Of a stretch of DNA of 64,000 bases, positions 1 through 64,000 are shown piece after piece (position 1 is the first letter of the stretch; each line of letters opens with the position of its first letter). Source of the DNA: Amycolatopsis nigrescens CSC17Ta-90 (lineage in GTDB: Bacteria; Actinomycetota; Actinomycetes; Mycobacteriales; Pseudonocardiaceae); the NCBI RefSeq assembly GCF_000384315.1, contig NZ_ARVW01000001.1:8229001-8293000 (forward strand), read 5' to 3'. The position numbers and the translations under genes are program-made. The notes under the pieces were generated by a model that had not been told where the DNA came from, did not search any database, and worked only from the letters and a program-made list of their open reading frames with translations.

Positions 1-30
1 GCTCCAGCCGACGTACAAGCTGATTTTGTC

Positions 31-597
31 ATGAAAGATGTGTTGTACCTGGAGACGCTGGACCAGGCCGAGGCGCTGCTCAAGCCGATGCGCGTGGACG
101 TGCTGCGCCGGCTCGCCGAGCCGCGCACCTGCACCGAGCTCAGCGGCGTACTGGGGCACAGCCCGCAGAAGATCTACTACCACGTCCGGAAGCTGGCCGA
201 CGCCGGACTGGTCGACCAGGTCAGCTCCCGGCAGGTCCGCGGCATCACCGAGGGCATCTACCAGGCCAGCGCCCGCGCCTACTGGCTGTCGCCGCGCCTG
301 ATCGGCACCCTCGCGCCGCGGCAGCCCACCGGCGAACTCGGCTTCGGGTACCTGCTGAACCTGGTCGAGCAGGTACAGACCGAACTCGCCGACCTCGGCG
401 CCGACGCGGTGGACCTGCCGTCGCTGGCCGTCTCCGGCGAGGTGCAGCTCTCCGCCGCCGACCGGGCCGCCTTCCTCACCGAACTTCGCGGCACCCTCGA
501 GGAGCTGTTCACCCGCTACGGCGGCCCGGTGGACGGCGACCGCGACCCGTTCCGCATCGCGATCGCCGTCTACCCCCGCCCCGACGAGCGCGGCTGA
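31..597 (+). CDS. ArsR-like winged-helix transcriptional regulator
   Basis: The 188-residue protein has an N-terminal winged helix (about residues 15-75) with the pattern PMRVDVLRRLAEP, then CTELSGVLG and QKIYYHVRKLADAGLV. This is the ArsR/HTH_20 arrangement, in which the recognition helix reads YYHVRKL. The C-terminal half (about 85-188) has no recognisable ligand-binding motif and no metal-binding cysteine cluster, so metal sensing is not supported. No Shine-Dalgarno sequence is visible before the ATG. The stop codon directly abuts the stop of the convergent MerR gene. The target is unknown. Confidence 0.75.
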   Translation: MKDVLYLETLDQAEALLKPMRVDVLRRLAEPRTCTELSGVLGHSPQKIYYHVRKLADAGLVDQVSSRQVRGITEGIYQASARAYWLSPRLIGTLAPRQPTGELGFGYLLNLVEQVQTELADLGADAVDLPSLAVSGEVQLSAADRAAFLTELRGTLEELFTRYGGPVDGDRDPFRIAIAVYPRPDERG

Positions 598-1380
598 TCA
601 GCTACCGGCTCGTTCCGCGTTGGCCTTCGCCGCGTCCCTGATGAACTCCGCCATTCCGGGACGCTGGTCGGGTTCCCGGACCAGGAAACCCAGCTGGCCA
701 GGCTCGGTGACGTACAGCGCGGTCAGGTTCAGGTGCATCTCGTAGCGGCACTCCCCCATGAACTGCCCCAGCAGCAACCGATGCCGCTCCAGCAGGTCCA
801 TCGCCTCGACGCTATCCGGCCGAGCACCGGAGTCCATAATGGACAAAAGCTGACCGGACCATTCCTCCCGGACCCGCTCCGCCTCGGCCCATTCCCGCTT
901 GCCGAACGATTTCGTGATCTCTTGCCCCGCCTGCCATTCCGGGGTGTCACCCCACTGCCGCGCGGCCCATTCCGCATAGCCCGCCGGCTCGGTGTAGCCA
1001 CCGAAGACTTCCAGTTTCTCCTCGGGTGTCAAGGACATGCCCAGCTCCTTCGCCTCCGTCACGTGATCGACGGACACGACCATCCGCTGCAGTCGTTCGA
1101 TCCGCTCCACCAGCATCGCGCGCTGTTTCTTCAGGTGTGCCAGCGCATCCGCTCCCGGATCGTGCACAATGGCCGCGATCGCGTCGAGGGAGAACCCGAG
1201 CTCCCGGTAGCACAGGATGTGCCGCAGCCGGTCCAAATCGGACTCCGTGTAGCACCGGTATCCCGCCGCCGTGCGCTCGCTCGGCGAGAGCAGCCCGATC
1301 TCGTCGTAGTGGTGCAGCGTGCGCACGGTGATCCCGGCCAGTCCCGCGACCGCACCCACCGAATAGCCCGAAGAGTTCAC
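598..1380 (-). CDS. TipA-like MerR-family regulator with TipAS antibiotic-binding domain
   Basis: The N-terminal MerR helix-turn-helix (about residues 6-75, YSVGAVAGLAGITVRTLHHY) is followed by a coiled-coil linker and a TipAS-type C-terminal domain (about 130-255). The segment ECRYEMHLNLTALYV resembles the part of TipAS that carries the thiopeptide-reactive cysteine (family knowledge, from memory). The GTG at 1380 is preferred over an upstream GTG at 1419 because AAGGAAAGGGAG precedes it and the protein then starts at the MerR domain. A 17-bp palindrome typical of the tipA promoter lies upstream, so autoregulation induced by thiopeptide-like or other amphipathic drugs is likely. The gene is convergent with the ArsR-like gene and shares its strand with the upstream TetR gene. 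Confidence 0.82.
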   Translation of the reverse strand: MNSSGYSVGAVAGLAGITVRTLHHYDEIGLLSPSERTAAGYRCYTESDLDRLRHILCYRELGFSLDAIAAIVHDPGADALAHLKKQRAMLVERIERLQRMVVSVDHVTEAKELGMSLTPEEKLEVFGGYTEPAGYAEWAARQWGDTPEWQAGQEITKSFGKREWAEAERVREEWSGQLLSIMDSGARPDSVEAMDLLERHRLLLGQFMGECRYEMHLNLTALYVTEPGQLGFLVREPDQRPGMAEFIRDAAKANAERAGS

Positions 1381-1409
1381 GTTCTCCCTTTCCTTACCCG
1401 GGCCACCGT

Positions 1410-1435
1410 GCCGCCTCACGTGACGTGAGGGTCAA
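1410..1435 (-). promoter_or_regulatory. TipA-type operator/promoter of the MerR gene
   Basis: A perfect inverted repeat occupies 1414-1430; read on the minus strand it is CCTCACGTCACGTGAGG. A TTGACC hexamer (1435-1430) abuts it, and a CACGGT -10-like hexamer follows 19 bp later, the long spacer typical of MerR-activated promoters. As I recall, the same 17-mer occurs in the thiostrepton-inducible tipA promoter of Streptomyces lividans. The -35 element overlaps the stop codon of the upstream TetR gene. Confidence 0.75.
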
Positions 1436-2034
1436 GTCCCTTCCGGCACGGTCACCGGAAACGACGCCGCCCACATCGCGGCGAGTCCCTCGCTGAGCTC
1501 CTCCGGGGTCGGCGCGCCGTCGGGGTCGAGCAGCCACTGCACGGACAGGCCGTCGCAGACCGCGATCACGAAGCTCGCCACCGCACGGCACCGCGGGTCC
1601 TCCGACGACGAGCCGTCCCCGAGCGACTGCGCGACCAGTGTCGCGACCTTCGCCCGGCACCTGCGGTACTGCTCGGCGAACTGCTCCCGCAGCGGCACCG
1701 AGCGCTCGGCCTGCGCCAGCGCCTCCATATAGGACAGCAGCAGGTCGCGCCGGACGGACAACGTTCTCAGCGTGGTGGTCCAGGTGAGGTGGCCGCGCTC
1801 GATCGGTGACGCGGTCGGGTCGGCCATCGCGATCTCGGCCAGGTATTCGAGCCATTCTTCGAAAGCCTCGCCGATCGCGGTGTTCAGCAGGCCGGCCTTG
1901 GAGCCGAAGTGGTAGCCGATCGAGTGCAGGTTGGTATCGGACGCCTTGACCAGATCGCGCGCGGTGATGTGCGCGTAGCCCTTTTCCTCCAGCAGCCGTC
2001 GTGCCGCGGCGAGGAGATCTTCCCGGTGACCCAC
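1432..2034 (-). CDS. TetR/AcrR-family regulator
   Basis: This is a 200-residue TetR-type repressor. The N-terminal helix-turn-helix spans about residues 8-55 (AAARRLLEEKGYAHITARDL, then NLHSIGYHFGSKAGLL), and an all-helical ligand domain follows. The start is GTG and no clear Shine-Dalgarno sequence is seen. It is divergent from the cytochrome P450 gene across an 86-bp gap containing a near-consensus promoter, so control of the P450 is the simplest reading. The ligand is unknown. Confidence 0.85.
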   Translation of the reverse strand: MGHREDLLAAARRLLEEKGYAHITARDLVKASDTNLHSIGYHFGSKAGLLNTAIGEAFEEWLEYLAEIAMADPTASPIERGHLTWTTTLRTLSVRRDLLLSYMEALAQAERSVPLREQFAEQYRRCRAKVATLVAQSLGDGSSSEDPRCRAVASFVIAVCDGLSVQWLLDPDGAPTPEELSEGLAAMWAASFPVTVPEGT

Positions 2035-2055
2035 CCGGTCAGCATAGAGCGCGGG

Positions 2056-2084
2056 TTGACAGCCGCATTACACACTCGTATAAA
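2056..2084 (+). promoter_or_regulatory. Sigma-70-type promoter for the P450 gene
   Basis: TTGACA (2056-2061) and TATAAA (2079-2084) are separated by exactly 17 bp, unusually close to the housekeeping consensus for this GC-rich genome. The promoter lies between the divergent TetR and P450 genes. The AT-rich stretch around the -10 (TTACACACTCGTATAA) is an imperfect palindrome and could be the TetR operator. Confidence 0.7.
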
Positions 2085-2120
2085 TCGGAACGTGCCCACG
2101 AGCCGCTAGGAGTCACGCCG

Positions 2121-3458
2121 ATGACCGTCCGAGCTCCCCACTCCCGCACCGGTCGCCCGACCACCGCCCGGCCGCCGGGCCCGCGCCTGCCGGTCGTCGT
2201 GCAGAGCCTGCTCTTCGGCCTCTACCGCCACCGGCTGATGCCCCTGCTGCAACGCCGGTACGGCTCGGTCTTCCAGCTCCGCATCTACCCGGAGCGCACG
2301 GTCGTGTCGATCTCCGAGCTGGACCAGATCAAGGCCGTGTTCAGCGGGCCGTCGACCACCTTCCACGCCGGCGAGGGCAACATCATCCTCAAGCCGCTGA
2401 TGGGCGACCACTCGGTGCTGCTCACCGACGAGGACGTGCACCTGCGCGCCCGCAAGCTGCTGATGCCCGCCTTCCACGGCGCGGCGCTGCGCGGCTACCG
2501 GGACATGATCACCGAGCTCGCCACCGAGGAGGTGCAGCGGTGGACGCCGGGCGTCCCGTTCCGCTCGCACGACCGGATGCACGCACTCACCCTGGAGATC
2601 ATCCTGCGGGTGGTCTTCGGCGTGTCCGACGGCAGCAGGCTGGACGAACTGCGCGGGCGGCTGGCCGAGGTGGTGGACATCAACCCGATCGACATCCTCG
2701 GCTGGCACGCCCCGAGGCTGCAGCGGTTCGACCCGTGGCGCCGCAACCTGCGCAACCAGCGCCGGGTGGACGAGCTGATCTACGCCGAGATCGCCGAACG
2801 GCGGCGGGCGCCGGACCTGGAGGCACGCGGCGACGTGCTCTCCCGGCTGCTCACCGTCCCCGGCGAGGACGACCAGCTCACCGACGCCGAACTGCGCGAC
2901 CAGCTGATCACCCTGCTGCTGGCCGGGCACGAGACCACCGCGACCGCACTGGCGTGGGCGTTCCACGAGCTGGCCAGGAACCCGGCCGTCCTCGCCACCG
3001 CGACCGAAGCTGCGGACGGCGAAGACGAGAAGTACCTGGAAGCGACCGCCAAGGAGTCGCTGCGGCTGCATCCGGTGATCACCGAGGTGGCCAGGAAGCT
3101 GACCGAGGACATCGAACTCGGCGGCTACACCATTCCGGCGGGCACCACGGTGCTGCCGTCGATCATGCTGGTGCAGGGCGATCCGGCGCATCACCCGGAC
3201 CCGGCCTCGTTCCGGCCAGAGCGCTTCCTCGACGGCGGGCCCGACACCGGCACCTGGCTACCCTTCGGCGGCGGCGTGCGCCGCTGCCTCGGTGCGGGAT
3301 TCTCCTTGCTGGAGGCCACGATCGTGCTTCAGGTCGTGCTGTCGCGGTTCCACCTGTCGCCGGACAGCGCGCGGCCAGAGCCCGCGCGCAACCGCAACAT
3401 CACGATGGTTCCCGGCCGGGGCGCGAAGATCTTGGTTACCCGGCGCAACCATTCGTAA
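2121..3458 (+). CDS. Cytochrome P450 (CYP135/138-like)
   Basis: The 445-residue heme monooxygenase has all the hallmarks: PPGPRLP near the N-terminus, the I-helix oxygen-activation motif AGHETTATALAW, the K-helix ESLRLHP (ExxR), and the heme-ligand loop FGGGVRRCLGAGF. There is no membrane anchor, so it is soluble and needs ferredoxin and reductase from elsewhere. The N-terminal segment resembles mycobacterial CYP135/CYP138 (from memory); the substrate is unknown. The start at 2121 is chosen because AGGAG lies 8 nt upstream; the longer upstream reading has no P450 sequence. It is probably controlled by the divergent TetR gene. Confidence 0.92.
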   Translation: MTVRAPHSRTGRPTTARPPGPRLPVVVQSLLFGLYRHRLMPLLQRRYGSVFQLRIYPERTVVSISELDQIKAVFSGPSTTFHAGEGNIILKPLMGDHSVLLTDEDVHLRARKLLMPAFHGAALRGYRDMITELATEEVQRWTPGVPFRSHDRMHALTLEIILRVVFGVSDGSRLDELRGRLAEVVDINPIDILGWHAPRLQRFDPWRRNLRNQRRVDELIYAEIAERRRAPDLEARGDVLSRLLTVPGEDDQLTDAELRDQLITLLLAGHETTATALAWAFHELARNPAVLATATEAADGEDEKYLEATAKESLRLHPVITEVARKLTEDIELGGYTIPAGTTVLPSIMLVQGDPAHHPDPASFRPERFLDGGPDTGTWLPFGGGVRRCLGAGFSLLEATIVLQVVLSRFHLSPDSARPEPARNRNITMVPGRGAKILVTRRNHS

Positions 3459-3551
3459 CCGAACAGAGATGTGATCCGGGTTACAAATCCTCCCTCAGGC
3501 CGGATATTCCTCAAGGGCCGCTTTTTCCGGCGATGAAAGAGGGTGGCTGTA

Positions 3552-4739
3552 ATGACGCAAGCCGACAGCGGAGGAACCACCGGCAGGTACCTGGTCCTGC
3601 TCGAAGACGATTCGGCCGCGCAGGGCGCGGCGACCATGGCCAGGGTCGCCGGACTGCGGGCGGCGAGCACCGCGGACTTCACCGATGCCTCGGCGGCCGA
3701 TCTGTTCGGCGATTCGGACGGCCTGCTGCTGCACGATCTCGGCGTCGCCGTGATGAACGCCGACTCCGACCAGGCCGACGCACTGACCAGGGCCGCCGGC
3801 GAAGACGGCCCGATCTCCTTTGTCGAGCTGGAGCGCAACGTCTTCGCCATCGAGACGGCCGAAGCCGCCCCGCAGGCGAACCCGGTGGACGAGAGCGTGT
3901 TCACCTGGGGGCTGCAGGCGGTCGGCGCGCCGGACTCCAAGGCCACCGGCGCCGGCATCCGGGTCGCCGTGCTGGACACCGGCTTCCACGTGGCGCACCC
4001 GGACTTCGCCGGGCGCACCGTGGTGACCAGCTCGTTCATCAACGGCGAGGACGTCGAGGACGGGCACGGCCACGGCACCCACTGCATCGGCACCTCCTGC
4101 GGGCCGCGCGACCCGGAAACCAAACCCGGCTACGGGCTCGCCTACCAGGCCGAGATCTACGCCGGAAAGGTGCTCAGCAACGCCGGTTCCGGCACCGACG
4201 GCGGCATCCTGGCCGGCATCTCCTGGGCGATCAGCTCCGGCTGCGCGGTGATCTCGATGTCCCTCGGCGCGGCCGCCCAGCCCGGCCAGCCGTTCTCGCC
4301 CACCTTCGAACGAGTCGCCAGCCGGGCGCTCGCACAGGGCACGCTGATCGTGGCCGCGGCCGGAAACGAGAGCGAGCGCGCGCAGGGCCGCATCGCACCG
4401 GTCGGGCACCCGGCGAACTGCCCGTCGATCATGGCCGTCGGCGCGATCGACTCCGCCGCCGCGATCGCGGACTTCTCCTGCGGCACGGTGGACAACGTCG
4501 GCGCGGTGGACGTGGTCGGCCCCGGCGTGGACGTCCACTCGAGCTGGCCGATGCCGACCAGGTACCGGCGGATCAGCGGCACCAGCATGGCCACCCCGCA
4601 CGTGGCCGGGATCGCCGCGCTCACCGCGCAGCAGTACAACGCACGGGCCTGGGAACTCTGGGCCAGAATGAGCCAGCACGGGCGCCGGCTGCCGCTGTCG
4701 TCCACCGATGTCGGCGCGGGCCTGGTGCAGGCGCCGTAG
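3552..4739 (+). CDS. Subtilisin-family (S8) serine peptidase
   Basis: The 395-residue protein has the full catalytic triad: Asp in VAVLDTGFHVAHPDF (about residue 142), His in GHGHGTHCIGTS (about 173) and Ser in SGTSMATPHVAG (about 344). Residues 10-100 (RYLVLLEDDS... ISFVELERNVFAIE) look like a divergent I9 propeptide. No signal peptide is visible, so secretion is not supported by the sequence. ATG 3552 is preferred over GTG 3543 because AGAGGGTGG lies at proper spacing before it. The gene is followed after 21 bp by a small I9-like gene, probably in the same transcript. Confidence 0.9.
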   Translation: MTQADSGGTTGRYLVLLEDDSAAQGAATMARVAGLRAASTADFTDASAADLFGDSDGLLLHDLGVAVMNADSDQADALTRAAGEDGPISFVELERNVFAIETAEAAPQANPVDESVFTWGLQAVGAPDSKATGAGIRVAVLDTGFHVAHPDFAGRTVVTSSFINGEDVEDGHGHGTHCIGTSCGPRDPETKPGYGLAYQAEIYAGKVLSNAGSGTDGGILAGISWAISSGCAVISMSLGAAAQPGQPFSPTFERVASRALAQGTLIVAAAGNESERAQGRIAPVGHPANCPSIMAVGAIDSAAAIADFSCGTVDNVGAVDVVGPGVDVHSSWPMPTRYRRISGTSMATPHVAGIAALTAQQYNARAWELWARMSQHGRRLPLSSTDVGAGLVQAP

Positions 4740-4760
4740 GCAGAGCGGAGGGAGATCCCG

Positions 4761-5000
4761 GTGGAACCGGAGCAGAAGGTGATCGTCTCGGTCGCCGAAG
4801 ACCGGCTCGACACGCTGCCCGAGGTGGTCGTCGCACTCCGGGCCGCCGGGATGAAGGTGGACGAGGTGCTCGAACCCCTCGGCACGGTGACCGGGTCGCT
4901 GGGTTCGGGCACCGTCTCCGCGCTGGAGTCGGTGCCGGGGGTGGTGGCCGTCGAGCGGCAGCACGGCTACCAGCTGCCGCCAGAGGACCAGCCGCAGTAG
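4761..5000 (+). CDS. Small I9-like (propeptide/inhibitor-fold) protein
   Basis: The 79-residue soluble protein has the pattern VIVSVAED... LRAAGMKVDEVL... VTGSLGSG... LESVPGVVAVERQ. The closing VPGVVAVE is typical of I9 propeptide/inhibitor domains of subtilases. Similar small proteins beside actinobacterial subtilases are sometimes annotated as ketohydroxyglutarate aldolase, which this sequence is too short to be. GGAGGGAG precedes the GTG start. It is inferred to be a stand-alone chaperone or inhibitor of the upstream subtilase. Its stop abuts the stop of the convergent VWA gene. Confidence 0.7.
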   Translation: MEPEQKVIVSVAEDRLDTLPEVVVALRAAGMKVDEVLEPLGTVTGSLGSGTVSALESVPGVVAVERQHGYQLPPEDQPQ

Positions 5001-6959
5001 CTACTTGCGGCGGCGCAGGTAGTCGCCGACCACGGCGGCGCCGAGCCCGTCCAGATCCGGGGCGACCACCCGGCCGCCGGACCGGCGGGCGATGAGGTCG
5101 ACGAAGGCGGTCAACCGCTCCTCGTCGCCGAGCCGGAACACGGTGACCGCCGCGCCGAGCTTGGCCAGCCGGTCCACCTCGGCCAACGTCCGCTGGATGG
5201 TCCTCGGCTGCGGCGGGTAGCTGAACTCCGCCGAGCCGTCCGACTCCAGATGCGCGGTGGGCTCGCCGTCGGTCACCAGCAGCACCACCGGCTGCGCGTC
5301 CGGATGCCGCCGCAGGTGCCGTCCCGCCAGCAGCAGCGCGTGGTGCGCGTTGGTGCCCTGTTCCCAGGTGCCCTCCAGGCCGACCAGTTCGTCCAGCTCC
5401 ACCGGCATCGCGTGCCTGCCGAAGGTGATCAGCTGCAGGGCGTCGTTCCGGAACCTGGTCGAGATGAGCTGATGCAGGGCGAGCGCGGTGCGCTTCATCG
5501 GCAGCCACCTGCCCTCCTGCACCATCGACCAGGAGGTGTCCACGCACAGCGCCACCGCGGCCCGGGACCGGTGCTCGGTCTCCACAACCTCCACATCGGA
5601 CACGTCCAGCCGCACCCTGCCGCCGGATCCGCCGGAAGCGGTGCGCAGCACGGCGTTGCGCACGGTCCTGGACACCTCCCACGGCTGGGTGTCCCCGAAC
5701 AGCCACGGCCTGGTCGCGCCGGTCGGCTCACCCGCCGAGCCGGCCGACTCGGTGGCCCGCTGCCCGGTCTTGCCGCGCAGCGAGTTGATCACGTCCGCCA
5801 GCGCGGTCTCGCCGAGCCGACGCAAAGCCTTGGGGGACAACCGCAACGAGCCGTCCGGCGCCCGCTCGAACAGCCCCTGCGCGCGCAACTCGCGGTCCAG
5901 CTCGGCCAGCCGCTTGGCGTCCACCCCGGCGTCCGCGCCGAGCTGCCGTTCCAGCGACTCCAGGTCGATGTCCTCCAGCCGGGCACCAGGGTAGGACTGG
6001 GCCAACTGCTCGGCGAGTGCGTCCAGCTCGGCCAGGTCGGACATCGCCCGCGCGCCGGCGCCGAGGCCGAGCGGATCGTCGCCGCGGAACCTCCCCGACG
6101 AGGACCAGTCCTCGCCAGGCCGCAGCCCGCGCAGCTGTTCGTCCAAAGTAGACAGCTGCTGGGCCAGCCTCGGGTCGCCGAACGCCTGCTGGGACAGTTC
6201 GGCCAGCTCGGCGCGCTGCTCCGGCGACATCGAGTTGAGCATCCGCTGCGCGGCAGCCGCCCTGGCCGCGAGCACATCGATCAGCTCGTCCACGGTCCTC
6301 GGGTTCTCCGGGAAGTACTCGCCGTGCCGGCGCATGAACTCGGCGAAGCGCTCGTCGATGTCGGAGAACCCCTGCGCGTGCGCGTTGAGCAGCGCGTTGA
6401 GATCGGCCAGCATCTGGTTGATCCGCTCCACGTCCTCGGGACCGGCGTTGCGGAGCGCGTCCTTCATGCCTTCGAACCGGGCGTCGAGCAGCTCCTGCCC
6501 CAGCAGCTCCTGGATCTTCTGGTAGTTCTCTCTGCCCTGTTCCGAACGCCACTCGTACTCGGCCAGCTCGCGTACCGAAGCCGCCGTACCTGCCGGCAGC
6601 GCGTCCAGCATGGCTTCGGAGAACCGCGCGTCGTCCGACGGATCCGGGAACAGGGCCGCCCGCTCGGCTTCCAGCGCTTCGTCGAGCAGCTGCCGGACCT
6701 CCTGCAGCGTGCCATCCAGCCGGTGCTGCCGCTGGATCTCCGCGCGCCGCTGCCAGACCCGCCTGGTCAGCTCGTCCAGGCCGGCGGTGTTGCGGGTACC
6801 CCGGCGAAGCAGCTCCTCCAGTGCCGAACGCGGGGACGAGCCGCCCAGCACGTCCTTGCCGATCTCGTCCAGCGCGTCCCGCAGGTCGGCCGGCGGCGCC
6901 AGCGGATCCGGCCCCTCGTGCCACGGGCCGTAGGAGTATCCCTCCGGTAACGAGGTCAC
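5001..6959 (-). CDS. VWA-domain protein, partner of MoxR-type ATPase
   Basis: The 652-residue protein has a long helical, charged N-terminal region (about 1-420) and a C-terminal von Willebrand A domain (about 460-652). The MIDAS motif is DTSWS, followed by LLVTDGEPTAH. It overlaps the upstream ATPase gene by 4 bp (ATG inside the stop), so the two are translationally coupled. The pair matches, from memory, mycobacterial Rv0958/Rv0959, a chelatase-like ATPase/VWA system acting in metal insertion or protein remodelling. No signal peptide or membrane segment is present. The client is unknown. Confidence 0.85.
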   Translation of the reverse strand: MTSLPEGYSYGPWHEGPDPLAPPADLRDALDEIGKDVLGGSSPRSALEELLRRGTRNTAGLDELTRRVWQRRAEIQRQHRLDGTLQEVRQLLDEALEAERAALFPDPSDDARFSEAMLDALPAGTAASVRELAEYEWRSEQGRENYQKIQELLGQELLDARFEGMKDALRNAGPEDVERINQMLADLNALLNAHAQGFSDIDERFAEFMRRHGEYFPENPRTVDELIDVLAARAAAAQRMLNSMSPEQRAELAELSQQAFGDPRLAQQLSTLDEQLRGLRPGEDWSSSGRFRGDDPLGLGAGARAMSDLAELDALAEQLAQSYPGARLEDIDLESLERQLGADAGVDAKRLAELDRELRAQGLFERAPDGSLRLSPKALRRLGETALADVINSLRGKTGQRATESAGSAGEPTGATRPWLFGDTQPWEVSRTVRNAVLRTASGGSGGRVRLDVSDVEVVETEHRSRAAVALCVDTSWSMVQEGRWLPMKRTALALHQLISTRFRNDALQLITFGRHAMPVELDELVGLEGTWEQGTNAHHALLLAGRHLRRHPDAQPVVLLVTDGEPTAHLESDGSAEFSYPPQPRTIQRTLAEVDRLAKLGAAVTVFRLGDEERLTAFVDLIARRSGGRVVAPDLDGLGAAVVGDYLRRRK

Positions 6960-8362
6960 GGCCCGTACACCGTGGAGTTCTCGTCCGAATCCTTGGCCAG
7001 CCGCCTTGCCAGGTACAGCGACTCCAGTGCCAGCTCGACCGCGGCCGCGATCCGGCCCGGCGAATCGGTGGCGGACACCCCGGCCCGCTGCGCGACCTCG
7101 TGCAGCACCGGCAGCTCCGGCAACGCGGACAGCACGTCCTTGCCCGGCACCCGCTCCCCGGTGGCGACCAGATGCCCGTCCGCCACCGCGTCGCTGAGCG
7201 GGCCGAGGTCCAGTCCAGCGAACCGGTCGCGCGCGGTCTCCGCGATCGCCCGGCGCAGCAGGTGCACCAGGTGCTCGGTCTCCCTGCCCTCCTCGCCGGG
7301 CTCGAACTCGATCTTGCCGCGCAGCACGGCCGGCACCGCGTCCAGGTCGACCGGCCGCGCCACCGCGGGCTCCTCGCCGGTCAGCGCCGAGCGGCGCAGT
7401 GCCGCCGCGGCAACGGTTTCCGCGGCCGCCACGGCGAACCGCGCGGAAACCCCGGACCGCTGGTCCACCACGTTCGCGGTGCGCAGGTTGCGCACGAACC
7501 TGGCCAGCACCTCCAGCAGCGGGTCGCCGACCTCGGCGACCAGGCTCGCCTCCTGGCGCACCACATCGACCTCGGCGGACACGTCCAGCGGGTAGTGCGT
7601 GCGGATCTCGGCGCCGAACCGGTCCTTGAGCGGGGTGATGATCCGCCCGCGGTTGGTGTAGTCCTCCGGGTTCGCGGTGGCCACCATCAGCACGTCCAAC
7701 GGCAACCGCAGGGTGTACCCGCGGACCTGGATGTCGCGCTCCTCCATCACGTTGAGCAGCGCCACCTGGATCCGCTCGGCGAGGTCGGGCAGTTCGTTGA
7801 TCGCCACGATGCCCCGGTGCGCCCGCGGGACCAGTCCGAAGTGGATGGTCTCCGGGTCGCCGAGGCTGCGGCCCTCGGCCACCTTCACCGGATCGACGTC
7901 GCCGATCAGGTCGCCGACCGAAGTGTCCGGGGTGGCCAGTTTTTCGGTGTAGCGCTCGCTGCGGTGCAGCCAGCTCACCGGCAGTTCGTCACCGAGTTCG
8001 GCGGCGCGGCGGCGGGACGCCGGGGTGATCGGGCCCAGCGGGTGCTCGGCCAGCTCGGAGCCTTCGAGCACCGGCGTCCACTCGTCGAGCAGCCCGGTCA
8101 AGGTGCGCAGCAGCCGGGTCTTGCCCTGGCCGCGCTCGCCGAGCAGCACCACGTCGTGCCCGGCCAGCAGCGCGCGCTCGAACTGCGGCAGCACGGTCCT
8201 GGAGAACCCGACGATGCCGGGCCACGGGTCCTTGCCGGCCCGCAGTGCGGCGAGCAGGTTGTCGTGGATCTCGGTTTTCACGCCACGCGCGGTGTAGCCG
8301 GCTGCGCGCAGCTCCCCCGCCGTGCGGGGAAGGTTCGCTGGTGCGGAGTTCACCCTTGTCAC
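6956..8362 (-). CDS. MoxR/ChlI-like AAA+ ATPase
   Basis: The 468-residue AAA+ protein has Walker A GERGQGKT (about residue 72), the motif VAINELPDLAERIQVALLN as Walker B/helix-2 region, MEERDIQVRGYTLRLPLD as pre-sensor hairpin, and sensor 1 in VATANPEDYTNRGR. These are typical of the magnesium-chelatase I/MoxR clade. It forms a two-gene unit with the VWA gene. The start is uncertain: GTG 8362 is used, while GTG 8353 is closer to an AAGG. The metal-chelatase name often given to this family is not supported by cobalamin or chlorophyll genes here; chaperone-like remodelling is more likely. Confidence 0.85.
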   Translation of the reverse strand: MTRVNSAPANLPRTAGELRAAGYTARGVKTEIHDNLLAALRAGKDPWPGIVGFSRTVLPQFERALLAGHDVVLLGERGQGKTRLLRTLTGLLDEWTPVLEGSELAEHPLGPITPASRRRAAELGDELPVSWLHRSERYTEKLATPDTSVGDLIGDVDPVKVAEGRSLGDPETIHFGLVPRAHRGIVAINELPDLAERIQVALLNVMEERDIQVRGYTLRLPLDVLMVATANPEDYTNRGRIITPLKDRFGAEIRTHYPLDVSAEVDVVRQEASLVAEVGDPLLEVLARFVRNLRTANVVDQRSGVSARFAVAAAETVAAAALRRSALTGEEPAVARPVDLDAVPAVLRGKIEFEPGEEGRETEHLVHLLRRAIAETARDRFAGLDLGPLSDAVADGHLVATGERVPGKDVLSALPELPVLHEVAQRAGVSATDSPGRIAAAVELALESLYLARRLAKDSDENSTVYGP

Positions 8363-8486
8363 GCTACTTACCGTCCTGCCGATCGTCGACGTGGAGCAAC
8401 TCCAGCACCGGCGGCGCTGTCAATGAAACGTGCCCAGTCCGACGCCCCGCCCCACGCGAGGCCGTCTCCCCGTACCCTGGAGCGTC

Positions 8487-9284
8487 GTGTGCTGTCCGAG
8501 TGCGACTCTCGCCGTGTGGTCCTCAGCCTGGCTGCACGGTGCCGCCGCGTCCGATGACGCCCTTGACGCCCTGCTGGCCTGGGGCGAAGCCCATGAGGTG
8601 GTGGCCGGTGACGACGCCGCGGCGGAGCGGTTCGACCTGCCGCCGTCCGGCCGCCGCCCGGCGACCCCGGTGCAGCTGCTCGCCGCGCTGCGGGCCAACG
8701 GGGCGACCACCGCGCAGCTGGTGCTGCCGGTGCCCGGCGACGTCCGCGGCCTCGGCGGTGGCGGCCCGTTCACCGAGGCCGCGCTGCGCACCGGTGAGGC
8801 GGTGCTGTTCCCCGAGCTCGGGTACGGGGTCACCCCGCTGCCGATCGCGGAAGGCCTATGGCGCTGGACCGTCTACCGGCTCGCCACCCCGGCACCGCCG
8901 GAGTACACCGGGCTCGCCGAAGCCGAGCACGCGCTGACCGACGCGATCAGGGACAGCGCGGGCGCGCTGCAGACCCTGGACGTGGCCAGGGAGCGGCCGG
9001 GCGTGCGCGCCGAACTGTCCGCCCGGCTGCGTTCCTCCCCCCGGCTCGACTGGCCAGGCGGCACCCCCGGCCGTTCCCTGCGGGTGCTTCAGCGGGCCGA
9101 AGAGATCGGCGCGATCCTGGCGCTGGCGAACGCCGACGATCCCGGCGGCGCGCTGTCCGCCTCCGCCGCTCTGCAGCGCGCGGACGCGCTGCGCCCGCTG
9201 GCCGACGCCATCCGCGCGGCCCGCCGCGCGGCGGTGAACGAGGCCGTCCGGGTGTTCGCGGACCAGGCGGACCGGACACCCTGA
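8487..9284 (+). CDS. Conserved hypothetical protein upstream of KAP NTPase
   Basis: The 265-residue protein matches no family I recognise. The N-terminal half is mixed alpha/beta (for example VQLLAALRANGATTAQLVLPVPGD and GEAVLFPELGYGVTPLP). The C-terminal half is Ala/Arg/Leu-rich and helical. No signal peptide, membrane segment or cysteine cluster is present. GTG 8487 is chosen because TGGAG sits 5 nt upstream and the upstream extension is Pro/Arg-rich and unlikely to be coding. Only 16 bp separate it from the KAP NTPase gene on the same strand, so the two are probably an operon and may work together. Confidence 0.65.
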   Translation: MCCPSATLAVWSSAWLHGAAASDDALDALLAWGEAHEVVAGDDAAAERFDLPPSGRRPATPVQLLAALRANGATTAQLVLPVPGDVRGLGGGGPFTEAALRTGEAVLFPELGYGVTPLPIAEGLWRWTVYRLATPAPPEYTGLAEAEHALTDAIRDSAGALQTLDVARERPGVRAELSARLRSSPRLDWPGGTPGRSLRVLQRAEEIGAILALANADDPGGALSASAALQRADALRPLADAIRAARRAAVNEAVRVFADQADRTP

Positions 9285-9300
9285 CCAGGAGGCCGTAAAG

Positions 9301-11865
9301 ATGAGCAGCCCGGCCCCCGCGCCTACGGTCAGGGAAATCGACCCGGAACGCCTGTTGCTGCTGCCCAGTGGCGACGGTGTGTTGCGGCCGTACCTTCCCC
9401 GTGACGTCGACGCCGAGCTGGACCGGTCGCTGAGCACTCCCGGCGCGGTGGTGATGATCGGGTCGGAACACTTCGCCGGTGCACGGCGCAGCGCCTACGA
9501 AGCCCTGCTGAGGAACCGCCCGGACGCGGTCCTCCAGTTCAACCTGAGCGACCTGCCGGGGGTGTCCGCCTCCACCGAGGAAACGGTGCTGTGGCTCGAC
9601 TACCACGGTGCCGGCCGCGGCGCGCTCCAGGCGGACCTCGAGCTGATGAAGCAATGGCGCGGCGGCCCGCATCTGCTGCTCGCGCTCACCAACGACGAGA
9701 ACCTCCGCGACCTGGTGGACCGGCAAAGCCTGGCCGACCTGAATCCGCACCTGGTCTGGGTTCGCCGTGAACTCACCACTCACGAGCAGGCCGAGCTGGC
9801 GGATCGCGGTCTCGAAGCGCAGACGGTCGAGCAGTTCTTCAACGCCGTGGACGGCCGCGACCCCGCCGAGTTCGCCCCGTCCGGCGGCCACTCCGCCGGC
9901 TACCGGGCGGACACCGACACCGGGAACGACCGGCTTGGCCTCGCGGCGGACGTGCGCATGCTCGCCGATCTCGTCGCGTCCCGGCAGATCCGGCCGCCGC
10001 TGTCCATCGGCATCTTCGGCAACTGGGGCTCCGGGAAGAGCTTCTTCATGCGGCAGATGAACGAGCGCGTGGAGCAACTGGTCAAAGCGGCGGCCGAAGC
10101 CGAGCAGGACACCGAGCGGCGGGGACCCTCGGTGTCCGCCTACTGCGCCTCGGTCCACCAGATCACGTTCAACGCCTGGCACTACACCGAGGCCAACCTC
10201 TGGGCCAGTCTGGCCACCCAGCTGTTCGACCACCTGGCCGCCGGCAGCTCGGAGGACGACCTCGAGCGACGCGCGAGGAAGCTGGCCGAGCAGCGCACCG
10301 AGCAGGACTCACTGCAGCAACGGCTCAGCTCGGTCCGGGTGGAGCGGACGATGCTGACCGCGCAGCTGAACCGGCCGTCGACCGGGAAACCCGGCGACCA
10401 GGCCAAAATCGCCGCCGCGGTGCTGCGCACGGTGGTCGAACAGGGCTGGCTGACCGACCGGCAGGATCCGGCCGCCGCCGACGCCGAGGAGTTCGTCGCC
10501 GAGGTCACCGGGCTGCGCGCGGAGGCAAGGAACGCCTGGCGGCTGCTGAAGGACGACCTGCCCGCGAAGATCATGGCCGGTGTCGGACTGCTGGCGACCG
10601 TAACCCTCTTCGTGGTCTCACGGACACCGCTCTGGCCTTTGGTGCTGGCCGCGCTGACCCTGCTCGGCCCGCTGGGCAGGGTGGCGTACAAGGTGCGGGA
10701 GTCGGTGGCAGCGATCCGCGGTGTGCTCGAAGGCAAGGAGGCCCAGCGGCGCGAACCCATCGAGTCCAGGCTGACCGAACTCGCGGTGGAGCAGGAAAAA
10801 CTGGAACGGGCGGTCGCCGAGCTCACCCCGATGGACGACCTGGCCACCTTCGCCGCGTCGCGCGGCGCTACCCAGGACTACCAGCAGCACCTCGGCGTGG
10901 TGTCGCTGATCCGCCGCGACCTGGAGACGTTCGCGGCGATGCTGGACGCGGACCGGAAAGCCACCAAGGGCGAGCGCGGCCCGGAACGGATCGTGCTCTA
11001 CATCGATGATCTGGACCGGTGCCCGCCGGACGTGGTGATCAAGGTGCTGGAGGCCGTGCACCTGCTGCTCGCGCTGCCGGTGTTCACCATCGTGGTCGGG
11101 GTCGACGCCAGATGGCTGCTCCGGGCCATCCGCGAGCACTACTCGACCATGCTCGACGGCGGCCCCGGCTCCCCCGATGGTGCTCTGCAGTATCTCGAAA
11201 AGATCTTCCAGATCCCGTTCATGCTGTCCCCGATGAACGAGACGGGCTTCGCCCAGCTGATCGCCGATCTCGGGCGGGCCGAGGACACCGACGAAGCTCC
11301 GGTACCACCGGGCGGACGGTCGATCACCGAGACTCTCGCGTCGAAACCCCCGCCCGCACCGGCGGCCACCACCTCGGCGCCCACCACCGCTGAGCCCGCC
11401 CAGCCGGCCGCCAAGCCCCGGCCGACGGTGGACCTGCGGCCAAGGCAACTCGCCATCACCCAGCACGAGCTGGACTTCCTGGCCGGCCTTGCCTCCCTGG
11501 TCCCCTCGCCCCGCGCGGCCAAGCGGCTGGTCAACCTGTACCGGCTGTCGCGGGCCAGGCTTTCCAGCGCGGAGCTGAACGCGTTCCTGGCCGGGAACGC
11601 ACCGGAGGCGGCCTACCGTGCCGTGCTCGTGCTGCTCGCGGTGCTGGTCGGCCCGTCCGGGGAGGCTTCGACGTTGTTCCAGGCCATCGACGACGCACCA
11701 GCGGAAGCGAACTGGCCCGGGCTGCTGGACCGCCTGTCCGCGGACGGCAGCGCGCTCGCCGGCGAACTCGCCGGACTGCCCGCGCTGCGGGAAATGCCCT
11801 ATTCGCTGGACACCTACCGCAACTGGCTTCCGCTCGTCGCGCGCTTCTCCTTCACCGTGCGGTAA
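9301..11865 (+). CDS. KAP-family P-loop NTPase with degenerate N-terminal NTPase domain
   Basis: The 854-residue protein has a KAP domain from about residue 220: Walker A GIFGNWGSGKSFF (about 238-250), two adjacent membrane helices (about 424-460, inserted in the P-loop domain as in KAP ATPases), and Walker B IVLYIDDLDRCPPDVV (about 563-578). A Pro/Ala/Thr linker (about 678-712) precedes a helical C-terminus. The first 190 residues resemble a second P-loop module in which Walker A has decayed to GSEHFAGARRSAYEAL and Walker B to VLWLDYHGAG. AGGAGG lies before the ATG. KAP proteins can act in membrane signalling and some act in phage defence; no defence partner is recognisable, so a defence role is only an inference. 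Confidence 0.82.
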   Translation: MSSPAPAPTVREIDPERLLLLPSGDGVLRPYLPRDVDAELDRSLSTPGAVVMIGSEHFAGARRSAYEALLRNRPDAVLQFNLSDLPGVSASTEETVLWLDYHGAGRGALQADLELMKQWRGGPHLLLALTNDENLRDLVDRQSLADLNPHLVWVRRELTTHEQAELADRGLEAQTVEQFFNAVDGRDPAEFAPSGGHSAGYRADTDTGNDRLGLAADVRMLADLVASRQIRPPLSIGIFGNWGSGKSFFMRQMNERVEQLVKAAAEAEQDTERRGPSVSAYCASVHQITFNAWHYTEANLWASLATQLFDHLAAGSSEDDLERRARKLAEQRTEQDSLQQRLSSVRVERTMLTAQLNRPSTGKPGDQAKIAAAVLRTVVEQGWLTDRQDPAAADAEEFVAEVTGLRAEARNAWRLLKDDLPAKIMAGVGLLATVTLFVVSRTPLWPLVLAALTLLGPLGRVAYKVRESVAAIRGVLEGKEAQRREPIESRLTELAVEQEKLERAVAELTPMDDLATFAASRGATQDYQQHLGVVSLIRRDLETFAAMLDADRKATKGERGPERIVLYIDDLDRCPPDVVIKVLEAVHLLLALPVFTIVVGVDARWLLRAIREHYSTMLDGGPGSPDGALQYLEKIFQIPFMLSPMNETGFAQLIADLGRAEDTDEAPVPPGGRSITETLASKPPPAPAATTSAPTTAEPAQPAAKPRPTVDLRPRQLAITQHELDFLAGLASLVPSPRAAKRLVNLYRLSRARLSSAELNAFLAGNAPEAAYRAVLVLLAVLVGPSGEASTLFQAIDDAPAEANWPGLLDRLSADGSALAGELAGLPALREMPYSLDTYRNWLPLVARFSFTVR

Positions 11866-11874
11866 AGGCGGACT

Positions 11875-12915
11875 TCAGCGCGTCGAGGCCGGGCGTTGCG
11901 CGGGTGCGCAGCAGCCGATCGCGCAGACATCGCCGTTGAGGGTGCAGCCCGCCCCGGGAAACTCGGACAGCTTGCGCGGCGACGCCGCGTCGAGCTGCTC
12001 CCGGACCAGCTCCACGACGAGCTCGGCGAACCTGGCGTCAGTGCCGGGAGTGGCCGCGCGGGCAAAGCCCATGCCCAGCTCCGCGGCGCGTTCCGCCGCC
12101 TCGTTGTCCAGGTCCCAGATGACTTCGAGGTGGTCGGAGACGAACCCCACCGGGCACACCACCACCGCGCGCACCCCGTCCGCGTACAACGCGTCGACGT
12201 GGTCCACGATGTCCGGCTCCAGCCAGGGCACCTGCGGCGGGCCGGACCGGGACTGCCACACCACGTCGTACTCGGCGATCCCGGCCTCGGCGGCGACCAG
12301 GCGGGCCGCCTCGGCGATCTGCTTCGAGTAGCGCCGACCGCCCTCCTCGGGCGGGCCGGACGCGCGATCCGCGCTCTCCGGCACCGAGTGCGCGACGAAC
12401 ACCGTGCGGGCGTTCTCCAGCCCGGCGTGCGCGGTCCGCACCGCGTCCGCGAAGGCGCCGACGAACAACGGATGGTCGAAGAACTGGCGCAGCTTCAGCA
12501 GATCCGGCGCGCTCTCGCCGACCGCGGCCCTGGCCCGCTCGATGTCCTCGTCGTACTGCCGGCAGGCGGAGTAGCCGCCGTAGGCACTGGTCGGGAAGAC
12601 CAGCGCCCGCCGCACCCCGTCCGCGGTCATCTTGGCCACGGTCTGCTCGACCATCGGCTGCCAGTTGCGGTTCCCGAAGTACACCGGCAGGTGGATGCCC
12701 TGCGCGGTGAGCTGTTTCTCCACCGCGGCGATCGCGTCGCGGTTGAGCTGGTTGATCGGCGAGACCCCGCCGAAGTGCTGGTAGTGCTCGGCTACCTCGG
12801 CCAGCCGCTCTGGCGGCACCCCCCGGCCCCTGGTGACGTTCTCCAGGAAGGGCATGACCTCGTCCGGACCTTCTGGGCCACCGAAGGACAGCCACAGCAG
12901 CGCGTCGTAACTCAC
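11875..12915 (-). CDS. hemH: Ferrochelatase (coproporphyrin III type)
   Basis: The 346-residue enzyme inserts Fe2+ into the porphyrin ring. Motifs seen are [15 protein letters not shown] at the N-terminus, [22 protein letters not shown] (carrying the catalytic-region His) and [16 protein letters not shown]. The C-terminal tail [15 protein letters not shown] supplies the Cys cluster for the [2Fe-2S] centre known in actinobacterial enzymes. In Actinobacteria this enzyme normally uses coproporphyrin III (CpfC). The start at GTG 12915 begins with [13 protein letters not shown]; the longer upstream reading is unlike any ferrochelatase. The gene is convergent with the KAP gene. In mycobacteria hemH directly follows inhA; here about 2.4 kb of accessory genes separate them. 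Confidence 0.95.
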
Positions 12916-12960
12916 CCCGTCATCTTGCCGTTGTGGCCGTGCGCACGCTGAGCCGGGCCA

Positions 12961-12982
12961 TTTTGCATCGAGCAGTCCAAAA
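12961..12982. promoter_or_regulatory. Putative TetR operator upstream of the tetR gene
   Basis: A 22-bp imperfect palindrome starts TTTTGCATCG and ends GTCCAAAA, with perfect TTTTG/CAAAA outer arms. It lies 18 bp before the tetR start. A related 22-bp element (15 of 22 positions identical) lies before the MFS gene at 13615-13636. The shared motif suggests the regulator represses both its own gene and the exporter. Confidence 0.55.
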
Positions 12983-12999
12983 CGTGCTACGGTCGCCGC

Positions 13000-13575
13000 A
13001 TGGCAAGACCACGGGAGTTCGACGAGCAGCAGGCCGTGGACAGGGCGATGCACACCTTCTGGCTGAACGGCTACCAGGCGACGTCCACCGAGGACCTGTG
13101 CGCCGCCACCGGACTCGGCCGCAGCAGCATCTACAACACCTTCAGCAGCAAGCACGAGCTCTTCGTCCGCGCGCTGAAGCACTACTTCCGCACGGCCACC
13201 GGACGCTGGCTCGAGTTGCTGGCGGAACCCTTGCCCGCCAAGGAGAAGGTCCGGCGGATGCTGGCGCAGGTGATCGAGGACGAGGCGCTGAACCCCGGCC
13301 GCGGCTGCCTCGCGGTGAACACCGTCACCGAGCTCGCCCGGCGCGACGAGTCGATCCGGAAGTTCGTGCGCCAGGACTTCGACCAGCTGATCGACGCGAT
13401 CAGGGTGGCCATCGAAGCCGGCCAGCGCGACGGCGAGATCGACCGCGGCAAGGACGCCCGCTCGCTCGCCGAGTTCGTGCACGGCACCGTCGGCGGCCTG
13501 CGCCTGATGTCCCAGTCCGGGGCCGGCCGGACCGCGATGAGCAACGTGGCCGAGGTCGCCCTGCTCGCGCTCTAG
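13000..13575 (+). CDS. TetR-family repressor, probably of the MFS exporter
   Basis: The 191-residue protein has a TetR helix-turn-helix at about residues 8-55 ([34 protein letters not shown]) and a C-terminal TetR_C_16-like helical domain with the phrase [11 protein letters not shown], common in regulators of drug exporters. No Shine-Dalgarno sequence is visible, so the message may be leaderless. The gene is followed after 80 bp by an MFS exporter that shares its operator motif. It lies within the hemH-inhA interval that is uninterrupted in mycobacteria. Confidence 0.85.
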
Positions 13576-13614
13576 AACTCCGCCCGTGACCACCCGAGCC
13601 GGTTGCCGCGCTCA

Positions 13615-13636
13615 TTTTGAACTGACCGATCCATAA
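13615..13636. promoter_or_regulatory. Putative TetR operator upstream of the MFS exporter
   Basis: This 22-bp imperfect palindrome starts TTTTGAACTGACC and ends GATCCATAA. It is the counterpart of the element at 12961-12982 and ends 19 bp before the MFS start codon. Confidence 0.55.
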
Positions 13637-13655
13637 TCGACCACTGGGAGACCCG

Positions 13656-14843
13656 ATGCCCCTCGCCGTGTACGTGCTCGGCCTGAGCATCTTCGCGCTC
13701 GGCACCTCGGAGTTCATGATCTCCGGGCTGCTGCCGTCCATCGCCACCGAGCTGGCGGTCAGCATCCCGGACGCCGGGCTGCTGATCTCCGCCTTCGCGA
13801 TCGGCATGGTGATCGGCGCGCCACTGCTCGCCGCTGCCACCCTGCGGCTGCCCCGGAAGGCCACCCTGCTCGCGCTGCTCACCGCGTTCGGCCTCGGCCA
13901 GGTGGCCGGCGCGCTCGCCCCCGGCTACGGCCCGCTGTTCGCGTCCAGGGTGATCAGCGCGCTGGCCTGCGCCGGCTTCTGGGCGGTGGCCGCGGTGACC
14001 GCGATCAGCCTGGTGCCACGCGACCGGCGCGGCCGCGCGATGGCTGTGGTGACCGGCGGGCTGACCGTCGCGAACATCGTCGGCGTGCCGGCCGGCACCT
14101 TTCTCGGCCAGCACGCCGGCTGGCGCGCTGCCTTCTGGGCGGTGGCGGCGCTGTCCGCACTCGCGGTCGTCGGGCTGACCCTGTTCGTGCCGGCCACCCG
14201 GCAGGCGGCGGACCAGCGGCCACGGCTGCGGGTGGAGCTCGGGGTGTACCGCGACCGCCGGATCTGGCTGGCGCTGGGCATCACCGCGTGCAGCTCGGCG
14301 ATGATCTTCGGCACCTTCAGCTACCTCGCGCCGTTGCTGATCGACGTCACCGGGCTGCCGGACGGTTCGGTGCCCGCGGTGCTCGCGCTGTTCGGCCTCG
14401 GCGCGCTGATCGGCATCACGGCGGGTGGGCGGCTCGCCGACGCGCATCCGCTCGGCACGCTGTACGTCAGCACCGGGGCCGCGGTGGCCGCACTCGCGGT
14501 GCTCGCGCTGGCCGCACCGAGCGCGCCGGTGACCGTCGCCGCGATCTTCGTGCTCGGCGTCGCCGGGTTCGCGGCCAACCCGGCGCTGAACATCCGGGTG
14601 TTCACCCTGGCCGGCAACGCACCCACGCTCGGCGGCGCCAGCAACACCGCCGCCTTCAACGTGGGCAACACGACCGGACCGTGGCTCGGCGGCCTCGTCA
14701 TCGGCGCCGGGCTCGGCTATCCGAGCGTCGCGGTGGTGAGCGCCGTGCTCGGCGTGGTCGCCCTGGCCGGGCTCACCCTCGCCACCGCCGTGCAGCGCCG
14801 TGACGACCGCGCGGCCGGCCAGCCGGTGCTCACCGCAGCCTGA
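13656..14843 (+). CDS. MFS drug exporter (Cml/Cmx-like)
   Basis: The 395-residue protein has about 12 hydrophobic segments. It opens with VYVLGLSIFALGTSEFMISGLLP, carries the motif-A-like SAFAIGMVIGAPLLAAATLR in the second helix region, and VPRDRRGRAMAVVTGG. This is the pattern of the DHA1 chloramphenicol-exporter (CmlR/Cmx) group. It probably exports a small hydrophobic drug by proton antiport; the substrate cannot be read from sequence. GGGAG lies just before the ATG. It is probably repressed by the upstream TetR protein and is followed after 27 bp by a SnoaL-like gene. Confidence 0.88.
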   Translation: MPLAVYVLGLSIFALGTSEFMISGLLPSIATELAVSIPDAGLLISAFAIGMVIGAPLLAAATLRLPRKATLLALLTAFGLGQVAGALAPGYGPLFASRVISALACAGFWAVAAVTAISLVPRDRRGRAMAVVTGGLTVANIVGVPAGTFLGQHAGWRAAFWAVAALSALAVVGLTLFVPATRQAADQRPRLRVELGVYRDRRIWLALGITACSSAMIFGTFSYLAPLLIDVTGLPDGSVPAVLALFGLGALIGITAGGRLADAHPLGTLYVSTGAAVAALAVLALAAPSAPVTVAAIFVLGVAGFAANPALNIRVFTLAGNAPTLGGASNTAAFNVGNTTGPWLGGLVIGAGLGYPSVAVVSAVLGVVALAGLTLATAVQRRDDRAAGQPVLTAA

Positions 14844-14870
14844 AAAACCCATCACAGCAAGGAGAAACGC

Positions 14871-15269
14871 ATGCCTGCGAGCACCCGCGAAGTAGTCACC
14901 GAGTTGTTCGACCGGCTCGAAGCCGGCCGGCTGGACACCGTCGGCGAGCTGTTCGCCGAGCAGGTGGACTGGGACATTCCCGGCGCGACCGAACTCGTCC
15001 CCTGGATCGGCCGCCGCCGCACCCGCGCCGAAGCGGCCGAGTTCTACGCCGGCTTCACCGGCTACATCGACCGGGAGGTCTTCGAGGTCGAGCGGATTCT
15101 CGTGGACGGCGAGGAAGCCGTGGTGCTCGGCCACCTGCGGTCCATCGTCCGCGCCACCGGCAAGGTGATCGAGACCGCCTTCGCATACCGGCTCACCGTC
15201 CACAACGGACAGATCACCCGCTACTTCATGTTCGAGGACAGCTGGCGCGTCGCCGAAGCCGCCCGCTGA
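14871..15269 (+). CDS. SnoaL-like/NTF2-fold protein
   Basis: The 132-residue protein shows the NTF2-like cone fold: an N-terminal helix (TREVVTELFDRLEAGRLD), a DWDIPGA strand region, the central RAEAAEFYAGFTGYID helix, and C-terminal strands ending YFMFEDSWRVAEA. Members include polyketide cyclases, limonene-epoxide hydrolases and many uncharacterised proteins; no catalytic set is clear here. AAGGAG precedes the ATG. It is probably co-transcribed with the MFS exporter and ends at a strong palindromic terminator. Confidence 0.8.
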   Translation: MPASTREVVTELFDRLEAGRLDTVGELFAEQVDWDIPGATELVPWIGRRRTRAEAAEFYAGFTGYIDREVFEVERILVDGEEAVVLGHLRSIVRATGKVIETAFAYRLTVHNGQITRYFMFEDSWRVAEAAR

Positions 15270-15277
15270 CCCGGAAT

Positions 15278-15330
15278 GCAGCGAAGGCCACCTTGCCTGC
15301 GTTGAACGCAGGCAAGGTGGCCTTCGCTGC
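15278..15330. terminator. Bidirectional palindromic terminator (repeat-family copy A)
   Basis: Perfect 26-bp arms (15278-15303 and 15305-15330) flank a single central G between the convergent SnoaL-like and inhA genes. The left arm begins GCAGCGAAGGCCACCTTGCC. No U-tract is present, so it acts as a long GC hairpin. The 47-nt core 15281-15327 is homologous to the palindrome after acnA at 35969-36015. Confidence 0.8.
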
Positions 15331-15337
15331 GTCGGAG

Positions 15338-16105
15338 TTACACGCCGAGGGCGTGCACGCCGCCGTCGACCCAGATCATCGAGCCGGTGGTGGCGGGCAG
15401 CCAGTCCGACAGCACCGCGCAGACGGACTTGGCCACCGCGGTCGGGTCGGAGCTGTCCCAGCCCAGCGGCGCCCTGCCGTCCCAGCCTTCTTCCAGCTCG
15501 TTGAAGCCGGGGATGGACTTGGCGGCCATCGTCTTCATCGGACCGGCCGTCACCAGGTTCACCCTGATCCCACGCGGCCCGAGGTCACGGGCGAGGTAGC
15601 GGTTCACCGACTCCAGCGCGGCCTTGGCCACGCCCATCCAGTTGTAGACCGGCCAGGCGACCCGCGCGTCAAAGTCCATGCCCACAATGGACGCACCTTC
15701 GCTCAGCAGCGGCAGGGTCGCCACCGCCAGCGACTTGAACGAGAAGGCAGAGATGTCCACCGCGGTGGACACGTCCGCGCTCGGCGCGTCCAGGAACGGG
15801 GCGCCGAGGCAGGTCTGCGGGGCGAAGCCGATCGAGTGCAGCACGCCGTCGAGACCGTCCACATGCTCCCGGACGCGATCGGCCAGCGAGTCGAGCTGCT
15901 CCTGGTTCTGCACGTCGAGCTCGAGCACCGGGGCTGGCTCGGGCAGCCGCTTGGCGATCCGCTCGACCAGTGAAAGCCTGCCGAAGCCGGTGAGCACCAC
16001 CTGCGCGCCCTGCTCCTGGGCGATCTTGGCGGCGTGGAACGCCAGCGACGCCTCGGTGATCACGCCGGTGACCAGCAGCCGCTTGCCTTCGAGCAGTCCG
16101 GACAC
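15338..16105 (-). CDS. inhA: NADH-dependent enoyl-ACP reductase InhA/FabI
   Basis: The 255-residue SDR enzyme reduces trans-2-enoyl-ACP in fatty-acid elongation. Seen are the nucleotide-binding start [20 protein letters not shown], the active-site segment [21 protein letters not shown] (Tyr and Lys of the Y-x6-K pair), and the C-terminal [18 protein letters not shown] nearly as in M. tuberculosis InhA. It lies 45 bp downstream of fabG, the mabA-inhA order of mycobacteria. The InhA type makes it a likely target of isoniazid-like adducts or triclosan (family knowledge). Confidence 0.95.
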
Positions 16106-16150
16106 ATGTCCTCCAATTACGGGTATCGAAGTTTCTGGGGAAAGTTAAGG

Positions 16151-16918
<768 letters not shown>

Positions 16919-16965
16919 TCATCGTCACCCGACTCGGCGCCGCCCTACCCAGGGGTAACGCGAGT

Positions 16966-16986
16966 TTCCTAAGCGACTGTTAGGAA
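16966..16986. promoter_or_regulatory. Inverted repeat in fabG/transporter divergent region
   Basis: TTCCTAA (16966-16972) and TTAGGAA (16980-16986) form a perfect 7-bp dyad with a 7-bp spacer, in the 198-bp region between the divergent fabG and MHS transporter genes. It is AT-rich for this genome and is a plausible operator for either direction. The regulator is unknown. Confidence 0.45.
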
Positions 16987-17053
16987 GTCCGCCGTTCCCT
17001 TGAATCGGTGACGCGCACTCCTCATCGTGACCGGAGACACAGGAGGGTCAACG

Positions 17054-18385
17054 ATGACTATCAGGATCGCCGAGACGGCACCGGCGAGCGAGAAACGCGT
17101 GATCGGCAACGTGCTGCGCGGCTCGGTCGGCAACTTGATCGAATGGTACGACTGGTACGCCTACGCCGCGTTCAGCATCTATTTCTCGAAGGCCTTCTTC
17201 CCGCAGGGTGACGAGACCGCGCAGTTCCTGAACACCGCCGCGATCTTCGCGGTCGGTTTCCTGATGCGGCCGCTCGGCGGCTGGATGCTCGGCCGGTTCG
17301 CGGACCGCTACGGCAGGCGGACCGCGCTGGTGCTCTCGGTTTCGATGATGGCCTTCGGCTCGCTGCTGATCATGTTGACGCCCGGCTACAGCACCATCGG
17401 TGTCGCGGCGCCGATCCTGCTGGTGCTCGCCAGGCTGCTGCAGGGCCTCTCCGTCGGCGGCGAGTACTCGACCTCGGCCACCTATCTGTCCGAAGTGGCC
17501 TCGCCGGGCAAGCGCGGCTTCTACTCCAGCTTCCAGTACGTGACGCTGACCGCCGGCCAGCTCACCGCGCTCGGCCTGCAGATCGTGCTGCAGCAGATGC
17601 TCACCGAGGCGCAGCTCTACTCCTGGGGTTGGCGGATCGCGTTCGGCGTCGGCGCGCTCGCCGCGGTCGCCGTGATGTACCTGCGCCGCGGCATGGACGA
17701 GTCGGAGAGCTACCAGCGCGAGTCCGGCGAGACGAAGGCCGGCGCCGGCGACCGGGGCACCCTTCGCGCGCTGCTCAAGCACCCGAAGGAGGTCGGCCTC
17801 GTGGTCGGCCTCACCCTGGGCGGCACGGTGGCCTTCTACACCTACACCACGTACATGCAGAAGTTCATGCAGCAGACCTCGGGCATCGAGACGTCCACCG
17901 TCACCTGGATCAACTTCTTCGCGCTGCTGGTGTTCGTGATCCTGCAGCCGATCGCGGGCAGGCTGTCCGACCGGATCGGACGGCGACCGCTGCTGCTGTT
18001 CTTCGGCATCGCGGGCACCGTGCTGACCGTGCCGCTGCTCACCGTTCTTTCGCACACGTCGCAGCCGGTGCTGGCCTTCCTGCTGATGACCGGCGCGCTG
18101 GTGATCGTCACCGGGTACACCTCGATCAACGCGATCGTGAAGGCCGAACTGTTCCCGACGAAAATCCGGGCGCTCGGGGTCGGCCTGCCCTACGCGCTCA
18201 CCGTCGCGATCTTCGGCGGCACGGCCGAGCTGATCGCGCAGGCATTGCGGAAGTCCGGCCACGAGTCGGTGTTCTTCTGGTACGTGGCGGGTTGCATCCT
18301 GGTTTCGCTGATCGTGTACGGCACAATGCGCGAGACCTCGAAGAGTTCCGAACTGGAGAAGGGCTCTTCGGCCGCCTCGCAGTGA
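17054..18385 (+). CDS. MHS-family MFS transporter (KgtP/ShiA-like)
   Basis: The 443-residue permease has about 12 membrane helices with metabolite:H+ symporter signatures: GNLIEWYDWYAYAAFSIYFS in helix 1, GWMLGRFADRYGRR (motif A) and RLLQGLSVGGEYSTSATYLSE. The family takes up organic acids such as alpha-ketoglutarate, shikimate, citrate or proline; the substrate cannot be fixed by eye. ATG 17054 is chosen because AGGAGGG lies 6 nt upstream. No catabolic genes are adjacent. Confidence 0.9.
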   Translation: MTIRIAETAPASEKRVIGNVLRGSVGNLIEWYDWYAYAAFSIYFSKAFFPQGDETAQFLNTAAIFAVGFLMRPLGGWMLGRFADRYGRRTALVLSVSMMAFGSLLIMLTPGYSTIGVAAPILLVLARLLQGLSVGGEYSTSATYLSEVASPGKRGFYSSFQYVTLTAGQLTALGLQIVLQQMLTEAQLYSWGWRIAFGVGALAAVAVMYLRRGMDESESYQRESGETKAGAGDRGTLRALLKHPKEVGLVVGLTLGGTVAFYTYTTYMQKFMQQTSGIETSTVTWINFFALLVFVILQPIAGRLSDRIGRRPLLLFFGIAGTVLTVPLLTVLSHTSQPVLAFLLMTGALVIVTGYTSINAIVKAELFPTKIRALGVGLPYALTVAIFGGTAELIAQALRKSGHESVFFWYVAGCILVSLIVYGTMRETSKSSELEKGSSAASQ

Positions 18386-18387
18386 GG

Positions 18388-18489
18388 GTTATGCACTATC
18401 CAGTCGACGGGGGCCGCCCGGAGGGTGGCTCGCGGCGGCTGGATGCAGGTGACGCATGGACGGTAGGTGCACCTGCGGCTGTGCATAAC
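18388..18489. promoter_or_regulatory. Spaced inverted repeat upstream of the two-component operon
   Basis: GTTATGCAC (18388-18396) and its exact complement GTGCATAAC (18481-18489) bracket the gap between the MHS gene and the response-regulator gene. Inside is a second pair, GCAGGTG (18445-18451) and CACCTGC (18470-18476). Either could be operators for the response regulator or a long stem in the leader transcript; the sequence alone does not decide. Confidence 0.4.
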
Positions 18490-18524
18490 GCTCACTTTGG
18501 TTAACACAGTAGAAAGGTGTGGCC

Positions 18525-19193
18525 GTGCGCGTGCTGCTCGTCGAGGACGACGAAGGGGTCGCGGATGCGCTCGCGGAGTCGTTGCAGGCGCGCGGCCACA
18601 CCGTCACGCACGTCGCCAGGGGTGACGACGCGCTGACCCGGCACCGGGACGCCGACCTGGTGCTGCTCGACCTCGGCCTGCCGGACACCGACGGGCTGGA
18701 GGTACTCCGCAAGATCCGGCAGGTCTCGCCGGTGGCCGTGCTGGTGCTGACCGCCCGCGACGACGAGCGGTCCGTGGTGCGCGGCCTGCGTCTCGGCGCG
18801 GACGACTACCTGTCCAAGCCGGTCCGCCTCGCCGAGTTGCTGGCCAGGATGGACGCCGTGCTCCGGCGCGCAGGCGCCCGCGGCGAACCGGCCGCCGACG
18901 TGCTGCGCATCGAGGACGTGGAGATCGACCTCGCGGCGCGGCGGGTGCTGGTGGCCGGCACCGACATCGGGCTGACCACCAAGGAGTTCGACGTGCTCGC
19001 CGTGCTGGCGGCCAGGCCGGGCACGGCGGTGAGTAGGCAGCAGCTGATGGACGAGGTGTGGGGCGACGCCTACCTCGCGGTGTCCCGCTCGCTCGACGTG
19101 CACCTGACCCAGGTTCGCGCCAAGCTCAACCGGCCCGGCCTGCTCGGCACCATCCGCGGCTTCGGCTACCGGCTGGGAGGCCCGCAGACATGA
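18525..19193 (+). CDS. OmpR-family response regulator
   Basis: The 222-residue protein has a receiver domain: acidic pair in VLLVEDDEG, phosphoacceptor Asp in LVLLDLGLPDTDG, Thr in VLVLTARDDE and Lys in DDYLSKPVRL. The winged-helix DNA-binding domain ends VHLTQVRAKLNRPGLLGTIRG. GTG 18525 is preferred over GTG 18519 because AAAGG then lies 7 nt upstream. It is the first gene of an operon with a histidine kinase and a TAXI-type binding protein, so it probably senses the ligand of the latter. Confidence 0.9.
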   Translation: MRVLLVEDDEGVADALAESLQARGHTVTHVARGDDALTRHRDADLVLLDLGLPDTDGLEVLRKIRQVSPVAVLVLTARDDERSVVRGLRLGADDYLSKPVRLAELLARMDAVLRRAGARGEPAADVLRIEDVEIDLAARRVLVAGTDIGLTTKEFDVLAVLAARPGTAVSRQQLMDEVWGDAYLAVSRSLDVHLTQVRAKLNRPGLLGTIRGFGYRLGGPQT

Positions 19194-19226
19194 TCCGTCC
19201 CGTTCGCTCCGGACCCGGCTAGTCCG

Positions 19227-20639
19227 GTGCGCACCCGCCTGCTGGTTGTGCTGGTGGCCTTCGCGCTGGCCGCCGTCACCGGTTTCGCGCTGCCGCTGCT
19301 CGGCAGCACCGCCGACCAGCGCACCCAGCAGCTGGTGATCGGCCGCAACGCGGACGTGGACCGGTTCGTAACGCTGGCCCAGCAGGCCGCCGACTCCGAG
19401 GACAGCGCGGCACTGGTCGCCGAAGCGCAGCGCTACGCCGAGGTCTACGGCGAAGGGGTCGTGGTGGTGGACGCGCACCGAGTGCCGCTGGTGCAGGCCG
19501 GTGGACTGTCCACAGCGGACTCCGAGGTGCGGGCGCTGATCGAGTCCACCATGCGGAATCAGCCGAACCCACCGCCGCCGACCGTGCGGCCTTGGTCGGC
19601 AGGGCCTGCCTGGTTCGCCAGGCCGGTCGGCACCGCCACCAGGGTGGGCGGGGTGGTGGTGCTGCGGGCCTCGGTGACGTCCGCGGCCGCGGACGTCACC
19701 CGCCGCTGGGCGGTGATCGGCGCCGGTGCCCTGCTCGCCGGCCTTGTCTTCGTGCTGCTCGCGGTACTGGTCTCCCGGTGGGTGCTGCGGCCGCTGCGCG
19801 AGCTGGAAGGCGGGGTGCTCGCGGTCGGCGCCGGCCGCCGGGCGCAGGTGCCGGCCAAGGCGGGCCCCAAGGAGCTGCGGGCGTTGGCGACCTCGGTCAA
19901 CCAGATGTCCGAGGCGGTGCTGGAAGCCGCCGAGCAGCAGCGCCGGCTGATCGCCGACGCCTCGCACCAGCTGCGCAACCCGCTGGCCGCGCTGCGGCTG
20001 CGGGTGGACTCGCTCGCCACCAGGGTCGGCTCCGAGGGCAGGCGCACCTACGACGCCACCGTGGCCGAACTCGAACGACTCGAAGCGCTGCTGGACGGGC
20101 TGCTCGCCCTCGCCGTCGCGGACAGCACCGCGACCAGGCTGGTGGTGGACGGCCGGGGCGGCGAACCGAGTGACCCGGCCGCCGTGCTGGCCGAGCGGAT
20201 CGACACCTGGCGGCCGGTCGCGGACCGGGCCGGAGTCCGGCTGGTGCCCACCGAACCGCACCGGGAGCAGGTGCTGGTCGGCTGCCCGGAGTCCGAACTG
20301 GCGCAGATGCTGGATGTGCTGCTGGACAACGCGGTCAACTACGCCGGCGCCGGGGCGACCATCCGCGCGCGGTGGTGGACCGAGCCCGAAGATGGCGTGG
20401 CCTGGCTGGAGGTCGAGGACGATGGCCCCGGGCTGACCGGGCAGGAGCTGACGATGGCCACCGAACGGTTCTGGCGCGCGCAGCGGGCGGGCGCACCGCG
20501 CGGCACCGGGCTCGGACTCGCCATCGTGCGACGGCAGGTCGAAGCCAGGGGCGGCAGCCTGCGGCTGAGCACAGCCGATCCGCACGGGCTGGTCGTCCGG
20601 ATCGGCCTGCCACTGACCAGTGGACCGGAGGCACGATGA
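19227..20639 (+). CDS. Membrane sensor histidine kinase
   Basis: The 470-residue kinase has TM1 (about 8-28), an extracytoplasmic sensor loop of about 140 residues, TM2 (about 168-190), HAMP, and HisKA with the phosphorylated His in ADASHQLRNPLAALRLR. The ATP-binding domain contains LLDNAVNYAGAG (N box), EDDGPGLT (G1) and GTGLGLAIVRRQ (G2). It starts with GTG 33 bp after the response-regulator gene. Its stop overlaps an ATG (ATGA) that is in frame with the downstream lipoprotein gene. Confidence 0.92.
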   Translation: MRTRLLVVLVAFALAAVTGFALPLLGSTADQRTQQLVIGRNADVDRFVTLAQQAADSEDSAALVAEAQRYAEVYGEGVVVVDAHRVPLVQAGGLSTADSEVRALIESTMRNQPNPPPPTVRPWSAGPAWFARPVGTATRVGGVVVLRASVTSAAADVTRRWAVIGAGALLAGLVFVLLAVLVSRWVLRPLRELEGGVLAVGAGRRAQVPAKAGPKELRALATSVNQMSEAVLEAAEQQRRLIADASHQLRNPLAALRLRVDSLATRVGSEGRRTYDATVAELERLEALLDGLLALAVADSTATRLVVDGRGGEPSDPAAVLAERIDTWRPVADRAGVRLVPTEPHREQVLVGCPESELAQMLDVLLDNAVNYAGAGATIRARWWTEPEDGVAWLEVEDDGPGLTGQELTMATERFWRAQRAGAPRGTGLGLAIVRRQVEARGGSLRLSTADPHGLVVRIGLPLTSGPEAR

Positions 20640-20712
20640 GCGACCATCGCGCAGCGGCTCATCGGGGCCGACCGGGTGCGGGTGCCCCGCAAAACACCGG
20701 AGGCACGATGAG
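20624..20712 (+). repeat. Duplicated ribosome-binding site and start codon
   Basis: The 17-mer ACCGGAGGCACGATGAG occurs at 20624-20640, over the kinase stop codon, and exactly again at 20696-20712, at the start of the TAXI lipoprotein gene. The copies are 72 bp apart, so both ATGs (20636 and 20708) are in the same frame. Confidence 0.85.
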
Positions 20713-21652
20713 TGTCACGCGGCGCGCTGTGCTGCTCGGCGGGCTCGCCGCGGCACTCGCCGGTTGCTCGCCCGCCGGCTACAGCGGCCCGGAACGCGAG
20801 CTAGTGATCGCCGGTGGCGAAACCGGCGGCTTCTACCTCGCCTTCGCCGAACTGCTGGCCAAGGAGCTGAACCTGGCCGAGCCGCGGCTGCGCTGCACCG
20901 CGGTACCGACCCAGGCCAGCGTGGCGAACGTGCAGCGGGTCCGCGACGGGACCGCGGATCTGGCGCTGGTGCTGGCCGACGCCGCGCAGGCCGCGGTCAA
21001 CGCCGAACCGCCGTTCCCGGCGCCGGTCCAGCTGCGGGCACTGGGCCGGGTGTACGAGAACTACCTCCAGCTGGTGGTCCGCGCGGACAGCGGAATCCGC
21101 GCCTTGGCCGACCTCGCCGGGCGCCGGGTTTCACTCGGTGCGACCGGTTCGGGCGCCGCGCTTTCCGGGGAGCGGCTGGTCGCGAAGGCGGGTCTCGCGG
21201 TCGAGGTCGAGCATCTCCCGCTGGCCGCCGCGATCGCGGGCCTGCGCGAGCGCCGGGTCAGCGCGCTGCTGTGGTCCGGTGGCGTCCCGACTCCCGCGCT
21301 GGCCGAGCTGGACCGCGAGGTGCCCATCGCGCTGCTGCCGCTGGACGGTGTGCTGCCCGGACTGCGATCCGCCTACGGCCCGGTCTACGAGCTGGCCAGG
21401 GTGCCGGCCGGCGGCTACCGCATGGTCGGCGAGCTGCCCACGATCGGCGTGGCGAACCTGCTGGTCGGTTCGGCCGAGCTGGCCGAGGACGTGGCCGCCG
21501 CGGTGGTCCGGGTGCTGGTGAACAGGGCCGGCGACCTGGTGCCCGCGGAGGCCGTCGGCGCCCAGTTCCTGGACGTGCGGACGCTGATCGGCACCGGCAC
21601 CGTGCCCCTGCACCCCGGAGCCGCGAGCACCTACCGGCGGCTGCACGGCTAA
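20708..21652 (+). CDS. TAXI-family substrate-binding lipoprotein
   Basis: The 314-residue protein starts with a lipoprotein signal, MSVTRRAVLLGGLAAALAGC, with the lipobox LAGC. The mature part matches the TAXI (TRAP-associated extracytoplasmic) binding-protein family: ELVIAGGETGGFYLAFAELL, then DLALVLADAA and RRVSLGATGSGAAL. An in-frame ATG at 20636 overlaps the kinase stop and would add 24 residues before the signal, so ATG 20708 is preferred. No TRAP membrane subunits are nearby, so it may act as the periplasmic-type sensor for the adjacent two-component system rather than in transport. Confidence 0.85.
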   Translation: MSVTRRAVLLGGLAAALAGCSPAGYSGPERELVIAGGETGGFYLAFAELLAKELNLAEPRLRCTAVPTQASVANVQRVRDGTADLALVLADAAQAAVNAEPPFPAPVQLRALGRVYENYLQLVVRADSGIRALADLAGRRVSLGATGSGAALSGERLVAKAGLAVEVEHLPLAAAIAGLRERRVSALLWSGGVPTPALAELDREVPIALLPLDGVLPGLRSAYGPVYELARVPAGGYRMVGELPTIGVANLLVGSAELAEDVAAAVVRVLVNRAGDLVPAEAVGAQFLDVRTLIGTGTVPLHPGAASTYRRLHG

Positions 21653-21661
21653 CTTGGGATC

Positions 21662-22081
21662 ATGACCGAGAACGCCGCTGTGCGGATGCCGCTGCGCGTC
21701 CGCTACCACGAGTGCGACGGACAGGGCATCGTGTTCAACGCCAACTATCTGGCGTACGTGGACATGGCCACCTTCGACCTCTCGAAGGAGCTGTTCGGCA
21801 CGCACGCGAAACTGCTGGAGACCGGTTTCGACATGGTCGTGGCCGAGTCGAACGTGCGCTACCTGGCCGGCTGTCATTTCGACGACGAGCTCATGGTGAA
21901 CGGCTACCTGACCCACCTCGGCCGCACGTCGATGATCTTCGACTTCGAGATCCGCCGCGGCGAGGAACTGGTCACCGAGGTCAAGAACCGCTACGTCTGG
22001 GTCCGCACCGACACCCTGCGCCCCGCCCCACCACCCGACCACGTCCGCGAAATCTTCGCCGCCCGCCTCACGAGGTCATGA
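21662..22081 (+). CDS. Acyl-CoA thioesterase (4HBT, YbgC-like)
   Basis: The 139-residue hot-dog protein carries the signature VRYHECDGQGIVFNANYLAY, where the Asp after C is the catalytic residue of the 4-hydroxybenzoyl-CoA thioesterase family. It hydrolyses acyl-CoA thioesters; the acyl chain is not predictable. It begins 9 bp after the TAXI gene, and its last codons overlap the convergent Nudix gene by 6 bp. Confidence 0.88.
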   Translation: MTENAAVRMPLRVRYHECDGQGIVFNANYLAYVDMATFDLSKELFGTHAKLLETGFDMVVAESNVRYLAGCHFDDELMVNGYLTHLGRTSMIFDFEIRRGEELVTEVKNRYVWVRTDTLRPAPPPDHVREIFAARLTRS

Positions 22082-22573
22082 GTGATGCCGCTCGCCGTAT
22101 TCGGCGGTCCCGGCCTCGAGCGCCCGCAACGCGCGGACCAGCCGATCAGCCATGTCCGGACGCAGGCGGCGGCACGCGTCCGCCGTCGAGAAGAAGCCGA
22201 AGTCGGAAAGCTCGCCATCCGTCAGGCGTAACTCGGCCTTCGCGACGGCGGTGAGGGTTCCGGCATCGAACACGAACAGCACCTGGTCATCCCATGGGCC
22301 ATGCGGGCCTTCCCAATCCACCACAAGCAGCCGCCCTGCCGTGATATCGAGACCGATTTCCTCGCGCAGCTCACGTTCGGCGGCGTGGCGAGGCGGCTCA
22401 TTGGCCTCGGCCATACCGCCTGGCAGATCCCAATATTCCTTGTACGTGGGATTAACCAGCAGCACCTGGCCTGCCATATCTCGCAGCACCACATCAGCCG
22501 CGACACGTTTTCGCGCTTGTTTGGCGTTGCCCTCGGCAAGGTAGGCGTGCCGGATTGCTTCGCGATCAGTCAT
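22076..22573 (-). CDS. Nudix hydrolase
   Basis: The 165-residue protein has a complete Nudix box, GGMAEANEPPRHAAERELRE followed by EIGL (G-x5-E-x7-REUXEEXGU). It hydrolyses a nucleoside diphosphate linked to some moiety X; the substrate is unknown. ATG 22573 overlaps the stop of the upstream HTH-TPR gene (ATGA), so the pair was translationally coupled; since that gene is broken, coupling here may be weakened. Confidence 0.88.
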   Translation of the reverse strand: MTDREAIRHAYLAEGNAKQARKRVAADVVLRDMAGQVLLVNPTYKEYWDLPGGMAEANEPPRHAAERELREEIGLDITAGRLLVVDWEGPHGPWDDQVLFVFDAGTLTAVAKAELRLTDGELSDFGFFSTADACRRLRPDMADRLVRALRALEAGTAEYGERHHS

Positions 22574-23728
22574 ACCGGCCACTCCACCCCGGTCACGTCA
22601 CGACCGAGGCACGCTGTCGGCAAGGCCAGCAGGAACTCGGCCACCTCCGGCAGGCACCGGTGCGGCGTCAGCACCGCACCAAGACCCTCCAGCCGAGTCA
22701 GCACCCGGCTGGAGGTCAGCGACGGCACCACTCGGCACACTTCCCGACCGATGGTGGCGGCCTCGTCGATACGCCCGGCATCCGCCAAGACATGCGCCAA
22801 CGTCAACTGTCCGAATACGCGGGACCGCACCCGATCTCCGGCCCTGATCCGGACAACCTGCCGCGCCTGCCGCTCTGCCTCGATCAGATCGCCCAGCTCT
22901 CGCAGGCAAAGTGCCGCCTCGCTCGCGAACGACCCGGTATCGAACCCGGCCAGCCATTCGGCAGGCAAACCGGTCTGCCCGACATCCACCCGACGCTCGG
23001 CCTCGCCCAAGGCTGCACGACAGCCGCCCGCGTCCCCGCGCATTGCCAGCCCACGAGCACGCATCGCGTGTAGGCGAGCCACCAAATGCACCGATCCAGA
23101 CGCCGTTCCGACACGCGACAGACCCACCTCGGCGATGCGCACGGCGTCGGCCGACTCGCCGAGCTGCCCGGCTAGATGCGACATCGATGCGCACACGTTG
23201 CCCACCATCGCCACGTTGCCAGCGGTCACCGCCAGCCGGTACGCCCGGTCGAAATGCCGCCGCGCGCGGTCATCCTGCCCGCAGAAAGCGCACTACCTGC
23301 CGGTACAACACACCGCCGCCCACCCGCCGGTCCGCCGTCTGGAAAGCACGGGCCATCGCACTGATGGAGTCGACCTCGACCGACCTGACGCTCACGCAGC
23401 CGCCATTCGGCACTGCGAGAACCGGTTCGCCAGCGGACCGGTCATCGAGCAATGGGCGACGATTGGCCGCGGACGGCCGGAATCCCAGTGCGCTCACCGG
23501 CCGCCTGAGCACAGCGGAGAACGCGGCCCGGTAGTCGGTGTTCGGCCACCGAATCTTGCCGCGCTCCAATCGCGCGACGTAGTGCTCGTCAAGCACGCCG
23601 TGCCGGTCGGTATGCGTCACCAGCCAGCCGTTCACCGCGTCCGCGAGCTCGGATCGGGACATGGCCGTACCAGGCACACGCGGGGACGGCGTGGCCTCTC
23701 GCGCCGCACGCAGGTGGTCGTTTCGCAT
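22570..23728 (-). pseudogene. HTH/TPR-type regulator, frameshifted with probable internal deletion
   Basis: Two minus-strand reading frames together resemble one actinobacterial HTH-TPR regulator of the kind often placed before a Nudix gene. The 5' part (start ATG 23728, GGGAGGA upstream) encodes the HTH region (SRSELADAVNGWL, HYVARLERGKIRWPN) and ends VLYRQVVRFLRAG-stop. The next frame resumes as QDDRARRHFDRAYRLAVTAG and continues through TPR-like helices to 22570. From memory, intact relatives have about 30-40 residues (a VAPxL... EMAGWMAHD stretch) between these points. Here they are missing, and the frame shifts at about 23280. A sequencing error alone would not explain the missing segment. 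Confidence 0.7.
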
Positions 23729-23840
23729 CGCGGTCCTCCCTCGACAAGCACCCATTGTGCCCAGTCGGTCCGCTCTCCGTAACGACCCTGGAGGTCCGCC
23801 GTGTCGAATTCGGGGTCATCGACCGAGGCTGGCCGGATGA

Positions 23841-24089
23841 ATGATTTCGATCCCCTCTGGCGCACCAGGCACCATCGTGAGCACTGACAATGCCTGGTAC
23901 GTGGCCGACGTCGGCGATGGCGGCGCCCACTACGGACGGCAACGAAGCGACGGCGTAACCGCGGTGTGCGGTGAGCGGTTCGTCCCACACCGCAATCCCA
24001 TGACCCACAGCGTGGTGGCACGCCGCGCTCCCGCAGACCCGGAACATGCCTGCCCCGAGTGCCTGCGACAACTTTCTGGACGTCCGTGA
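23841..24089 (+). CDS. Small possible zinc-binding protein
   Basis: The 82-residue hypothetical protein contains AWYVADVGDGGAHYGRQR, a Cys in TAVCGERF, a His-rich middle (PHRNPMTHS) and the C-terminal HACPECLRQ, a CxxC knuckle. Such residues could bind one zinc ion. It is divergent from the broken HTH-TPR regulator, a position I recall for similar small proteins in Pseudonocardiaceae. The start is uncertain: ATG 23841 is used, and GTG 23877 is possible. No strong Shine-Dalgarno sequence is present. Confidence 0.5.
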   Translation: MISIPSGAPGTIVSTDNAWYVADVGDGGAHYGRQRSDGVTAVCGERFVPHRNPMTHSVVARRAPADPEHACPECLRQLSGRP

Positions 24090-24100
24090 GGGACCCGGCC

Positions 24101-25699
24101 TCAGCCTTCCTGAACTCCCGGCTTGCGGTCCTCCACCACGTAGCTGGCGCGCGTGCTGATCGGCGCGCCGGGCGTGGTCACGTGCGACACCACCCGGAAG
24201 TCGCTGCGCCAGCGCCGCCGGTTCACGTTCACCCGGACATAACCCCGCTGCGCGTTGAAGAACTTCATGTGCGGGTTGGCGGCCAGGAACTTCCTGCCCT
24301 CGTCGGTCTGGTCGGCGCCGTTGCCGCCACTGCTGATCGAGGTGCCGACGAACTCGCTGCCCACCGTCGGCGAGCCGGCGTCTGCGTAGTCGCGCTTGAG
24401 GTCCCAGGCGTAGTTCTGGTGCCGGTCGCCGGTGATCACCACCAGGTTCCGCACCCCGCGGTCCTGCGCGGCAGCGAGCACCCGGTTGCGGTCGGCCACA
24501 TAGCCGTCCCACGGATCCAGGAACACCTGGGTGACCTCGGGCGAGGCGTTCGCGTCGGTCTGCCCCATCGGGGCCTGGTTGCCGATCACCTGCCAGCGCG
24601 CCCTGGACCGGGAGAACCCGTCCACCAGCCAGTCCCGCTGCGCGGCGCCGAGCAGCGTGCGGTCCGGGTCCAGCCGGTCCGTGCAGGTGGCCGAGGCGCC
24701 GTCACCGCAGGCTTGGTCGTCGCGGTACTGCCGGGTGTCCAGCATGGTGAAATCCGCGAGGTCGCCGTAGGAGATCCGGCGGTGCAGGCGGGCGTCCGGG
24801 CCCGCCGGCAGCTGGGCGTGGCGGTACGGCAGGTTCTCGTACATCGCCTGGTACGCGGCCGCCCGGCGCTGCCGGAACACCACCGGGTCCTGGTCCGGTT
24901 CCTGGTCGGCCTGCGAAACGTCGCCGGCCCAGTTGTTCTCCACCTCGTGATCGTCGTTCACGTGGATCCAGGCGAAGTTGGCGTGCGCGGCCTGCAGCGG
25001 CTTCTCGGACTTGTAGAGCGAATACTGCAACCGGTAGCGGGCAAGGTCGAAGGTCTCGCCGCGGAACTGCTCCCCGACCGGGGTGCCGCGCTTCTGCCCG
25101 GTCACCCCGCTCTCGTAGAGGTAGTCGCCGAGGTGCACGACCAGGTCAAGGTCTTCGGCGGCCATATGGTCGTAGGCCGTGTACAGCCCGTCCTCCCAGG
25201 ACTGGCAGGACGCGAACGCGAAGTTCAGCTCGCGCGGCGCCGCCCAGACCGACGGCGCCGTCCTGGTCCGGCCCACCGGTGACAGCTCGCCGGCCACCCG
25301 GAACCGGTAGAAGTACTCCCGGTCCGGCGACAGCCCGTGGATCTCGGGGTGCACCGAGTGCCCGAGCTCGGGCGTGGCCACCACGCTCCCCCGGCGCACC
25401 AGCAGCCGGAACCGCTCGTCCGCGGCCACCTCGTACTCCACCCGTACCGGCTGGGCCGGCATGCCGCCGGACCCGTCGGCAAGGAACGGCTCGGGTGCCA
25501 GCCTGGTCCACAGCACCACTCCGTCCGGCGCGGGATCACCGGACGCCACCCCCAGCGTGAACGGGTTTCCCGTCTTCACCGGCGCGGCGAGCGCACCCGA
25601 CGCGTTCCACGCGCCGGTGCCAAGCAGCACCGCCGCCGCGCCGGCGCTGCCGAAGCCGAGGAACCGGCGGCGGGAGACTGCATGCGGGCGCGACGACAT
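24101..25699 (-). CDS. phoD: PhoD-type alkaline phosphatase/phosphodiesterase (Tat-exported)
   Basis: The 532-residue enzyme begins with a Tat signal (SRRRFLGFG followed by a hydrophobic Ala-rich stretch to ALAAP). The mature part has the PhoD N-terminal domain and the metallophosphatase core: VHLGDYLYE, HVNDDHEVENNW, LDTRQYRDDQA and VVITGDRHQNY, which supply Ca/Fe ligands. It releases phosphate from phosphodiesters or monoesters outside the cell. GGAGGA precedes the ATG. No PhoP box was identified by eye. It is divergent from trmL. Confidence 0.93.
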   Translation of the reverse strand: MSSRPHAVSRRRFLGFGSAGAAAVLLGTGAWNASGALAAPVKTGNPFTLGVASGDPAPDGVVLWTRLAPEPFLADGSGGMPAQPVRVEYEVAADERFRLLVRRGSVVATPELGHSVHPEIHGLSPDREYFYRFRVAGELSPVGRTRTAPSVWAAPRELNFAFASCQSWEDGLYTAYDHMAAEDLDLVVHLGDYLYESGVTGQKRGTPVGEQFRGETFDLARYRLQYSLYKSEKPLQAAHANFAWIHVNDDHEVENNWAGDVSQADQEPDQDPVVFRQRRAAAYQAMYENLPYRHAQLPAGPDARLHRRISYGDLADFTMLDTRQYRDDQACGDGASATCTDRLDPDRTLLGAAQRDWLVDGFSRSRARWQVIGNQAPMGQTDANASPEVTQVFLDPWDGYVADRNRVLAAAQDRGVRNLVVITGDRHQNYAWDLKRDYADAGSPTVGSEFVGTSISSGGNGADQTDEGRKFLAANPHMKFFNAQRGYVRVNVNRRRWRSDFRVVSHVTTPGAPISTRASYVVEDRKPGVQEG

Positions 25700-25802
25700 A
25701 GGGTCCTCCTGTGGTGGGACGGCAACGGACGAACTCTGGTCTGCCGAGATGACGTCTACACCGCGCCAAGATCAAGATCAAGTGAACGGCAAGGATCAGA
25801 CG

Positions 25803-26264
25803 GTGTTCCGAATCCTCTTCTACCATCCGGAAATCCCGCCCAACACCGGGAACGCGATCCGGCTGGCCGCGAACACCGGCTGCGAGCTGCACCTGGTGGA
25901 ACCGCTGGGCTTCTCGCTGGAGGCCAAGCACCTCCGCCGCGCCGGCCTGGACTACCACGACCTGGCGACCGTCCGCGTGCACCCCGATCTGGCGGCGGCC
26001 TGGCGCGAGCTGCTGCCGGCGAACGTCTACGCGTTCAGCACCGGCGGCACCACCACCTACACCGAGATCCGCTACCAACCGGGGGATGTGCTGTTCTTCG
26101 GCCCCGAATCGGTGGGGCTGCCCGACGCCGTGCAGCACGCGGCGGAGGTCACCGACCGCGTTCGGCTGCCGATGGTGCCCTCCTCCCGCTCCCTCAACCT
26201 GGCGAACACCACCTCAATCGCCGTTTACGAAGCCTGGCGCCAGCAAGGCTTTTCCATGCCGTGA
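25803..26264 (+). CDS. trmL: tRNA (cytidine(34)-2'-O)-methyltransferase TrmL
   Basis: The 153-residue SPOUT enzyme has FRILFYHPEIPPNTGNAIRL at the N-terminus and the trefoil-knot SAM-binding segments LFFGPESVGLP and MVPSSRSLNLANTTSIAVYE. It methylates the wobble ribose of certain leucine tRNAs. GTG 25803 is chosen because AAGGAT lies 7 nt upstream and the resulting length matches the family (about 155 residues); an ATG at 25749 would add 18 residues. Confidence 0.93.
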   Translation: MFRILFYHPEIPPNTGNAIRLAANTGCELHLVEPLGFSLEAKHLRRAGLDYHDLATVRVHPDLAAAWRELLPANVYAFSTGGTTTYTEIRYQPGDVLFFGPESVGLPDAVQHAAEVTDRVRLPMVPSSRSLNLANTTSIAVYEAWRQQGFSMP

Positions 26265-26310
26265 ATAGCTACGGCAAGATATCCGCCATTAATGACCGAA
26301 AAGCGATCGG

Positions 26311-26340
26311 TTGACACTCCTCGAGCGACGGCATTAGGTT
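26311..26340 (+). promoter_or_regulatory. Promoter of the PucR-like gene
   Basis: A perfect TTGACA (26311-26316) is followed after 18 bp by TAGGTT (26335-26340). It lies in the AT-richer 144-bp gap after trmL and gives a leader of about 60 nt to the regulator start at 26409. Confidence 0.55.
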
Positions 26341-26408
26341 GCCCTGGCGATAAATGACGGCCGTTTCGAGCACGGCAACCCCGATTTTCGCGAAGCAGGG
26401 TGCATCCG

Positions 26409-27626
26409 ATGAGACCTGTGGAAACCTTGAGCGACCACCACTCGGCGACGCATTCACGGCGGCTGTGGGCGGCGATACCGCGGACACTGGGTCAGCACTT
26501 CCGACCGAGGGCGCGGGACATGGCCAAAGCAATCCTCACCGAAATCCAGCGGGTCGTCCCGGAGTACGCGGAACCGCTGAACGGCCCGATCGGCCGGACC
26601 GCGGCCGGCGGAATCGAAAAGGCGATCCTGTACTCCCTCGACCACGTCGGCGACCCCGGCCCGCCGCGAGGCGACTCGGCCGAACTGTTCCGGCACTTCG
26701 GCGAACTCGAATTCCGGCACGGCCGCGGTATCGACAGCCTGCAGTCCGCCTACCGGGTCGGCGGCCGGGTCGCCTGGCGCCACATCGCCGCCTGCGGCCA
26801 GTCGAGCCGAGTACCGGCGAACGTGCTGTGCCTGTGCGCCGAGGCCCTTTTCGCTTACGTAGACGAGATTTCCGCACTGTCCGTCGCCGGGTACACCGCC
26901 GCGCGGGCCGAAGCCGAGGACACCACGACCCGGCGCAGGCGGCGGCTGCTCCAACTGCTCCTCGCCGACCCGCCCACCGCCCGGCAGACAGTCGCCGAAC
27001 TGGCCAGGGCGGCAGGCTGGCAGCTCCCGGAATGGGTCACGATGGTGGCGCTGGAGCCACGGGCGGAACGGCGCCGGCCACCCGTCCTGGACGGGCACGT
27101 GCTGGTGGACACCGAAGCCGCCGAACCCTGCCTGCTCATCGCCGGCAGCGCGCCCGATCCGGCCCGGCTGGAAACCGGGCTGACCTGCTGGCGGGCGGTG
27201 GTCGGCCCCCGGGTACCGCTGGCCGACGCCGGACGATCGCTGCGCTGCGCCCGCAGGTCGCTGGAACTGCTGCGGCGGGGCGTGCTGGCCGACTCGCCGG
27301 TCACCTTGGTCACCGACCACCTGGCCACGCTGTGCCTGCTCAACGACGAGTTCCTGATCGGCGAACTCCGCGCCCGCTGCCTCGCCCCGCTCGACGACCT
27401 GTCCGGGAAACAACGGGAACGGCTCAGCGACACGCTGCTGGTCTGGTTGCGGCTGCGGGGCAGCGCCCCCGAACTGGCCGCCGCCCTCGACGTGCACCCG
27501 CAGACCGTGCGCTACCGGATGCGCCGGCTCCAGCAGCTCTTCGGCGACCGGCTGAACGACCCGGACGAACGGCTGAACCTCGAAATCGCGCTGCGTGCCG
27601 AGCGGCTGCTACGAGCCGCGCGTTGA
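26409..27626 (+). CDS. PucR/CdaR-type transcriptional regulator
   Basis: The 405-residue protein ends with the PucR-type helix-turn-helix: LLVWLRLRGSAPELAAALDV, HPQTVRYRMRRLQQLFGD. The N-terminal half (about 20-190) is helical with HFGELEFRHGRGIDSLQSAY, an actinobacterial sensor region of unknown ligand. The middle has a GGDEF-like-fold segment without catalytic motifs. ATG 26409 is preferred over GTG 26400. No catabolic or transport target gene lies next to it, so its regulon is unknown. Confidence 0.85.
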   Translation: MRPVETLSDHHSATHSRRLWAAIPRTLGQHFRPRARDMAKAILTEIQRVVPEYAEPLNGPIGRTAAGGIEKAILYSLDHVGDPGPPRGDSAELFRHFGELEFRHGRGIDSLQSAYRVGGRVAWRHIAACGQSSRVPANVLCLCAEALFAYVDEISALSVAGYTAARAEAEDTTTRRRRRLLQLLLADPPTARQTVAELARAAGWQLPEWVTMVALEPRAERRRPPVLDGHVLVDTEAAEPCLLIAGSAPDPARLETGLTCWRAVVGPRVPLADAGRSLRCARRSLELLRRGVLADSPVTLVTDHLATLCLLNDEFLIGELRARCLAPLDDLSGKQRERLSDTLLVWLRLRGSAPELAAALDVHPQTVRYRMRRLQQLFGDRLNDPDERLNLEIALRAERLLRAAR

Positions 27627-27635
27627 AGGCGCCGG

Positions 27636-28616
27636 CTAGGGCAGGCGCTGCCCGAGGAAGAGCGAACCCGCCGCCGCGACCATCAGCAGCAGGGTGCCCG
27701 CGATCAGCCAGGGCTTGCTGGCGTCCGCGTCCTTCAGCTCGTAGCCGATCTGCTCGCCGAGGTTGTCGTAGACGCGCTTGAGCTCGTCCGCGGTGGCCGC
27801 CTTGTAGAACTCCCCGCCGGAGAGCCGGGCGACCTCCTGCAGCGACTCGTCGTCGACCCGCACGTCGATCTCCCTGCCGTCGATGTCCACGACCCCGTGC
27901 GACGTGCCGAAAGAAATCGAGGACACCGGCACCTGCGCCTGCTTCGCCGCTTGCGACGCGGTGTACGCACCACGCGGCGCGTACAGGTCTTCCGGCACGG
28001 TCTGCTTGCCGTCGCTCATCAGCACGATCCGCGCCGGCGGCGGCCCTTCCGCGCCACCCACCACGGACGCGAAGCCCTCCAGCGACTGGAGAGCCGCGAA
28101 GATGCCTTCACCGGTGGCGGTGGACTGGGCCAGCTTCAGGTTGTCGATGTTCTTGATCACGCCCTGCCGCTGGGTGGTCGGCGCGACCTGCACGGCGGCC
28201 GTACCGGCGAAGGTGACCAGGCCAAGGTTCACCCCGGGAGTCAGCCCGGCCGCGAACGACCTCGCCGCGTCCTGGGCGGCCTTGATCCGGCTCGGCGCCA
28301 CATCGGTCGCCTCCATGGACAGCGAAACGTCGATCACCAGCATCACCGTCGCGCGGTTGCGCGGCACCTTCTGCTCGGCGGTCGGCCCGGCCAGTGACAC
28401 GGTCAGCAGCAGCAGCGACACCACGATCAACGCGGCCGGCACGTGCCGGACCCAGCCCTGTGCCTTCGGTGCCACCTTCTCCAGCAGCGCCAGGTTGGTG
28501 AACCGCATGGTGCGCCGGCGGCGGGCCCGCTGCACCAGCAGATACCCGACCACCACCGCCGCCACCCCGAGCAGCAGCAGGAACCACCACGGCGTCGTGA
28601 ACCCCGTCAAGCTCAT
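27636..28616 (-). CDS. Membrane-anchored VWA protein (Rv1481-like/BatA-like)
   Basis: The 326-residue protein has two N-terminal membrane helices (WFLLLLGVAAVVVGYLLV and LIVVSLLLLTVSLAG), a VWA domain with MIDAS motif VIDVSLSMEATD, and a C-terminal membrane helix (WLIAGTLLLMVAAAGSLFLG). It overlaps the DUF58 gene by 4 bp (ATGA), which supports ATG 28616. Together with DUF58 and MoxR it forms the moxR1-Rv1480-Rv1481-like module, thought to remodel envelope proteins or assist their folding. Confidence 0.9.
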   Translation of the reverse strand: MSLTGFTTPWWFLLLLGVAAVVVGYLLVQRARRRRTMRFTNLALLEKVAPKAQGWVRHVPAALIVVSLLLLTVSLAGPTAEQKVPRNRATVMLVIDVSLSMEATDVAPSRIKAAQDAARSFAAGLTPGVNLGLVTFAGTAAVQVAPTTQRQGVIKNIDNLKLAQSTATGEGIFAALQSLEGFASVVGGAEGPPPARIVLMSDGKQTVPEDLYAPRGAYTASQAAKQAQVPVSSISFGTSHGVVDIDGREIDVRVDDESLQEVARLSGGEFYKAATADELKRVYDNLGEQIGYELKDADASKPWLIAGTLLLMVAAAGSLFLGQRLP

Positions 28617-29554
28617 GCTGCACCCCCGGACCAACGACGCTTACGAGCCACCACGAAGCGCACCGTGTCCGCGATCCAGTCCGAATCGGTGCGCAGCACC
28701 AGATGCGCGGCACCGGCTTGCCGCAGCGCCCGCGCCACCTCACTGCGATGCGCCTGCGCCGCGGCGGCGAACTCCTTGCGCAACAAGGCGGACGCGTGCA
28801 CCTCGCGCTGACGGCCGGTCTCCGGGTCGGCCAGCACCACGGTGCCGACATCCGGCAGGTCCACGTCTCGAGGGTCCACGATCTCCACTGCTATCAGGTC
28901 GTGCCGGGCGGACAGCGCGCGCAGCGGCCGCTGCCATTCGGTGTCACCGAGGAAGTCCGAAACGATCACGGCCAGCCCACGCCGTCGCGGCGGACGGCGG
29001 AGCTGTTCGATCGCGGCGGCCAGGTCGCCCCTGGTGCCTTCGGCGGCCCTCGGCGTGAGCGCCAGCTTGCGGACGAGCCCGCGCGCGTGCGCCAGCCCGC
29101 CGCGCGCCGGAATGCGATGCGTCTCGGCGCCGTTGGCGATCAGCGCGCCGATCCGGTTGCCGCCGCCTCCGGTGAGATGGGCGATCGCGGCGACCGCGCA
29201 GACCACCAGGTCGCGCTTCTCGCAGAGCGCGGTGCCGAAGTCCAGGCTGGCCGAGAGGTCCGCGGCCACCCAGGTCTCCAGCTCGCGGTCGGCGACCGTC
29301 TCGCGGATGTGCGGCTCGGTGGTGCGCGCGGTGACCGCCCAATCCATCCGGCGCACGTCGTCACCAGGCTGGTACGGCCTTGCTTCACCGGGCTCGGAGC
29401 CGGGCCCCGGCACCAGTCCGAGATGGTTGCCCTGCAGCAACCCGTCCAGCCGCCGTCGCACGTCCAGCTCGAGGGTGCGCAGACCGGCTTCGAGCCGTTC
29501 CCCGCGCAGTACCGGCGGCGCCCAGTCCGGACGGCCGCCCTTCGCGTCCCTCAT
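28613..29554 (-). CDS. DUF58 protein of the MoxR operon
   Basis: The 313-residue protein has the DUF58 core SEPGEARPYQPGDDVRRMDW, followed by a degenerate VWA-like region (WVAADLSASLDFGT) and VIVSDFLGDTEWQ. It is soluble. It is coupled by overlap to the VWA gene downstream and starts 12 bp after moxR. In the family, DUF58 proteins serve as adaptors between MoxR ATPases and VWA membrane proteins. Confidence 0.92.
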   Translation of the reverse strand: MRDAKGGRPDWAPPVLRGERLEAGLRTLELDVRRRLDGLLQGNHLGLVPGPGSEPGEARPYQPGDDVRRMDWAVTARTTEPHIRETVADRELETWVAADLSASLDFGTALCEKRDLVVCAVAAIAHLTGGGGNRIGALIANGAETHRIPARGGLAHARGLVRKLALTPRAAEGTRGDLAAAIEQLRRPPRRRGLAVIVSDFLGDTEWQRPLRALSARHDLIAVEIVDPRDVDLPDVGTVVLADPETGRQREVHASALLRKEFAAAAQAHRSEVARALRQAGAAHLVLRTDSDWIADTVRFVVARKRRWSGGAA

Positions 29555-29566
29555 CTTCTCCGCTCG

Positions 29567-30634
29567 TTACCTGGTCGGCGCGCCCGCCGCGACCGGCTGC
29601 CCCGGGCCGCCCTGCGGCCGGGCGGAAACCTGCGGCAGCGGCACGGTCTGCAGCACCCTGGTGATGATGTGGTCCAGCGGGACCCCGTCGGCCAGCGCGT
29701 CGTAGGACAGCACCAGCCGGTGCCGCAGCACGTCCGGCACCACGTCCACCACGTCCTGCGGCAGCACGTAGTCGCGGCCGCGGACCAGTGCCAGCGCACG
29801 GGCGGCGGCCACGATGCCGAGGCTCGCCCGCGGGGACGCGCCGTAGGAGACCCAGCCGGCCACGTCGGTGAGCCCGTGCTCGGCCGGTGTCCGGGTGGTC
29901 AGCACCAGCCGCACCACGTAGTCGACCAGCGCGTGGTGCACGAAGACCTGGGAGGCGACGCCCTGCAGCCGGACCAGCTCGGCCGGGCTGAGCACCTCGT
30001 GCGGCTCCGGCGGGGTGACCCCCATCCGGTAGACGATCTCCCGCTCCTCCTCGGCCGTCGGGTACTCGACGACGATCTTGAACAGGAACCTGTCCCGCTG
30101 CGCTTCCGGCAGCGGGTAGACGCCCTCGTTCTCGATCGGGTTCTGGGTGGCCAGCACCAGGAACGGGTCCGGCATCGGGAAGGTCTTGCCACCGAGGGAC
30201 ACGTGCCGCTCTGCCATCACCTCGAGCATCGCGGACTGCACCTTGGCCGGGGCCCGGTTGATCTCGTCGGCGAGCACGAAGTTCGCCACCACCGGGCCGA
30301 GCTCGACGTCGAAGGTCTCCGAGCCCTGCCGGTAGATCCGGGTGCCCAGGATGTCCGCCGGCACCAGGTCCGGGGTGAACTGCACGCGCGAGAACGAGCC
30401 GCCGACGACCCTGGCGAAGGTCTCCACCGCGAGCGTCTTCGCGACGCCGGGCACGCCTTCCAGCAGCAGGTGGCCCTTGGCCAGCAGGCCGACCAGCATC
30501 CGCTCGACCAGCCTGTCCTGCCCGACGATGATCCGCTTGACCTCGAACACGGTGCGCTCCAGCAGCTGGGCGTCCCGCGCTGGGGTTCCGGGTTGCTGGC
30601 CGGGCGCGCCCTCGGCGTAGCCGGGCTCGGTCAC
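29567..30634 (-). CDS. moxR: MoxR-family AAA+ ATPase
   Basis: The 355-residue protein has Walker A EGVPGVAKTLAVE, Walker B NFVLADEINRAPAKVQSAML, sensor 1 FLVLATQNPIENEGVYPLPE and arginine-finger region AQRDRFLFK. These are diagnostic of MoxR chaperone-like ATPases. GTG 30634 is preceded by GAGGAGGA. It is the first gene of the MoxR-DUF58-VWA operon, syntenic in mycobacteria with the ripA/acn region. Confidence 0.94.
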   Translation of the reverse strand: MTEPGYAEGAPGQQPGTPARDAQLLERTVFEVKRIIVGQDRLVERMLVGLLAKGHLLLEGVPGVAKTLAVETFARVVGGSFSRVQFTPDLVPADILGTRIYRQGSETFDVELGPVVANFVLADEINRAPAKVQSAMLEVMAERHVSLGGKTFPMPDPFLVLATQNPIENEGVYPLPEAQRDRFLFKIVVEYPTAEEEREIVYRMGVTPPEPHEVLSPAELVRLQGVASQVFVHHALVDYVVRLVLTTRTPAEHGLTDVAGWVSYGASPRASLGIVAAARALALVRGRDYVLPQDVVDVVPDVLRHRLVLSYDALADGVPLDHIITRVLQTVPLPQVSARPQGGPGQPVAAGAPTR

Positions 30635-30714
30635 GGTTCCTCCTCGCTGATGATCGCGTGTCGCGTGCGACCGTAACAGCCAACCGAATCACCGGTATGA
30701 CGGCTGTGAAGGAG

Positions 30715-31263
30715 TTATCGGAGCCTGTCCAGATCCTCCGGTGTGTCCACATCGGCGCTCTCCCCCGGCTCGGCGGGCACCTCCACGATCGACAGCCCCG
30801 CCAGCATCCGCCGAAGCGCCGCACCGGACGGCTCGGCCGGCAGCACCGCGCGCAGGCGCTCGGCCCGCCACGCGCCGATCAGCCACTGCCGCCTGCCCTG
30901 TTCGTCCACCAGCACCGCGCCGTCCGAACCGCCGACCGCGGCCAGCAGTTTGTCCACAGTGGATTCTTCCACCCCGGCGAGATCGCCGGCGAGCACCGCG
31001 ACCAGTCCGCCGGGTCGCGACGGCAGCAGCGCGAGCCCGGCCGCGAGCGCGGACACCGGCCCACCGCCGGGTGGGTCCTCCCGGACCCAGCGCACCCCGG
31101 GAAAACCGGCCCGCGCCGGGCCGACCACGATCACCGGATCCGCCGCGCCCAGCGCGGACACCGCCCGCTGGAGCAGCGACCTGCCCCCGACGTCGAGCAT
31201 CGGCTTGTCCACTCCGGACAGCCGTGCCGCCGCACCGCCGGCGAGCACGATCCCGCAGAACAT
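30715..31263 (-). CDS. MobA-like nucleotidyltransferase
   Basis: The 182-residue protein has the GT-A-like nucleotidyltransferase start CGIVLAGGAAARLSGVDKPM (LAGGxxxRxGxDK), then VREDPPGGGPVSALAAGLAL and AVLAGDLAGV. Molybdenum-cofactor guanylyltransferase MobA is the closest function. The final VDTPEDLDRLR is also typical. The usual DMPF-type motif is altered to GDLAGV, so activity is not assured. ATG 31263 overlaps the stop of the NlpC/P60 gene (TGATG), giving tight coupling. No other molybdopterin gene is nearby. Confidence 0.8.
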   Translation of the reverse strand: MFCGIVLAGGAAARLSGVDKPMLDVGGRSLLQRAVSALGAADPVIVVGPARAGFPGVRWVREDPPGGGPVSALAAGLALLPSRPGGLVAVLAGDLAGVEESTVDKLLAAVGGSDGAVLVDEQGRRQWLIGAWRAERLRAVLPAEPSGAALRRMLAGLSIVEVPAEPGESADVDTPEDLDRLR

Positions 31264-32651
31264 CAACCGATCAGGCGAGTCGCGTACGGCATGATCCCGC
31301 CGTACCGCACCGAGGAAACCTTCACCACCGAACCGGACTGCGGCGCCTCGACCATCTGCCCGTTGCCGAGGTAGAGCGCCACGTGGTGGATCCCGCCGCG
31401 GCCGCCCCAGAACAGCATGTCCCCGCGCCGCATCTGGGACAGCGGCACCTTGCGCCCGGCGTTGTACTGGTAACCGCTGTAGTGCGGCAGTCCCTTCACT
31501 CCGGCGAAGGCGTAGATCATCAGGCCGGAGCAGTCGAAGCCGATCTTGCGGTAGTCGCCGAACCGGTCGGCCACCCCGCCGTCGCGGATGCCGCGGGTCG
31601 GGCCGCTGGCGTTGCCGCCGCCCCAGGCGTAGGGCAGCCCGCGCTGGGCCATCGCCCTGGCGATCACCGCTTCCAGGCTCGCGCCAGCCGGGCCGGACGA
31701 AGGCTTCGAGCGACTCGGCGCTCCCCCGTTCGACCCGCTGGAAGGCCGGTCGTTTCCGCCGCCGGAATCGGACGCCGACGCCGCCTCGGCCGCGCGACGG
31801 GCCGCTTCTTCCTCTTCGCGCTGCTTCTGCGCCTGCCAGTCCTGGTAGCGCTGCCGCTGCCCCTGCAGCCCGCTGACCGCGGACTGCGCTTCGTAGAGCC
31901 GCTGCTCGACCTTGGACTTGTCCGCTTCGAGCTGCGTGTTCCGCACGGCCTGGCTGTCCTGCGCCTGCATCGCGGCGGTCTGCGCGGAGTCCGCGTTGCC
32001 CTTCGCCTGCTCGGCTTCGGCCTGCTTCTCCTGCGCGATCTCCAGCTTCTTGCGGGCGATCGAGTCCTTGTTCGCCTTCTCGGTCTGCGCCCGCTCCATG
32101 CCCTTGAGCGCGTCGAACCGGCTGCCGCCGACCGCGGCCAGCAGCTGCGCGCGGGCCAGCAGGTTCTTCGGGCTGTCCGAGTCGAGATAGGCCGAGATCG
32201 AGCCGATCGTGCTGCCCTGCTGGTAGCTGCCGGCGACGAACCGGTCCAGGTCGGCGCGGGCGCTTTCGATGGCCGCCGCGGCCGCGTCGGATTCCGTGCG
32301 CGCGTTGTCCGCGTCCTGTTTGGCCTGACCGGCGGCGTCCTCCGCGGCCTGCAGGTCGACCATGGCCTTGTTGGCCTCTTCGAGCTTCAGCTCGACATCG
32401 GCCTGCAGATCGGAAAGCCGGGCCTCGGCCTCGGCGAGCTGGTTGGTCAGCTGGCCGACCTCACCGGCCCGCGCGTTCGCCTCGGCGCGGCCCGAATCGA
32501 TCTCCGAGTCGCTCGGGTTGGGTGGCGGCGGTGGCACCGCCAGCGCGGTGCCCGCGGTACCGAGCAACGCCGCGAGCCCGAAGGCCGCGGCCACCAACCA
32601 TCGCGCGCCGGCCGGCGCCGGTTCACCTCGCCTGTTCGGCACGGTCTCCAC
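31263..32651 (-). CDS. Secreted NlpC/P60 peptidoglycan hydrolase (RipA-like)
   Basis: The 462-residue exported endopeptidase has a signal peptide (WLVAAAFGLAALLGTAGTALA), a long coiled-coil region (about 45-300, rich in Ala/Gln/Glu), a Ser/Gly/Pro linker and a C-terminal NlpC/P60 domain. In that domain the catalytic Cys lies in GFDCSGLMIYAF, the His in GGIHHVALYLGNG and a polar residue in EAPQSG. It cleaves D-Glu-DAP type peptide bonds in septal peptidoglycan, as RipA does. The coiled coil probably inhibits or targets it, FtsX-partner style. GTG 32651 has GGAG 6 nt upstream; GTG 32642 is an alternative. Confidence 0.9.
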   Translation of the reverse strand: METVPNRRGEPAPAGARWLVAAAFGLAALLGTAGTALAVPPPPPNPSDSEIDSGRAEANARAGEVGQLTNQLAEAEARLSDLQADVELKLEEANKAMVDLQAAEDAAGQAKQDADNARTESDAAAAAIESARADLDRFVAGSYQQGSTIGSISAYLDSDSPKNLLARAQLLAAVGGSRFDALKGMERAQTEKANKDSIARKKLEIAQEKQAEAEQAKGNADSAQTAAMQAQDSQAVRNTQLEADKSKVEQRLYEAQSAVSGLQGQRQRYQDWQAQKQREEEEAARRAAEAASASDSGGGNDRPSSGSNGGAPSRSKPSSGPAGASLEAVIARAMAQRGLPYAWGGGNASGPTRGIRDGGVADRFGDYRKIGFDCSGLMIYAFAGVKGLPHYSGYQYNAGRKVPLSQMRRGDMLFWGGRGGIHHVALYLGNGQMVEAPQSGSVVKVSSVRYGGIMPYATRLIG

Positions 32652-32926
32652 CTCTCGCTCCGGGTGAGCCCTCGTCCACCCGGCTCCCCGTCCGGCCATG
32701 GCCGCTGTCGCGGCCTCAGCACCTCAAGCTTTCCTTGAGACTTTCGGAGCAAACTGTGCCACTGATGCCACAGATTTACCAGATTTAACAGCAGACACTT
32801 ACGCACCGTGCGCATCATTCGCCCATGCGGGTTACCCCTGCTCCCAGCCCCTTCCCGCATGCTTGCCAGCCCAATTCCGGCCCACCCGTGTGCCGCACCA
32901 CACGCCCGCCTCCTCGCGTGTCCCCC

Positions 32927-32955
32927 TTGAAGTGAAAAAAGGACAAGCGTACTGT
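32927..32955 (+). promoter_or_regulatory. Promoter of acnA
   Basis: TTGAAG (32927-32932) and TACTGT (32950-32955) are separated by 17 bp in the AT-rich stretch upstream of acnA. The predicted leader is about 185 nt. The -10 is embedded in an AcnR-like operator, which explains how a repressor could block initiation. Confidence 0.6.
32939..32954. promoter_or_regulatory. AcnR-type operator on the acnA promoter
   Basis: The sequence AAGGACAAGCGTACTG matches the corynebacterial/mycobacterial AcnR motif CAGNACNNNCGTACTG (from memory) at 11 of 12 specified positions. It covers the acnA -10 element. The matching regulator gene is at 46184, and a second site precedes it. Confidence 0.7.
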
Positions 32956-33027
32956 TTGAGTCAGCAGGGAGCCGGCGCCGTCCCCGCGTCTGCGGACACG
33001 GTGGGGGTGCGCGAGACTCGCTCCTGA

Positions 33028-35952
<2,925 letters not shown>

Positions 35953-35968
35953 CCGACCCGTTTCGTCC

Positions 35969-36015
35969 GTGAAGGGCCCCTTACCTACTTTGAAGGTAGG
36001 CAAGGGGCCCTTCAC
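35969..36015. terminator. Palindromic terminator after acnA (repeat-family copy B)
   Basis: This 47-nt near-perfect palindrome has a left arm beginning GTGAAGGGCCCCTT and a right arm ending AAGGGGCCCTTCAC, centred on G35992. It lies between the convergent acnA and mgtC genes, whose stop codons are 66 bp apart. It is 36/47 identical to the core of the palindrome at 15281-15327. Confidence 0.8.
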
Positions 36016-36018
36016 GGC

Positions 36019-36747
36019 TTATTCGGGAGTGCCGAGTTCCAGCGGTTCGCGGACCTGCCAGCGGACGCTGGTCACCGACGGCTCCAGGCTCAGCCTGCTC
36101 ACCGCCGACTCCATCTGCGCGTCGTCGCGCTGGTCGCCGACCAGCTCGGCCCGTACCTCCACCGAACCGGCGGCCGGCAGGTCCGTGCTCTGCACCGACA
36201 GCAGCCGGAAGTCGGTGCGAGTCAGCGACTGCACCAGCAGCGCCCGCACGTGCGCCTCGGTGTCGTCCTTGGTCACCGCGTGGAAGTTGTAGTGCGTCGG
36301 GGTTTCGTCGCCGGTGTCCGGGCGGCGGTCCACCGCGCGGCCGAGCGCCCGCAGCGCGACGTTCACCCCGACGACGACCACCGTGCCGGCACCGGCGACC
36401 TGGTACAGCCCGGCGCCGGACAGCGCGCCGACGGCGGCCGAGCACCACAGCGTGGCCGCCGTGTTCAGGCCGCGCACGCTCAGCCCGTCCCGCAGGATCA
36501 CCCCGGCGCCGAGGAAACCGATCCCGGAAACGATCTGCGCGGCGACCCTGGTCGGGTCCGCGTCCCCGCTGCCGGACAGCCCGCCGAACCCGTGCGCGGA
36601 AAGCAGCACGAACAGGGTGGAACCGATCGCGACCAGCGCGTTGGTCCGCAGACCCGCCATCCTGGCCCGGTACTGGCGTTCGAAACCGATCACCGCACCG
36701 AGGCCGACTCCGCTGCCGATCCTGAGCAGCATCTCCAAAGTGGTCAT
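36019..36747 (-). CDS. mgtC: MgtC/SapB-family membrane protein
   Basis: The 242-residue protein has the MgtC N-terminal membrane domain with about four helices: LRIGSGVGLGAVIGFERQYR, GLRTNALVAIGSTLFVLLSA, VSGIGFLGAGVILRDG and LNTAATLWCSAAVGAL. A C-terminal cytoplasmic ACT-like domain follows (about 150-242). Members are induced by Mg2+ starvation and affect ATP synthase or phosphate homeostasis. ATG 36747 has AAAGG 9 nt upstream; the longer in-frame extension covers the leader and is not membrane-like. The leader holds a small ORF and an intrinsic terminator. Confidence 0.9.
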   Translation of the reverse strand: MTTLEMLLRIGSGVGLGAVIGFERQYRARMAGLRTNALVAIGSTLFVLLSAHGFGGLSGSGDADPTRVAAQIVSGIGFLGAGVILRDGLSVRGLNTAATLWCSAAVGALSGAGLYQVAGAGTVVVVGVNVALRALGRAVDRRPDTGDETPTHYNFHAVTKDDTEAHVRALLVQSLTRTDFRLLSVQSTDLPAAGSVEVRAELVGDQRDDAQMESAVSRLSLEPSVTSVRWQVREPLELGTPE

Positions 36748-36807
36748 GATCTGGCCTTTCCGGCTTGCGCACACAGTGCTTCGGCCAGACAGGTCGAATC
36801 GACCGGG

Positions 36808-36835
36808 AAAAACCGTCCGCGACCGGGCGCGGCGG
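36808..36835 (-). terminator. Intrinsic terminator (attenuator) in the mgtC leader
   Basis: Read on the minus strand, CCGCCGCG, loop CCCGGT and CGCGGACGG form an 8-bp GC stem with one bulged A, followed immediately by TTTTT (36812-36808). This is a textbook Rho-independent terminator, and T5 tracts are rare in this genome. It lies 60 nt upstream of the mgtC start and 12 nt after the stop of a 24-codon ORF. A competing stem GGTTC/GAACC would cover its first two bases. Confidence 0.75.
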
Positions 36836-36847
36836 TTCAGGCGAGTG

Positions 36848-36922
36848 CTATCGCGAGCGGAACCCTGCGCGGGCGGCGGTGAGACGGCTTCTTCCGGTCG
36901 TCTCGGGACTGTCCTCCGGCAT
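36848..36922 (-). CDS. Candidate leader peptide upstream of mgtC
   Basis: This is a 24-codon ORF with ATG start 10 nt after AGAGGAGG, the strongest ribosome-binding site in the area, and a TAG stop. The peptide begins MPEDSPETTG and ends RAGFRSR. The acidic/proline start resembles, from memory, the EPDP segment of enterobacterial MgtL, whose translation is unstable at low Mg2+. The ORF ends just before an intrinsic terminator in the same leader. It is out of frame with mgtC, and no independent function is implied. Confidence 0.6.
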   Translation of the reverse strand: MPEDSPETTGRSRLTAARAGFRSR

Positions 36923-36980
36923 GTGCCGCTCACCTCCTCTTGGTAATGGCGATTCCCGCGACATGCTACCCGTCACGAGC

Positions 36981-37026
36981 GTCGTGAGTGGAAAGTGTTG
37001 CCAGGGCAACACTTTCCACTCACGAC
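36981..37026. terminator. 22-bp-arm palindrome between S33 peptidase and mgtC genes
   Basis: Perfect arms (36981-37002 beginning GTCGTGAGTGGAAAGTGTTG, and 37005-37026) flank a 2-nt AG centre. The element lies just after the stop of the S33 peptidase gene (37040) and before the mgtC promoter region on the same strand, so it should insulate mgtC. No U-tract is present. It belongs to a different sequence family from the other two palindromes. Confidence 0.75.
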
Positions 37027-37039
37027 AGTTGACCTGGGG

Positions 37040-38680
37040 TTATGTGCCAGAAGGTGCGGTGAACGGCTGCACGTCCGGCTGGAACACCTGCCCCGGCGCA
37101 GGCACCTTGAGGTCGATCAGGTAGTCGGCGGTGGCCTTGTCCACCCCGGCGGAGTCACCGAGGATGCAGTGGCCGAAGGCGTCCACCGACAGCAGCCGGG
37201 AATAGCCGAGCTGGTCGGCCATCCGCTTGGAGAACTCGTACTGGGTGGCCGGGTCGTAGAAGTTGCCCACCACCAGCACCGGGTTCTCGGTGGACCGGTT
37301 CCACGGGCCGCGGTAGGCGTCCGCGTCCTTGACCGGCCACACCGGACACCCGGCCGGGTCCGAGAACGCCTGGCTACGACCGAAGGTGGGCGACTCCTTC
37401 TCCCAGGCCGCCGCGACCGACGGCACCTGCTCCTGGTCGTCGCCGAACTTCTTGTCCGAGCAGTTCACCCCGAGATAGGAGTCGTCCGAGTTGTACGGAC
37501 TGTCCGGCAGCGAGTCGAACTTGGTGCCACGGACCGCTTTCGTCAGCGTCGGCAGGTCTTCGGCGGTGAACCGCTGCACCTGCCCGTCCGGCGGGTTCAG
37601 CACGTCGTAGAGCGACTGCAGATCCTTGGCCAGTGAGATGAACGCCGCCGGTGAGTACAGCGCGCCGCCCACCGCACCGACGAACCTGCTCAGGTCGATC
37701 TCGGTGCCGTCCGGCAGGGTGACCGGCTTTTCGCGCAGCGCGGTGCGCAGTTCGTCGAACTTCTCGCGCGGCTGCCCCGGGCTGAACGCGCAGCGCTCGG
37801 CCACCTCCTTGCACTTGGCCAGGAAACCGTCCAGTGCGACCTCGAAACCGCGGGCGCGCTCCCGGTCGTACTGCAGGCCGTCACTGGTCCGCAGCGCCGG
37901 GTCCACATTGCCGTCGATCACCAGCGCCCTGGAGTTCTTCGGGAACATGTTCGCGTAGGTGGATCCGATCAGCGTGCCGTAGGAGAAGCCGACGAAGTTC
38001 AGCTTCTGGTCACCGACCGCCGCGCGCAGCACGTCGAGATCCCGCACCACGTCCTTTGTGGACATGTGGTGCAGCAGCGCGCCCCCGTTGCGCTCGCAGA
38101 ACTGGCCGTAGTCGCGATAGGACGCCAGCGTGCCGGAGATCTCCTGCCTGGTGACCGGCACGCCGACCTGGGCGCCGAACACGTCGTTCGCGTCCTCCGC
38201 GGTGGTGAAGCAGCGCAGGGGGTTGCTCGTGCCGACCCCTCGCGGGTCGAAGCCGATCAGGTCGAACCGGTCCATTACCTCGGGGTTGAAGAAGGACGCG
38301 GCGGAGACCGGCATGGTCATTCCCGGCCCGCCGGGCCCGCCGGGGTTCAGGAACAGCGACCCGACCTTCTGGTCCGGTTTGGTCGCCGCCCGCCGGAGCA
38401 GACCAAGGTCGATGGTGCCGAGCGTCGCGTCGTCGTGGTCGATCGGCACCCGGTAGGTGGCGCAGCTGAACGAGCCCGTCTGGTCCGGCGGCACGGTGCC
38501 TTCCGCGCACGGCCCCCATTCGACCGGCGGTGTCGCGCCGACCTGTGCCGCCTGCGGGCCGTCGGCCTGCGCGACCTGTTCGGCCTGCGCGGCGACCGGC
38601 AGCCCGAGCAACGCGGTCCCTGCCACGAGCACCCCCACCAGTGCCCTCGTGCGCACCGGCCTTCGTGTGGACTTCGACAC
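37040..38680 (-). CDS. Secreted S33-family alpha/beta-hydrolase (tripeptidyl aminopeptidase-like)
   Basis: The 546-residue protein has a signal peptide (RALVGVLVAGTALLGLPVAA, then QAE). The catalytic serine lies in NFVGFSYGTLIGSTY (about residue 232), the Asp in VGNFYDPATQYE (about 475) and the His in SVDAFGHCI (about 502). A TAP-like C-terminal domain is present. It probably removes N-terminal tripeptides or hydrolyses esters outside the cell, like Streptomyces SlpD/SlpE. GTG 38680 is chosen because GGAGGGAG precedes it and the signal peptide then begins properly. Confidence 0.88.
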   Translation of the reverse strand: MSKSTRRPVRTRALVGVLVAGTALLGLPVAAQAEQVAQADGPQAAQVGATPPVEWGPCAEGTVPPDQTGSFSCATYRVPIDHDDATLGTIDLGLLRRAATKPDQKVGSLFLNPGGPGGPGMTMPVSAASFFNPEVMDRFDLIGFDPRGVGTSNPLRCFTTAEDANDVFGAQVGVPVTRQEISGTLASYRDYGQFCERNGGALLHHMSTKDVVRDLDVLRAAVGDQKLNFVGFSYGTLIGSTYANMFPKNSRALVIDGNVDPALRTSDGLQYDRERARGFEVALDGFLAKCKEVAERCAFSPGQPREKFDELRTALREKPVTLPDGTEIDLSRFVGAVGGALYSPAAFISLAKDLQSLYDVLNPPDGQVQRFTAEDLPTLTKAVRGTKFDSLPDSPYNSDDSYLGVNCSDKKFGDDQEQVPSVAAAWEKESPTFGRSQAFSDPAGCPVWPVKDADAYRGPWNRSTENPVLVVGNFYDPATQYEFSKRMADQLGYSRLLSVDAFGHCILGDSAGVDKATADYLIDLKVPAPGQVFQPDVQPFTAPSGT

Positions 38681-38763
38681 GAACTCTCCCTCCCTAGCCG
38701 CCGCCTGCGGAGATCGCAGGGCGGAGTGGTCACGTCGAAGATGGCACAGCGTGGTGATCGGCG

Positions 38764-39279
38764 TCACCGTCCGAACGGCTGGTCCAAACCTCCGGGGGAT
38801 TTTTCACGAGACAGGATGAAGATCGGCAGCTCTCGTCCTGCGGCATCCCGCTCCATCGCGTATCCCGGCCAGAACTCGAGCAGCCGGCGCCACAGCTCGT
38901 CGTACTCCGGCCCCTTGACCTCCCTGGCTCGCACCGCGATCTGCTTGCCGCGCAGCGCAATACTCGCTTCCGGATGCGCGCGCAAGTTGAAAGTCCACGC
39001 CGGATGGCTGGACTTCCCCCAGTTGGAGCCGGTCAGCACGTACTGGTCGCCGTACGGGTAGTAGAGCAGGTTGTTGCTCCTCGGCAGCCCGCTCCGCCGG
39101 CCGGTACTGGTCAGCCGCAGCGACGGCAGACCGGCGATCGCGACCAGGCTCAGCCGGCCGCTGGACGCGCGGTGCAGCCGCTGGTCCGCCCAGACGATGC
39201 CGGCCGCCAGTTTCATCAGCCATGGGCGGGTGCCGAGGGAGCGGGCGACCTTGGACAGGGGATTACGCGAGTTACGCAC
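38764..39279 (-). CDS. Deazaflavin (F420)-dependent nitroreductase-family protein
   Basis: The 171-residue split-barrel protein of the Ddn/FDOR-A type contains LRLTSTGRRSGLPRSNNLLY, YVLTGSNWGKSSHPAWTFNL and VRAREVKGPEYDELW, with the GRRSG and W-G-K-x-x-H-P cofactor-binding motifs. It probably uses F420H2 to reduce a small hydrophobic substrate. GTG 39279 overlaps the end of egtD by 8 bp, so it is translated as the last gene of the ergothioneine operon. A role in thiol or redox metabolism is an inference. Confidence 0.85.
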   Translation of the reverse strand: MRNSRNPLSKVARSLGTRPWLMKLAAGIVWADQRLHRASSGRLSLVAIAGLPSLRLTSTGRRSGLPRSNNLLYYPYGDQYVLTGSNWGKSSHPAWTFNLRAHPEASIALRGKQIAVRAREVKGPEYDELWRRLLEFWPGYAMERDAAGRELPIFILSREKSPGGLDQPFGR

Positions 39280-40252
39280 GGATGGATCTTGCCAAAGACA
39301 CCCCGAAGAGTTTCCCCGAATCGGTCCACCAGCGCTCGACGTCGAACCCGGCGTCCGCGAGCTCGCCGCGGATCCCGCCGGCCCGGAACTTGGCGGAGAT
39401 CTCGGTGCGGATGTGCTCTCCTTCGGTGAAGCGCACTTCCATGCCCGCGCCGGGAATGCGCACCAGCATGTCCGCACTGGCCCGGAGCCGCATCTCGATC
39501 CATTCCGCCTCGGCGTCCCAGTAGGACTCGTGCTCGAACCCGTCGGGGTCGAAGTCCGCCCCGAGCCGCTGGTTGACCACCCGCAGCACGTTCCGGTTGA
39601 ACTCCGCGGTCACCCCGGCCGCGTCGTCGTACGCGCGGACCAGCGTCTCCGGGTTCTTCACCAGGTCGGTACCCAGCAGCAGCCATTCCCCCTCGGCCAG
39701 CACATCACGCACCGAGCGCAGGAACTTGCCCCGTTCGACCGGGGTCAGGTTGCCGATCGTGCCACCGAGGAAGGCGACCAGTCTCGGCTGCTCTCCCGGG
39801 AGCAGGTCGAGGTGCTCGGTGAAGTCGCCGATCGCCCCGCGCACGCTCAGGCCGGGATAGTCGGCCGAGATCGCCTCGACGGCGTCGGCCAGCGCCGACT
39901 CGGACACGTCCAGCGGGACGAAGGTCTCCAGCGACCCGTGCCCGCGAAGCCCGTCGAGCAGCAGCCTGGTCTTCTCGCTCGACCCGGATCCCAGCTCGAC
40001 CAGCGTGTGCGCACCGGTCACCCTGGCGATCTCGGCGGCTTCCCTGCCCAGCACCTCCCGCTCCGCGCGGGTCGGGTAGTACTCCGGCAGCGCGGTGATC
40101 TCCTCGAACAGCTCACTCCCCCGTGCGTCGTAGAACCACTTGGACGGCAGCCACTTCTGCGTGGCGGACAGCCCGGCACGCACGTCGGTCCGCAGCGCCT
40201 CGGTGATGTCGTCCGGGTGGCGGTGCACATCGAGTTCGCTCATCGTGTTCAC
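39272..40252 (-). CDS. egtD: L-histidine N-alpha-methyltransferase EgtD
   Basis: The 326-residue SAM enzyme trimethylates histidine to hercynine, the first step of ergothioneine synthesis. Seen are KWFYDARGSELFEEITALPE and YYPTRAE, the SAM site VELGSGSSEKTRLLLD, and FLGGTIGNLTP. The C-terminal segment RMRLRAS-type ESYWDAEAEWIEMRLRAS fits substrate-binding regions. GTG 40252 overlaps the egtC stop (GTGA); ATG 40243 is an alternative three codons in. Confidence 0.95.
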   Translation of the reverse strand: MNTMSELDVHRHPDDITEALRTDVRAGLSATQKWLPSKWFYDARGSELFEEITALPEYYPTRAEREVLGREAAEIARVTGAHTLVELGSGSSEKTRLLLDGLRGHGSLETFVPLDVSESALADAVEAISADYPGLSVRGAIGDFTEHLDLLPGEQPRLVAFLGGTIGNLTPVERGKFLRSVRDVLAEGEWLLLGTDLVKNPETLVRAYDDAAGVTAEFNRNVLRVVNQRLGADFDPDGFEHESYWDAEAEWIEMRLRASADMLVRIPGAGMEVRFTEGEHIRTEISAKFRAGGIRGELADAGFDVERWWTDSGKLFGVSLARSIRA

Positions 40253-41013
40253 AGGCTCCGATCGGCGTTGAGGGGAAGGAATTCGACCTTGTAGGCCGGT
40301 TCGCGCTGGACGATCACCGCATGCCGCTCCGGCACCGGCGTCCAGCCGGGGTCGGCGTCCAGCGGCTCCGAAGCGACCACCACCGCTTCATCGGTACGCA
40401 ACACCGACAACGCGTGTGTCCAGGCGGTGGCCACCAGCAGCGACCCGTCGGTGAGCAGCAGGTTCAACCGCGAACCGGGGGCCGCCTCTTCCACCTCGGT
40501 GACCAGGTCGGTGACCGCCCGCACCGGGTCCACGCCCTGGCTCAGGCGGTCCCGCAGCAGCGCCCAGAGCAACGCCGAATCGGTCGGCGCCTCCAGCCGC
40601 ACCAGGTCGGTCACCGGCAGCCGCTCCGCGAGCGGGGCGACCGAGTCCGGCCAGCCCCGCACCACGCCGTTGTGGCTGAACAGCCACGGCCCGTCCGCGA
40701 ACGGCGCGCAGGCGGCCTCGTTGACCGGCATGCCCTCGGTGCCCGAGCGCACCGCGGCCACGAACGAGCCGAGCCGCAGTGACCTGGCCAGCTCCGGCAG
40801 CGACTGGTCGGTCCAGATCGGACTCGGCTTGCGGTACCGGGCCGTGGCACCGTCCTCGGTCTGCCAGCCGAGGCCGAAGCCGTCCGCGTTCACGGTGCCA
40901 CCGGCGCGCATGTCGGCCGGGGCGTAGGACTGGCGCAGCAGGGAATGCGGCGCGTCCAGGACCAGTTCGGCAGGCGCGCGCGGTACACCGAGGTACCCCA
41001 GATGGCGGCACAT
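40249..41013 (-). CDS. egtC: Gamma-glutamyl-hercynylcysteine S-oxide hydrolase EgtC
   Basis: The 254-residue Ntn (class II glutamine-amidotransferase-like) amidohydrolase starts MCRHLGYLG, so Met removal exposes the nucleophile Cys2. SPIWTDQSLPELA, VRSGTEGMPVNEAACAPF and WLFSHNGVV fit the family. It removes glutamate from the EgtB product. It begins 4 bp after egtB and overlaps egtD. Confidence 0.94.
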   Translation of the reverse strand: MCRHLGYLGVPRAPAELVLDAPHSLLRQSYAPADMRAGGTVNADGFGLGWQTEDGATARYRKPSPIWTDQSLPELARSLRLGSFVAAVRSGTEGMPVNEAACAPFADGPWLFSHNGVVRGWPDSVAPLAERLPVTDLVRLEAPTDSALLWALLRDRLSQGVDPVRAVTDLVTEVEEAAPGSRLNLLLTDGSLLVATAWTHALSVLRTDEAVVVASEPLDADPGWTPVPERHAVIVQREPAYKVEFLPLNADRSL

Positions 41014-41017
41014 CGGA

Positions 41018-42367
41018 TCAGCTCCGCTCACTCGGCCGGACGTTCCTGGCACAGCGGAACCCGGCGAAGATCTGCCGCCGGATCGGGTAGTCCCAGTTGC
41101 GGAAGGTGCCGCGGACCGCCGCCGCGTCGGTGCCGAACGAGCCACCGCGCAGCACCTTGTAGTCCGGCCCGAAGAACACCTCGGAGTACTCGCGATAGGG
41201 GAAGGCGCTGAAACCCGGGTAGCCGTGGAAGTCGGTGCCGGTCCACTCCCACACGTCCCCGATCAGCTGGTGCACGCCGAGCGGGGACGCGCCGGCCGGG
41301 TAGGCGCCGACCTCGGCCGGGCTCAGGTGTCGCTGCCCGAGATTGGCCTGTTCCGTACTCGGTTCCTCGTTGCCCCAAGGGAAACGCCGCGACTGCCCGG
41401 TCGCGGGATCGAACCTGGCCGCCTTCTCCCACTCCGGCTCGGTCGGCAGCCGCTTGCCCGCCCATGCCGCATATGCCTCTGCCTCGTAGTACGACACGTG
41501 CACCACCGGCTGCTCGGCCGGGACCCGCTCGTAGACGCCGAACCGGGTACGCCACCAGCCGTCCTGCTCGCGCTGCCAGAACCGCGGCGCGGTGATCTCG
41601 TGCGCCCGCAGGTAATCCCAGCCCGCTTCGCTCCACCAGCGGCGCTGACCGTAACCGCCGGCTTCGAGGAACTCGGTGTACTGGCCGTTGGTGACCGGAA
41701 AGGTGTCGATCACGAACGCGGTCACGTCGATCTCGTGCGCCGGCCGTTCGTTGTCCAGCGCCCACGGCTCGGCGGTGGTGCCCATCACGAACGGGCCACC
41801 GGGCACCAGCACCTCGGCAGGCACCCGGCCGGTTCGCCTGCCCGGCGGCGCGGGTGCGTGCAGCACCGGGTCGCCCTTGCGCAGCTGGTGGGTGGCCAGC
41901 ATGGTCTCGTCGTGCTGCTGCTCGTGCTGGGTAATCATGCCGAAGGCGAACGCGGCCTCGGTCAGCCGCCGCCCCTCCAGCGGGGCCTTTTCCAGTACCT
42001 CCAACGCTTTCGCCCGCACTTCGCCGACGTAGGCTCGGGCCTGCGCCGGCCCGAGCAGCGGCAGCGCCGGCCGGTCCGCCCGCGCGTGCTTGAACGCGTC
42101 ATACAGCTCGTCGATGTCCGGGCGCAGCGGCTCACGGCCGCCAACATCGCGGACCAGCCAGAGTTCTTCCTGGCTGCCGATGTGCGCGAGGTCCCAGACC
42201 AGCGGCGACATCAGCCTGGAGTGCTGACGGGTCAACTCCTCGTCGTCCACCGCGTCGGTGAGCACGGTGCTGCGAGCCCGTGCCCTGGTCAGTGCCTCCG
42301 CGGCGTGGGCGCGCAGGTTCTCCCGGCTCAGCTCGCGCAGCGGGTTCACAGCTTCACGGATAGGCAT
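41018..42367 (-). CDS. egtB: Hercynine oxygenase / sulfoxide synthase EgtB
   Basis: The 449-residue protein has an N-terminal DinB-like domain with the Fe ligand set: His in PLVWDLAHIGSQEE and the H-x3-H-x-E motif QHEQQHDETM. A C-terminal FGE-sulfatase domain follows (VLVPGGPFVMGTT, WEWTGTDFHGYPGF, VLRGGSFGT, NWDYPIRRQIFAGFRCAR). It joins hercynine to gamma-glutamylcysteine with O2. It starts 3 bp after egtA. Confidence 0.96.
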   Translation of the reverse strand: MPIREAVNPLRELSRENLRAHAAEALTRARARSTVLTDAVDDEELTRQHSRLMSPLVWDLAHIGSQEELWLVRDVGGREPLRPDIDELYDAFKHARADRPALPLLGPAQARAYVGEVRAKALEVLEKAPLEGRRLTEAAFAFGMITQHEQQHDETMLATHQLRKGDPVLHAPAPPGRRTGRVPAEVLVPGGPFVMGTTAEPWALDNERPAHEIDVTAFVIDTFPVTNGQYTEFLEAGGYGQRRWWSEAGWDYLRAHEITAPRFWQREQDGWWRTRFGVYERVPAEQPVVHVSYYEAEAYAAWAGKRLPTEPEWEKAARFDPATGQSRRFPWGNEEPSTEQANLGQRHLSPAEVGAYPAGASPLGVHQLIGDVWEWTGTDFHGYPGFSAFPYREYSEVFFGPDYKVLRGGSFGTDAAAVRGTFRNWDYPIRRQIFAGFRCARNVRPSERS

Positions 42368-42370
42368 GGC

Positions 42371-43642
42371 TCATTTCCTCCCGGCGTGCGCGAGACGCTG
42401 CACGCCCTCGGTGATCTCGTCGATGGTGGACGCCGGCAGACTGGTGCCGGCCAGTTCGGCGCAGCCGAGGTCGGCGACCGCACGGGCCGCCGCCGCGATC
42501 TCCGGATCGGCGAGCCCGCACCGGGCGGCCTGCTCCCAGTGCTCCGCGACCGGGGCGCAGATCTCCAGCACCCTGTCGACGGTGGCCCGCTCGGCCAGCA
42601 GCGCGGTCAGCAGCGCGACCGGATGCAGCCAGCGCTCGGCTGGCTGGGCGTCCAGATAGCGCACCTCGAGGTAACCCTGCGGCCGGACCGGGGTGAACAT
42701 CGTGGTCAGGTGGTAGTCCAGGTCGGCGAGCGTGGGCGGGGCCAGCAGGCCGGCCGCGCCACGCCTGCTCACCCAGTCCGCGAAGGTGAGCCCTTCCGGC
42801 GCGTCCCACGCACCTTCCGGCCGCCGCAGCACCATCAGCGGGGTGTCCATGATCCGGCTCGCCCAGCTTTCGGCGGGTTCGGGCGTGGCCGGCGCGGCGA
42901 AGGTGCGGGCGTGCTCGGTGCCCATCACCGCCAGCCAGCGGGCGGAGGCCTGTCCGGTCTCCCGGCCGGCATGGCGGCCCGAGTTGGCGAACAGCGCCAG
43001 CAGCGGCGGGCCCAGCGCGTGCACGGCAGCCCAGCGGGACGGAAGTGCATCCGCCTCACCGGTGTCCACGCAGATTTGCAGGCCCGCGGTACTGCACATC
43101 ATCGTGATGCCGCCGGTGCCGAACCGGGCGAACCGCCGTTCCATGCTCGCGTACCGCTCGGTGCCGAGCAGCCGGGACGGCGGGCGGAAGGCGTCGATAC
43201 CACTTTCACCGAGCCGGAATCCAGCGGTGGCCAGTAGTTCGGTCAGATAGCTGAGGTCGGCGGAGACGGTCGCCTCGAGCTCCGGCAGCGAGGACTGCGG
43301 GAGGGCGGAGATCTCCACCTGGCACCCGGGCTCCAGGGTGATCGGGGAGCCGCCGGGCAACGGTTGAGCGGGGCTTTCGGGGCGCAATGTGCGCGGGGTG
43401 TGCGGGCCTAGTGCGGCCGCGAGTTCGTCGGGGTTCACGGGTCTTCGGAGGTCGTCCGCGTAGTGCACGGTGTACTCGAGTTCTACGCCGAGCAGTCTCG
43501 GCGGCCCGTGCTTGAAACAGACGGAAGCGACATAGGACTCACCTTCCGCGCGGTCGGACACCACCTTCGCCGCGAGGTCGGCCGCCTGGGTGCATCCATT
43601 GGTGTTACCGGGAAAGTCTTGGACCGAGTGGACAGTTGTCAT
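42371..43642 (-). CDS. egtA: Glutamate-cysteine ligase EgtA
   Basis: The 423-residue enzyme makes gamma-glutamylcysteine for ergothioneine. Motifs are LLGVELEYTVHY, the substrate region LEPGCQVEISALPQSSLPEL, MMCSTAGLQICVDTG and GYLEVRYLDAQPAERWL, all in GCS2/EgtA proteins. It is the first gene of the egtABCD operon. ATG 43642 is chosen; an in-frame ATG at 43660 would add six residues. No egtE (the PLP lyase of the last step) is present, so that step must be encoded elsewhere, as is common in Actinobacteria. Confidence 0.93.
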   Translation of the reverse strand: MTTVHSVQDFPGNTNGCTQAADLAAKVVSDRAEGESYVASVCFKHGPPRLLGVELEYTVHYADDLRRPVNPDELAAALGPHTPRTLRPESPAQPLPGGSPITLEPGCQVEISALPQSSLPELEATVSADLSYLTELLATAGFRLGESGIDAFRPPSRLLGTERYASMERRFARFGTGGITMMCSTAGLQICVDTGEADALPSRWAAVHALGPPLLALFANSGRHAGRETGQASARWLAVMGTEHARTFAAPATPEPAESWASRIMDTPLMVLRRPEGAWDAPEGLTFADWVSRRGAAGLLAPPTLADLDYHLTTMFTPVRPQGYLEVRYLDAQPAERWLHPVALLTALLAERATVDRVLEICAPVAEHWEQAARCGLADPEIAAAARAVADLGCAELAGTSLPASTIDEITEGVQRLAHAGRK

Positions 43643-43771
43643 GGCACCGCCGCAGTTCATTCGCCGGGACGACTTGACTTCGGACGCTACACGCGGGGTA
43701 CGACAATCGCAGGTTTCATCCCGCCGGGCAGGAGCCGGCATCCACTCCCCAAGATGAGCACCGACGAGCGC

Positions 43772-44695
43772 TCAGGGCAGCGTCGACTCGGTGCCGAGGC
43801 CGAGCTCGGCCGCGGCGGTGCGCACCGCCGCGATCACCAGCTGCAGCGCCGGACGGCGCAAGGCCGTGGTCCGGCAGGCGATCGACACCGTGCGCATCAC
43901 CGGAGTGCTCAGCGCGACCACGTCCACCCCCGGCGGCCGCAGGATCAGGCCGAGGTCGGAAACCAGCGTGATGCCGAGGCCGGCGCCGACCATCGCCATC
44001 GCGGTGGCCTGCTCCCCCACCTCGTGGTTGACCTTCGGCTCGAAGCCGTGCCGGTGGCAGGCGACCCGCACCGCGCGCCCGAGGTGGCTCTTCGGGCTGG
44101 ACAGGATCCAGGGGTGCTCGGCCAGTTCGAGCAGCGAGACCGAGCCGGACGGCACGGTGCCGCGTGGCACCGCCGCGTGCAGCCGTTCCACCGCGATCAC
44201 CGAGCGCTCCAGGCTGACGTCCCACGGCATCGGTGCGTCCGAGTAGTCGATCACGAAGGAGAAGTCGAGGGTGCCGTCCCGCACCGCCTCCGCGGTGGCC
44301 TCGGGGGCCAGCTCCACGGTTTTCACCTGAATGCCGGGATGCTGCTCGGCCAGCAGGGTGAGCGCGGAGGGCAGCAGCCCGGAGGCCACCGACGCCCAGA
44401 CCCCCGCGGTGAGCCGGACGGTGATCGAGTCCTGCGCCTCCTCCAGTGCCATGGTGGCCCGTTCGACCGCACCGAGGATCTCCTCCGCGTGCTCGGTCAG
44501 CAGCAGCCCGAGCTCGGTCATCTGCACCCGCCTGCCCAGCCGCTCGAAGAGCCGGGCGCCGACGTCCCGTTCGAGCTGCGCGAGCTGCTGGGACACCGCG
44601 GACGGGGTGTAGTGCAGCGCGGCCGCCGCCGCGGTCACCGTGCCCCGCCGCTGTAGCTCCCGGAGCATTCGCAGCCGGGTCAACGAAAGCTCCAT
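43772..44695 (-). CDS. LysR-family transcriptional regulator
   Basis: The 307-residue protein has an N-terminal LysR helix-turn-helix (LRMLRELQRRGTVTAAAAAL, TPSAVSQQLAQLERDVGARL) and a periplasmic-binding-like effector domain. It is divergent from an amino-acid dehydrogenase gene across 214 bp, the classic layout for a LysR activator and its target, so control of that dehydrogenase by an amino or keto acid is the working inference. The gap contains a CCTT-N7-AAGG dyad near 44825-44839. Confidence 0.9.
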   Translation of the reverse strand: MELSLTRLRMLRELQRRGTVTAAAAALHYTPSAVSQQLAQLERDVGARLFERLGRRVQMTELGLLLTEHAEEILGAVERATMALEEAQDSITVRLTAGVWASVASGLLPSALTLLAEQHPGIQVKTVELAPEATAEAVRDGTLDFSFVIDYSDAPMPWDVSLERSVIAVERLHAAVPRGTVPSGSVSLLELAEHPWILSSPKSHLGRAVRVACHRHGFEPKVNHEVGEQATAMAMVGAGLGITLVSDLGLILRPPGVDVVALSTPVMRTVSIACRTTALRRPALQLVIAAVRTAAAELGLGTESTLP

Positions 44696-44909
44696 ACATC
44701 AACGGTAAACGGAAACGTGCATGATCTTTAACTGGACGCGCGGGCCCGGCCCGGCGCACTCTGGGGGCAGCGGCCCGGCCGCCACCGGACGGGCAACCCA
44801 CGCAGCAGCCTCAGGCGGGACATTCCTTAGTTACCAAGGAGTTTCCGGCCCGCTGGTCGCTGCGCGAAAACTGGCCGTGTCGAGCGGAACGACTTGGAGG
44901 TGGGGAGAA

Positions 44910-46103
44910 GTGATCATCGAGCACAACGAACCTTTGCTGAGGCTCACTTGGACGGACCCGGTGACCGGCACCAACGGATATCTCGTGGTGCACACCCTCA
45001 CCTCCGGCCTGGCCACCGGCGGCACCCGGATGCGCGCCGGCTGCACCCTGTCCGAGGTCGAGGACCTGGCCAGGGGCATGGCGAACAAGACGGCAACTTT
45101 CAACCTGCCGGTCGGCGGGGCCAAGGGCGGGATCGACTTCGATCCGAAGGACCCGCGCGCGATGGGCGTGCTGAAGCGGTTCTGCTCGGCCATGCGGCCC
45201 TGGCTGGACGCCCATTGGGTGACCGCTGAAGACCTCGGCGTGCCGCAGCACCTGATCGACGAGGTGTTCGCCGAGCTGGGCCTCGGCCAGTCCTACCACG
45301 CGGCGATCAGCCGCTCGGCCGACCCGGAGCGCACCCTGCGGCGGGTGCAGGCCGGGCTGAACGCGCCCGTTCCCGGCGGCCTGCTGCTCGGGGACGTGAT
45401 CGGCGGCTACGGCGTGGCGCAGGCGTGCCTCGGCGTGGCGGCCTCCTGGGGCTCGCCCGCCGACGAGACCACGGTGGCCATCCAGGGCATCGGCACCATG
45501 GGCGGTGGCGCGGCCTGGTACCTGCACGAGGCCGGGGTCCGGGTGGTCGCGGTCGCCGACGCGGCCGGCACCCTCTACGACCCGGCGGGCCTGGACGTGC
45601 CCGCCCTGCTCGAACTTCGGGACGCCTACGGTGAGATCGACCGCGAGCGGGTGCCCGGCGAGGTCCAGCGGCTGCCGCGGAACGCGGTCATCGGGACCGA
45701 GGCGGACATCCTGGTGCCGGCCGCGATCTCCTACGCGATCACCGAGGACAACGTGATGGACGTGGCGGCCAAGGTGGTCATCGAAGCCGCCAACGCGGCC
45801 ACCACCCCGGAGGCCGAGGCCATGCTCACCGCACGCGGGGTGCCGGTGATCCCGGACTTCGTGGCCAACGCCGGTGCCGCGGCATGGGCGTGGTGGCTGC
45901 TGCTCGGCGAGGTCGGCGCGGACCCGGCCGACTCCTTCCTCCGGCTGCGCACCGAGATGCAGTCGAAGGTCGCATTGCTGCTCGGGCAGTGGGAGATGGA
46001 CCGGGTGTCGCCCCGGCGGACCGGCCTGCAGCTGGCCGCCGCCAACCGGGTGGAGCGGCTCGAGCACCAGCCCGAGGAGGAATCCGCCCTGCTGATCCCC
46101 TGA
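44910..46103 (+). CDS. Glu/Leu/Phe/Val dehydrogenase
   Basis: The 397-residue NAD(P)-dependent amino-acid dehydrogenase has the catalytic Lys in LPVGGAKGGIDFDPKD, ANKTATFNLP before it, VTAEDLGVPQ, and the Rossmann motif AIQGIGTMGGGAAW. VIEAANAATTPEAE and IPDFVANAGAAAWAWW are typical of the family. It deaminates an amino acid to its keto acid or the reverse; leucine/valine versus glutamate specificity is not clear. GTG 44910 has GGTGGGGAG just upstream. It is probably regulated by the divergent LysR gene. Confidence 0.9.
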   Translation: MIIEHNEPLLRLTWTDPVTGTNGYLVVHTLTSGLATGGTRMRAGCTLSEVEDLARGMANKTATFNLPVGGAKGGIDFDPKDPRAMGVLKRFCSAMRPWLDAHWVTAEDLGVPQHLIDEVFAELGLGQSYHAAISRSADPERTLRRVQAGLNAPVPGGLLLGDVIGGYGVAQACLGVAASWGSPADETTVAIQGIGTMGGGAAWYLHEAGVRVVAVADAAGTLYDPAGLDVPALLELRDAYGEIDRERVPGEVQRLPRNAVIGTEADILVPAAISYAITEDNVMDVAAKVVIEAANAATTPEAEAMLTARGVPVIPDFVANAGAAAWAWWLLLGEVGADPADSFLRLRTEMQSKVALLLGQWEMDRVSPRRTGLQLAAANRVERLEHQPEEESALLIP

Positions 46104-46130
46104 CCTGTCCGTGCCGCGGGTGGCGCGTCA

Positions 46131-46146
46131 CAAAACGTACGTACGG
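46131..46146. promoter_or_regulatory. AcnR-type operator upstream of acnR
   Basis: CAAAACGTACGTACGG matches the AcnR motif CAGNACNNNCGTACTG at 10 of 12 specified positions and contains the perfect palindrome CGTACGTACG. It lies 37 bp before the acnR start, so autoregulation is likely. Confidence 0.6.
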
Positions 46147-46183
46147 ATTGCGTTGGCGCTACCCGCGGTGACAGGATCACGGG

Positions 46184-46753
46184 ATGCCACGGGTCTCCCA
46201 GGATCATCTCGACGCACGCCGGCGCCAGATCCTCGACGGATCCCGGGTGTGTTTTGCCCGTTATGGGTACGAGGGTGCCACGGTGCGCCGCCTGGAGGAA
46301 GCCACCGGGCTGTCCCGAGGTGCGATCTTTCATCATTTCCGTGACAAGGAGTCGCTGTTCCTCGCGCTGGCCGAGGACGACGCGATCCGGATGGCCGACG
46401 TGGTCGCCGCCCAGGGCCTGGTCCAGGTGATGCGCGACCTGCTCTCCGGCCAGAGCGAACATCCGGCGGACTGGCTGGGCACCAGGCTGGAGGTCTCCCG
46501 GAGGCTGCGCACCGATCCGGAGTTCCGGGCCAGGTGGGCGGCACGGTCCCAGCAGCTGACCACGGCGACCCGGCAGCGACTGCTCCGCCAGCGCGACGCC
46601 GGCAAGCTCCGCGACGACGTCAGCGTGGACGTGCTCACCGCCTTCCTGGAGCTGGTGCTGGAGGGCCTGGTCTCGCACCTCGCCATGGGCCTGCCCGCGG
46701 ACGACCTCGGCCCGGTGCTCGACCTGGTCGAGGAGACCGTCCGCCGGCACTGA
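46184..46753 (+). CDS. acnR: TetR-family aconitase repressor AcnR
   Basis: The 189-residue TetR protein has the N-terminal HTH DARRRQILDGSRVCFARYGY, RRLEEATGLSRGAIFHHFRD. This is very close, from memory, to corynebacterial AcnR and mycobacterial Rv1474c, which sense citrate and repress aconitase. In those genomes acnR sits beside acn; here about 10 kb lies between them. AcnR-like operators at the acnA -10 and before this gene support the assignment independently of position. Confidence 0.85.
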   Translation: MPRVSQDHLDARRRQILDGSRVCFARYGYEGATVRRLEEATGLSRGAIFHHFRDKESLFLALAEDDAIRMADVVAAQGLVQVMRDLLSGQSEHPADWLGTRLEVSRRLRTDPEFRARWAARSQQLTTATRQRLLRQRDAGKLRDDVSVDVLTAFLELVLEGLVSHLAMGLPADDLGPVLDLVEETVRRH

Positions 46754-46800
46754 CCACGCCGTCCCCTGCGAATGTCGGTGCCTCGTGGTGCAGTGGGCAG

Positions 46801-47379
46801 ATGGACCTTCTCGACGCACACGGTGCGGCCATGCACGTCTTCGACCGGACGATCCATCGCGTCGGCGCGGATCAGTGGGACGCACCGACGCCGTGCACCG
46901 ACTGGACGGTGCGGGACCTGGTGAACCATCTGGTCAACGAGCAGCTGTGGGTTCCGCACCTGCTCGGCGGCGCGACACTGGCCGAGGTCGGCGACCGCTT
47001 CGACGGCGACCTGCTCGGTGACGACCCGATCGGCGCCTGGGAACCGGCCGCCGCGCAGGCTCGGGCGGCCTGGACCGCGCCGGGTGCGACCGGGACGAGG
47101 GTGCACGTGTCCTTCGGGCAGATCGACGCGAGCGAGTACGGCTGGCAGATGACGATGGACCTGGCCGTGCACGGCTGGGACCTGGCCGCCGCGATCGGCG
47201 TGCCGCAGCCGATCGGCGACGAGCTGGCCGAGGCGCTGATCGCGGAGTTCGAGCCCCAGGTCGAGGGCATGCAGGGCTATGGGATCTTCGCCCCGCCGGT
47301 ATCGGTTTCGGCGGATGCGCCCGCCCCGAAACGGCTGCTCGCGTTACTGGGCCGAGACCAGGACGAATGGCGAAATTGA
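46801..47379 (+). CDS. TIGR03086-type DinB/mycothiol-maleylpyruvate-isomerase-like protein
   Basis: The 192-residue protein has the N-terminal four-helix-bundle pattern LDAHGAAMHVFDRTI, QWDAPTPCTDWTVRDLVNHL and LAVHGWDLAAAIG, with metal-binding His in VNHLV and VHGWD. It belongs to the DinB/MDMPI superfamily with a short C-terminal extension. Such proteins often use mycothiol or another thiol and zinc; the reaction is unknown. The start at ATG 46801 lacks a strong ribosome-binding site. Confidence 0.8.
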   Translation: MDLLDAHGAAMHVFDRTIHRVGADQWDAPTPCTDWTVRDLVNHLVNEQLWVPHLLGGATLAEVGDRFDGDLLGDDPIGAWEPAAAQARAAWTAPGATGTRVHVSFGQIDASEYGWQMTMDLAVHGWDLAAAIGVPQPIGDELAEALIAEFEPQVEGMQGYGIFAPPVSVSADAPAPKRLLALLGRDQDEWRN

Positions 47380-47481
47380 CCTTCCCCACACTCCTGCCCT
47401 GCGCAAACGCCGGGCCTTGACGGTACGCTTACTGCCATCCCTGCAGTTCTTGTTCTTTCTTGACGAGGAGTGACTCTTTTC

Positions 47482-47583
47482 GTGCGCGATGCGCAGTCAC
47501 CTGGTGACAGTACAAAGCCGGGTGGCGAACCCGGCTTCCCCAGCCTCCCTGCCGGCCTGACTCCGGGCGGCACGGCCCGATGA
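47482..47583 (+). CDS. Candidate Pro/Gly-rich leader ORF of the CNNM operon
   Basis: This 33-codon ORF starts GTG (GAGGAG 11 nt upstream) and its TGA overlaps the CNNM start as ATGA. The peptide begins VRDAQSPGDSTKPGG and continues EPGFPSLPAGLTPGG; six of 33 residues are proline. Two hairpins lie within it: GTCACC-T-GGTGAC (47496-47508) and AAGCCGGGT-N5-ACCCGGCTT (47515-47537, 9-bp stem). The layout suggests translational coupling and a regulatory leader. It could instead be a chance ORF. Confidence 0.45.
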   Translation: MRDAQSPGDSTKPGGEPGFPSLPAGLTPGGTAR

Positions 47584-48941
47584 ACGTCCTGCTCTCCATC
47601 CTCGGCGTTGTCTTCTTCATTCTGCTCACCATCGGCACCGGACTGGCGGTGGCCGCGGAGTTCTCGCTGACCGCGCTCGAGCGCAGCACCGTGGACGCGA
47701 ACGTCCGCCAGGTCGGTGACAAGCGCTCGAAGACCGTGCAGAAGGCGCACCGAACCCTCTCCTTCCAGCTCTCCGGCGCCCAGGTGGCCATCACCATCAC
47801 CACGCTGGTCACCGGTTACGTCGCCGAGCCGCTGATCGGCACGCTGGTCCGGCCGCTGCTGCGGGCCATTGGCCTGTCCGAGCCGGTGGCCGCGGGCGGG
47901 TCGCTGGCGATCGCCCTGCTGCTGGCCACTTCGCTGTCCATGATCCTCGGCGAAATGATGCCGAAGAACCTGGCCATCGCCAGGCCGCTGCGCACCGCAC
48001 GGGCGGTGGCCGGCTACCACGCCCGGTTCTCCGCCCTGTTCCGCTGGCTGATCACGCTGATGAACAACAGCGCCAACTTCCTGGTGCGCAAGTTCGGCGT
48101 GGAGCCGCAGGAGGAGCTTCGGTCGGCGCGCTCGCCGCAGGAGCTCGGCTCGATCGTGCGCTCCAGCGCGGAAAGCGGCACCCTGGACACCTCCACCGCG
48201 CAGCTGCTGGACCGCTCGCTGCGCTTCGGCGAGCGGACCGCGGACGAGCTGATGACCCCGCGCGTGCAGGTCGAATCGCTGTCCGTGGAGGACTCGGTGC
48301 ACGATCTGGCGCAGCTGTCCCGGCGCACCGGGTTCTCCCGGTTCCCGGTCAGCGGCGAGGACCTGGACGACGTCCGCGGCGCGGTGCACGTCAAGCAGGT
48401 GTTCACGGTGGCCGCCGCCGAGCGGCACAGCACCCGGATCGGCTCGGTCATGCGGCCGGTGCCCACGGTGCCTGAGTCGCTGCCCGGCGACTCGCTGCTC
48501 AACCGGCTGCGCGCGTCCCGGTTCCAGATCGCCATGGTGGTCGACGAGTACGGCGGCACGGCCGGGCTGGTCACCCTGGAGGACGTTGTCGAGGAGATCA
48601 TCGGCGACGTGCGCGACGAGCACGACGACCGTGAAGCCCCTGCGTCGCAACAACTCGGCGCGGACAGCTGGCTGGTCTCCGGGCAACTGCGCGCGGACGA
48701 GATCGTGGAGGTGACCGGGTTCCGGATGCCGGAGGGCGACTACGAGACCATCGCCGGGCTGATCCTGGACCGCCTCGGCAAGATCCCCTCCCCCGGCGAC
48801 CGGATCGACGTCGACGGCTGGCGGCTCACAGTGACCACAATGGACCGTCTGCGGGTCGCCGAAGTGCGGGTGCACCGGCTCGGTGACGCCGGTGCCGCCA
48901 AGGTCGACAGCCCGCCGCAGCACCAGGAGCCGGCCCGATGA
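47580..48941 (+). CDS. CNNM/CorC-type (UPF0053) membrane protein with CBS pair and CorC_HlyC domain
   Basis: The 453-residue protein has a DUF21/CNNM membrane domain with about four helices (ILGVVFFILLTIGTGLAVAA, LSFQLSGAQVAITITTLVTG, LAIALLLATSLSMILGEMMP and KNLAIARP), then a CBS pair (about 215-335: DELMTPRVQVESL, VVDEYGGTAGLVTLEDVVEE) and a C-terminal CorC_HlyC domain (SWLVSGQLRADEIVEVTGF). Family members are linked to Mg2+/Co2+ export or homeostasis. It is coupled by ATGA overlap to a second CNNM gene. From memory it matches Rv1842c. Confidence 0.92.
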   Translation: MNVLLSILGVVFFILLTIGTGLAVAAEFSLTALERSTVDANVRQVGDKRSKTVQKAHRTLSFQLSGAQVAITITTLVTGYVAEPLIGTLVRPLLRAIGLSEPVAAGGSLAIALLLATSLSMILGEMMPKNLAIARPLRTARAVAGYHARFSALFRWLITLMNNSANFLVRKFGVEPQEELRSARSPQELGSIVRSSAESGTLDTSTAQLLDRSLRFGERTADELMTPRVQVESLSVEDSVHDLAQLSRRTGFSRFPVSGEDLDDVRGAVHVKQVFTVAAAERHSTRIGSVMRPVPTVPESLPGDSLLNRLRASRFQIAMVVDEYGGTAGLVTLEDVVEEIIGDVRDEHDDREAPASQQLGADSWLVSGQLRADEIVEVTGFRMPEGDYETIAGLILDRLGKIPSPGDRIDVDGWRLTVTTMDRLRVAEVRVHRLGDAGAAKVDSPPQHQEPAR

Positions 48942-49981
48942 ACGACTGGTTCTACATTTTCCTGGTCGTGGTGCTCCTGCTCGCCAACGCGTTCTTCGTC
49001 GGCGCGGAGTTCACCCTGATCTCCTCCCGGCGGGACCGGCTGGAAGCGTTGCTGGAGCAGGGCAAGACCCGCGCGCGGACCGTGATCAACGCGAGCCGGA
49101 ACGTCTCACTGATGCTGGCCGGCGCGCAGCTGGGCATCACCATCTGCTCGCTGCTGCTCGGCAGGCTCGGCGAGCCCGCGATCGCGCATCAGCTCGCCGG
49201 ATTCTTCAAGCTGCTGCACATTCCTGAGGTGCTGCTGCACCCGATCTCGTTCGCCATTGCTCTCGCGTTCATCACCATCCTGCACGTGCTGATCGGTGAG
49301 ATGGTGCCGAAGAACCTCGCCATCGCCGAGCCGGAGCGGCTGGCGTTGTGGCTGGTGCCGGTGCACGTGGTCTGGGTGAAGCTGGCGAACCCGTTCATCT
49401 GGCTGCTCAATTTCGTGGCGAACTCCTTGCTGCGCCTGATGAAGGTGGAACCGAAGGACGAGCTGGAGACCGCGTACACCTCCGACGAACTCGCCGAGCT
49501 GCTCAGCGAGTCGCGCCGCGAGGGCCTGCTCGACCAGTCCGAGCACGAGCGGCTGAGCCAGACCCTGTCGTCGGTGCAGAAGACGGTGGCCGACGTGCTG
49601 GTGCCGATGGACCAGCTGACCACGCTGCCCAGCACGCCGACGGTCGGCGAGGTGGAACGCGCGGTGTCCTCCACCGGGTTCTCCCGCTTCCCGATCCGCA
49701 CCGAGTCCGGCGCGCTGACCGGCTACATCCACGTGAAGGACGTACTGGACCAGGTCGGCGACGACCCCGCCAGCACGGTGCCAACCGGCAAGACCCGCCG
49801 GCTCACCGACCTGCCCGCCAACGCGCGGCTGGACAAGGCGCTGTCCGCGATGCGCAAGGAGGGCGGGCACCTGGCCAGGGCACTGGACTCCGACGGCGAA
49901 GTGATCGGCGTGGTGGCGCTGGAGGATCTGGTCGAGGAGTACGTGGGCACCGTCCAGGACGGCACGCACGTCACACTGTGA
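48938..49981 (+). CDS. Second CNNM (UPF0053) membrane protein, lacking the CorC_HlyC domain
   Basis: The 347-residue protein has the DUF21 membrane domain (VVVLLLANAFFVGAEFTLIS, MLAGAQLGITICSLLLGRLG, IALAFITILHVLIGEMVPKN) and a CBS pair (VADVLVPMDQLTTLPS, VIGVVALEDLVEEYVG). It stops without the CorC_HlyC domain found in its neighbour. The two probably act as a heteromeric Mg2+-handling complex, as in the Rv1841c/Rv1842c pair. Its stop overlaps the start of the next gene (GTGA). Confidence 0.92.
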   Translation: MNDWFYIFLVVVLLLANAFFVGAEFTLISSRRDRLEALLEQGKTRARTVINASRNVSLMLAGAQLGITICSLLLGRLGEPAIAHQLAGFFKLLHIPEVLLHPISFAIALAFITILHVLIGEMVPKNLAIAEPERLALWLVPVHVVWVKLANPFIWLLNFVANSLLRLMKVEPKDELETAYTSDELAELLSESRREGLLDQSEHERLSQTLSSVQKTVADVLVPMDQLTTLPSTPTVGEVERAVSSTGFSRFPIRTESGALTGYIHVKDVLDQVGDDPASTVPTGKTRRLTDLPANARLDKALSAMRKEGGHLARALDSDGEVIGVVALEDLVEEYVGTVQDGTHVTL

Positions 49982-50880
49982 ACGTGCGGGTACTTCAGGA
50001 ATACGAATGGCGGGCGCGCGAAGCCGCGCATACCGCCAGGATGCGCACCTGGACCGAGCCGCATCAGCAGCGACGTTCCCGCGGTGTGAAGCATCCAGTA
50101 TTGGACTTCCTGTTCACCTACTACTCGTACCGTCCGTCCTATCTCGAGCGGTGGCAGCCCGGCCCCGGCGTGGTGCTCGCCGGGGCCGCGGCCGCGCAGT
50201 TCCTTCACCGGCAGGGCTATCACGAGGTGCGCGGCGGGGTGGCGCTGGATCCGGCAGGCTTCACCGAGAGGTACGCCGGCACCGCGGAGTTCGTGCGCTC
50301 CCTGCTCGAAGCGACCGCGTCCAGGGCACCTCGGCTGAGTTGCTTCGGGCTCCACGAATGGGCGATGGTCTACCGGCAGCCCGCCGATCAGGTCCGGCAC
50401 GACCAGCTGCCACTCCGGCTCGGCTCGGCCGGCACCGATGAGGTGGTCGAGACGCTCGACGTGCGCTGCGGGCATTACGATGCCTTCCGGTTCTTCACAG
50501 CGCCCGCCCGGCCGCGCAATGAGCTGCTGCCCACCAGGGAAACTCAACTGGACCTCGAACAGCCCGGTTGCCTGCACGCGAATATGGATCTTTTCAAGTG
50601 GGCATACAAGCTGGACCCGTTCGTGCACTCCGAACTGCTCGGTGACTGCTTCGCGCTGGCCGCCGAGATTCGCCTGCTGGATATGCGAGCCAGCCCGTAC
50701 GACCTGGCCGAACTTGGACATTCGCCGGTCCGGATCGAGACAGCGGAAGGCCGCGCGGAGTACGCCCGCACCCAGGCAAGCTTCGCCCGACGAGCAGCAC
50801 CCTTGCGTAACCGCCTGGTAGCACAATGCAATCACTTACTTGCGCTAAAGAATCAATCTGGAGTTGCAGAAAACAACTGA
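49978..50880 (+). CDS. Conserved actinobacterial protein, often labelled 3-methyladenine DNA glycosylase
   Basis: The 300-residue soluble protein has conserved-looking segments RGVKHPVLDFLFTYYSYRPS, RLSCFGLHEWAMVYR, RCGHYDAFRFFTAPARPRNE and CLHANMDLFKWAYKLDPFVH. I recall this family being auto-labelled 3-methyladenine DNA glycosylase, but no HhH-GPD motif or AlkC/AlkD pattern is visible, so that name is not supported. His/Cys/Asp-rich motifs suggest an enzyme. GTG 49978 overlaps the second CNNM stop, so it is translated with the Mg2+-related pair. Confidence 0.75.
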   Translation: MNVRVLQEYEWRAREAAHTARMRTWTEPHQQRRSRGVKHPVLDFLFTYYSYRPSYLERWQPGPGVVLAGAAAAQFLHRQGYHEVRGGVALDPAGFTERYAGTAEFVRSLLEATASRAPRLSCFGLHEWAMVYRQPADQVRHDQLPLRLGSAGTDEVVETLDVRCGHYDAFRFFTAPARPRNELLPTRETQLDLEQPGCLHANMDLFKWAYKLDPFVHSELLGDCFALAAEIRLLDMRASPYDLAELGHSPVRIETAEGRAEYARTQASFARRAAPLRNRLVAQCNHLLALKNQSGVAENN

Positions 50881-50975
50881 CGGTCATCACGTTTCCGGAA
50901 CGTTCGTAGCCTGTTAGAGTGATAACGTTTTGATTGCATACTCAGAGCGTGCTCAACCTAGGCGAGAGGACACCG

Positions 50976-52358
50976 ATGGGGCGTCATAGCAGGGCTGAGG
51001 ACCCCGCTCCCCACCGTCCGGAGGGTCCCGACGATTCCGGATACCGCCATCCAGCTGACGGTTCCGGGTACCAGCCTCCGGTCCACGACTCCGGCTACCA
51101 GCGCGCCGCCGCCGACCCAGGTCGCCAGGCACCGGTTCGCGGTCCCGCCATGGACCCGCGCCGGCAGCATCCCGGCATCGAGCCCGGTCATCCGCCGCGT
51201 CCCGCCGGCGAGCCGCTCCCCCAGCGCCCGGTCCCCGGTCCGCACGCACAGGGCCCCGGCTCCGGCTACCAGCGACCGGTCACCGACCCGCGCCGCCGCC
51301 GTTCGGCCGTCGATTCCGGCTTCCGGTCTCCGGCCGAAGAGTTCCACCCGCGCCGTCCCGTCGCGGACTCCGGCTACCAGCGTCCCGTGGCACCACGGCC
51401 ACAGCGCCCCGGCACCGACTCCGGCTACCAGCGCCCCATGGCCAAGCCGATCGACCAGCACCCGGCCACGGACTTCCGCCGCCCGGTCGCCGGTCCGGGC
51501 CCGCAGCCTTCGATCAGCACGCCCCGCAACCAGCGCCCGGCCGGCGACACCCGCCGCCAGCGGACCGCCACCGGCCCGGGTCCCCAGGCCGTGGTGAGGG
51601 ACTCCGGCGAGCACCGGCCGGTCACCGACTCCGGTTACCAGCGGCCCGTCACCGAATCGGGTGTGCAACGGTCGATCGCGGACCCGGAGTCGTCCGTCGC
51701 CGAATCGGCTGAGCAGGCACCGACCACCGACGTCACCGAGTCCGGCTACCAGCGTGCACTCAGCGGCGAGACCGGCAGCCACCGCGCGGTCGGCAAGGCC
51801 GCCCGGCGGCGGGTGGCCAAGTGGCCGATCGCCTGCCTCGTGCTCGTCGTGCTGGCCGGACTCGGCTGGGCCGGCTGGGGCTGGCTGGACGGAGTGGCCA
51901 ACAGCAGGGCCGAGGCGCAGGCCTCCAGCTGCGCCGAGGGCGACGCGAACATGAGGGTGATCGTCACGCCGAGCGCGGAACAGCCGGTGGCCGCCGCCGC
52001 GGCCAAGTGGAACCAGGCCAACACCGTGGTGCACGCGCACTGCGTCCGCATCGAGGTGCAGGCGATGCCCTCCGAGCGGGTGCTGAACGCGCTCACCGGG
52101 CGCAGCAACATCGACGCCATCGGCGGCATGCCGGCGGGCTGGATCCCGGAGTCGTCCTTCTGGGTCGACGCGGTGACCACCGCGAAGCCCGAGATCATCG
52201 GCTCGCCCGCGGAGTCGGTGGCCAGCTCGCGCGGTGGCGACTACCCGTTCCTCGGCCTGTCCGGCGGGCAGGTGGACGACGTGCAGAAGCGGGCGTCCCA
52301 GGTCTTCCGCAACTTCCTCAAGGAGCCGGCCCAGCAGGGCGCCTTCGGCGGCAGGTAA
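50976..52358 (+). CDS. Single-pass membrane protein with SGYQRP repeats and extracytoplasmic binding-like domain
   Basis: The 460-residue protein has an unstructured cytoplasmic region (about 1-290) rich in Pro, Arg, Gly and Ser. It carries about ten copies of a (D/G/E)SGYQRPV-like motif, for example DSGYQRPVTESG. One membrane helix follows (WPIACLVLVVLAGLGWAGWG). The extracytoplasmic domain has two cysteines (SSCAEGD, HCVRIEV) and VIVTPSAEQPVAAAAAKWNQ, like the N-terminal binding lobe of actinobacterial substrate-binding/VWA proteins, but no VWA domain. ATG 50976 has GAGAGGA 5 nt upstream. Function unknown; the repeats could be phosphorylation or scaffold sites. Confidence 0.75.
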   Translation: MGRHSRAEDPAPHRPEGPDDSGYRHPADGSGYQPPVHDSGYQRAAADPGRQAPVRGPAMDPRRQHPGIEPGHPPRPAGEPLPQRPVPGPHAQGPGSGYQRPVTDPRRRRSAVDSGFRSPAEEFHPRRPVADSGYQRPVAPRPQRPGTDSGYQRPMAKPIDQHPATDFRRPVAGPGPQPSISTPRNQRPAGDTRRQRTATGPGPQAVVRDSGEHRPVTDSGYQRPVTESGVQRSIADPESSVAESAEQAPTTDVTESGYQRALSGETGSHRAVGKAARRRVAKWPIACLVLVVLAGLGWAGWGWLDGVANSRAEAQASSCAEGDANMRVIVTPSAEQPVAAAAAKWNQANTVVHAHCVRIEVQAMPSERVLNALTGRSNIDAIGGMPAGWIPESSFWVDAVTTAKPEIIGSPAESVASSRGGDYPFLGLSGGQVDDVQKRASQVFRNFLKEPAQQGAFGGR

Positions 52359-52371
52359 GGCCGACCCGCGG

Positions 52372-52788
52372 TCAGCTCACCCGGAGCGTCAGCAGCGGCA
52401 CACCGGCCGTCCGCAGCCGGATCGGGATGTCACCGGCGTGGTCCGGTACGAAGTCGATTCCCTCGGCCTCGTCGGGATCGACATCCTCGGTCTTGTCCGG
52501 GTACCCGGCGATCTCGATGTCGTCGTGCCGGTCCGAGGTCACCCTGATCTTGAGCTGCTCGCCGCGGCGGACGTCGATCGTCCCGGCGGGCGGATTCACC
52601 TGCCCGCCCCGGAAGTCCACGTTCAGCACCCGCGGCTGGCCCGGCGCCACCGAATCCGCGGGACTCGGCACGGCCGGTGCCGGGGGCGCGGGTGCCGGTG
52701 CCGCCTGCTCGTCCTGGCCGCCAGAGCATCCGGCCGCCACTATCGCCAGCCCGGCACCCGCTGCCAGCAGAACCCGCTTCGAGAACAC
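52372..52788 (-). CDS. Lipoprotein of unknown function, possible cupredoxin-like fold
   Basis: The 138-residue protein has a lipoprotein signal (LLAAGAGLAIVAAGC, lipobox VAAGC) and a Pro/Ala linker. A beta-rich domain of about 80 residues follows: LNVDFRGGQVNPPAGTIDVR, GEQLKIRVTSDRHDDIEIAG and PDHAGDIPIRLRT. The layout recalls copper-free cupredoxin-like lipoproteins; a full Cu-ligand set is not visible. GTG 52788 is preceded by GGAGGTG. It is convergent with the repeat-rich membrane protein gene. Confidence 0.7.
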   Translation of the reverse strand: MFSKRVLLAAGAGLAIVAAGCSGGQDEQAAPAPAPPAPAVPSPADSVAPGQPRVLNVDFRGGQVNPPAGTIDVRRGEQLKIRVTSDRHDDIEIAGYPDKTEDVDPDEAEGIDFVPDHAGDIPIRLRTAGVPLLTLRVS

Positions 52789-52889
52789 TACGAACACCTC
52801 CTGTCGACGGAAACTTTCCGACACAGGCGAACCCTACGACCCCGACGGTGGCTCAGGGTTCCCCGGATGCGCTGCACCTAGGGGTGTTT

Positions 52890-52906
52890 TGCCTGCGTAC
52901 CAGGCA
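52890..52906 (-). terminator. Small hairpin after the aldo/keto reductase gene
   Basis: TGCCTG and CAGGCA form a 6-bp stem with a 5-nt loop in the gap between the aldo/keto reductase and lipoprotein genes, both on the minus strand. The U-rich side faces the plus strand, so it is only a weak terminator candidate for the reductase transcript. Confidence 0.35.
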
Positions 52907-52936
52907 TTCTTTCCCCGGCTTTTACCCCTGTTCGGG

Positions 52937-53767
52937 TCACGCCAGGTTGAAGGTGTCCGGGTCCGGGCCGACCCGGTTCCCGTTGTCCAGCTCGTCGATC
53001 GCGGCCAGATCGTCTTCGGCGAGCTCGAAGTCGAACACGTCGATGTTCTCCGCGATCCGCGACGGGGTGACCGACTTCGGGATCACCACGTTGCCCAGCT
53101 CCAGGTGCCAGCGCAGCACGATCTGGGCCGGGCTCTTGCCGTACTTGGCGGCCAGCGCGGTGATGATCCCCTCGCCGAGCAGCGCACCCTGGGCCAGCGG
53201 GCTCCACGCCTCGGTCACGATGCCGTTCTCGGCGTGGAACCGGCGCAGCTCCGCCTGCGGCAGCTGCGGGTGCAGCTCGATCTGGTTCACCGCCGGCACG
53301 ATGGCGGTCTCGTCGAGCAGCCGCCGCAGATGCGGCAGGTGGAAGTTGGAGACCCCGATCGCGCGCACCCTGCCGTCGGCGTACAGCTTCTGCATCGCAC
53401 GCCAGCTGTCCACGTAGATGCCGCGTTTCGGCACCGGCCAGTGGATCAGGTAGAGGTCGAGATAGTCCAGGCCGAGCTTGCCGAGGCTTTCGTCGAACGC
53501 CCGCAGCGTGGAGTCGTAGCCCTGGTCGGAGTTCCACAGCTTGGTGGTGATGAACAGGTCCGACCGGGCCATCCCGGAGGACGAAAGCGCGTCGCCGACC
53601 TCCGCCTCGTTCTGGTAGGCGGCCGCGGTGTCGATGCTCCGGTAGCCGGCGTCCAACGCCCCACGCACCGCCTTTGCGGTGTCCTCGGGTGCCACCTGGT
53701 AGACACCGAAACCGAGCTGGGGGATGGTGACTTCGTTGTTCAGTGCGATGGACCCGACCTCGGCCAT
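52937..53767 (-). CDS. Aldo/keto reductase
   Basis: The 276-residue TIM-barrel NADPH oxidoreductase has QLGFGVYQV at the N-terminus, catalytic Asp/Tyr in SIDTAAAYQNEAEVG, Lys in FITTKLWNSDQGYD and His in DLYLIHWPVP. The cofactor-binding end is VIPKSVTPSRIAENIDVFDF. This is the 2,5-diketo-D-gluconate-reductase-like AKR5/AKR3 group; the physiological carbonyl substrate is unknown. Confidence 0.93.
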   Translation of the reverse strand: MAEVGSIALNNEVTIPQLGFGVYQVAPEDTAKAVRGALDAGYRSIDTAAAYQNEAEVGDALSSSGMARSDLFITTKLWNSDQGYDSTLRAFDESLGKLGLDYLDLYLIHWPVPKRGIYVDSWRAMQKLYADGRVRAIGVSNFHLPHLRRLLDETAIVPAVNQIELHPQLPQAELRRFHAENGIVTEAWSPLAQGALLGEGIITALAAKYGKSPAQIVLRWHLELGNVVIPKSVTPSRIAENIDVFDFELAEDDLAAIDELDNGNRVGPDPDTFNLA

Positions 53768-53842
53768 GAAACTCCAGTCCTCACGTCGGTGACTAGTCGG
53801 TCGTACTAGTGCCGCATCCTCTCACCCGGCGGGCCGCCGCGG

Positions 53843-54637
53843 TCAGTTGCGGGCGCGCAGTACCGCGGAAGTCTGTTCGTCGGCCGGGAAGAAGGACTCG
53901 ATGACCAGCTCCGCCAGTGTCACGTCCAGCGGGGTGCCGAAGGTGGCGACCGTGCTGAAGAAGGTGAGCTCGACCCCGTTCTGCGCCATCCGCAGCGGGA
54001 TCACGATGTCCCCCGGTCCCGGTACCTCCACCTCGGGCTCCGGCTGGTCGCACGGATAGCCCCGCAGTTCCTCCAACAGCTCGGCCAGCTCCTCGTCCGC
54101 GGTCACCGAGACCTGGCGGCGCAGCCTGCCGAGCAGATGCGCGCGCCACTCCCCCAGGTTCAGGATGCTGGGCGCCATCCCGTTCGGATGCAGGGTCGCC
54201 CGCAGCACGTTGACCGGCGGGGTGAGCAGTTCCGGTGCCATCCCCGCGGTCAGCACCAGGGTGCTCTCGTTCGCGTCCAGCATGTTCCAGCAGCGGTCCA
54301 GCACCAAGGCCGGATAGGGGTCGTGCGCGGTCAGCAGCTGGCGGACCGCGGTGAGCGCGGGTGCCATGTCCGGGTCGTCCAGCGCGCTCTGCCGGTACGC
54401 CGGCGCGTAGCCGGCCGCGAGCAGCAGCTGGTTGCGTTCCCGCAGCGGGACGTCGAGGTGCTCGCCGAGGCGCAGCACCATGTCGCGGCTCGGGGTGGAC
54501 CGGCCGGTCTCCACGAAACTCAGGTGCCGGGTGGAGATGTCCGCCGAGATGGACAGGTCCAGCTGGCTAATCCGGCGCCGCTCACGCCATTGCCGGAGCA
54601 GCTCGCCGACAGGTCGCTGCTGGTGTCTACTCGCCAT
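53843..54637 (-). CDS. XRE-family regulator with MmyB-type ligand domain
   Basis: The 264-residue protein has an N-terminal XRE helix-turn-helix (LRQWRERRRISQLDLSI, ISTRHLSFVETGRSTPSR) and a C-terminal MmyB-like PAS-related domain (PALVLDRCWNMLDANE) that may bind fatty acids. It is divergent from a SnoaL-like gene across 127 bp that contains an inverted repeat, so repression of that gene is plausible. The ATG at 54637 removes a short unconserved extension. Confidence 0.88.
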   Translation of the reverse strand: MASRHQQRPVGELLRQWRERRRISQLDLSISADISTRHLSFVETGRSTPSRDMVLRLGEHLDVPLRERNQLLLAAGYAPAYRQSALDDPDMAPALTAVRQLLTAHDPYPALVLDRCWNMLDANESTLVLTAGMAPELLTPPVNVLRATLHPNGMAPSILNLGEWRAHLLGRLRRQVSVTADEELAELLEELRGYPCDQPEPEVEVPGPGDIVIPLRMAQNGVELTFFSTVATFGTPLDVTLAELVIESFFPADEQTSAVLRARN

Positions 54638-54677
54638 TGCCGTGGTCACGCCGGTCACGTTACGGGCACGGGTGGAC

Positions 54678-54706
54678 CGTCGCCATTACCTCCGGCGTAA
54701 TCGACG
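54678..54706. promoter_or_regulatory. Inverted repeat between XRE regulator and SnoaL-like gene
   Basis: ATTAC (54685-54689) and GTAAT (54697-54701) are separated by 7 bp, and outer CGTCG and CGACG boxes extend the symmetry with one-sided spacing. It is the only clear dyad in the divergent region and is a candidate operator of the XRE-family regulator. Confidence 0.45.
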
Positions 54707-54764
54707 GCGCGCGGCGCGCCGGTCAGGGTTGGTGGCACACCGAAGCTTCACGAAAGGATCCACC

Positions 54765-55127
54765 ATGTCGGACATCAAGCAGACCGTCGAGCAGTACCTG
54801 GGCGTGTGGAACGAAACCGACCCGGCTCGCCGTCGGGAACTGGTCGAGTGGCTCTACACCGAGGACGTGACCTACACCGACCCGCTCGGCGCCGTCTCGG
54901 GCTGGGACGGGCTGGACGGTTTCATCGCCGGCGCGCGGCAGCAGCTCTCCGGCCTGGTCTTCAGCCTGGCCGGAGAAGTCGACGCGCACCACGACATCGC
55001 CCGGTTCACCTGGCACCTCGGCACGCCGGGCGCGGCCGAGCCGCTGGCCATCGGCTTCGACGTGGTGACCGTCGAGAACGGCCGGATCTCCCAGGTCCTC
55101 GGCTTCCTCGACAAGCTCCCCGGCTGA
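54765..55127 (+). CDS. SnoaL-like/NTF2-fold protein
   Basis: The 120-residue protein has the NTF2-like pattern QTVEQYLGVWNETDPARR, EDVTYTDPLGAVSGWDGLD, and C-terminal strands IGFDVVTVENGRISQVLGFL. The central His pair (VDAHHDIARF) is common in SnoaL-like hydrolase or isomerase-type proteins, but the reaction is unknown. AAAGGA lies 7 nt before the ATG. It is probably controlled by the divergent XRE-family regulator. Confidence 0.82.
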   Translation: MSDIKQTVEQYLGVWNETDPARRRELVEWLYTEDVTYTDPLGAVSGWDGLDGFIAGARQQLSGLVFSLAGEVDAHHDIARFTWHLGTPGAAEPLAIGFDVVTVENGRISQVLGFLDKLPG

Positions 55128-55139
55128 GGGCGGTCGGGG

Positions 55140-58034
<2,895 letters not shown>

Positions 58035-58051
58035 GAACGGCAACCTCCGGA

Positions 58052-58095
58052 GAGTGGGGACGGGCCGCAGACGGATGTCTTGGCCCTCCCCACTC
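58052..58095 (-). promoter_or_regulatory. Riboswitch expression-platform hairpin before gcvP
   Basis: On the transcript, GAGTGGGGAGGGCC (58095-58082), which contains the 3' end of the second glycine aptamer, can pair with GGCCCGTCCCCACTC (58066-58052), leaving one bulged base. The second strand ends next to the gcvP ribosome-binding site CCGGAGG. Ligand-stabilised aptamer folding should compete with this 14-bp hairpin. Confidence 0.65.
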
Positions 58096-58302
58096 TGTCC
58101 GTGCCTCGTGACCGAGGCGCCTGAGAGGTTCACCCGTGTGTTGAGCCGGGCTTGCACCTTCGGCGGGGCCACCGGGTGGTCACCCGGCAGCCCGCTTTCC
58201 AGAGGCGTCTCACCCGCGCGGTCCTTTGTGCCTGAGAGGTTCCGGGGAGGACTTGCTCCTTCGGCGCCGAGCTCATTGTGGTGGCTCGGACTCTCCCGCG
58301 CG
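58083..58302 (-). ncRNA. Tandem glycine riboswitch
   Basis: Two aptamers are visible on the minus strand. Aptamer I (about 58302-58195) has GGGAGAG, GCGCCGAAGGAGCAA, GGAACCTCTCAGGC and ends GCCTCTGGAAAG. Aptamer II (about 58194-58083) has GCCGAAGGTGCAAGCC, GGTGAACCTCTCAGGC and ends GGACAGAGTGGGGAGG. These are the diagnostic glycine-aptamer core motifs, repeated, directly upstream of gcvP. Glycine binding should turn on glycine cleavage. Confidence 0.95.
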
Positions 58303-58341
58303 GGTTCGGCGACTACATCGGTGAGCCTACCCTGAGCCCCG

Positions 58342-58908
58342 CTAGCCTGTTCGCCTGGCGTTGCGGCGCTGTGTCAACTCGTCCGGGATCACGGTCTCGA
58401 TCTCGCCGCCGTCGGCCCGTTCGGCCGGGAACTCGTGGATGGTGCCGCTGATCTCCAGCATCGCGCCGCTCACCGCGATCCCGAACACGCCCTGACCGCC
58501 CTGCAGCAGGTCGACGATCTCCTCCGGCGAGGTGCACTCGTAGACCGTGGTGCCGTCGGAGAACAAGGTCACTTTTGCAAGATCCCGTACACCACGAGCC
58601 CGCAGGTGCTCGACCGCGACCCTGATGTTCTGCAGCGAGACACCGGTGTCCAGCAGCCGTTTGACGATCTTCAGGACGAGGATGTCCTTGAACGAGTACA
58701 GCCGCTGCGAGCCGGAGCCGTGCGCGGTGCGGATGCTCGGTGCGATCAGCTTCGTCCGTGCCCAGTAGTCGAGCTGCCGGTAGGTGATCCCGGCGATCTG
58801 GCAGGCCGCGGGCCCCCGGTAGCCGACCAGCTCGTCCGGCAACGACGAGTCGGGGAACAGCTCACCCTGCTCACCGTCCGCGACCTGGATCGGCCTTTCG
58901 TCGACCAC
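58342..58908 (-). CDS. MerR-family regulator (Rv1830-like)
   Basis: The 188-residue protein has a MerR-type HTH ([40 protein letters not shown]) and a C-terminal helical region with [20 protein letters not shown] and [20 protein letters not shown]. This is, from memory, the Rv1830/McdR group linked to cell-cycle genes. GTG 58908 has GGGGAGG 6 nt upstream; the longer upstream reading is not MerR-like. In mycobacteria it lies between DUF151 and gcvB, as here except for the inserted TetR and M20 genes. Confidence 0.88.
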
Positions 58909-59137
58909 GCATGCCTCCCCTCGCCCGGCCTGGCGGCCGGTCGAACAGCACGCAGATCCCAGGGGCGGGATCCACGGAGATGAAACCGCAAGTGCTGTGC
59001 CCCAGATGGCCGAATCACACGGAAGCGATTTACCTCTATTGACGGTAAGCGCGCCGGCCCACCCGGTCAACGCGACGCGCGGCGGACCTCAAGGTCCGAT
59101 CGAGGCTTCTTGTCCCACTGGCGCGACTTACTCAGCC

Positions 59138-59166
59138 GTGTTATTTTTTACTCATGCAGATAACAC
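59138..59166. promoter_or_regulatory. Inverted repeat over the tetR start codon
   Basis: GTGTTAT (59138-59144) and ATAACAC (59160-59166) form a perfect 7-bp dyad with a 15-bp spacer, spanning the ATG at 59154. It lies in the only AT-rich stretch nearby (a run of six T). It probably serves as an autoregulatory operator. Confidence 0.5.
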
Positions 59167-59741
59167 AGGACGCGCGGCGAGCGCAGATCATCGACGCGAC
59201 GATCACGACCATCAACGAGCTGGGCTACTCGAAGACCTCACTCGCCGAGGTCAAGGACCGGGCCGGGCTCGACAGCGCGCAGGCCATCACCGGCGAGTTC
59301 ACCAACAAGGCCGGCCTGATGCAGGCGGCGCTGTCCACCATCACCGACCGCAAGGACCGGTTCCGCACCGAGCACACCGAAGGCCGCACCGACCGGCTGG
59401 CCATCCTGCGCGGCTACCTCGAGGCCGAGGTCGCCTTCCTCCGCGCCCATCCCGAGTTCGTGCGGGCGCTGGCCGAGTTCCGCACCGCGGGCGAGGACGA
59501 GGAGGGCTGGTCCATGGCCTCCATGGTGGTGGAGCAGCTGCGCACCGGACAGCTCACCAGGCAGCTGGTCCAGGGTCAGCGCGAAGGCGTGTTCGGCGAG
59601 TTCGCCCCGGAGGTGCTGGCCATGTCGATCGCACAGGCGGTGGACGGGGTGGCGGATCTGCTGAAGAAGGATCCCGAGTTGGACGTCGAGCACTACGGGC
59701 GTCAGCTGGCCGACCTGTTCGAGCACGCCGCCAAAGCCTGA
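59154..59741 (+). CDS. TetR-family regulator
   Basis: The 195-residue protein has a TetR HTH at about 8-55 (AQIIDATITTINELGYSKTS, EFTNKAGLMQAAL) and a helical ligand domain. The recognition helix region is unusual: SAQAITGEFTNKAGL replaces the common S-x-x-x-Y-x-H-F. It is followed after 64 bp by the M20 peptidase gene on the same strand; together they interrupt the MerR-DUF151 neighbourhood that is conserved elsewhere. Confidence 0.83.
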   Translation: MQITQDARRAQIIDATITTINELGYSKTSLAEVKDRAGLDSAQAITGEFTNKAGLMQAALSTITDRKDRFRTEHTEGRTDRLAILRGYLEAEVAFLRAHPEFVRALAEFRTAGEDEEGWSMASMVVEQLRTGQLTRQLVQGQREGVFGEFAPEVLAMSIAQAVDGVADLLKKDPELDVEHYGRQLADLFEHAAKA

Positions 59742-59766
59742 CCCTTGCCAGTGCAGCAACGGGCTG

Positions 59767-59795
59767 CTATCGATTTCATCATCTGCAATCGATAG
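59767..59795. promoter_or_regulatory. Inverted repeat upstream of the M20 peptidase gene
   Basis: CTATCGATT (59767-59775) and AATCGATAG (59787-59795) form a perfect 9-bp dyad with an 11-bp spacer, ending 10 bp before the GTG start. It overlaps the GGGGGAG ribosome-binding site. It is a candidate operator or an RNA hairpin that hides the ribosome-binding site. Confidence 0.5.
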
Positions 59796-59805
59796 GGGGA
59801 GCACT

Positions 59806-61170
59806 GTGCAGGAGACGGTCGAGCGGGTCCGGGCCTGGGTGGCGGCACGGGACGAGGAGCTCGTCGCCGAGTTGGCAGACTGGGTCGCGCAGCCGAGTGT
59901 GAGCAGCACCGGACTCGGCATGGCGGCCGCCGCCGCGCACGGCGAGCGGCTGCTCCGGGCCGCCGGTCTCCGCACCCAGAGCGTGGAGACCGGCGGCTGG
60001 CCGGCACTGGTCGGCACTGGTGACGGACCGCCCGGCGCTCCGCACGTGCTGATCTACGGGCACTACGACGTGCAGCCGCCGGGTCCCCTGGAGCAGTGGA
60101 CAAGCCCGCCGTTCCAGCCCGAGATCCGCGACGGCCGGATGTTCGGCCGCGGCACCGGGGACAACAAGGGCCAGCATCTGGCCCAGCTGCTCGGGCTTCG
60201 CGCGCTCCGCGAGCTGACCGGCGGGCTGCCCTGCCGGGTGACCGTGCTGCTCGACGGCGAGGAAGAAGTCGGCAGCCCGAACCTGGCCGCCGCGATCCGC
60301 GACCGGATCGCGCCGCAGGCACCCGACCTGGCGCTGTGGAGCGACGGCCCGGTGCACGACACCGGCCGTGCCTGCGTCGTGCTCGGGGTACGCGGCATCC
60401 TCACCTTCGAACTACGGGCGCGCGGTGCCGACCGTCCGCTGCACTCCGGCAACTGGGGCGGGGTCGCGCCCAATCCCGCCTGGGCGCTGGTCCAGCTGCT
60501 GGCGACCATGCGGGACGCGCGGGGCACCGTGCTGGTACCGGGTTTCGCCGACTCGGTCGAACCGATCTCCGCTGGTGAACGCCGGGCGCTCGACGCGCTG
60601 CCGCTGGACGTCGCCGCCGCCATGGCCGGGATCGGGGTCACCGAGCTGGAGCCGCCGGCCGGCCTCGGGTTCCACCAGCGGCTGATGGCGCCGACGCTGA
60701 CCATCAACTCCCTCGGCTGCGCCGACTCCGGAGACCATCGCACGGTGATCCCGGAGCTGGCGGTCGCCCGCTGCGAAGCCAGGCTCGTCGGCGGACAGGT
60801 ACCGGCACAGGTCGCCGAAGCCCTGCGCCGGCACGTCGAGAAGCACGCGCCAGGCGTCGAGTTCATCCCGGGTGCCTCGATGGCGCCTTCCCGCACCCTC
60901 CCCGAATCGCGCTATACGGAAACCGTGCTCGCCGGCGCCGAAGCCGGGCTCGCCGAGCCGCCGCTGCTGATCCCGGCACTCGGCGGCAGCCTGCCGATCG
61001 CCGCACTCACCGACGAACTCGGAGTGCCCTGCTACGGCGTGCCCTTCGCGAATGTGGACGAGACCAACCACGCGCCGGACGAGAACCTGGAGCTCGACTG
61101 GTTCCGGCGGGGCATCGTGGCTTCGGCGGCGGTCCAGCTCGCCCTCGGCGACCGGCCGGCACACCCTTGA
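59806..61170 (+). CDS. M20-family metallopeptidase (dipeptidase-like)
   Basis: The 454-residue protein has the di-zinc ligand motifs VLIYGHYDVQPPG (His, Asp), GRGTGDNKGQHL (bridging Asp) and VLLDGEEEVGSPNL (Glu-Glu). A dimerisation lid lies at about 190-340 and the final His in DETNHAPDENLEL. It hydrolyses dipeptides or N-acyl amino acids. It starts GTG after GGGGGAG. It is convergent with the DUF151 gene across a strong hairpin. Confidence 0.92.
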   Translation: MQETVERVRAWVAARDEELVAELADWVAQPSVSSTGLGMAAAAAHGERLLRAAGLRTQSVETGGWPALVGTGDGPPGAPHVLIYGHYDVQPPGPLEQWTSPPFQPEIRDGRMFGRGTGDNKGQHLAQLLGLRALRELTGGLPCRVTVLLDGEEEVGSPNLAAAIRDRIAPQAPDLALWSDGPVHDTGRACVVLGVRGILTFELRARGADRPLHSGNWGGVAPNPAWALVQLLATMRDARGTVLVPGFADSVEPISAGERRALDALPLDVAAAMAGIGVTELEPPAGLGFHQRLMAPTLTINSLGCADSGDHRTVIPELAVARCEARLVGGQVPAQVAEALRRHVEKHAPGVEFIPGASMAPSRTLPESRYTETVLAGAEAGLAEPPLLIPALGGSLPIAALTDELGVPCYGVPFANVDETNHAPDENLELDWFRRGIVASAAVQLALGDRPAHP

Positions 61171-61184
61171 CCCTGCCCGGGAAC

Positions 61185-61232
61185 GCAGAACGGGGAACCG
61201 AGCGGGCACGGCCCGTGGTTCCCCGTTCCTCT
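61185..61232. terminator. Hairpin terminator between M20 peptidase and DUF151 genes
   Basis: Arms AACGGGGAACC (61189-61199) and GGTTCCCCGTT (61217-61227) form a perfect 11-bp stem. An inner GGGC/GCCC pair extends the structure. It lies between two convergent genes and can serve both directions. Confidence 0.75.
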
Positions 61233-61250
61233 GCCTGGAGCGGAAGCGGC

Positions 61251-61724
61251 CTAGGTATCAGCGCCGCGGAAATCTTCTGGTGACACGGAGTCGAGGAACT
61301 CGCGGAACTTCTCCACCTCGTCCTCCTGCTCGTCCGGGATGATCAGGCCGGCCTCTTCGAGCACCGAGTCCTCGGCGTGGATCGGCACGCCCACCCGCAA
61401 CGCCAGCGCCACCGAGTCGCTCGGCCGCGCGGACACCCGGATGTCGCCGTCGAAGACGAGCTCGGCGAAGAACGTGCCCTCCCGCAGGTCCGTGATCACG
61501 ACCTGTTCGAGCTCTCTACCCAGTGCCCCGATGACCTCTTTGAGCAGGTCGTGGGTCAACGGTCGCGCGGGACGGACACCTTGCTGCTCCAAGGCGATGG
61601 CAGTGGCCTCCACGGATCCGATCCAGATCGGGAGGTATCGCTCGCCTTCCGTCTCCCGCAGCAACAAGATCGGCTGATTGGCGGGCAGTTCGACCCGCAC
61701 GCCGACGACGCGCATCTCGCTCAT
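61251..61724 (-). CDS. DUF151 bifunctional-nuclease-family protein
   Basis: The 157-residue protein has the BFN/DUF151 core: VRVELPANQPILLLRETEGE, RYLPIWIGSVEATAIALEQQ, HDLLKEVIGALG and ISVSARPSDSVALALR-type RVSARPSDSVALALRVGVPI. Plant relatives have nuclease activity; bacterial function is unclear. It matches Rv1829, which lies between the two MerR genes in mycobacteria. The start is ATG 61724. Confidence 0.9.
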   Translation of the reverse strand: MSEMRVVGVRVELPANQPILLLRETEGERYLPIWIGSVEATAIALEQQGVRPARPLTHDLLKEVIGALGRELEQVVITDLREGTFFAELVFDGDIRVSARPSDSVALALRVGVPIHAEDSVLEEAGLIIPDEQEDEVEKFREFLDSVSPEDFRGADT

Positions 61725-61950
61725 CGGGCTTCGCCTCCCTCTCCTGCGCGCGGGCTGCAGCGCTGTCACGAGGATCCCGCGTCGACGTACCTGCATGTCC
61801 GACGCTACCCGTGTTGCCGGCGCTGTGCTCGCTGTCCGAAGAATCTCGGGCTCACGTTAGGCAAACCCATGACTAACCGTACGGCATCAACCCGAGAAGT
61901 TTGAGCCGTGGAATTGTGGCATTTCCGACGGGCGGCGGGAAAAGTGGTGC

Positions 61951-62709
61951 TCAACCGCCGGTCACACCCCGGATACCGGCCTTCACCAGCAGCGTGTGCA
62001 GGGCGACCGACAGTGCCGCGAGTTCCCTGACCACCTCGTCCGCACGCGCCTTCGCGTCGGCGTCACGATGCCGATACACCGGAGTAACGATCTGTTCCAG
62101 CAGGCCGACTTCACGGTCCGCCGAAGCGCGGAAAGCGCGCAGATGACGCGGTTCGATCCCGAACTCCGTCATGGCCTTGACAGTCTTGGCCACCAGCACC
62201 GCGTCCGGATCGTAGAACCCCGCCGCACCAGGCCGGATCAGCCCGTACTGCTGAAGTTCGGTGAGGGTCGCCGCATCGACTCCCGCTTCGGCCAGCAGTT
62301 CCTCTTTGGTCAGCCGGATCTCGCGGTCGGTGGCGAAGTCGTCGGCGGTCGGCAGCCCGCTGCGCTCACTGTCCGTACCGGAATGGTCGAGCGACACCAG
62401 CTTGCGCGGCACCCGACCGGCCGGGCCTGCCGAACCCTGCCCCCGATCGGCGGCATCCAGCTGTTCCTTGATGACTTTCAGTGGCAGGTAATGATCCCGC
62501 TGGGCGGACAGCACGAACCTGAGCCGTTCGACGTCCGCCGCGGCGAACTGCCGATATCCGGACGGGGTCCGGCCAGGCTGTACCAGGCCCTCCGACTCCA
62601 GGAACCGGATCTTGGAGATGGTGACATCGGGGAAGTCGCCGCGCAGCTGCGCCAGCACGGCCCCGATGCTCAGTCCATCGCGCTGTTGTGGCCGCCCGGC
62701 CGCCGTCAC
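61951..62709 (-). CDS. ftsR: MerR-family regulator FtsR-like (Rv1828)
   Basis: The 252-residue protein has an N-terminal MerR HTH (LSIGAVLAQLRGDFPDVTIS, KIRFLESEGLVQPGRTPSGY) and a second winged-helix-like region (TKEELLAEAGVDAATLTELQ). It aligns from memory with corynebacterial FtsR, an activator of ftsZ, and M. tuberculosis Rv1828. GTG 62709 overlaps the garA stop (GTGA), so the two are coupled. The 226-bp gap to DUF151 may hold its promoter. Confidence 0.88.
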   Translation of the reverse strand: MTAAGRPQQRDGLSIGAVLAQLRGDFPDVTISKIRFLESEGLVQPGRTPSGYRQFAAADVERLRFVLSAQRDHYLPLKVIKEQLDAADRGQGSAGPAGRVPRKLVSLDHSGTDSERSGLPTADDFATDREIRLTKEELLAEAGVDAATLTELQQYGLIRPGAAGFYDPDAVLVAKTVKAMTEFGIEPRHLRAFRASADREVGLLEQIVTPVYRHRDADAKARADEVVRELAALSVALHTLLVKAGIRGVTGG

Positions 62710-63170
62710 TGTGCCCCCTGGCCCCCGTGTCCCGGGCCGGTCAGGAAGACCAGGCGGAACTTCCCGATCTGCACCTCGTCACCGCCGGCGAGCACGGCCT
62801 GGTCGACCGGCTCGCGGTTGACATAGGTGCCGTTCAGGCTGCCCACATCTATCACCACGAACTCTCCGCCTTCGCGGCGGAACTCCGCGTGCCGGCGGGA
62901 GACCGTGACGTCGTCGAGGAAGATGTCGCTGTCCGGATGCCGTCCGGCGCTGGTGGTGTCCCGGTCGAGGAGGAACCGCGACCCCGCGTTCGGGCCGCGC
63001 TTGACGACCAGCAGGGCAGATCCGGCCGGCAAGGCGTCGACACCGGCGACGGGTGGCTCGGGCGCCTGCGTCTCCTGCCCTTCGACGTCAGCCAGGAAGT
63101 CGGCCCGGAAGACCGAAGTCCGCTCCGGAGACTGCTCCGGGGGAACGCCGGGCCCGTCGTTCGTGCTCAC
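62706..63170 (-). CDS. garA: FHA-domain regulator GarA/OdhI
   Basis: The 154-residue protein has a disordered N-terminus with the phosphorylation segment ERTSVFRADF and a C-terminal FHA domain (ALLVVKRGPNAGSRFLL, AGRHPDSDIFLDDVTVSRRH, GSLNGTYVNREPVD). It controls 2-oxoglutarate dehydrogenase and glutamate metabolism according to Ser/Thr-kinase signals. In mycobacterial GarA the segment is ETTSVF with two kinase target threonines; here the first is Arg. GTG 63170 has GGAGAG 5 nt upstream. Confidence 0.94.
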   Translation of the reverse strand: MSTNDGPGVPPEQSPERTSVFRADFLADVEGQETQAPEPPVAGVDALPAGSALLVVKRGPNAGSRFLLDRDTTSAGRHPDSDIFLDDVTVSRRHAEFRREGGEFVVIDVGSLNGTYVNREPVDQAVLAGGDEVQIGKFRLVFLTGPGHGGQGAQ

Positions 63171-63278
63171 CTGAGCTCTCCTCACCACTGAAGTAACTAG
63201 TTACCCAAGAACGTGTTGCTGCCAACGTACCGTGCCTGGCAGGTGCGGCCCCTCGGGGCTCCCCCCTACCGGACCTCG

Positions 63279-63662
63279 TCAGCCGCTGGTCAGCTTCTGG
63301 TATGCCTCCGCATCCAGCAGGCTGTCCACGCTGGCGCCGTCGTCCAGCTTGATCTCGATCAGCCAGCCCTCACCGTAGGGATCGCTGTTGATCAACTCCG
63401 GCGAGTCTGCCACCGCGTCGTTCACCGCGACCACCTCCCCTGCCAGCGGCGCGAACAGCTCGGACACGCTCTTGGTGGACTCCACCTCGCCGAACGAGTC
63501 GCCGGCGGTCACCTGCCTGCCCACCTCGGGCAGGTCGACGAACACCACGTCGCCGAGCTGGTCCTGCGCGTACTCGGTGATTCCCACCCGTACCGAGCCG
63601 CCCTCGCGAGTGGCGACCCACTCGTGCTCCTCGGTGTAGCGCAGTTCTTCTGGAGTGGACAA
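63279..63662 (-). CDS. gcvH: Glycine cleavage system H protein
   Basis: The 127-residue lipoyl carrier has RYTEEHEWVATREG, VGITEYAQDQLGDVVFVDLP and the lipoylated lysine in FGEVESTKSVSELFAP (Lys64). NSDPYGEGWLIEIKL completes the fold. The likely start is TTG 63662, with AAAGGGG about 8 nt upstream and the protein beginning close to the conserved HEW region; GTG 63722 would add 20 unconserved residues and has no ribosome-binding site. It works with GcvP, encoded 5 kb away. Confidence 0.93.
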   Translation of the reverse strand: MSTPEELRYTEEHEWVATREGGSVRVGITEYAQDQLGDVVFVDLPEVGRQVTAGDSFGEVESTKSVSELFAPLAGEVVAVNDAVADSPELINSDPYGEGWLIEIKLDDGASVDSLLDAEAYQKLTSG

Positions 63663-63722
63663 CGCCGGTCCCCTTTCCTGGAGGCGAGACACTGCCGACG
63701 GACGTCGCGGGCAGTCTTTCAC

Positions 63723-64000
63723 CTACCCGGACGCCGCCGCACCTCTGTCCCGGGATATCGCCCGCACGGTCTGGATCACGTACAGCGCACCGGACCACAG
63801 GTACAGCACCGCCCCCCAGGCGGTGAACGCGTAGGCCACCGGACGGGCGAACGCGGCCAGCGCCGAGTGGCCGTCGGTGACCAGCAGGAACGGGAACGCG
63901 TACATCAGCACGAAGGTCGCACCCTTGCCGATGTAGGTGACCTCGGGCGGCGCGAAACCCTTGCGCCGCAGCACCAGCACGCAGGCCCCGAGCACCGCCT
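63723..64000 (-). CDS. CDP-alcohol phosphatidyltransferase, C-terminal part (gene runs off the window)
   Basis: The last 92 or so residues of a membrane enzyme are present: hydrophobic segments GKGATFVLMYAFPFLLVTDG and PVAYAFTAWGAVLYLWSGAL, ending in a short basic tail. The catalytic CDP-OH-P motif lies outside the window, so the family is inferred from the tail pattern and the neighbourhood (pgsA2/Rv1822 next to the gcvH-garA block). It is incomplete because of the window edge, not broken. Confidence 0.7.
   Translation of the reverse strand, partial: AVLGACVLVLRRKGFAPPEVTYIGKGATFVLMYAFPFLLVTDGHSALAAFARPVAYAFTAWGAVLYLWSGALYVIQTVRAISRDRGAAASG

Follow-up and report, generated by a model that had tools for sequence, protein, structure and literature searches.

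The mgtC gene in the 64,000-nucleotide stretch of Amycolatopsis nigrescens DNA analysed here (hereafter the window) appears to be preceded by a conserved cis-acting leader of Mg2+-transport genes, built around a short upstream open reading frame (uORF) whose start could pair, as one of two alternative folds, with a box close to mgtC. We place the probability of this reading, which draws on sequence comparison, at roughly 0.7, and its parts carry different weight: that the uORF is conserved and regulatory is very probable, a response of the leader to Mg2+ is reasonably probable, and the specific switch between the two boxes described below is doubtful. The initial annotation had proposed a Mg2+-linked leader peptide before mgtC, an idea that is well supported by the comparisons reported here, in which a leader uORF whose start contains proline and is usually acidic is conserved before mgtC and, in relatives, also before mgtA and corA. 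Since the conserved frame precedes mgtC and relatives place it before these other magnesium-transport genes too, the uORF is probably a switch for mgtC and its counterparts and is likely to have a Mg2+ role. This would extend uORF control of Mg2+ uptake beyond Enterobacteria and mycobacterial M-boxes to another large actinobacterial group, and the motif offers an easy means of annotating small ORFs that might escape automatic annotation. Among open-licence PMC papers, a scope that makes this a weak negative, we found no published description of the uORF, only work on the mycobacterial M-box and on enterobacterial leaders.

The mgtC leader and its reading frame

The leader and mgtC lie on the minus strand. 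The mgtC coding sequence, stop codon included, spans 36019..36747, with its start and stop verified; an ATG stands at 36747, where the initial annotation had placed the gene, and the product matches Pfam MgtC (127.3 bits) and MgtC_SapB_C (92.1 bits). The leader ORF reported there was likewise borne out in coordinates, length and stop. It comprises 24 codons plus stop at 36848..36922 (MPEDSPETTGRSRLTAARAGFRSR; ATG at 36922-36920, TAG at 36850-36848), is conserved in relatives, and follows a Shine-Dalgarno sequence, AGGAGG, at 36933..36938, where the overlapping GAGGTGA is invariant in an alignment of 34 leaders. The Shine-Dalgarno sequence, the start and uORF codons 1-5 together form a conserved box A, GAGGTGAGCGGCACATGCCGGAGGACAGT (36908..36936), while CTCACCGCC within the uORF (36875..36883) pairs with the uORF Shine-Dalgarno segment GGAGGTGAG (36937-36929) at 8 of 9 positions. 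A second conserved element, box B (CTGTCTGGC, 36784..36792), lies 5' of mgtC, and GCCGG at 36760..36764 forms the 3' arm of a hairpin, H3, beside the mgtC ribosome-binding site.

The gene upstream of the leader encodes an alpha/beta hydrolase. The position of a -10-like hexamer, TAGCAT (36963..36968, minus strand), would put the transcript start near 36956. Genus leaders commonly carry TANNNT, which lies 25-60 nt 5' of GAGGTGA, and thus upstream of the uORF, in 53 of 54 of them, so that a transcription start 3' of 36808 seems unlikely. In many genus leaders (L137 and L010 among them) a palindrome-like GTTGATCAAC, perhaps a regulator site, follows the -10-like box near the expected transcript start; the window lacks it. 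The mgtC frame in the window is open as far as a GTG at 36933. An N-terminal extension of MgtC was rejected on two grounds: the upstream open stretch varies widely in relatives, and the conserved ATG sits in a frame other than that of mgtC.

To judge from its conservation, the uORF looks translated. All 36 leaders tested have a stop in the uORF frame after 16-36 codons, against 8 of 36 for frame +1 and 3 of 36 for frame +2, in a test that used hand-chosen leaders (36 of 89) and a length window set after the lengths had been seen, and in which short sequences censor the other frames. The 89-leader set may include near-duplicates (L039 and L265 share one peptide). The pattern behind the 73 leaders of the family search described below requires P2, D4 and S5, so peptide conservation can be counted solely in leaders found via MgtC without the uORF pattern. 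In these 65 leaders Pro2 is kept throughout, Asp4 in 60 (Gly otherwise) and Ser5 in 63 (Asn otherwise), and positions 2-5 hold two acidic residues in 34, one in 29 and none in 2. The acidic/proline start stressed by the initial annotation is therefore upheld in its proline and weakened in its acidic part, two acidic residues being present in just 34 of 65. In the window peptide, Pro occupies positions 2 and 6 and Glu position 7. Moreover, leaders that lack box B still retain box A, an observation in favour of constraint on the beginning of the peptide. An Arg/Lys-rich uORF end was rejected as a signal because it is not frame-specific: among the 712 residues of the last eight codons, Arg/Lys occurs 134 times in the uORF frame, 65 times in frame +1 and 149 times in frame +2.

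These patterns also bear on whether the uORF product is itself a functional small protein, for example a partner of MgtC. The first five residues are kept across families, and Ser5 is encoded by TCG rather than AGT at two Nocardia loci; however, residues from 6 onward vary freely and the length ranges from 16 to 36, and we regard a small protein as improbable.

The initial annotation had the leader peptide drive an attenuator ending in an intrinsic terminator. The GC stem with a bulged A and T5 exists as it described (36808..36838, minus strand), with an all-GC 8-bp core, the bulge at 36816 and T5 at 36812-36808. However, a terminator scan found a single site in the region, where shuffles gave 1.5 (sd 1.0), the hairpin has a folding z-score of -1.33 with 20 of 200 shuffles equally stable, and 3 of the 5 Ts are paired inside the predicted stem. 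By the criteria of the scan, a terminator-type site occurs in 4 of 89 homologous leaders including that of the window (any T5 in 5 of 89), and no conserved stem with a free U-tract was found between uORF and gene among the 89. The comparison across relatives that the initial annotation had called for thus found the ORF conserved and the T-tract hairpin not. A terminator as the core of the leader was rejected, being at chance level and unconserved, and attenuation of this intrinsic kind is very improbable.

Distribution of the uORF among Mg2+-transport loci

Members of the uORF family start with [M/V]-P-x-(D/G)-(S/N) behind a strong Shine-Dalgarno sequence, and in genus leaders this start forms part of a near-invariant DNA block upstream of mgtC, GCGAGGTGAGCGGCACATGCCxGxxGACAGT. 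At four Amycolatopsis loci (L035, L049, L062 and L106) the leader is the same as that of the window. For the genus sample, 76 of 80 genomes had an MgtC match, and 70 loci were taken at E<=3.1e-61, with the split second copy of G006, a fragment in G008 and paralogs of roughly 50% identity excluded and G040 added later. Among these loci, fetched by MgtC protein similarity, the block lies directly before mgtC in 54 of 70, and the uORF is present in all 54 loci having mgtC first, a count independent of the uORF pattern. In the remaining 16, mgtC is preceded by another gene: in one (G004) the block heads the operon, and in the other 15 a P-type ATPase frame bearing a DKTGT motif stands ahead of mgtC, and a second uORF class in turn stands ahead of the ATPase. 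This second class, VTGEGSS and similar (once MTSDGSS), has 18-22 codons and lies 5' of ATPase-mgtC operons (L211 and other mgtA loci); its pattern occurs in 22 of 390 family genomes, all 15 ATPase-mgtC genomes among them.

When the same 390 family genomes were searched with the pattern of the first class, 76 had matches, and a reversed control pattern had none. The matches in G129, G130 and G168 are chance; all 73 leader-type matches lie at Mg2+-transport loci, 69 of them directly before mgtC. In G004, G216 and G218 the order is uORF, P-type ATPase, mgtC, as in mgtA(-mgtC) operons, and the three ATPases exceed the TIGR01524 Mg2+-ATPase cut-off. In G376 the uORF is followed by short frames, and the first gene that could be recognised there, about 0.8 kb further along, is corA. 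A sequence-only model, R1, the search filters of which lose weak matches, had matches at E<=0.01 in 3 of 394 genomes at class level and 24 of 397 at order level, and it added leaders in G211 and G235 (before mgtC) and in G770 (before a small frame, then corA). The CorA proteins of G376 and G770 score 134.7 and 132.6 bits against Pfam, and a CorA-like frame in G004 falls below the Pfam cut-off (20.6 vs 27 bits). Outside the genus, eight R1 loci were examined (L248, L250 and L251 being left out of the reading); L228, L242 and L244 are leaders, and L229, L245, L246, L247 and L249 were judged chance by eye. A loose order-level pattern matched 4 of 338 genomes: that of the window, G702 and G942, which have MPDDS leaders, and G130, again by chance. 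Between the leader and corA, small frames without a Pfam match (L210:931-1185 and L228:1660-1965) share the stretch PNLERQ, although they come from two different families.

A cross-family scan for a Shine-Dalgarno sequence plus a short ORF, without any residue requirement, found MPDDS, VPDDS or MPDGS uORFs before mgtC at 6 of 6 Tsukamurella loci and VPDDS, MPGGN or VPDGS uORFs at 5 of 6 Nocardia loci, and no such uORF at the Streptomyces, Microbacterium, Rhodococcus, Nonomuraea and other actinobacterial loci that it covered. Of the 13 leaders of Nocardia/Tsukamurella type, 12 have an M-box riboswitch (RF00380), an element that controls the same gene families, upstream of the uORF (105.8-123.7 bits); these 13 loci are the 6 from Tsukamurella, the 5 from Nocardia and the 2 MPDDS leaders of the loose order-level pattern. 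The M-box is absent at L033 and at 7 other loci in the same scan, as well as from the scanned leaders of the window's family, and neither the window leader nor the whole window genome has a match at gathering score. More broadly, Rfam gave no family at gathering score for the family leaders and the M-box alone for the Nocardia/Tsukamurella type; four sub-threshold matches in leaders belong to unrelated families.

The pairing of M-box and uORF in Nocardia and Tsukamurella, set against the uORF alone in the window's family, provides a natural contrast for asking whether a ribosome on a short ORF could replace a Mg2+ riboswitch. Tentatively, the M-P-x-D-S uORF of that family may itself be the Mg2+ sensor, an ancestral M-box plus uORF having lost its M-box and a ribosome on the uORF start having taken over; we hold this to be possible, with the odds against it. 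If true, it would amount to a ribosome-based Mg2+ switch that is independent of the enterobacterial leaders and common to mgtC, mgtA and corA operons.

Candidate pairings and proposed control of mgtC expression

In Amycolatopsis-type leaders the box CTGTCYGGC precedes the mgtC start, and its two parts can pair differently: CTGTCY with xGACAG at the start of the uORF, YGGC with GCCx next to the ribosome-binding site of mgtC. In the window, CTGTCT of box B can pair with GGACAG of the uORF (36914-36909) and CTGGC with GCCGG (36764-36760), each with one G-U. Three sites vary in a way that may fit two mutually exclusive pairings: in the 54 readable of 73 leaders their letters read G/C/G in 30, A/T/A in 21, A/T/G in 2 and G/T/G in 1, which is the window, and the A/C combination occurs in 0 of 54. 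This covariation is suggestive only, because few changes underlie it; on a tree of 53 rows (G004 and G072 skipped) there are 2-3 changes per letter and one independent pair on well-supported branches, without significance.

The arrangement is also confined to part of the family. Of the 73 leaders, 18 lack box B or carry an altered form of it (those of Lentzea type, G004, G072, G216, G218 and G376), and Lentzea-type leaders fold differently, with the mgtC start in a long hairpin and the uORF stop in its 5' arm. The switch between box A and box B is therefore not general; the shared element is the uORF, and the details of switching differ by clade. Among the 73 leaders, that of G065 carries CTGTTC at box B. 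In L155 (G003) the segment separating the uORF stop from box B is longer by about 150 nt, which include a long inverted repeat, yet both boxes are intact.

An RNAalifold consensus structure for 34 leaders was rejected, as it had 6 pairs and no two-sided change. Among 28 representatives, pairing between the uORF Shine-Dalgarno sequence and the uORF body is better than in shuffles (p<=0.05) in 10, with a median p of 0.08 and a window p of 0.055; for pairing between the mgtC start region and the leader the number is 7 of 28 (median p 0.22). When a ribosome-sized unpaired footprint was placed on uORF codons 1-6, the mgtC start became harder to open in 40 of 53 leaders and easier in 5, counts that come from related and not independent sequences. 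The median rise in opening cost was 1.7 kcal/mol, and the window went from 8.8 to 11.9. A footprint at the uORF stop gave no trend (23 easier vs 18 harder of 52 leaders). With a sliding footprint, closing occurred at offsets -18 to +12 and opening near the uORF end, where box B gets covered, and part of this late opening is the covering of box B itself. These runs excluded G004 and G003, and the sliding one also G072.

The conservation of boxes A and B at the nucleotide level, which for box A extends 5' of the start codon, might suggest that the leader is a Mg2+-binding RNA element and the ORF within it incidental. The frame test, however, favours the uORF frame (36/36 vs 8 and 3), the consensus fold is weak, no Rfam family was recovered, and box A persists where box B is missing, all of which make an RNA element of this kind quite unlikely.

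Under the reading we prefer, that of a regulatory uORF, translation of the uORF would set expression of the downstream gene. In the proposed Amycolatopsis form, xGACAG of the uORF start and the GCCxG arm would be rival partners of box B CTGTCYGGC. With a ribosome on the first uORF codons, box B would be available for the hairpin beside the mgtC start, the predicted OFF state; early drop-off or poor initiation, expected at low Mg2+, would let the uORF start re-pair with box B and so ease mgtC translation, the predicted ON state. The direction of the response to Mg2+ in this scheme is taken by analogy from MgtL.

Translation of the uORF, or its failure, could instead expose a C-rich stretch to Rho and so attenuate transcription. 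Several lineages have a linker 3' of the uORF stop that is rich in C and T and poor in G (10 C, 2 G and 10 T in G042; 12 C, 2 G and 8 T in G044), and Rho termination is reported, in the excerpted texts of the two sources, for M. tuberculosis M-box leaders (PMC12810186) and for mgtL (PMC11282234). Yet the window linker has 16 G beside its 23 C, and many linkers are just 14-22 nt long, so that we consider Rho-dependent attenuation unlikely.

Related Mg2+ leaders and neighbouring features

One feature of the enterobacterial mgtL/mgtQ class, a short uORF before a Mg2+-transport gene, is found here as well. Salmonella mgtQ, as described in the excerpted text of PMC8092293, is an 8-codon uORF before mgtB, between mgtC and mgtB. 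It resembles the window leader in being short with acidic residues near its start, and resembles the proposed switch in that alternative stem-loops, one of them overlapping the uORF, mask or free the ribosome-binding site of the transporter gene. In mgtQ, however, ribosome occupancy frees the site, whereas folding here predicts the opposite sign (PMC8092293). MgtL, the mgtA leader peptide, shares an acidic/proline start before a Mg2+ transporter gene and, as in our model, translation corresponds to OFF and early drop-off to ON; it differs in its EPDP motif, the constant feature here being Pro2 with one or two acidic residues, and it relies on Rho (PMC11282234, in the sections at hand).

The closest actinobacterial parallel we can draw is the M-box with uORF2/Rv1805A before the pe20-mgtC operon of M. 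tuberculosis, likewise a Mg2+ leader with a conserved uORF, translated in that case, and its order of M-box, uORF and mgtC is that of Nocardia and Tsukamurella (PMC12810186, from the available part of the text). The uORF2 peptide is called mycobacteria-specific there, with a conserved Pro7. By that description it differs from the family reported here, in which Pro2 is invariant and the window peptide has Glu7, and it has an upstream M-box, in contrast to the window genome, which has none (PMC12810186).

Several features near the leader or elsewhere in these genomes were recorded in passing. A perfect 22-bp hairpin, GTCGTGAGTGGAAAGTGTTGCC, separates the mgtC leader from the hydrolase gene at 36981-37026. 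With up to 3 mismatches allowed, its arm has 183 + 190 matches across the window genome, frequently in facing pairs; the hairpin is therefore one of a family of dispersed palindromic repeats rather than a component of the leader. A long inverted repeat, GTGAAGGGCCCCTT...AAGGGGCCCTTCAC, at 35965-36015 separates the convergent ends of mgtC and an aconitase gene and is probably a bidirectional terminator or another repeat. The window genome contains a second MgtC-like gene (G000:C1:6487584-6487973), 48% identical over residues 10-133, around which no Rfam match was found. In G065, three further in-line MgtC C-terminal matches (residues 164-234) follow mgtC at G065:C55:422227-422850, as if repeated. 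Finally, the window holds a glycine riboswitch on the minus strand at 58209-58308, which scores 66.6 bits vs a cut-off of 32.
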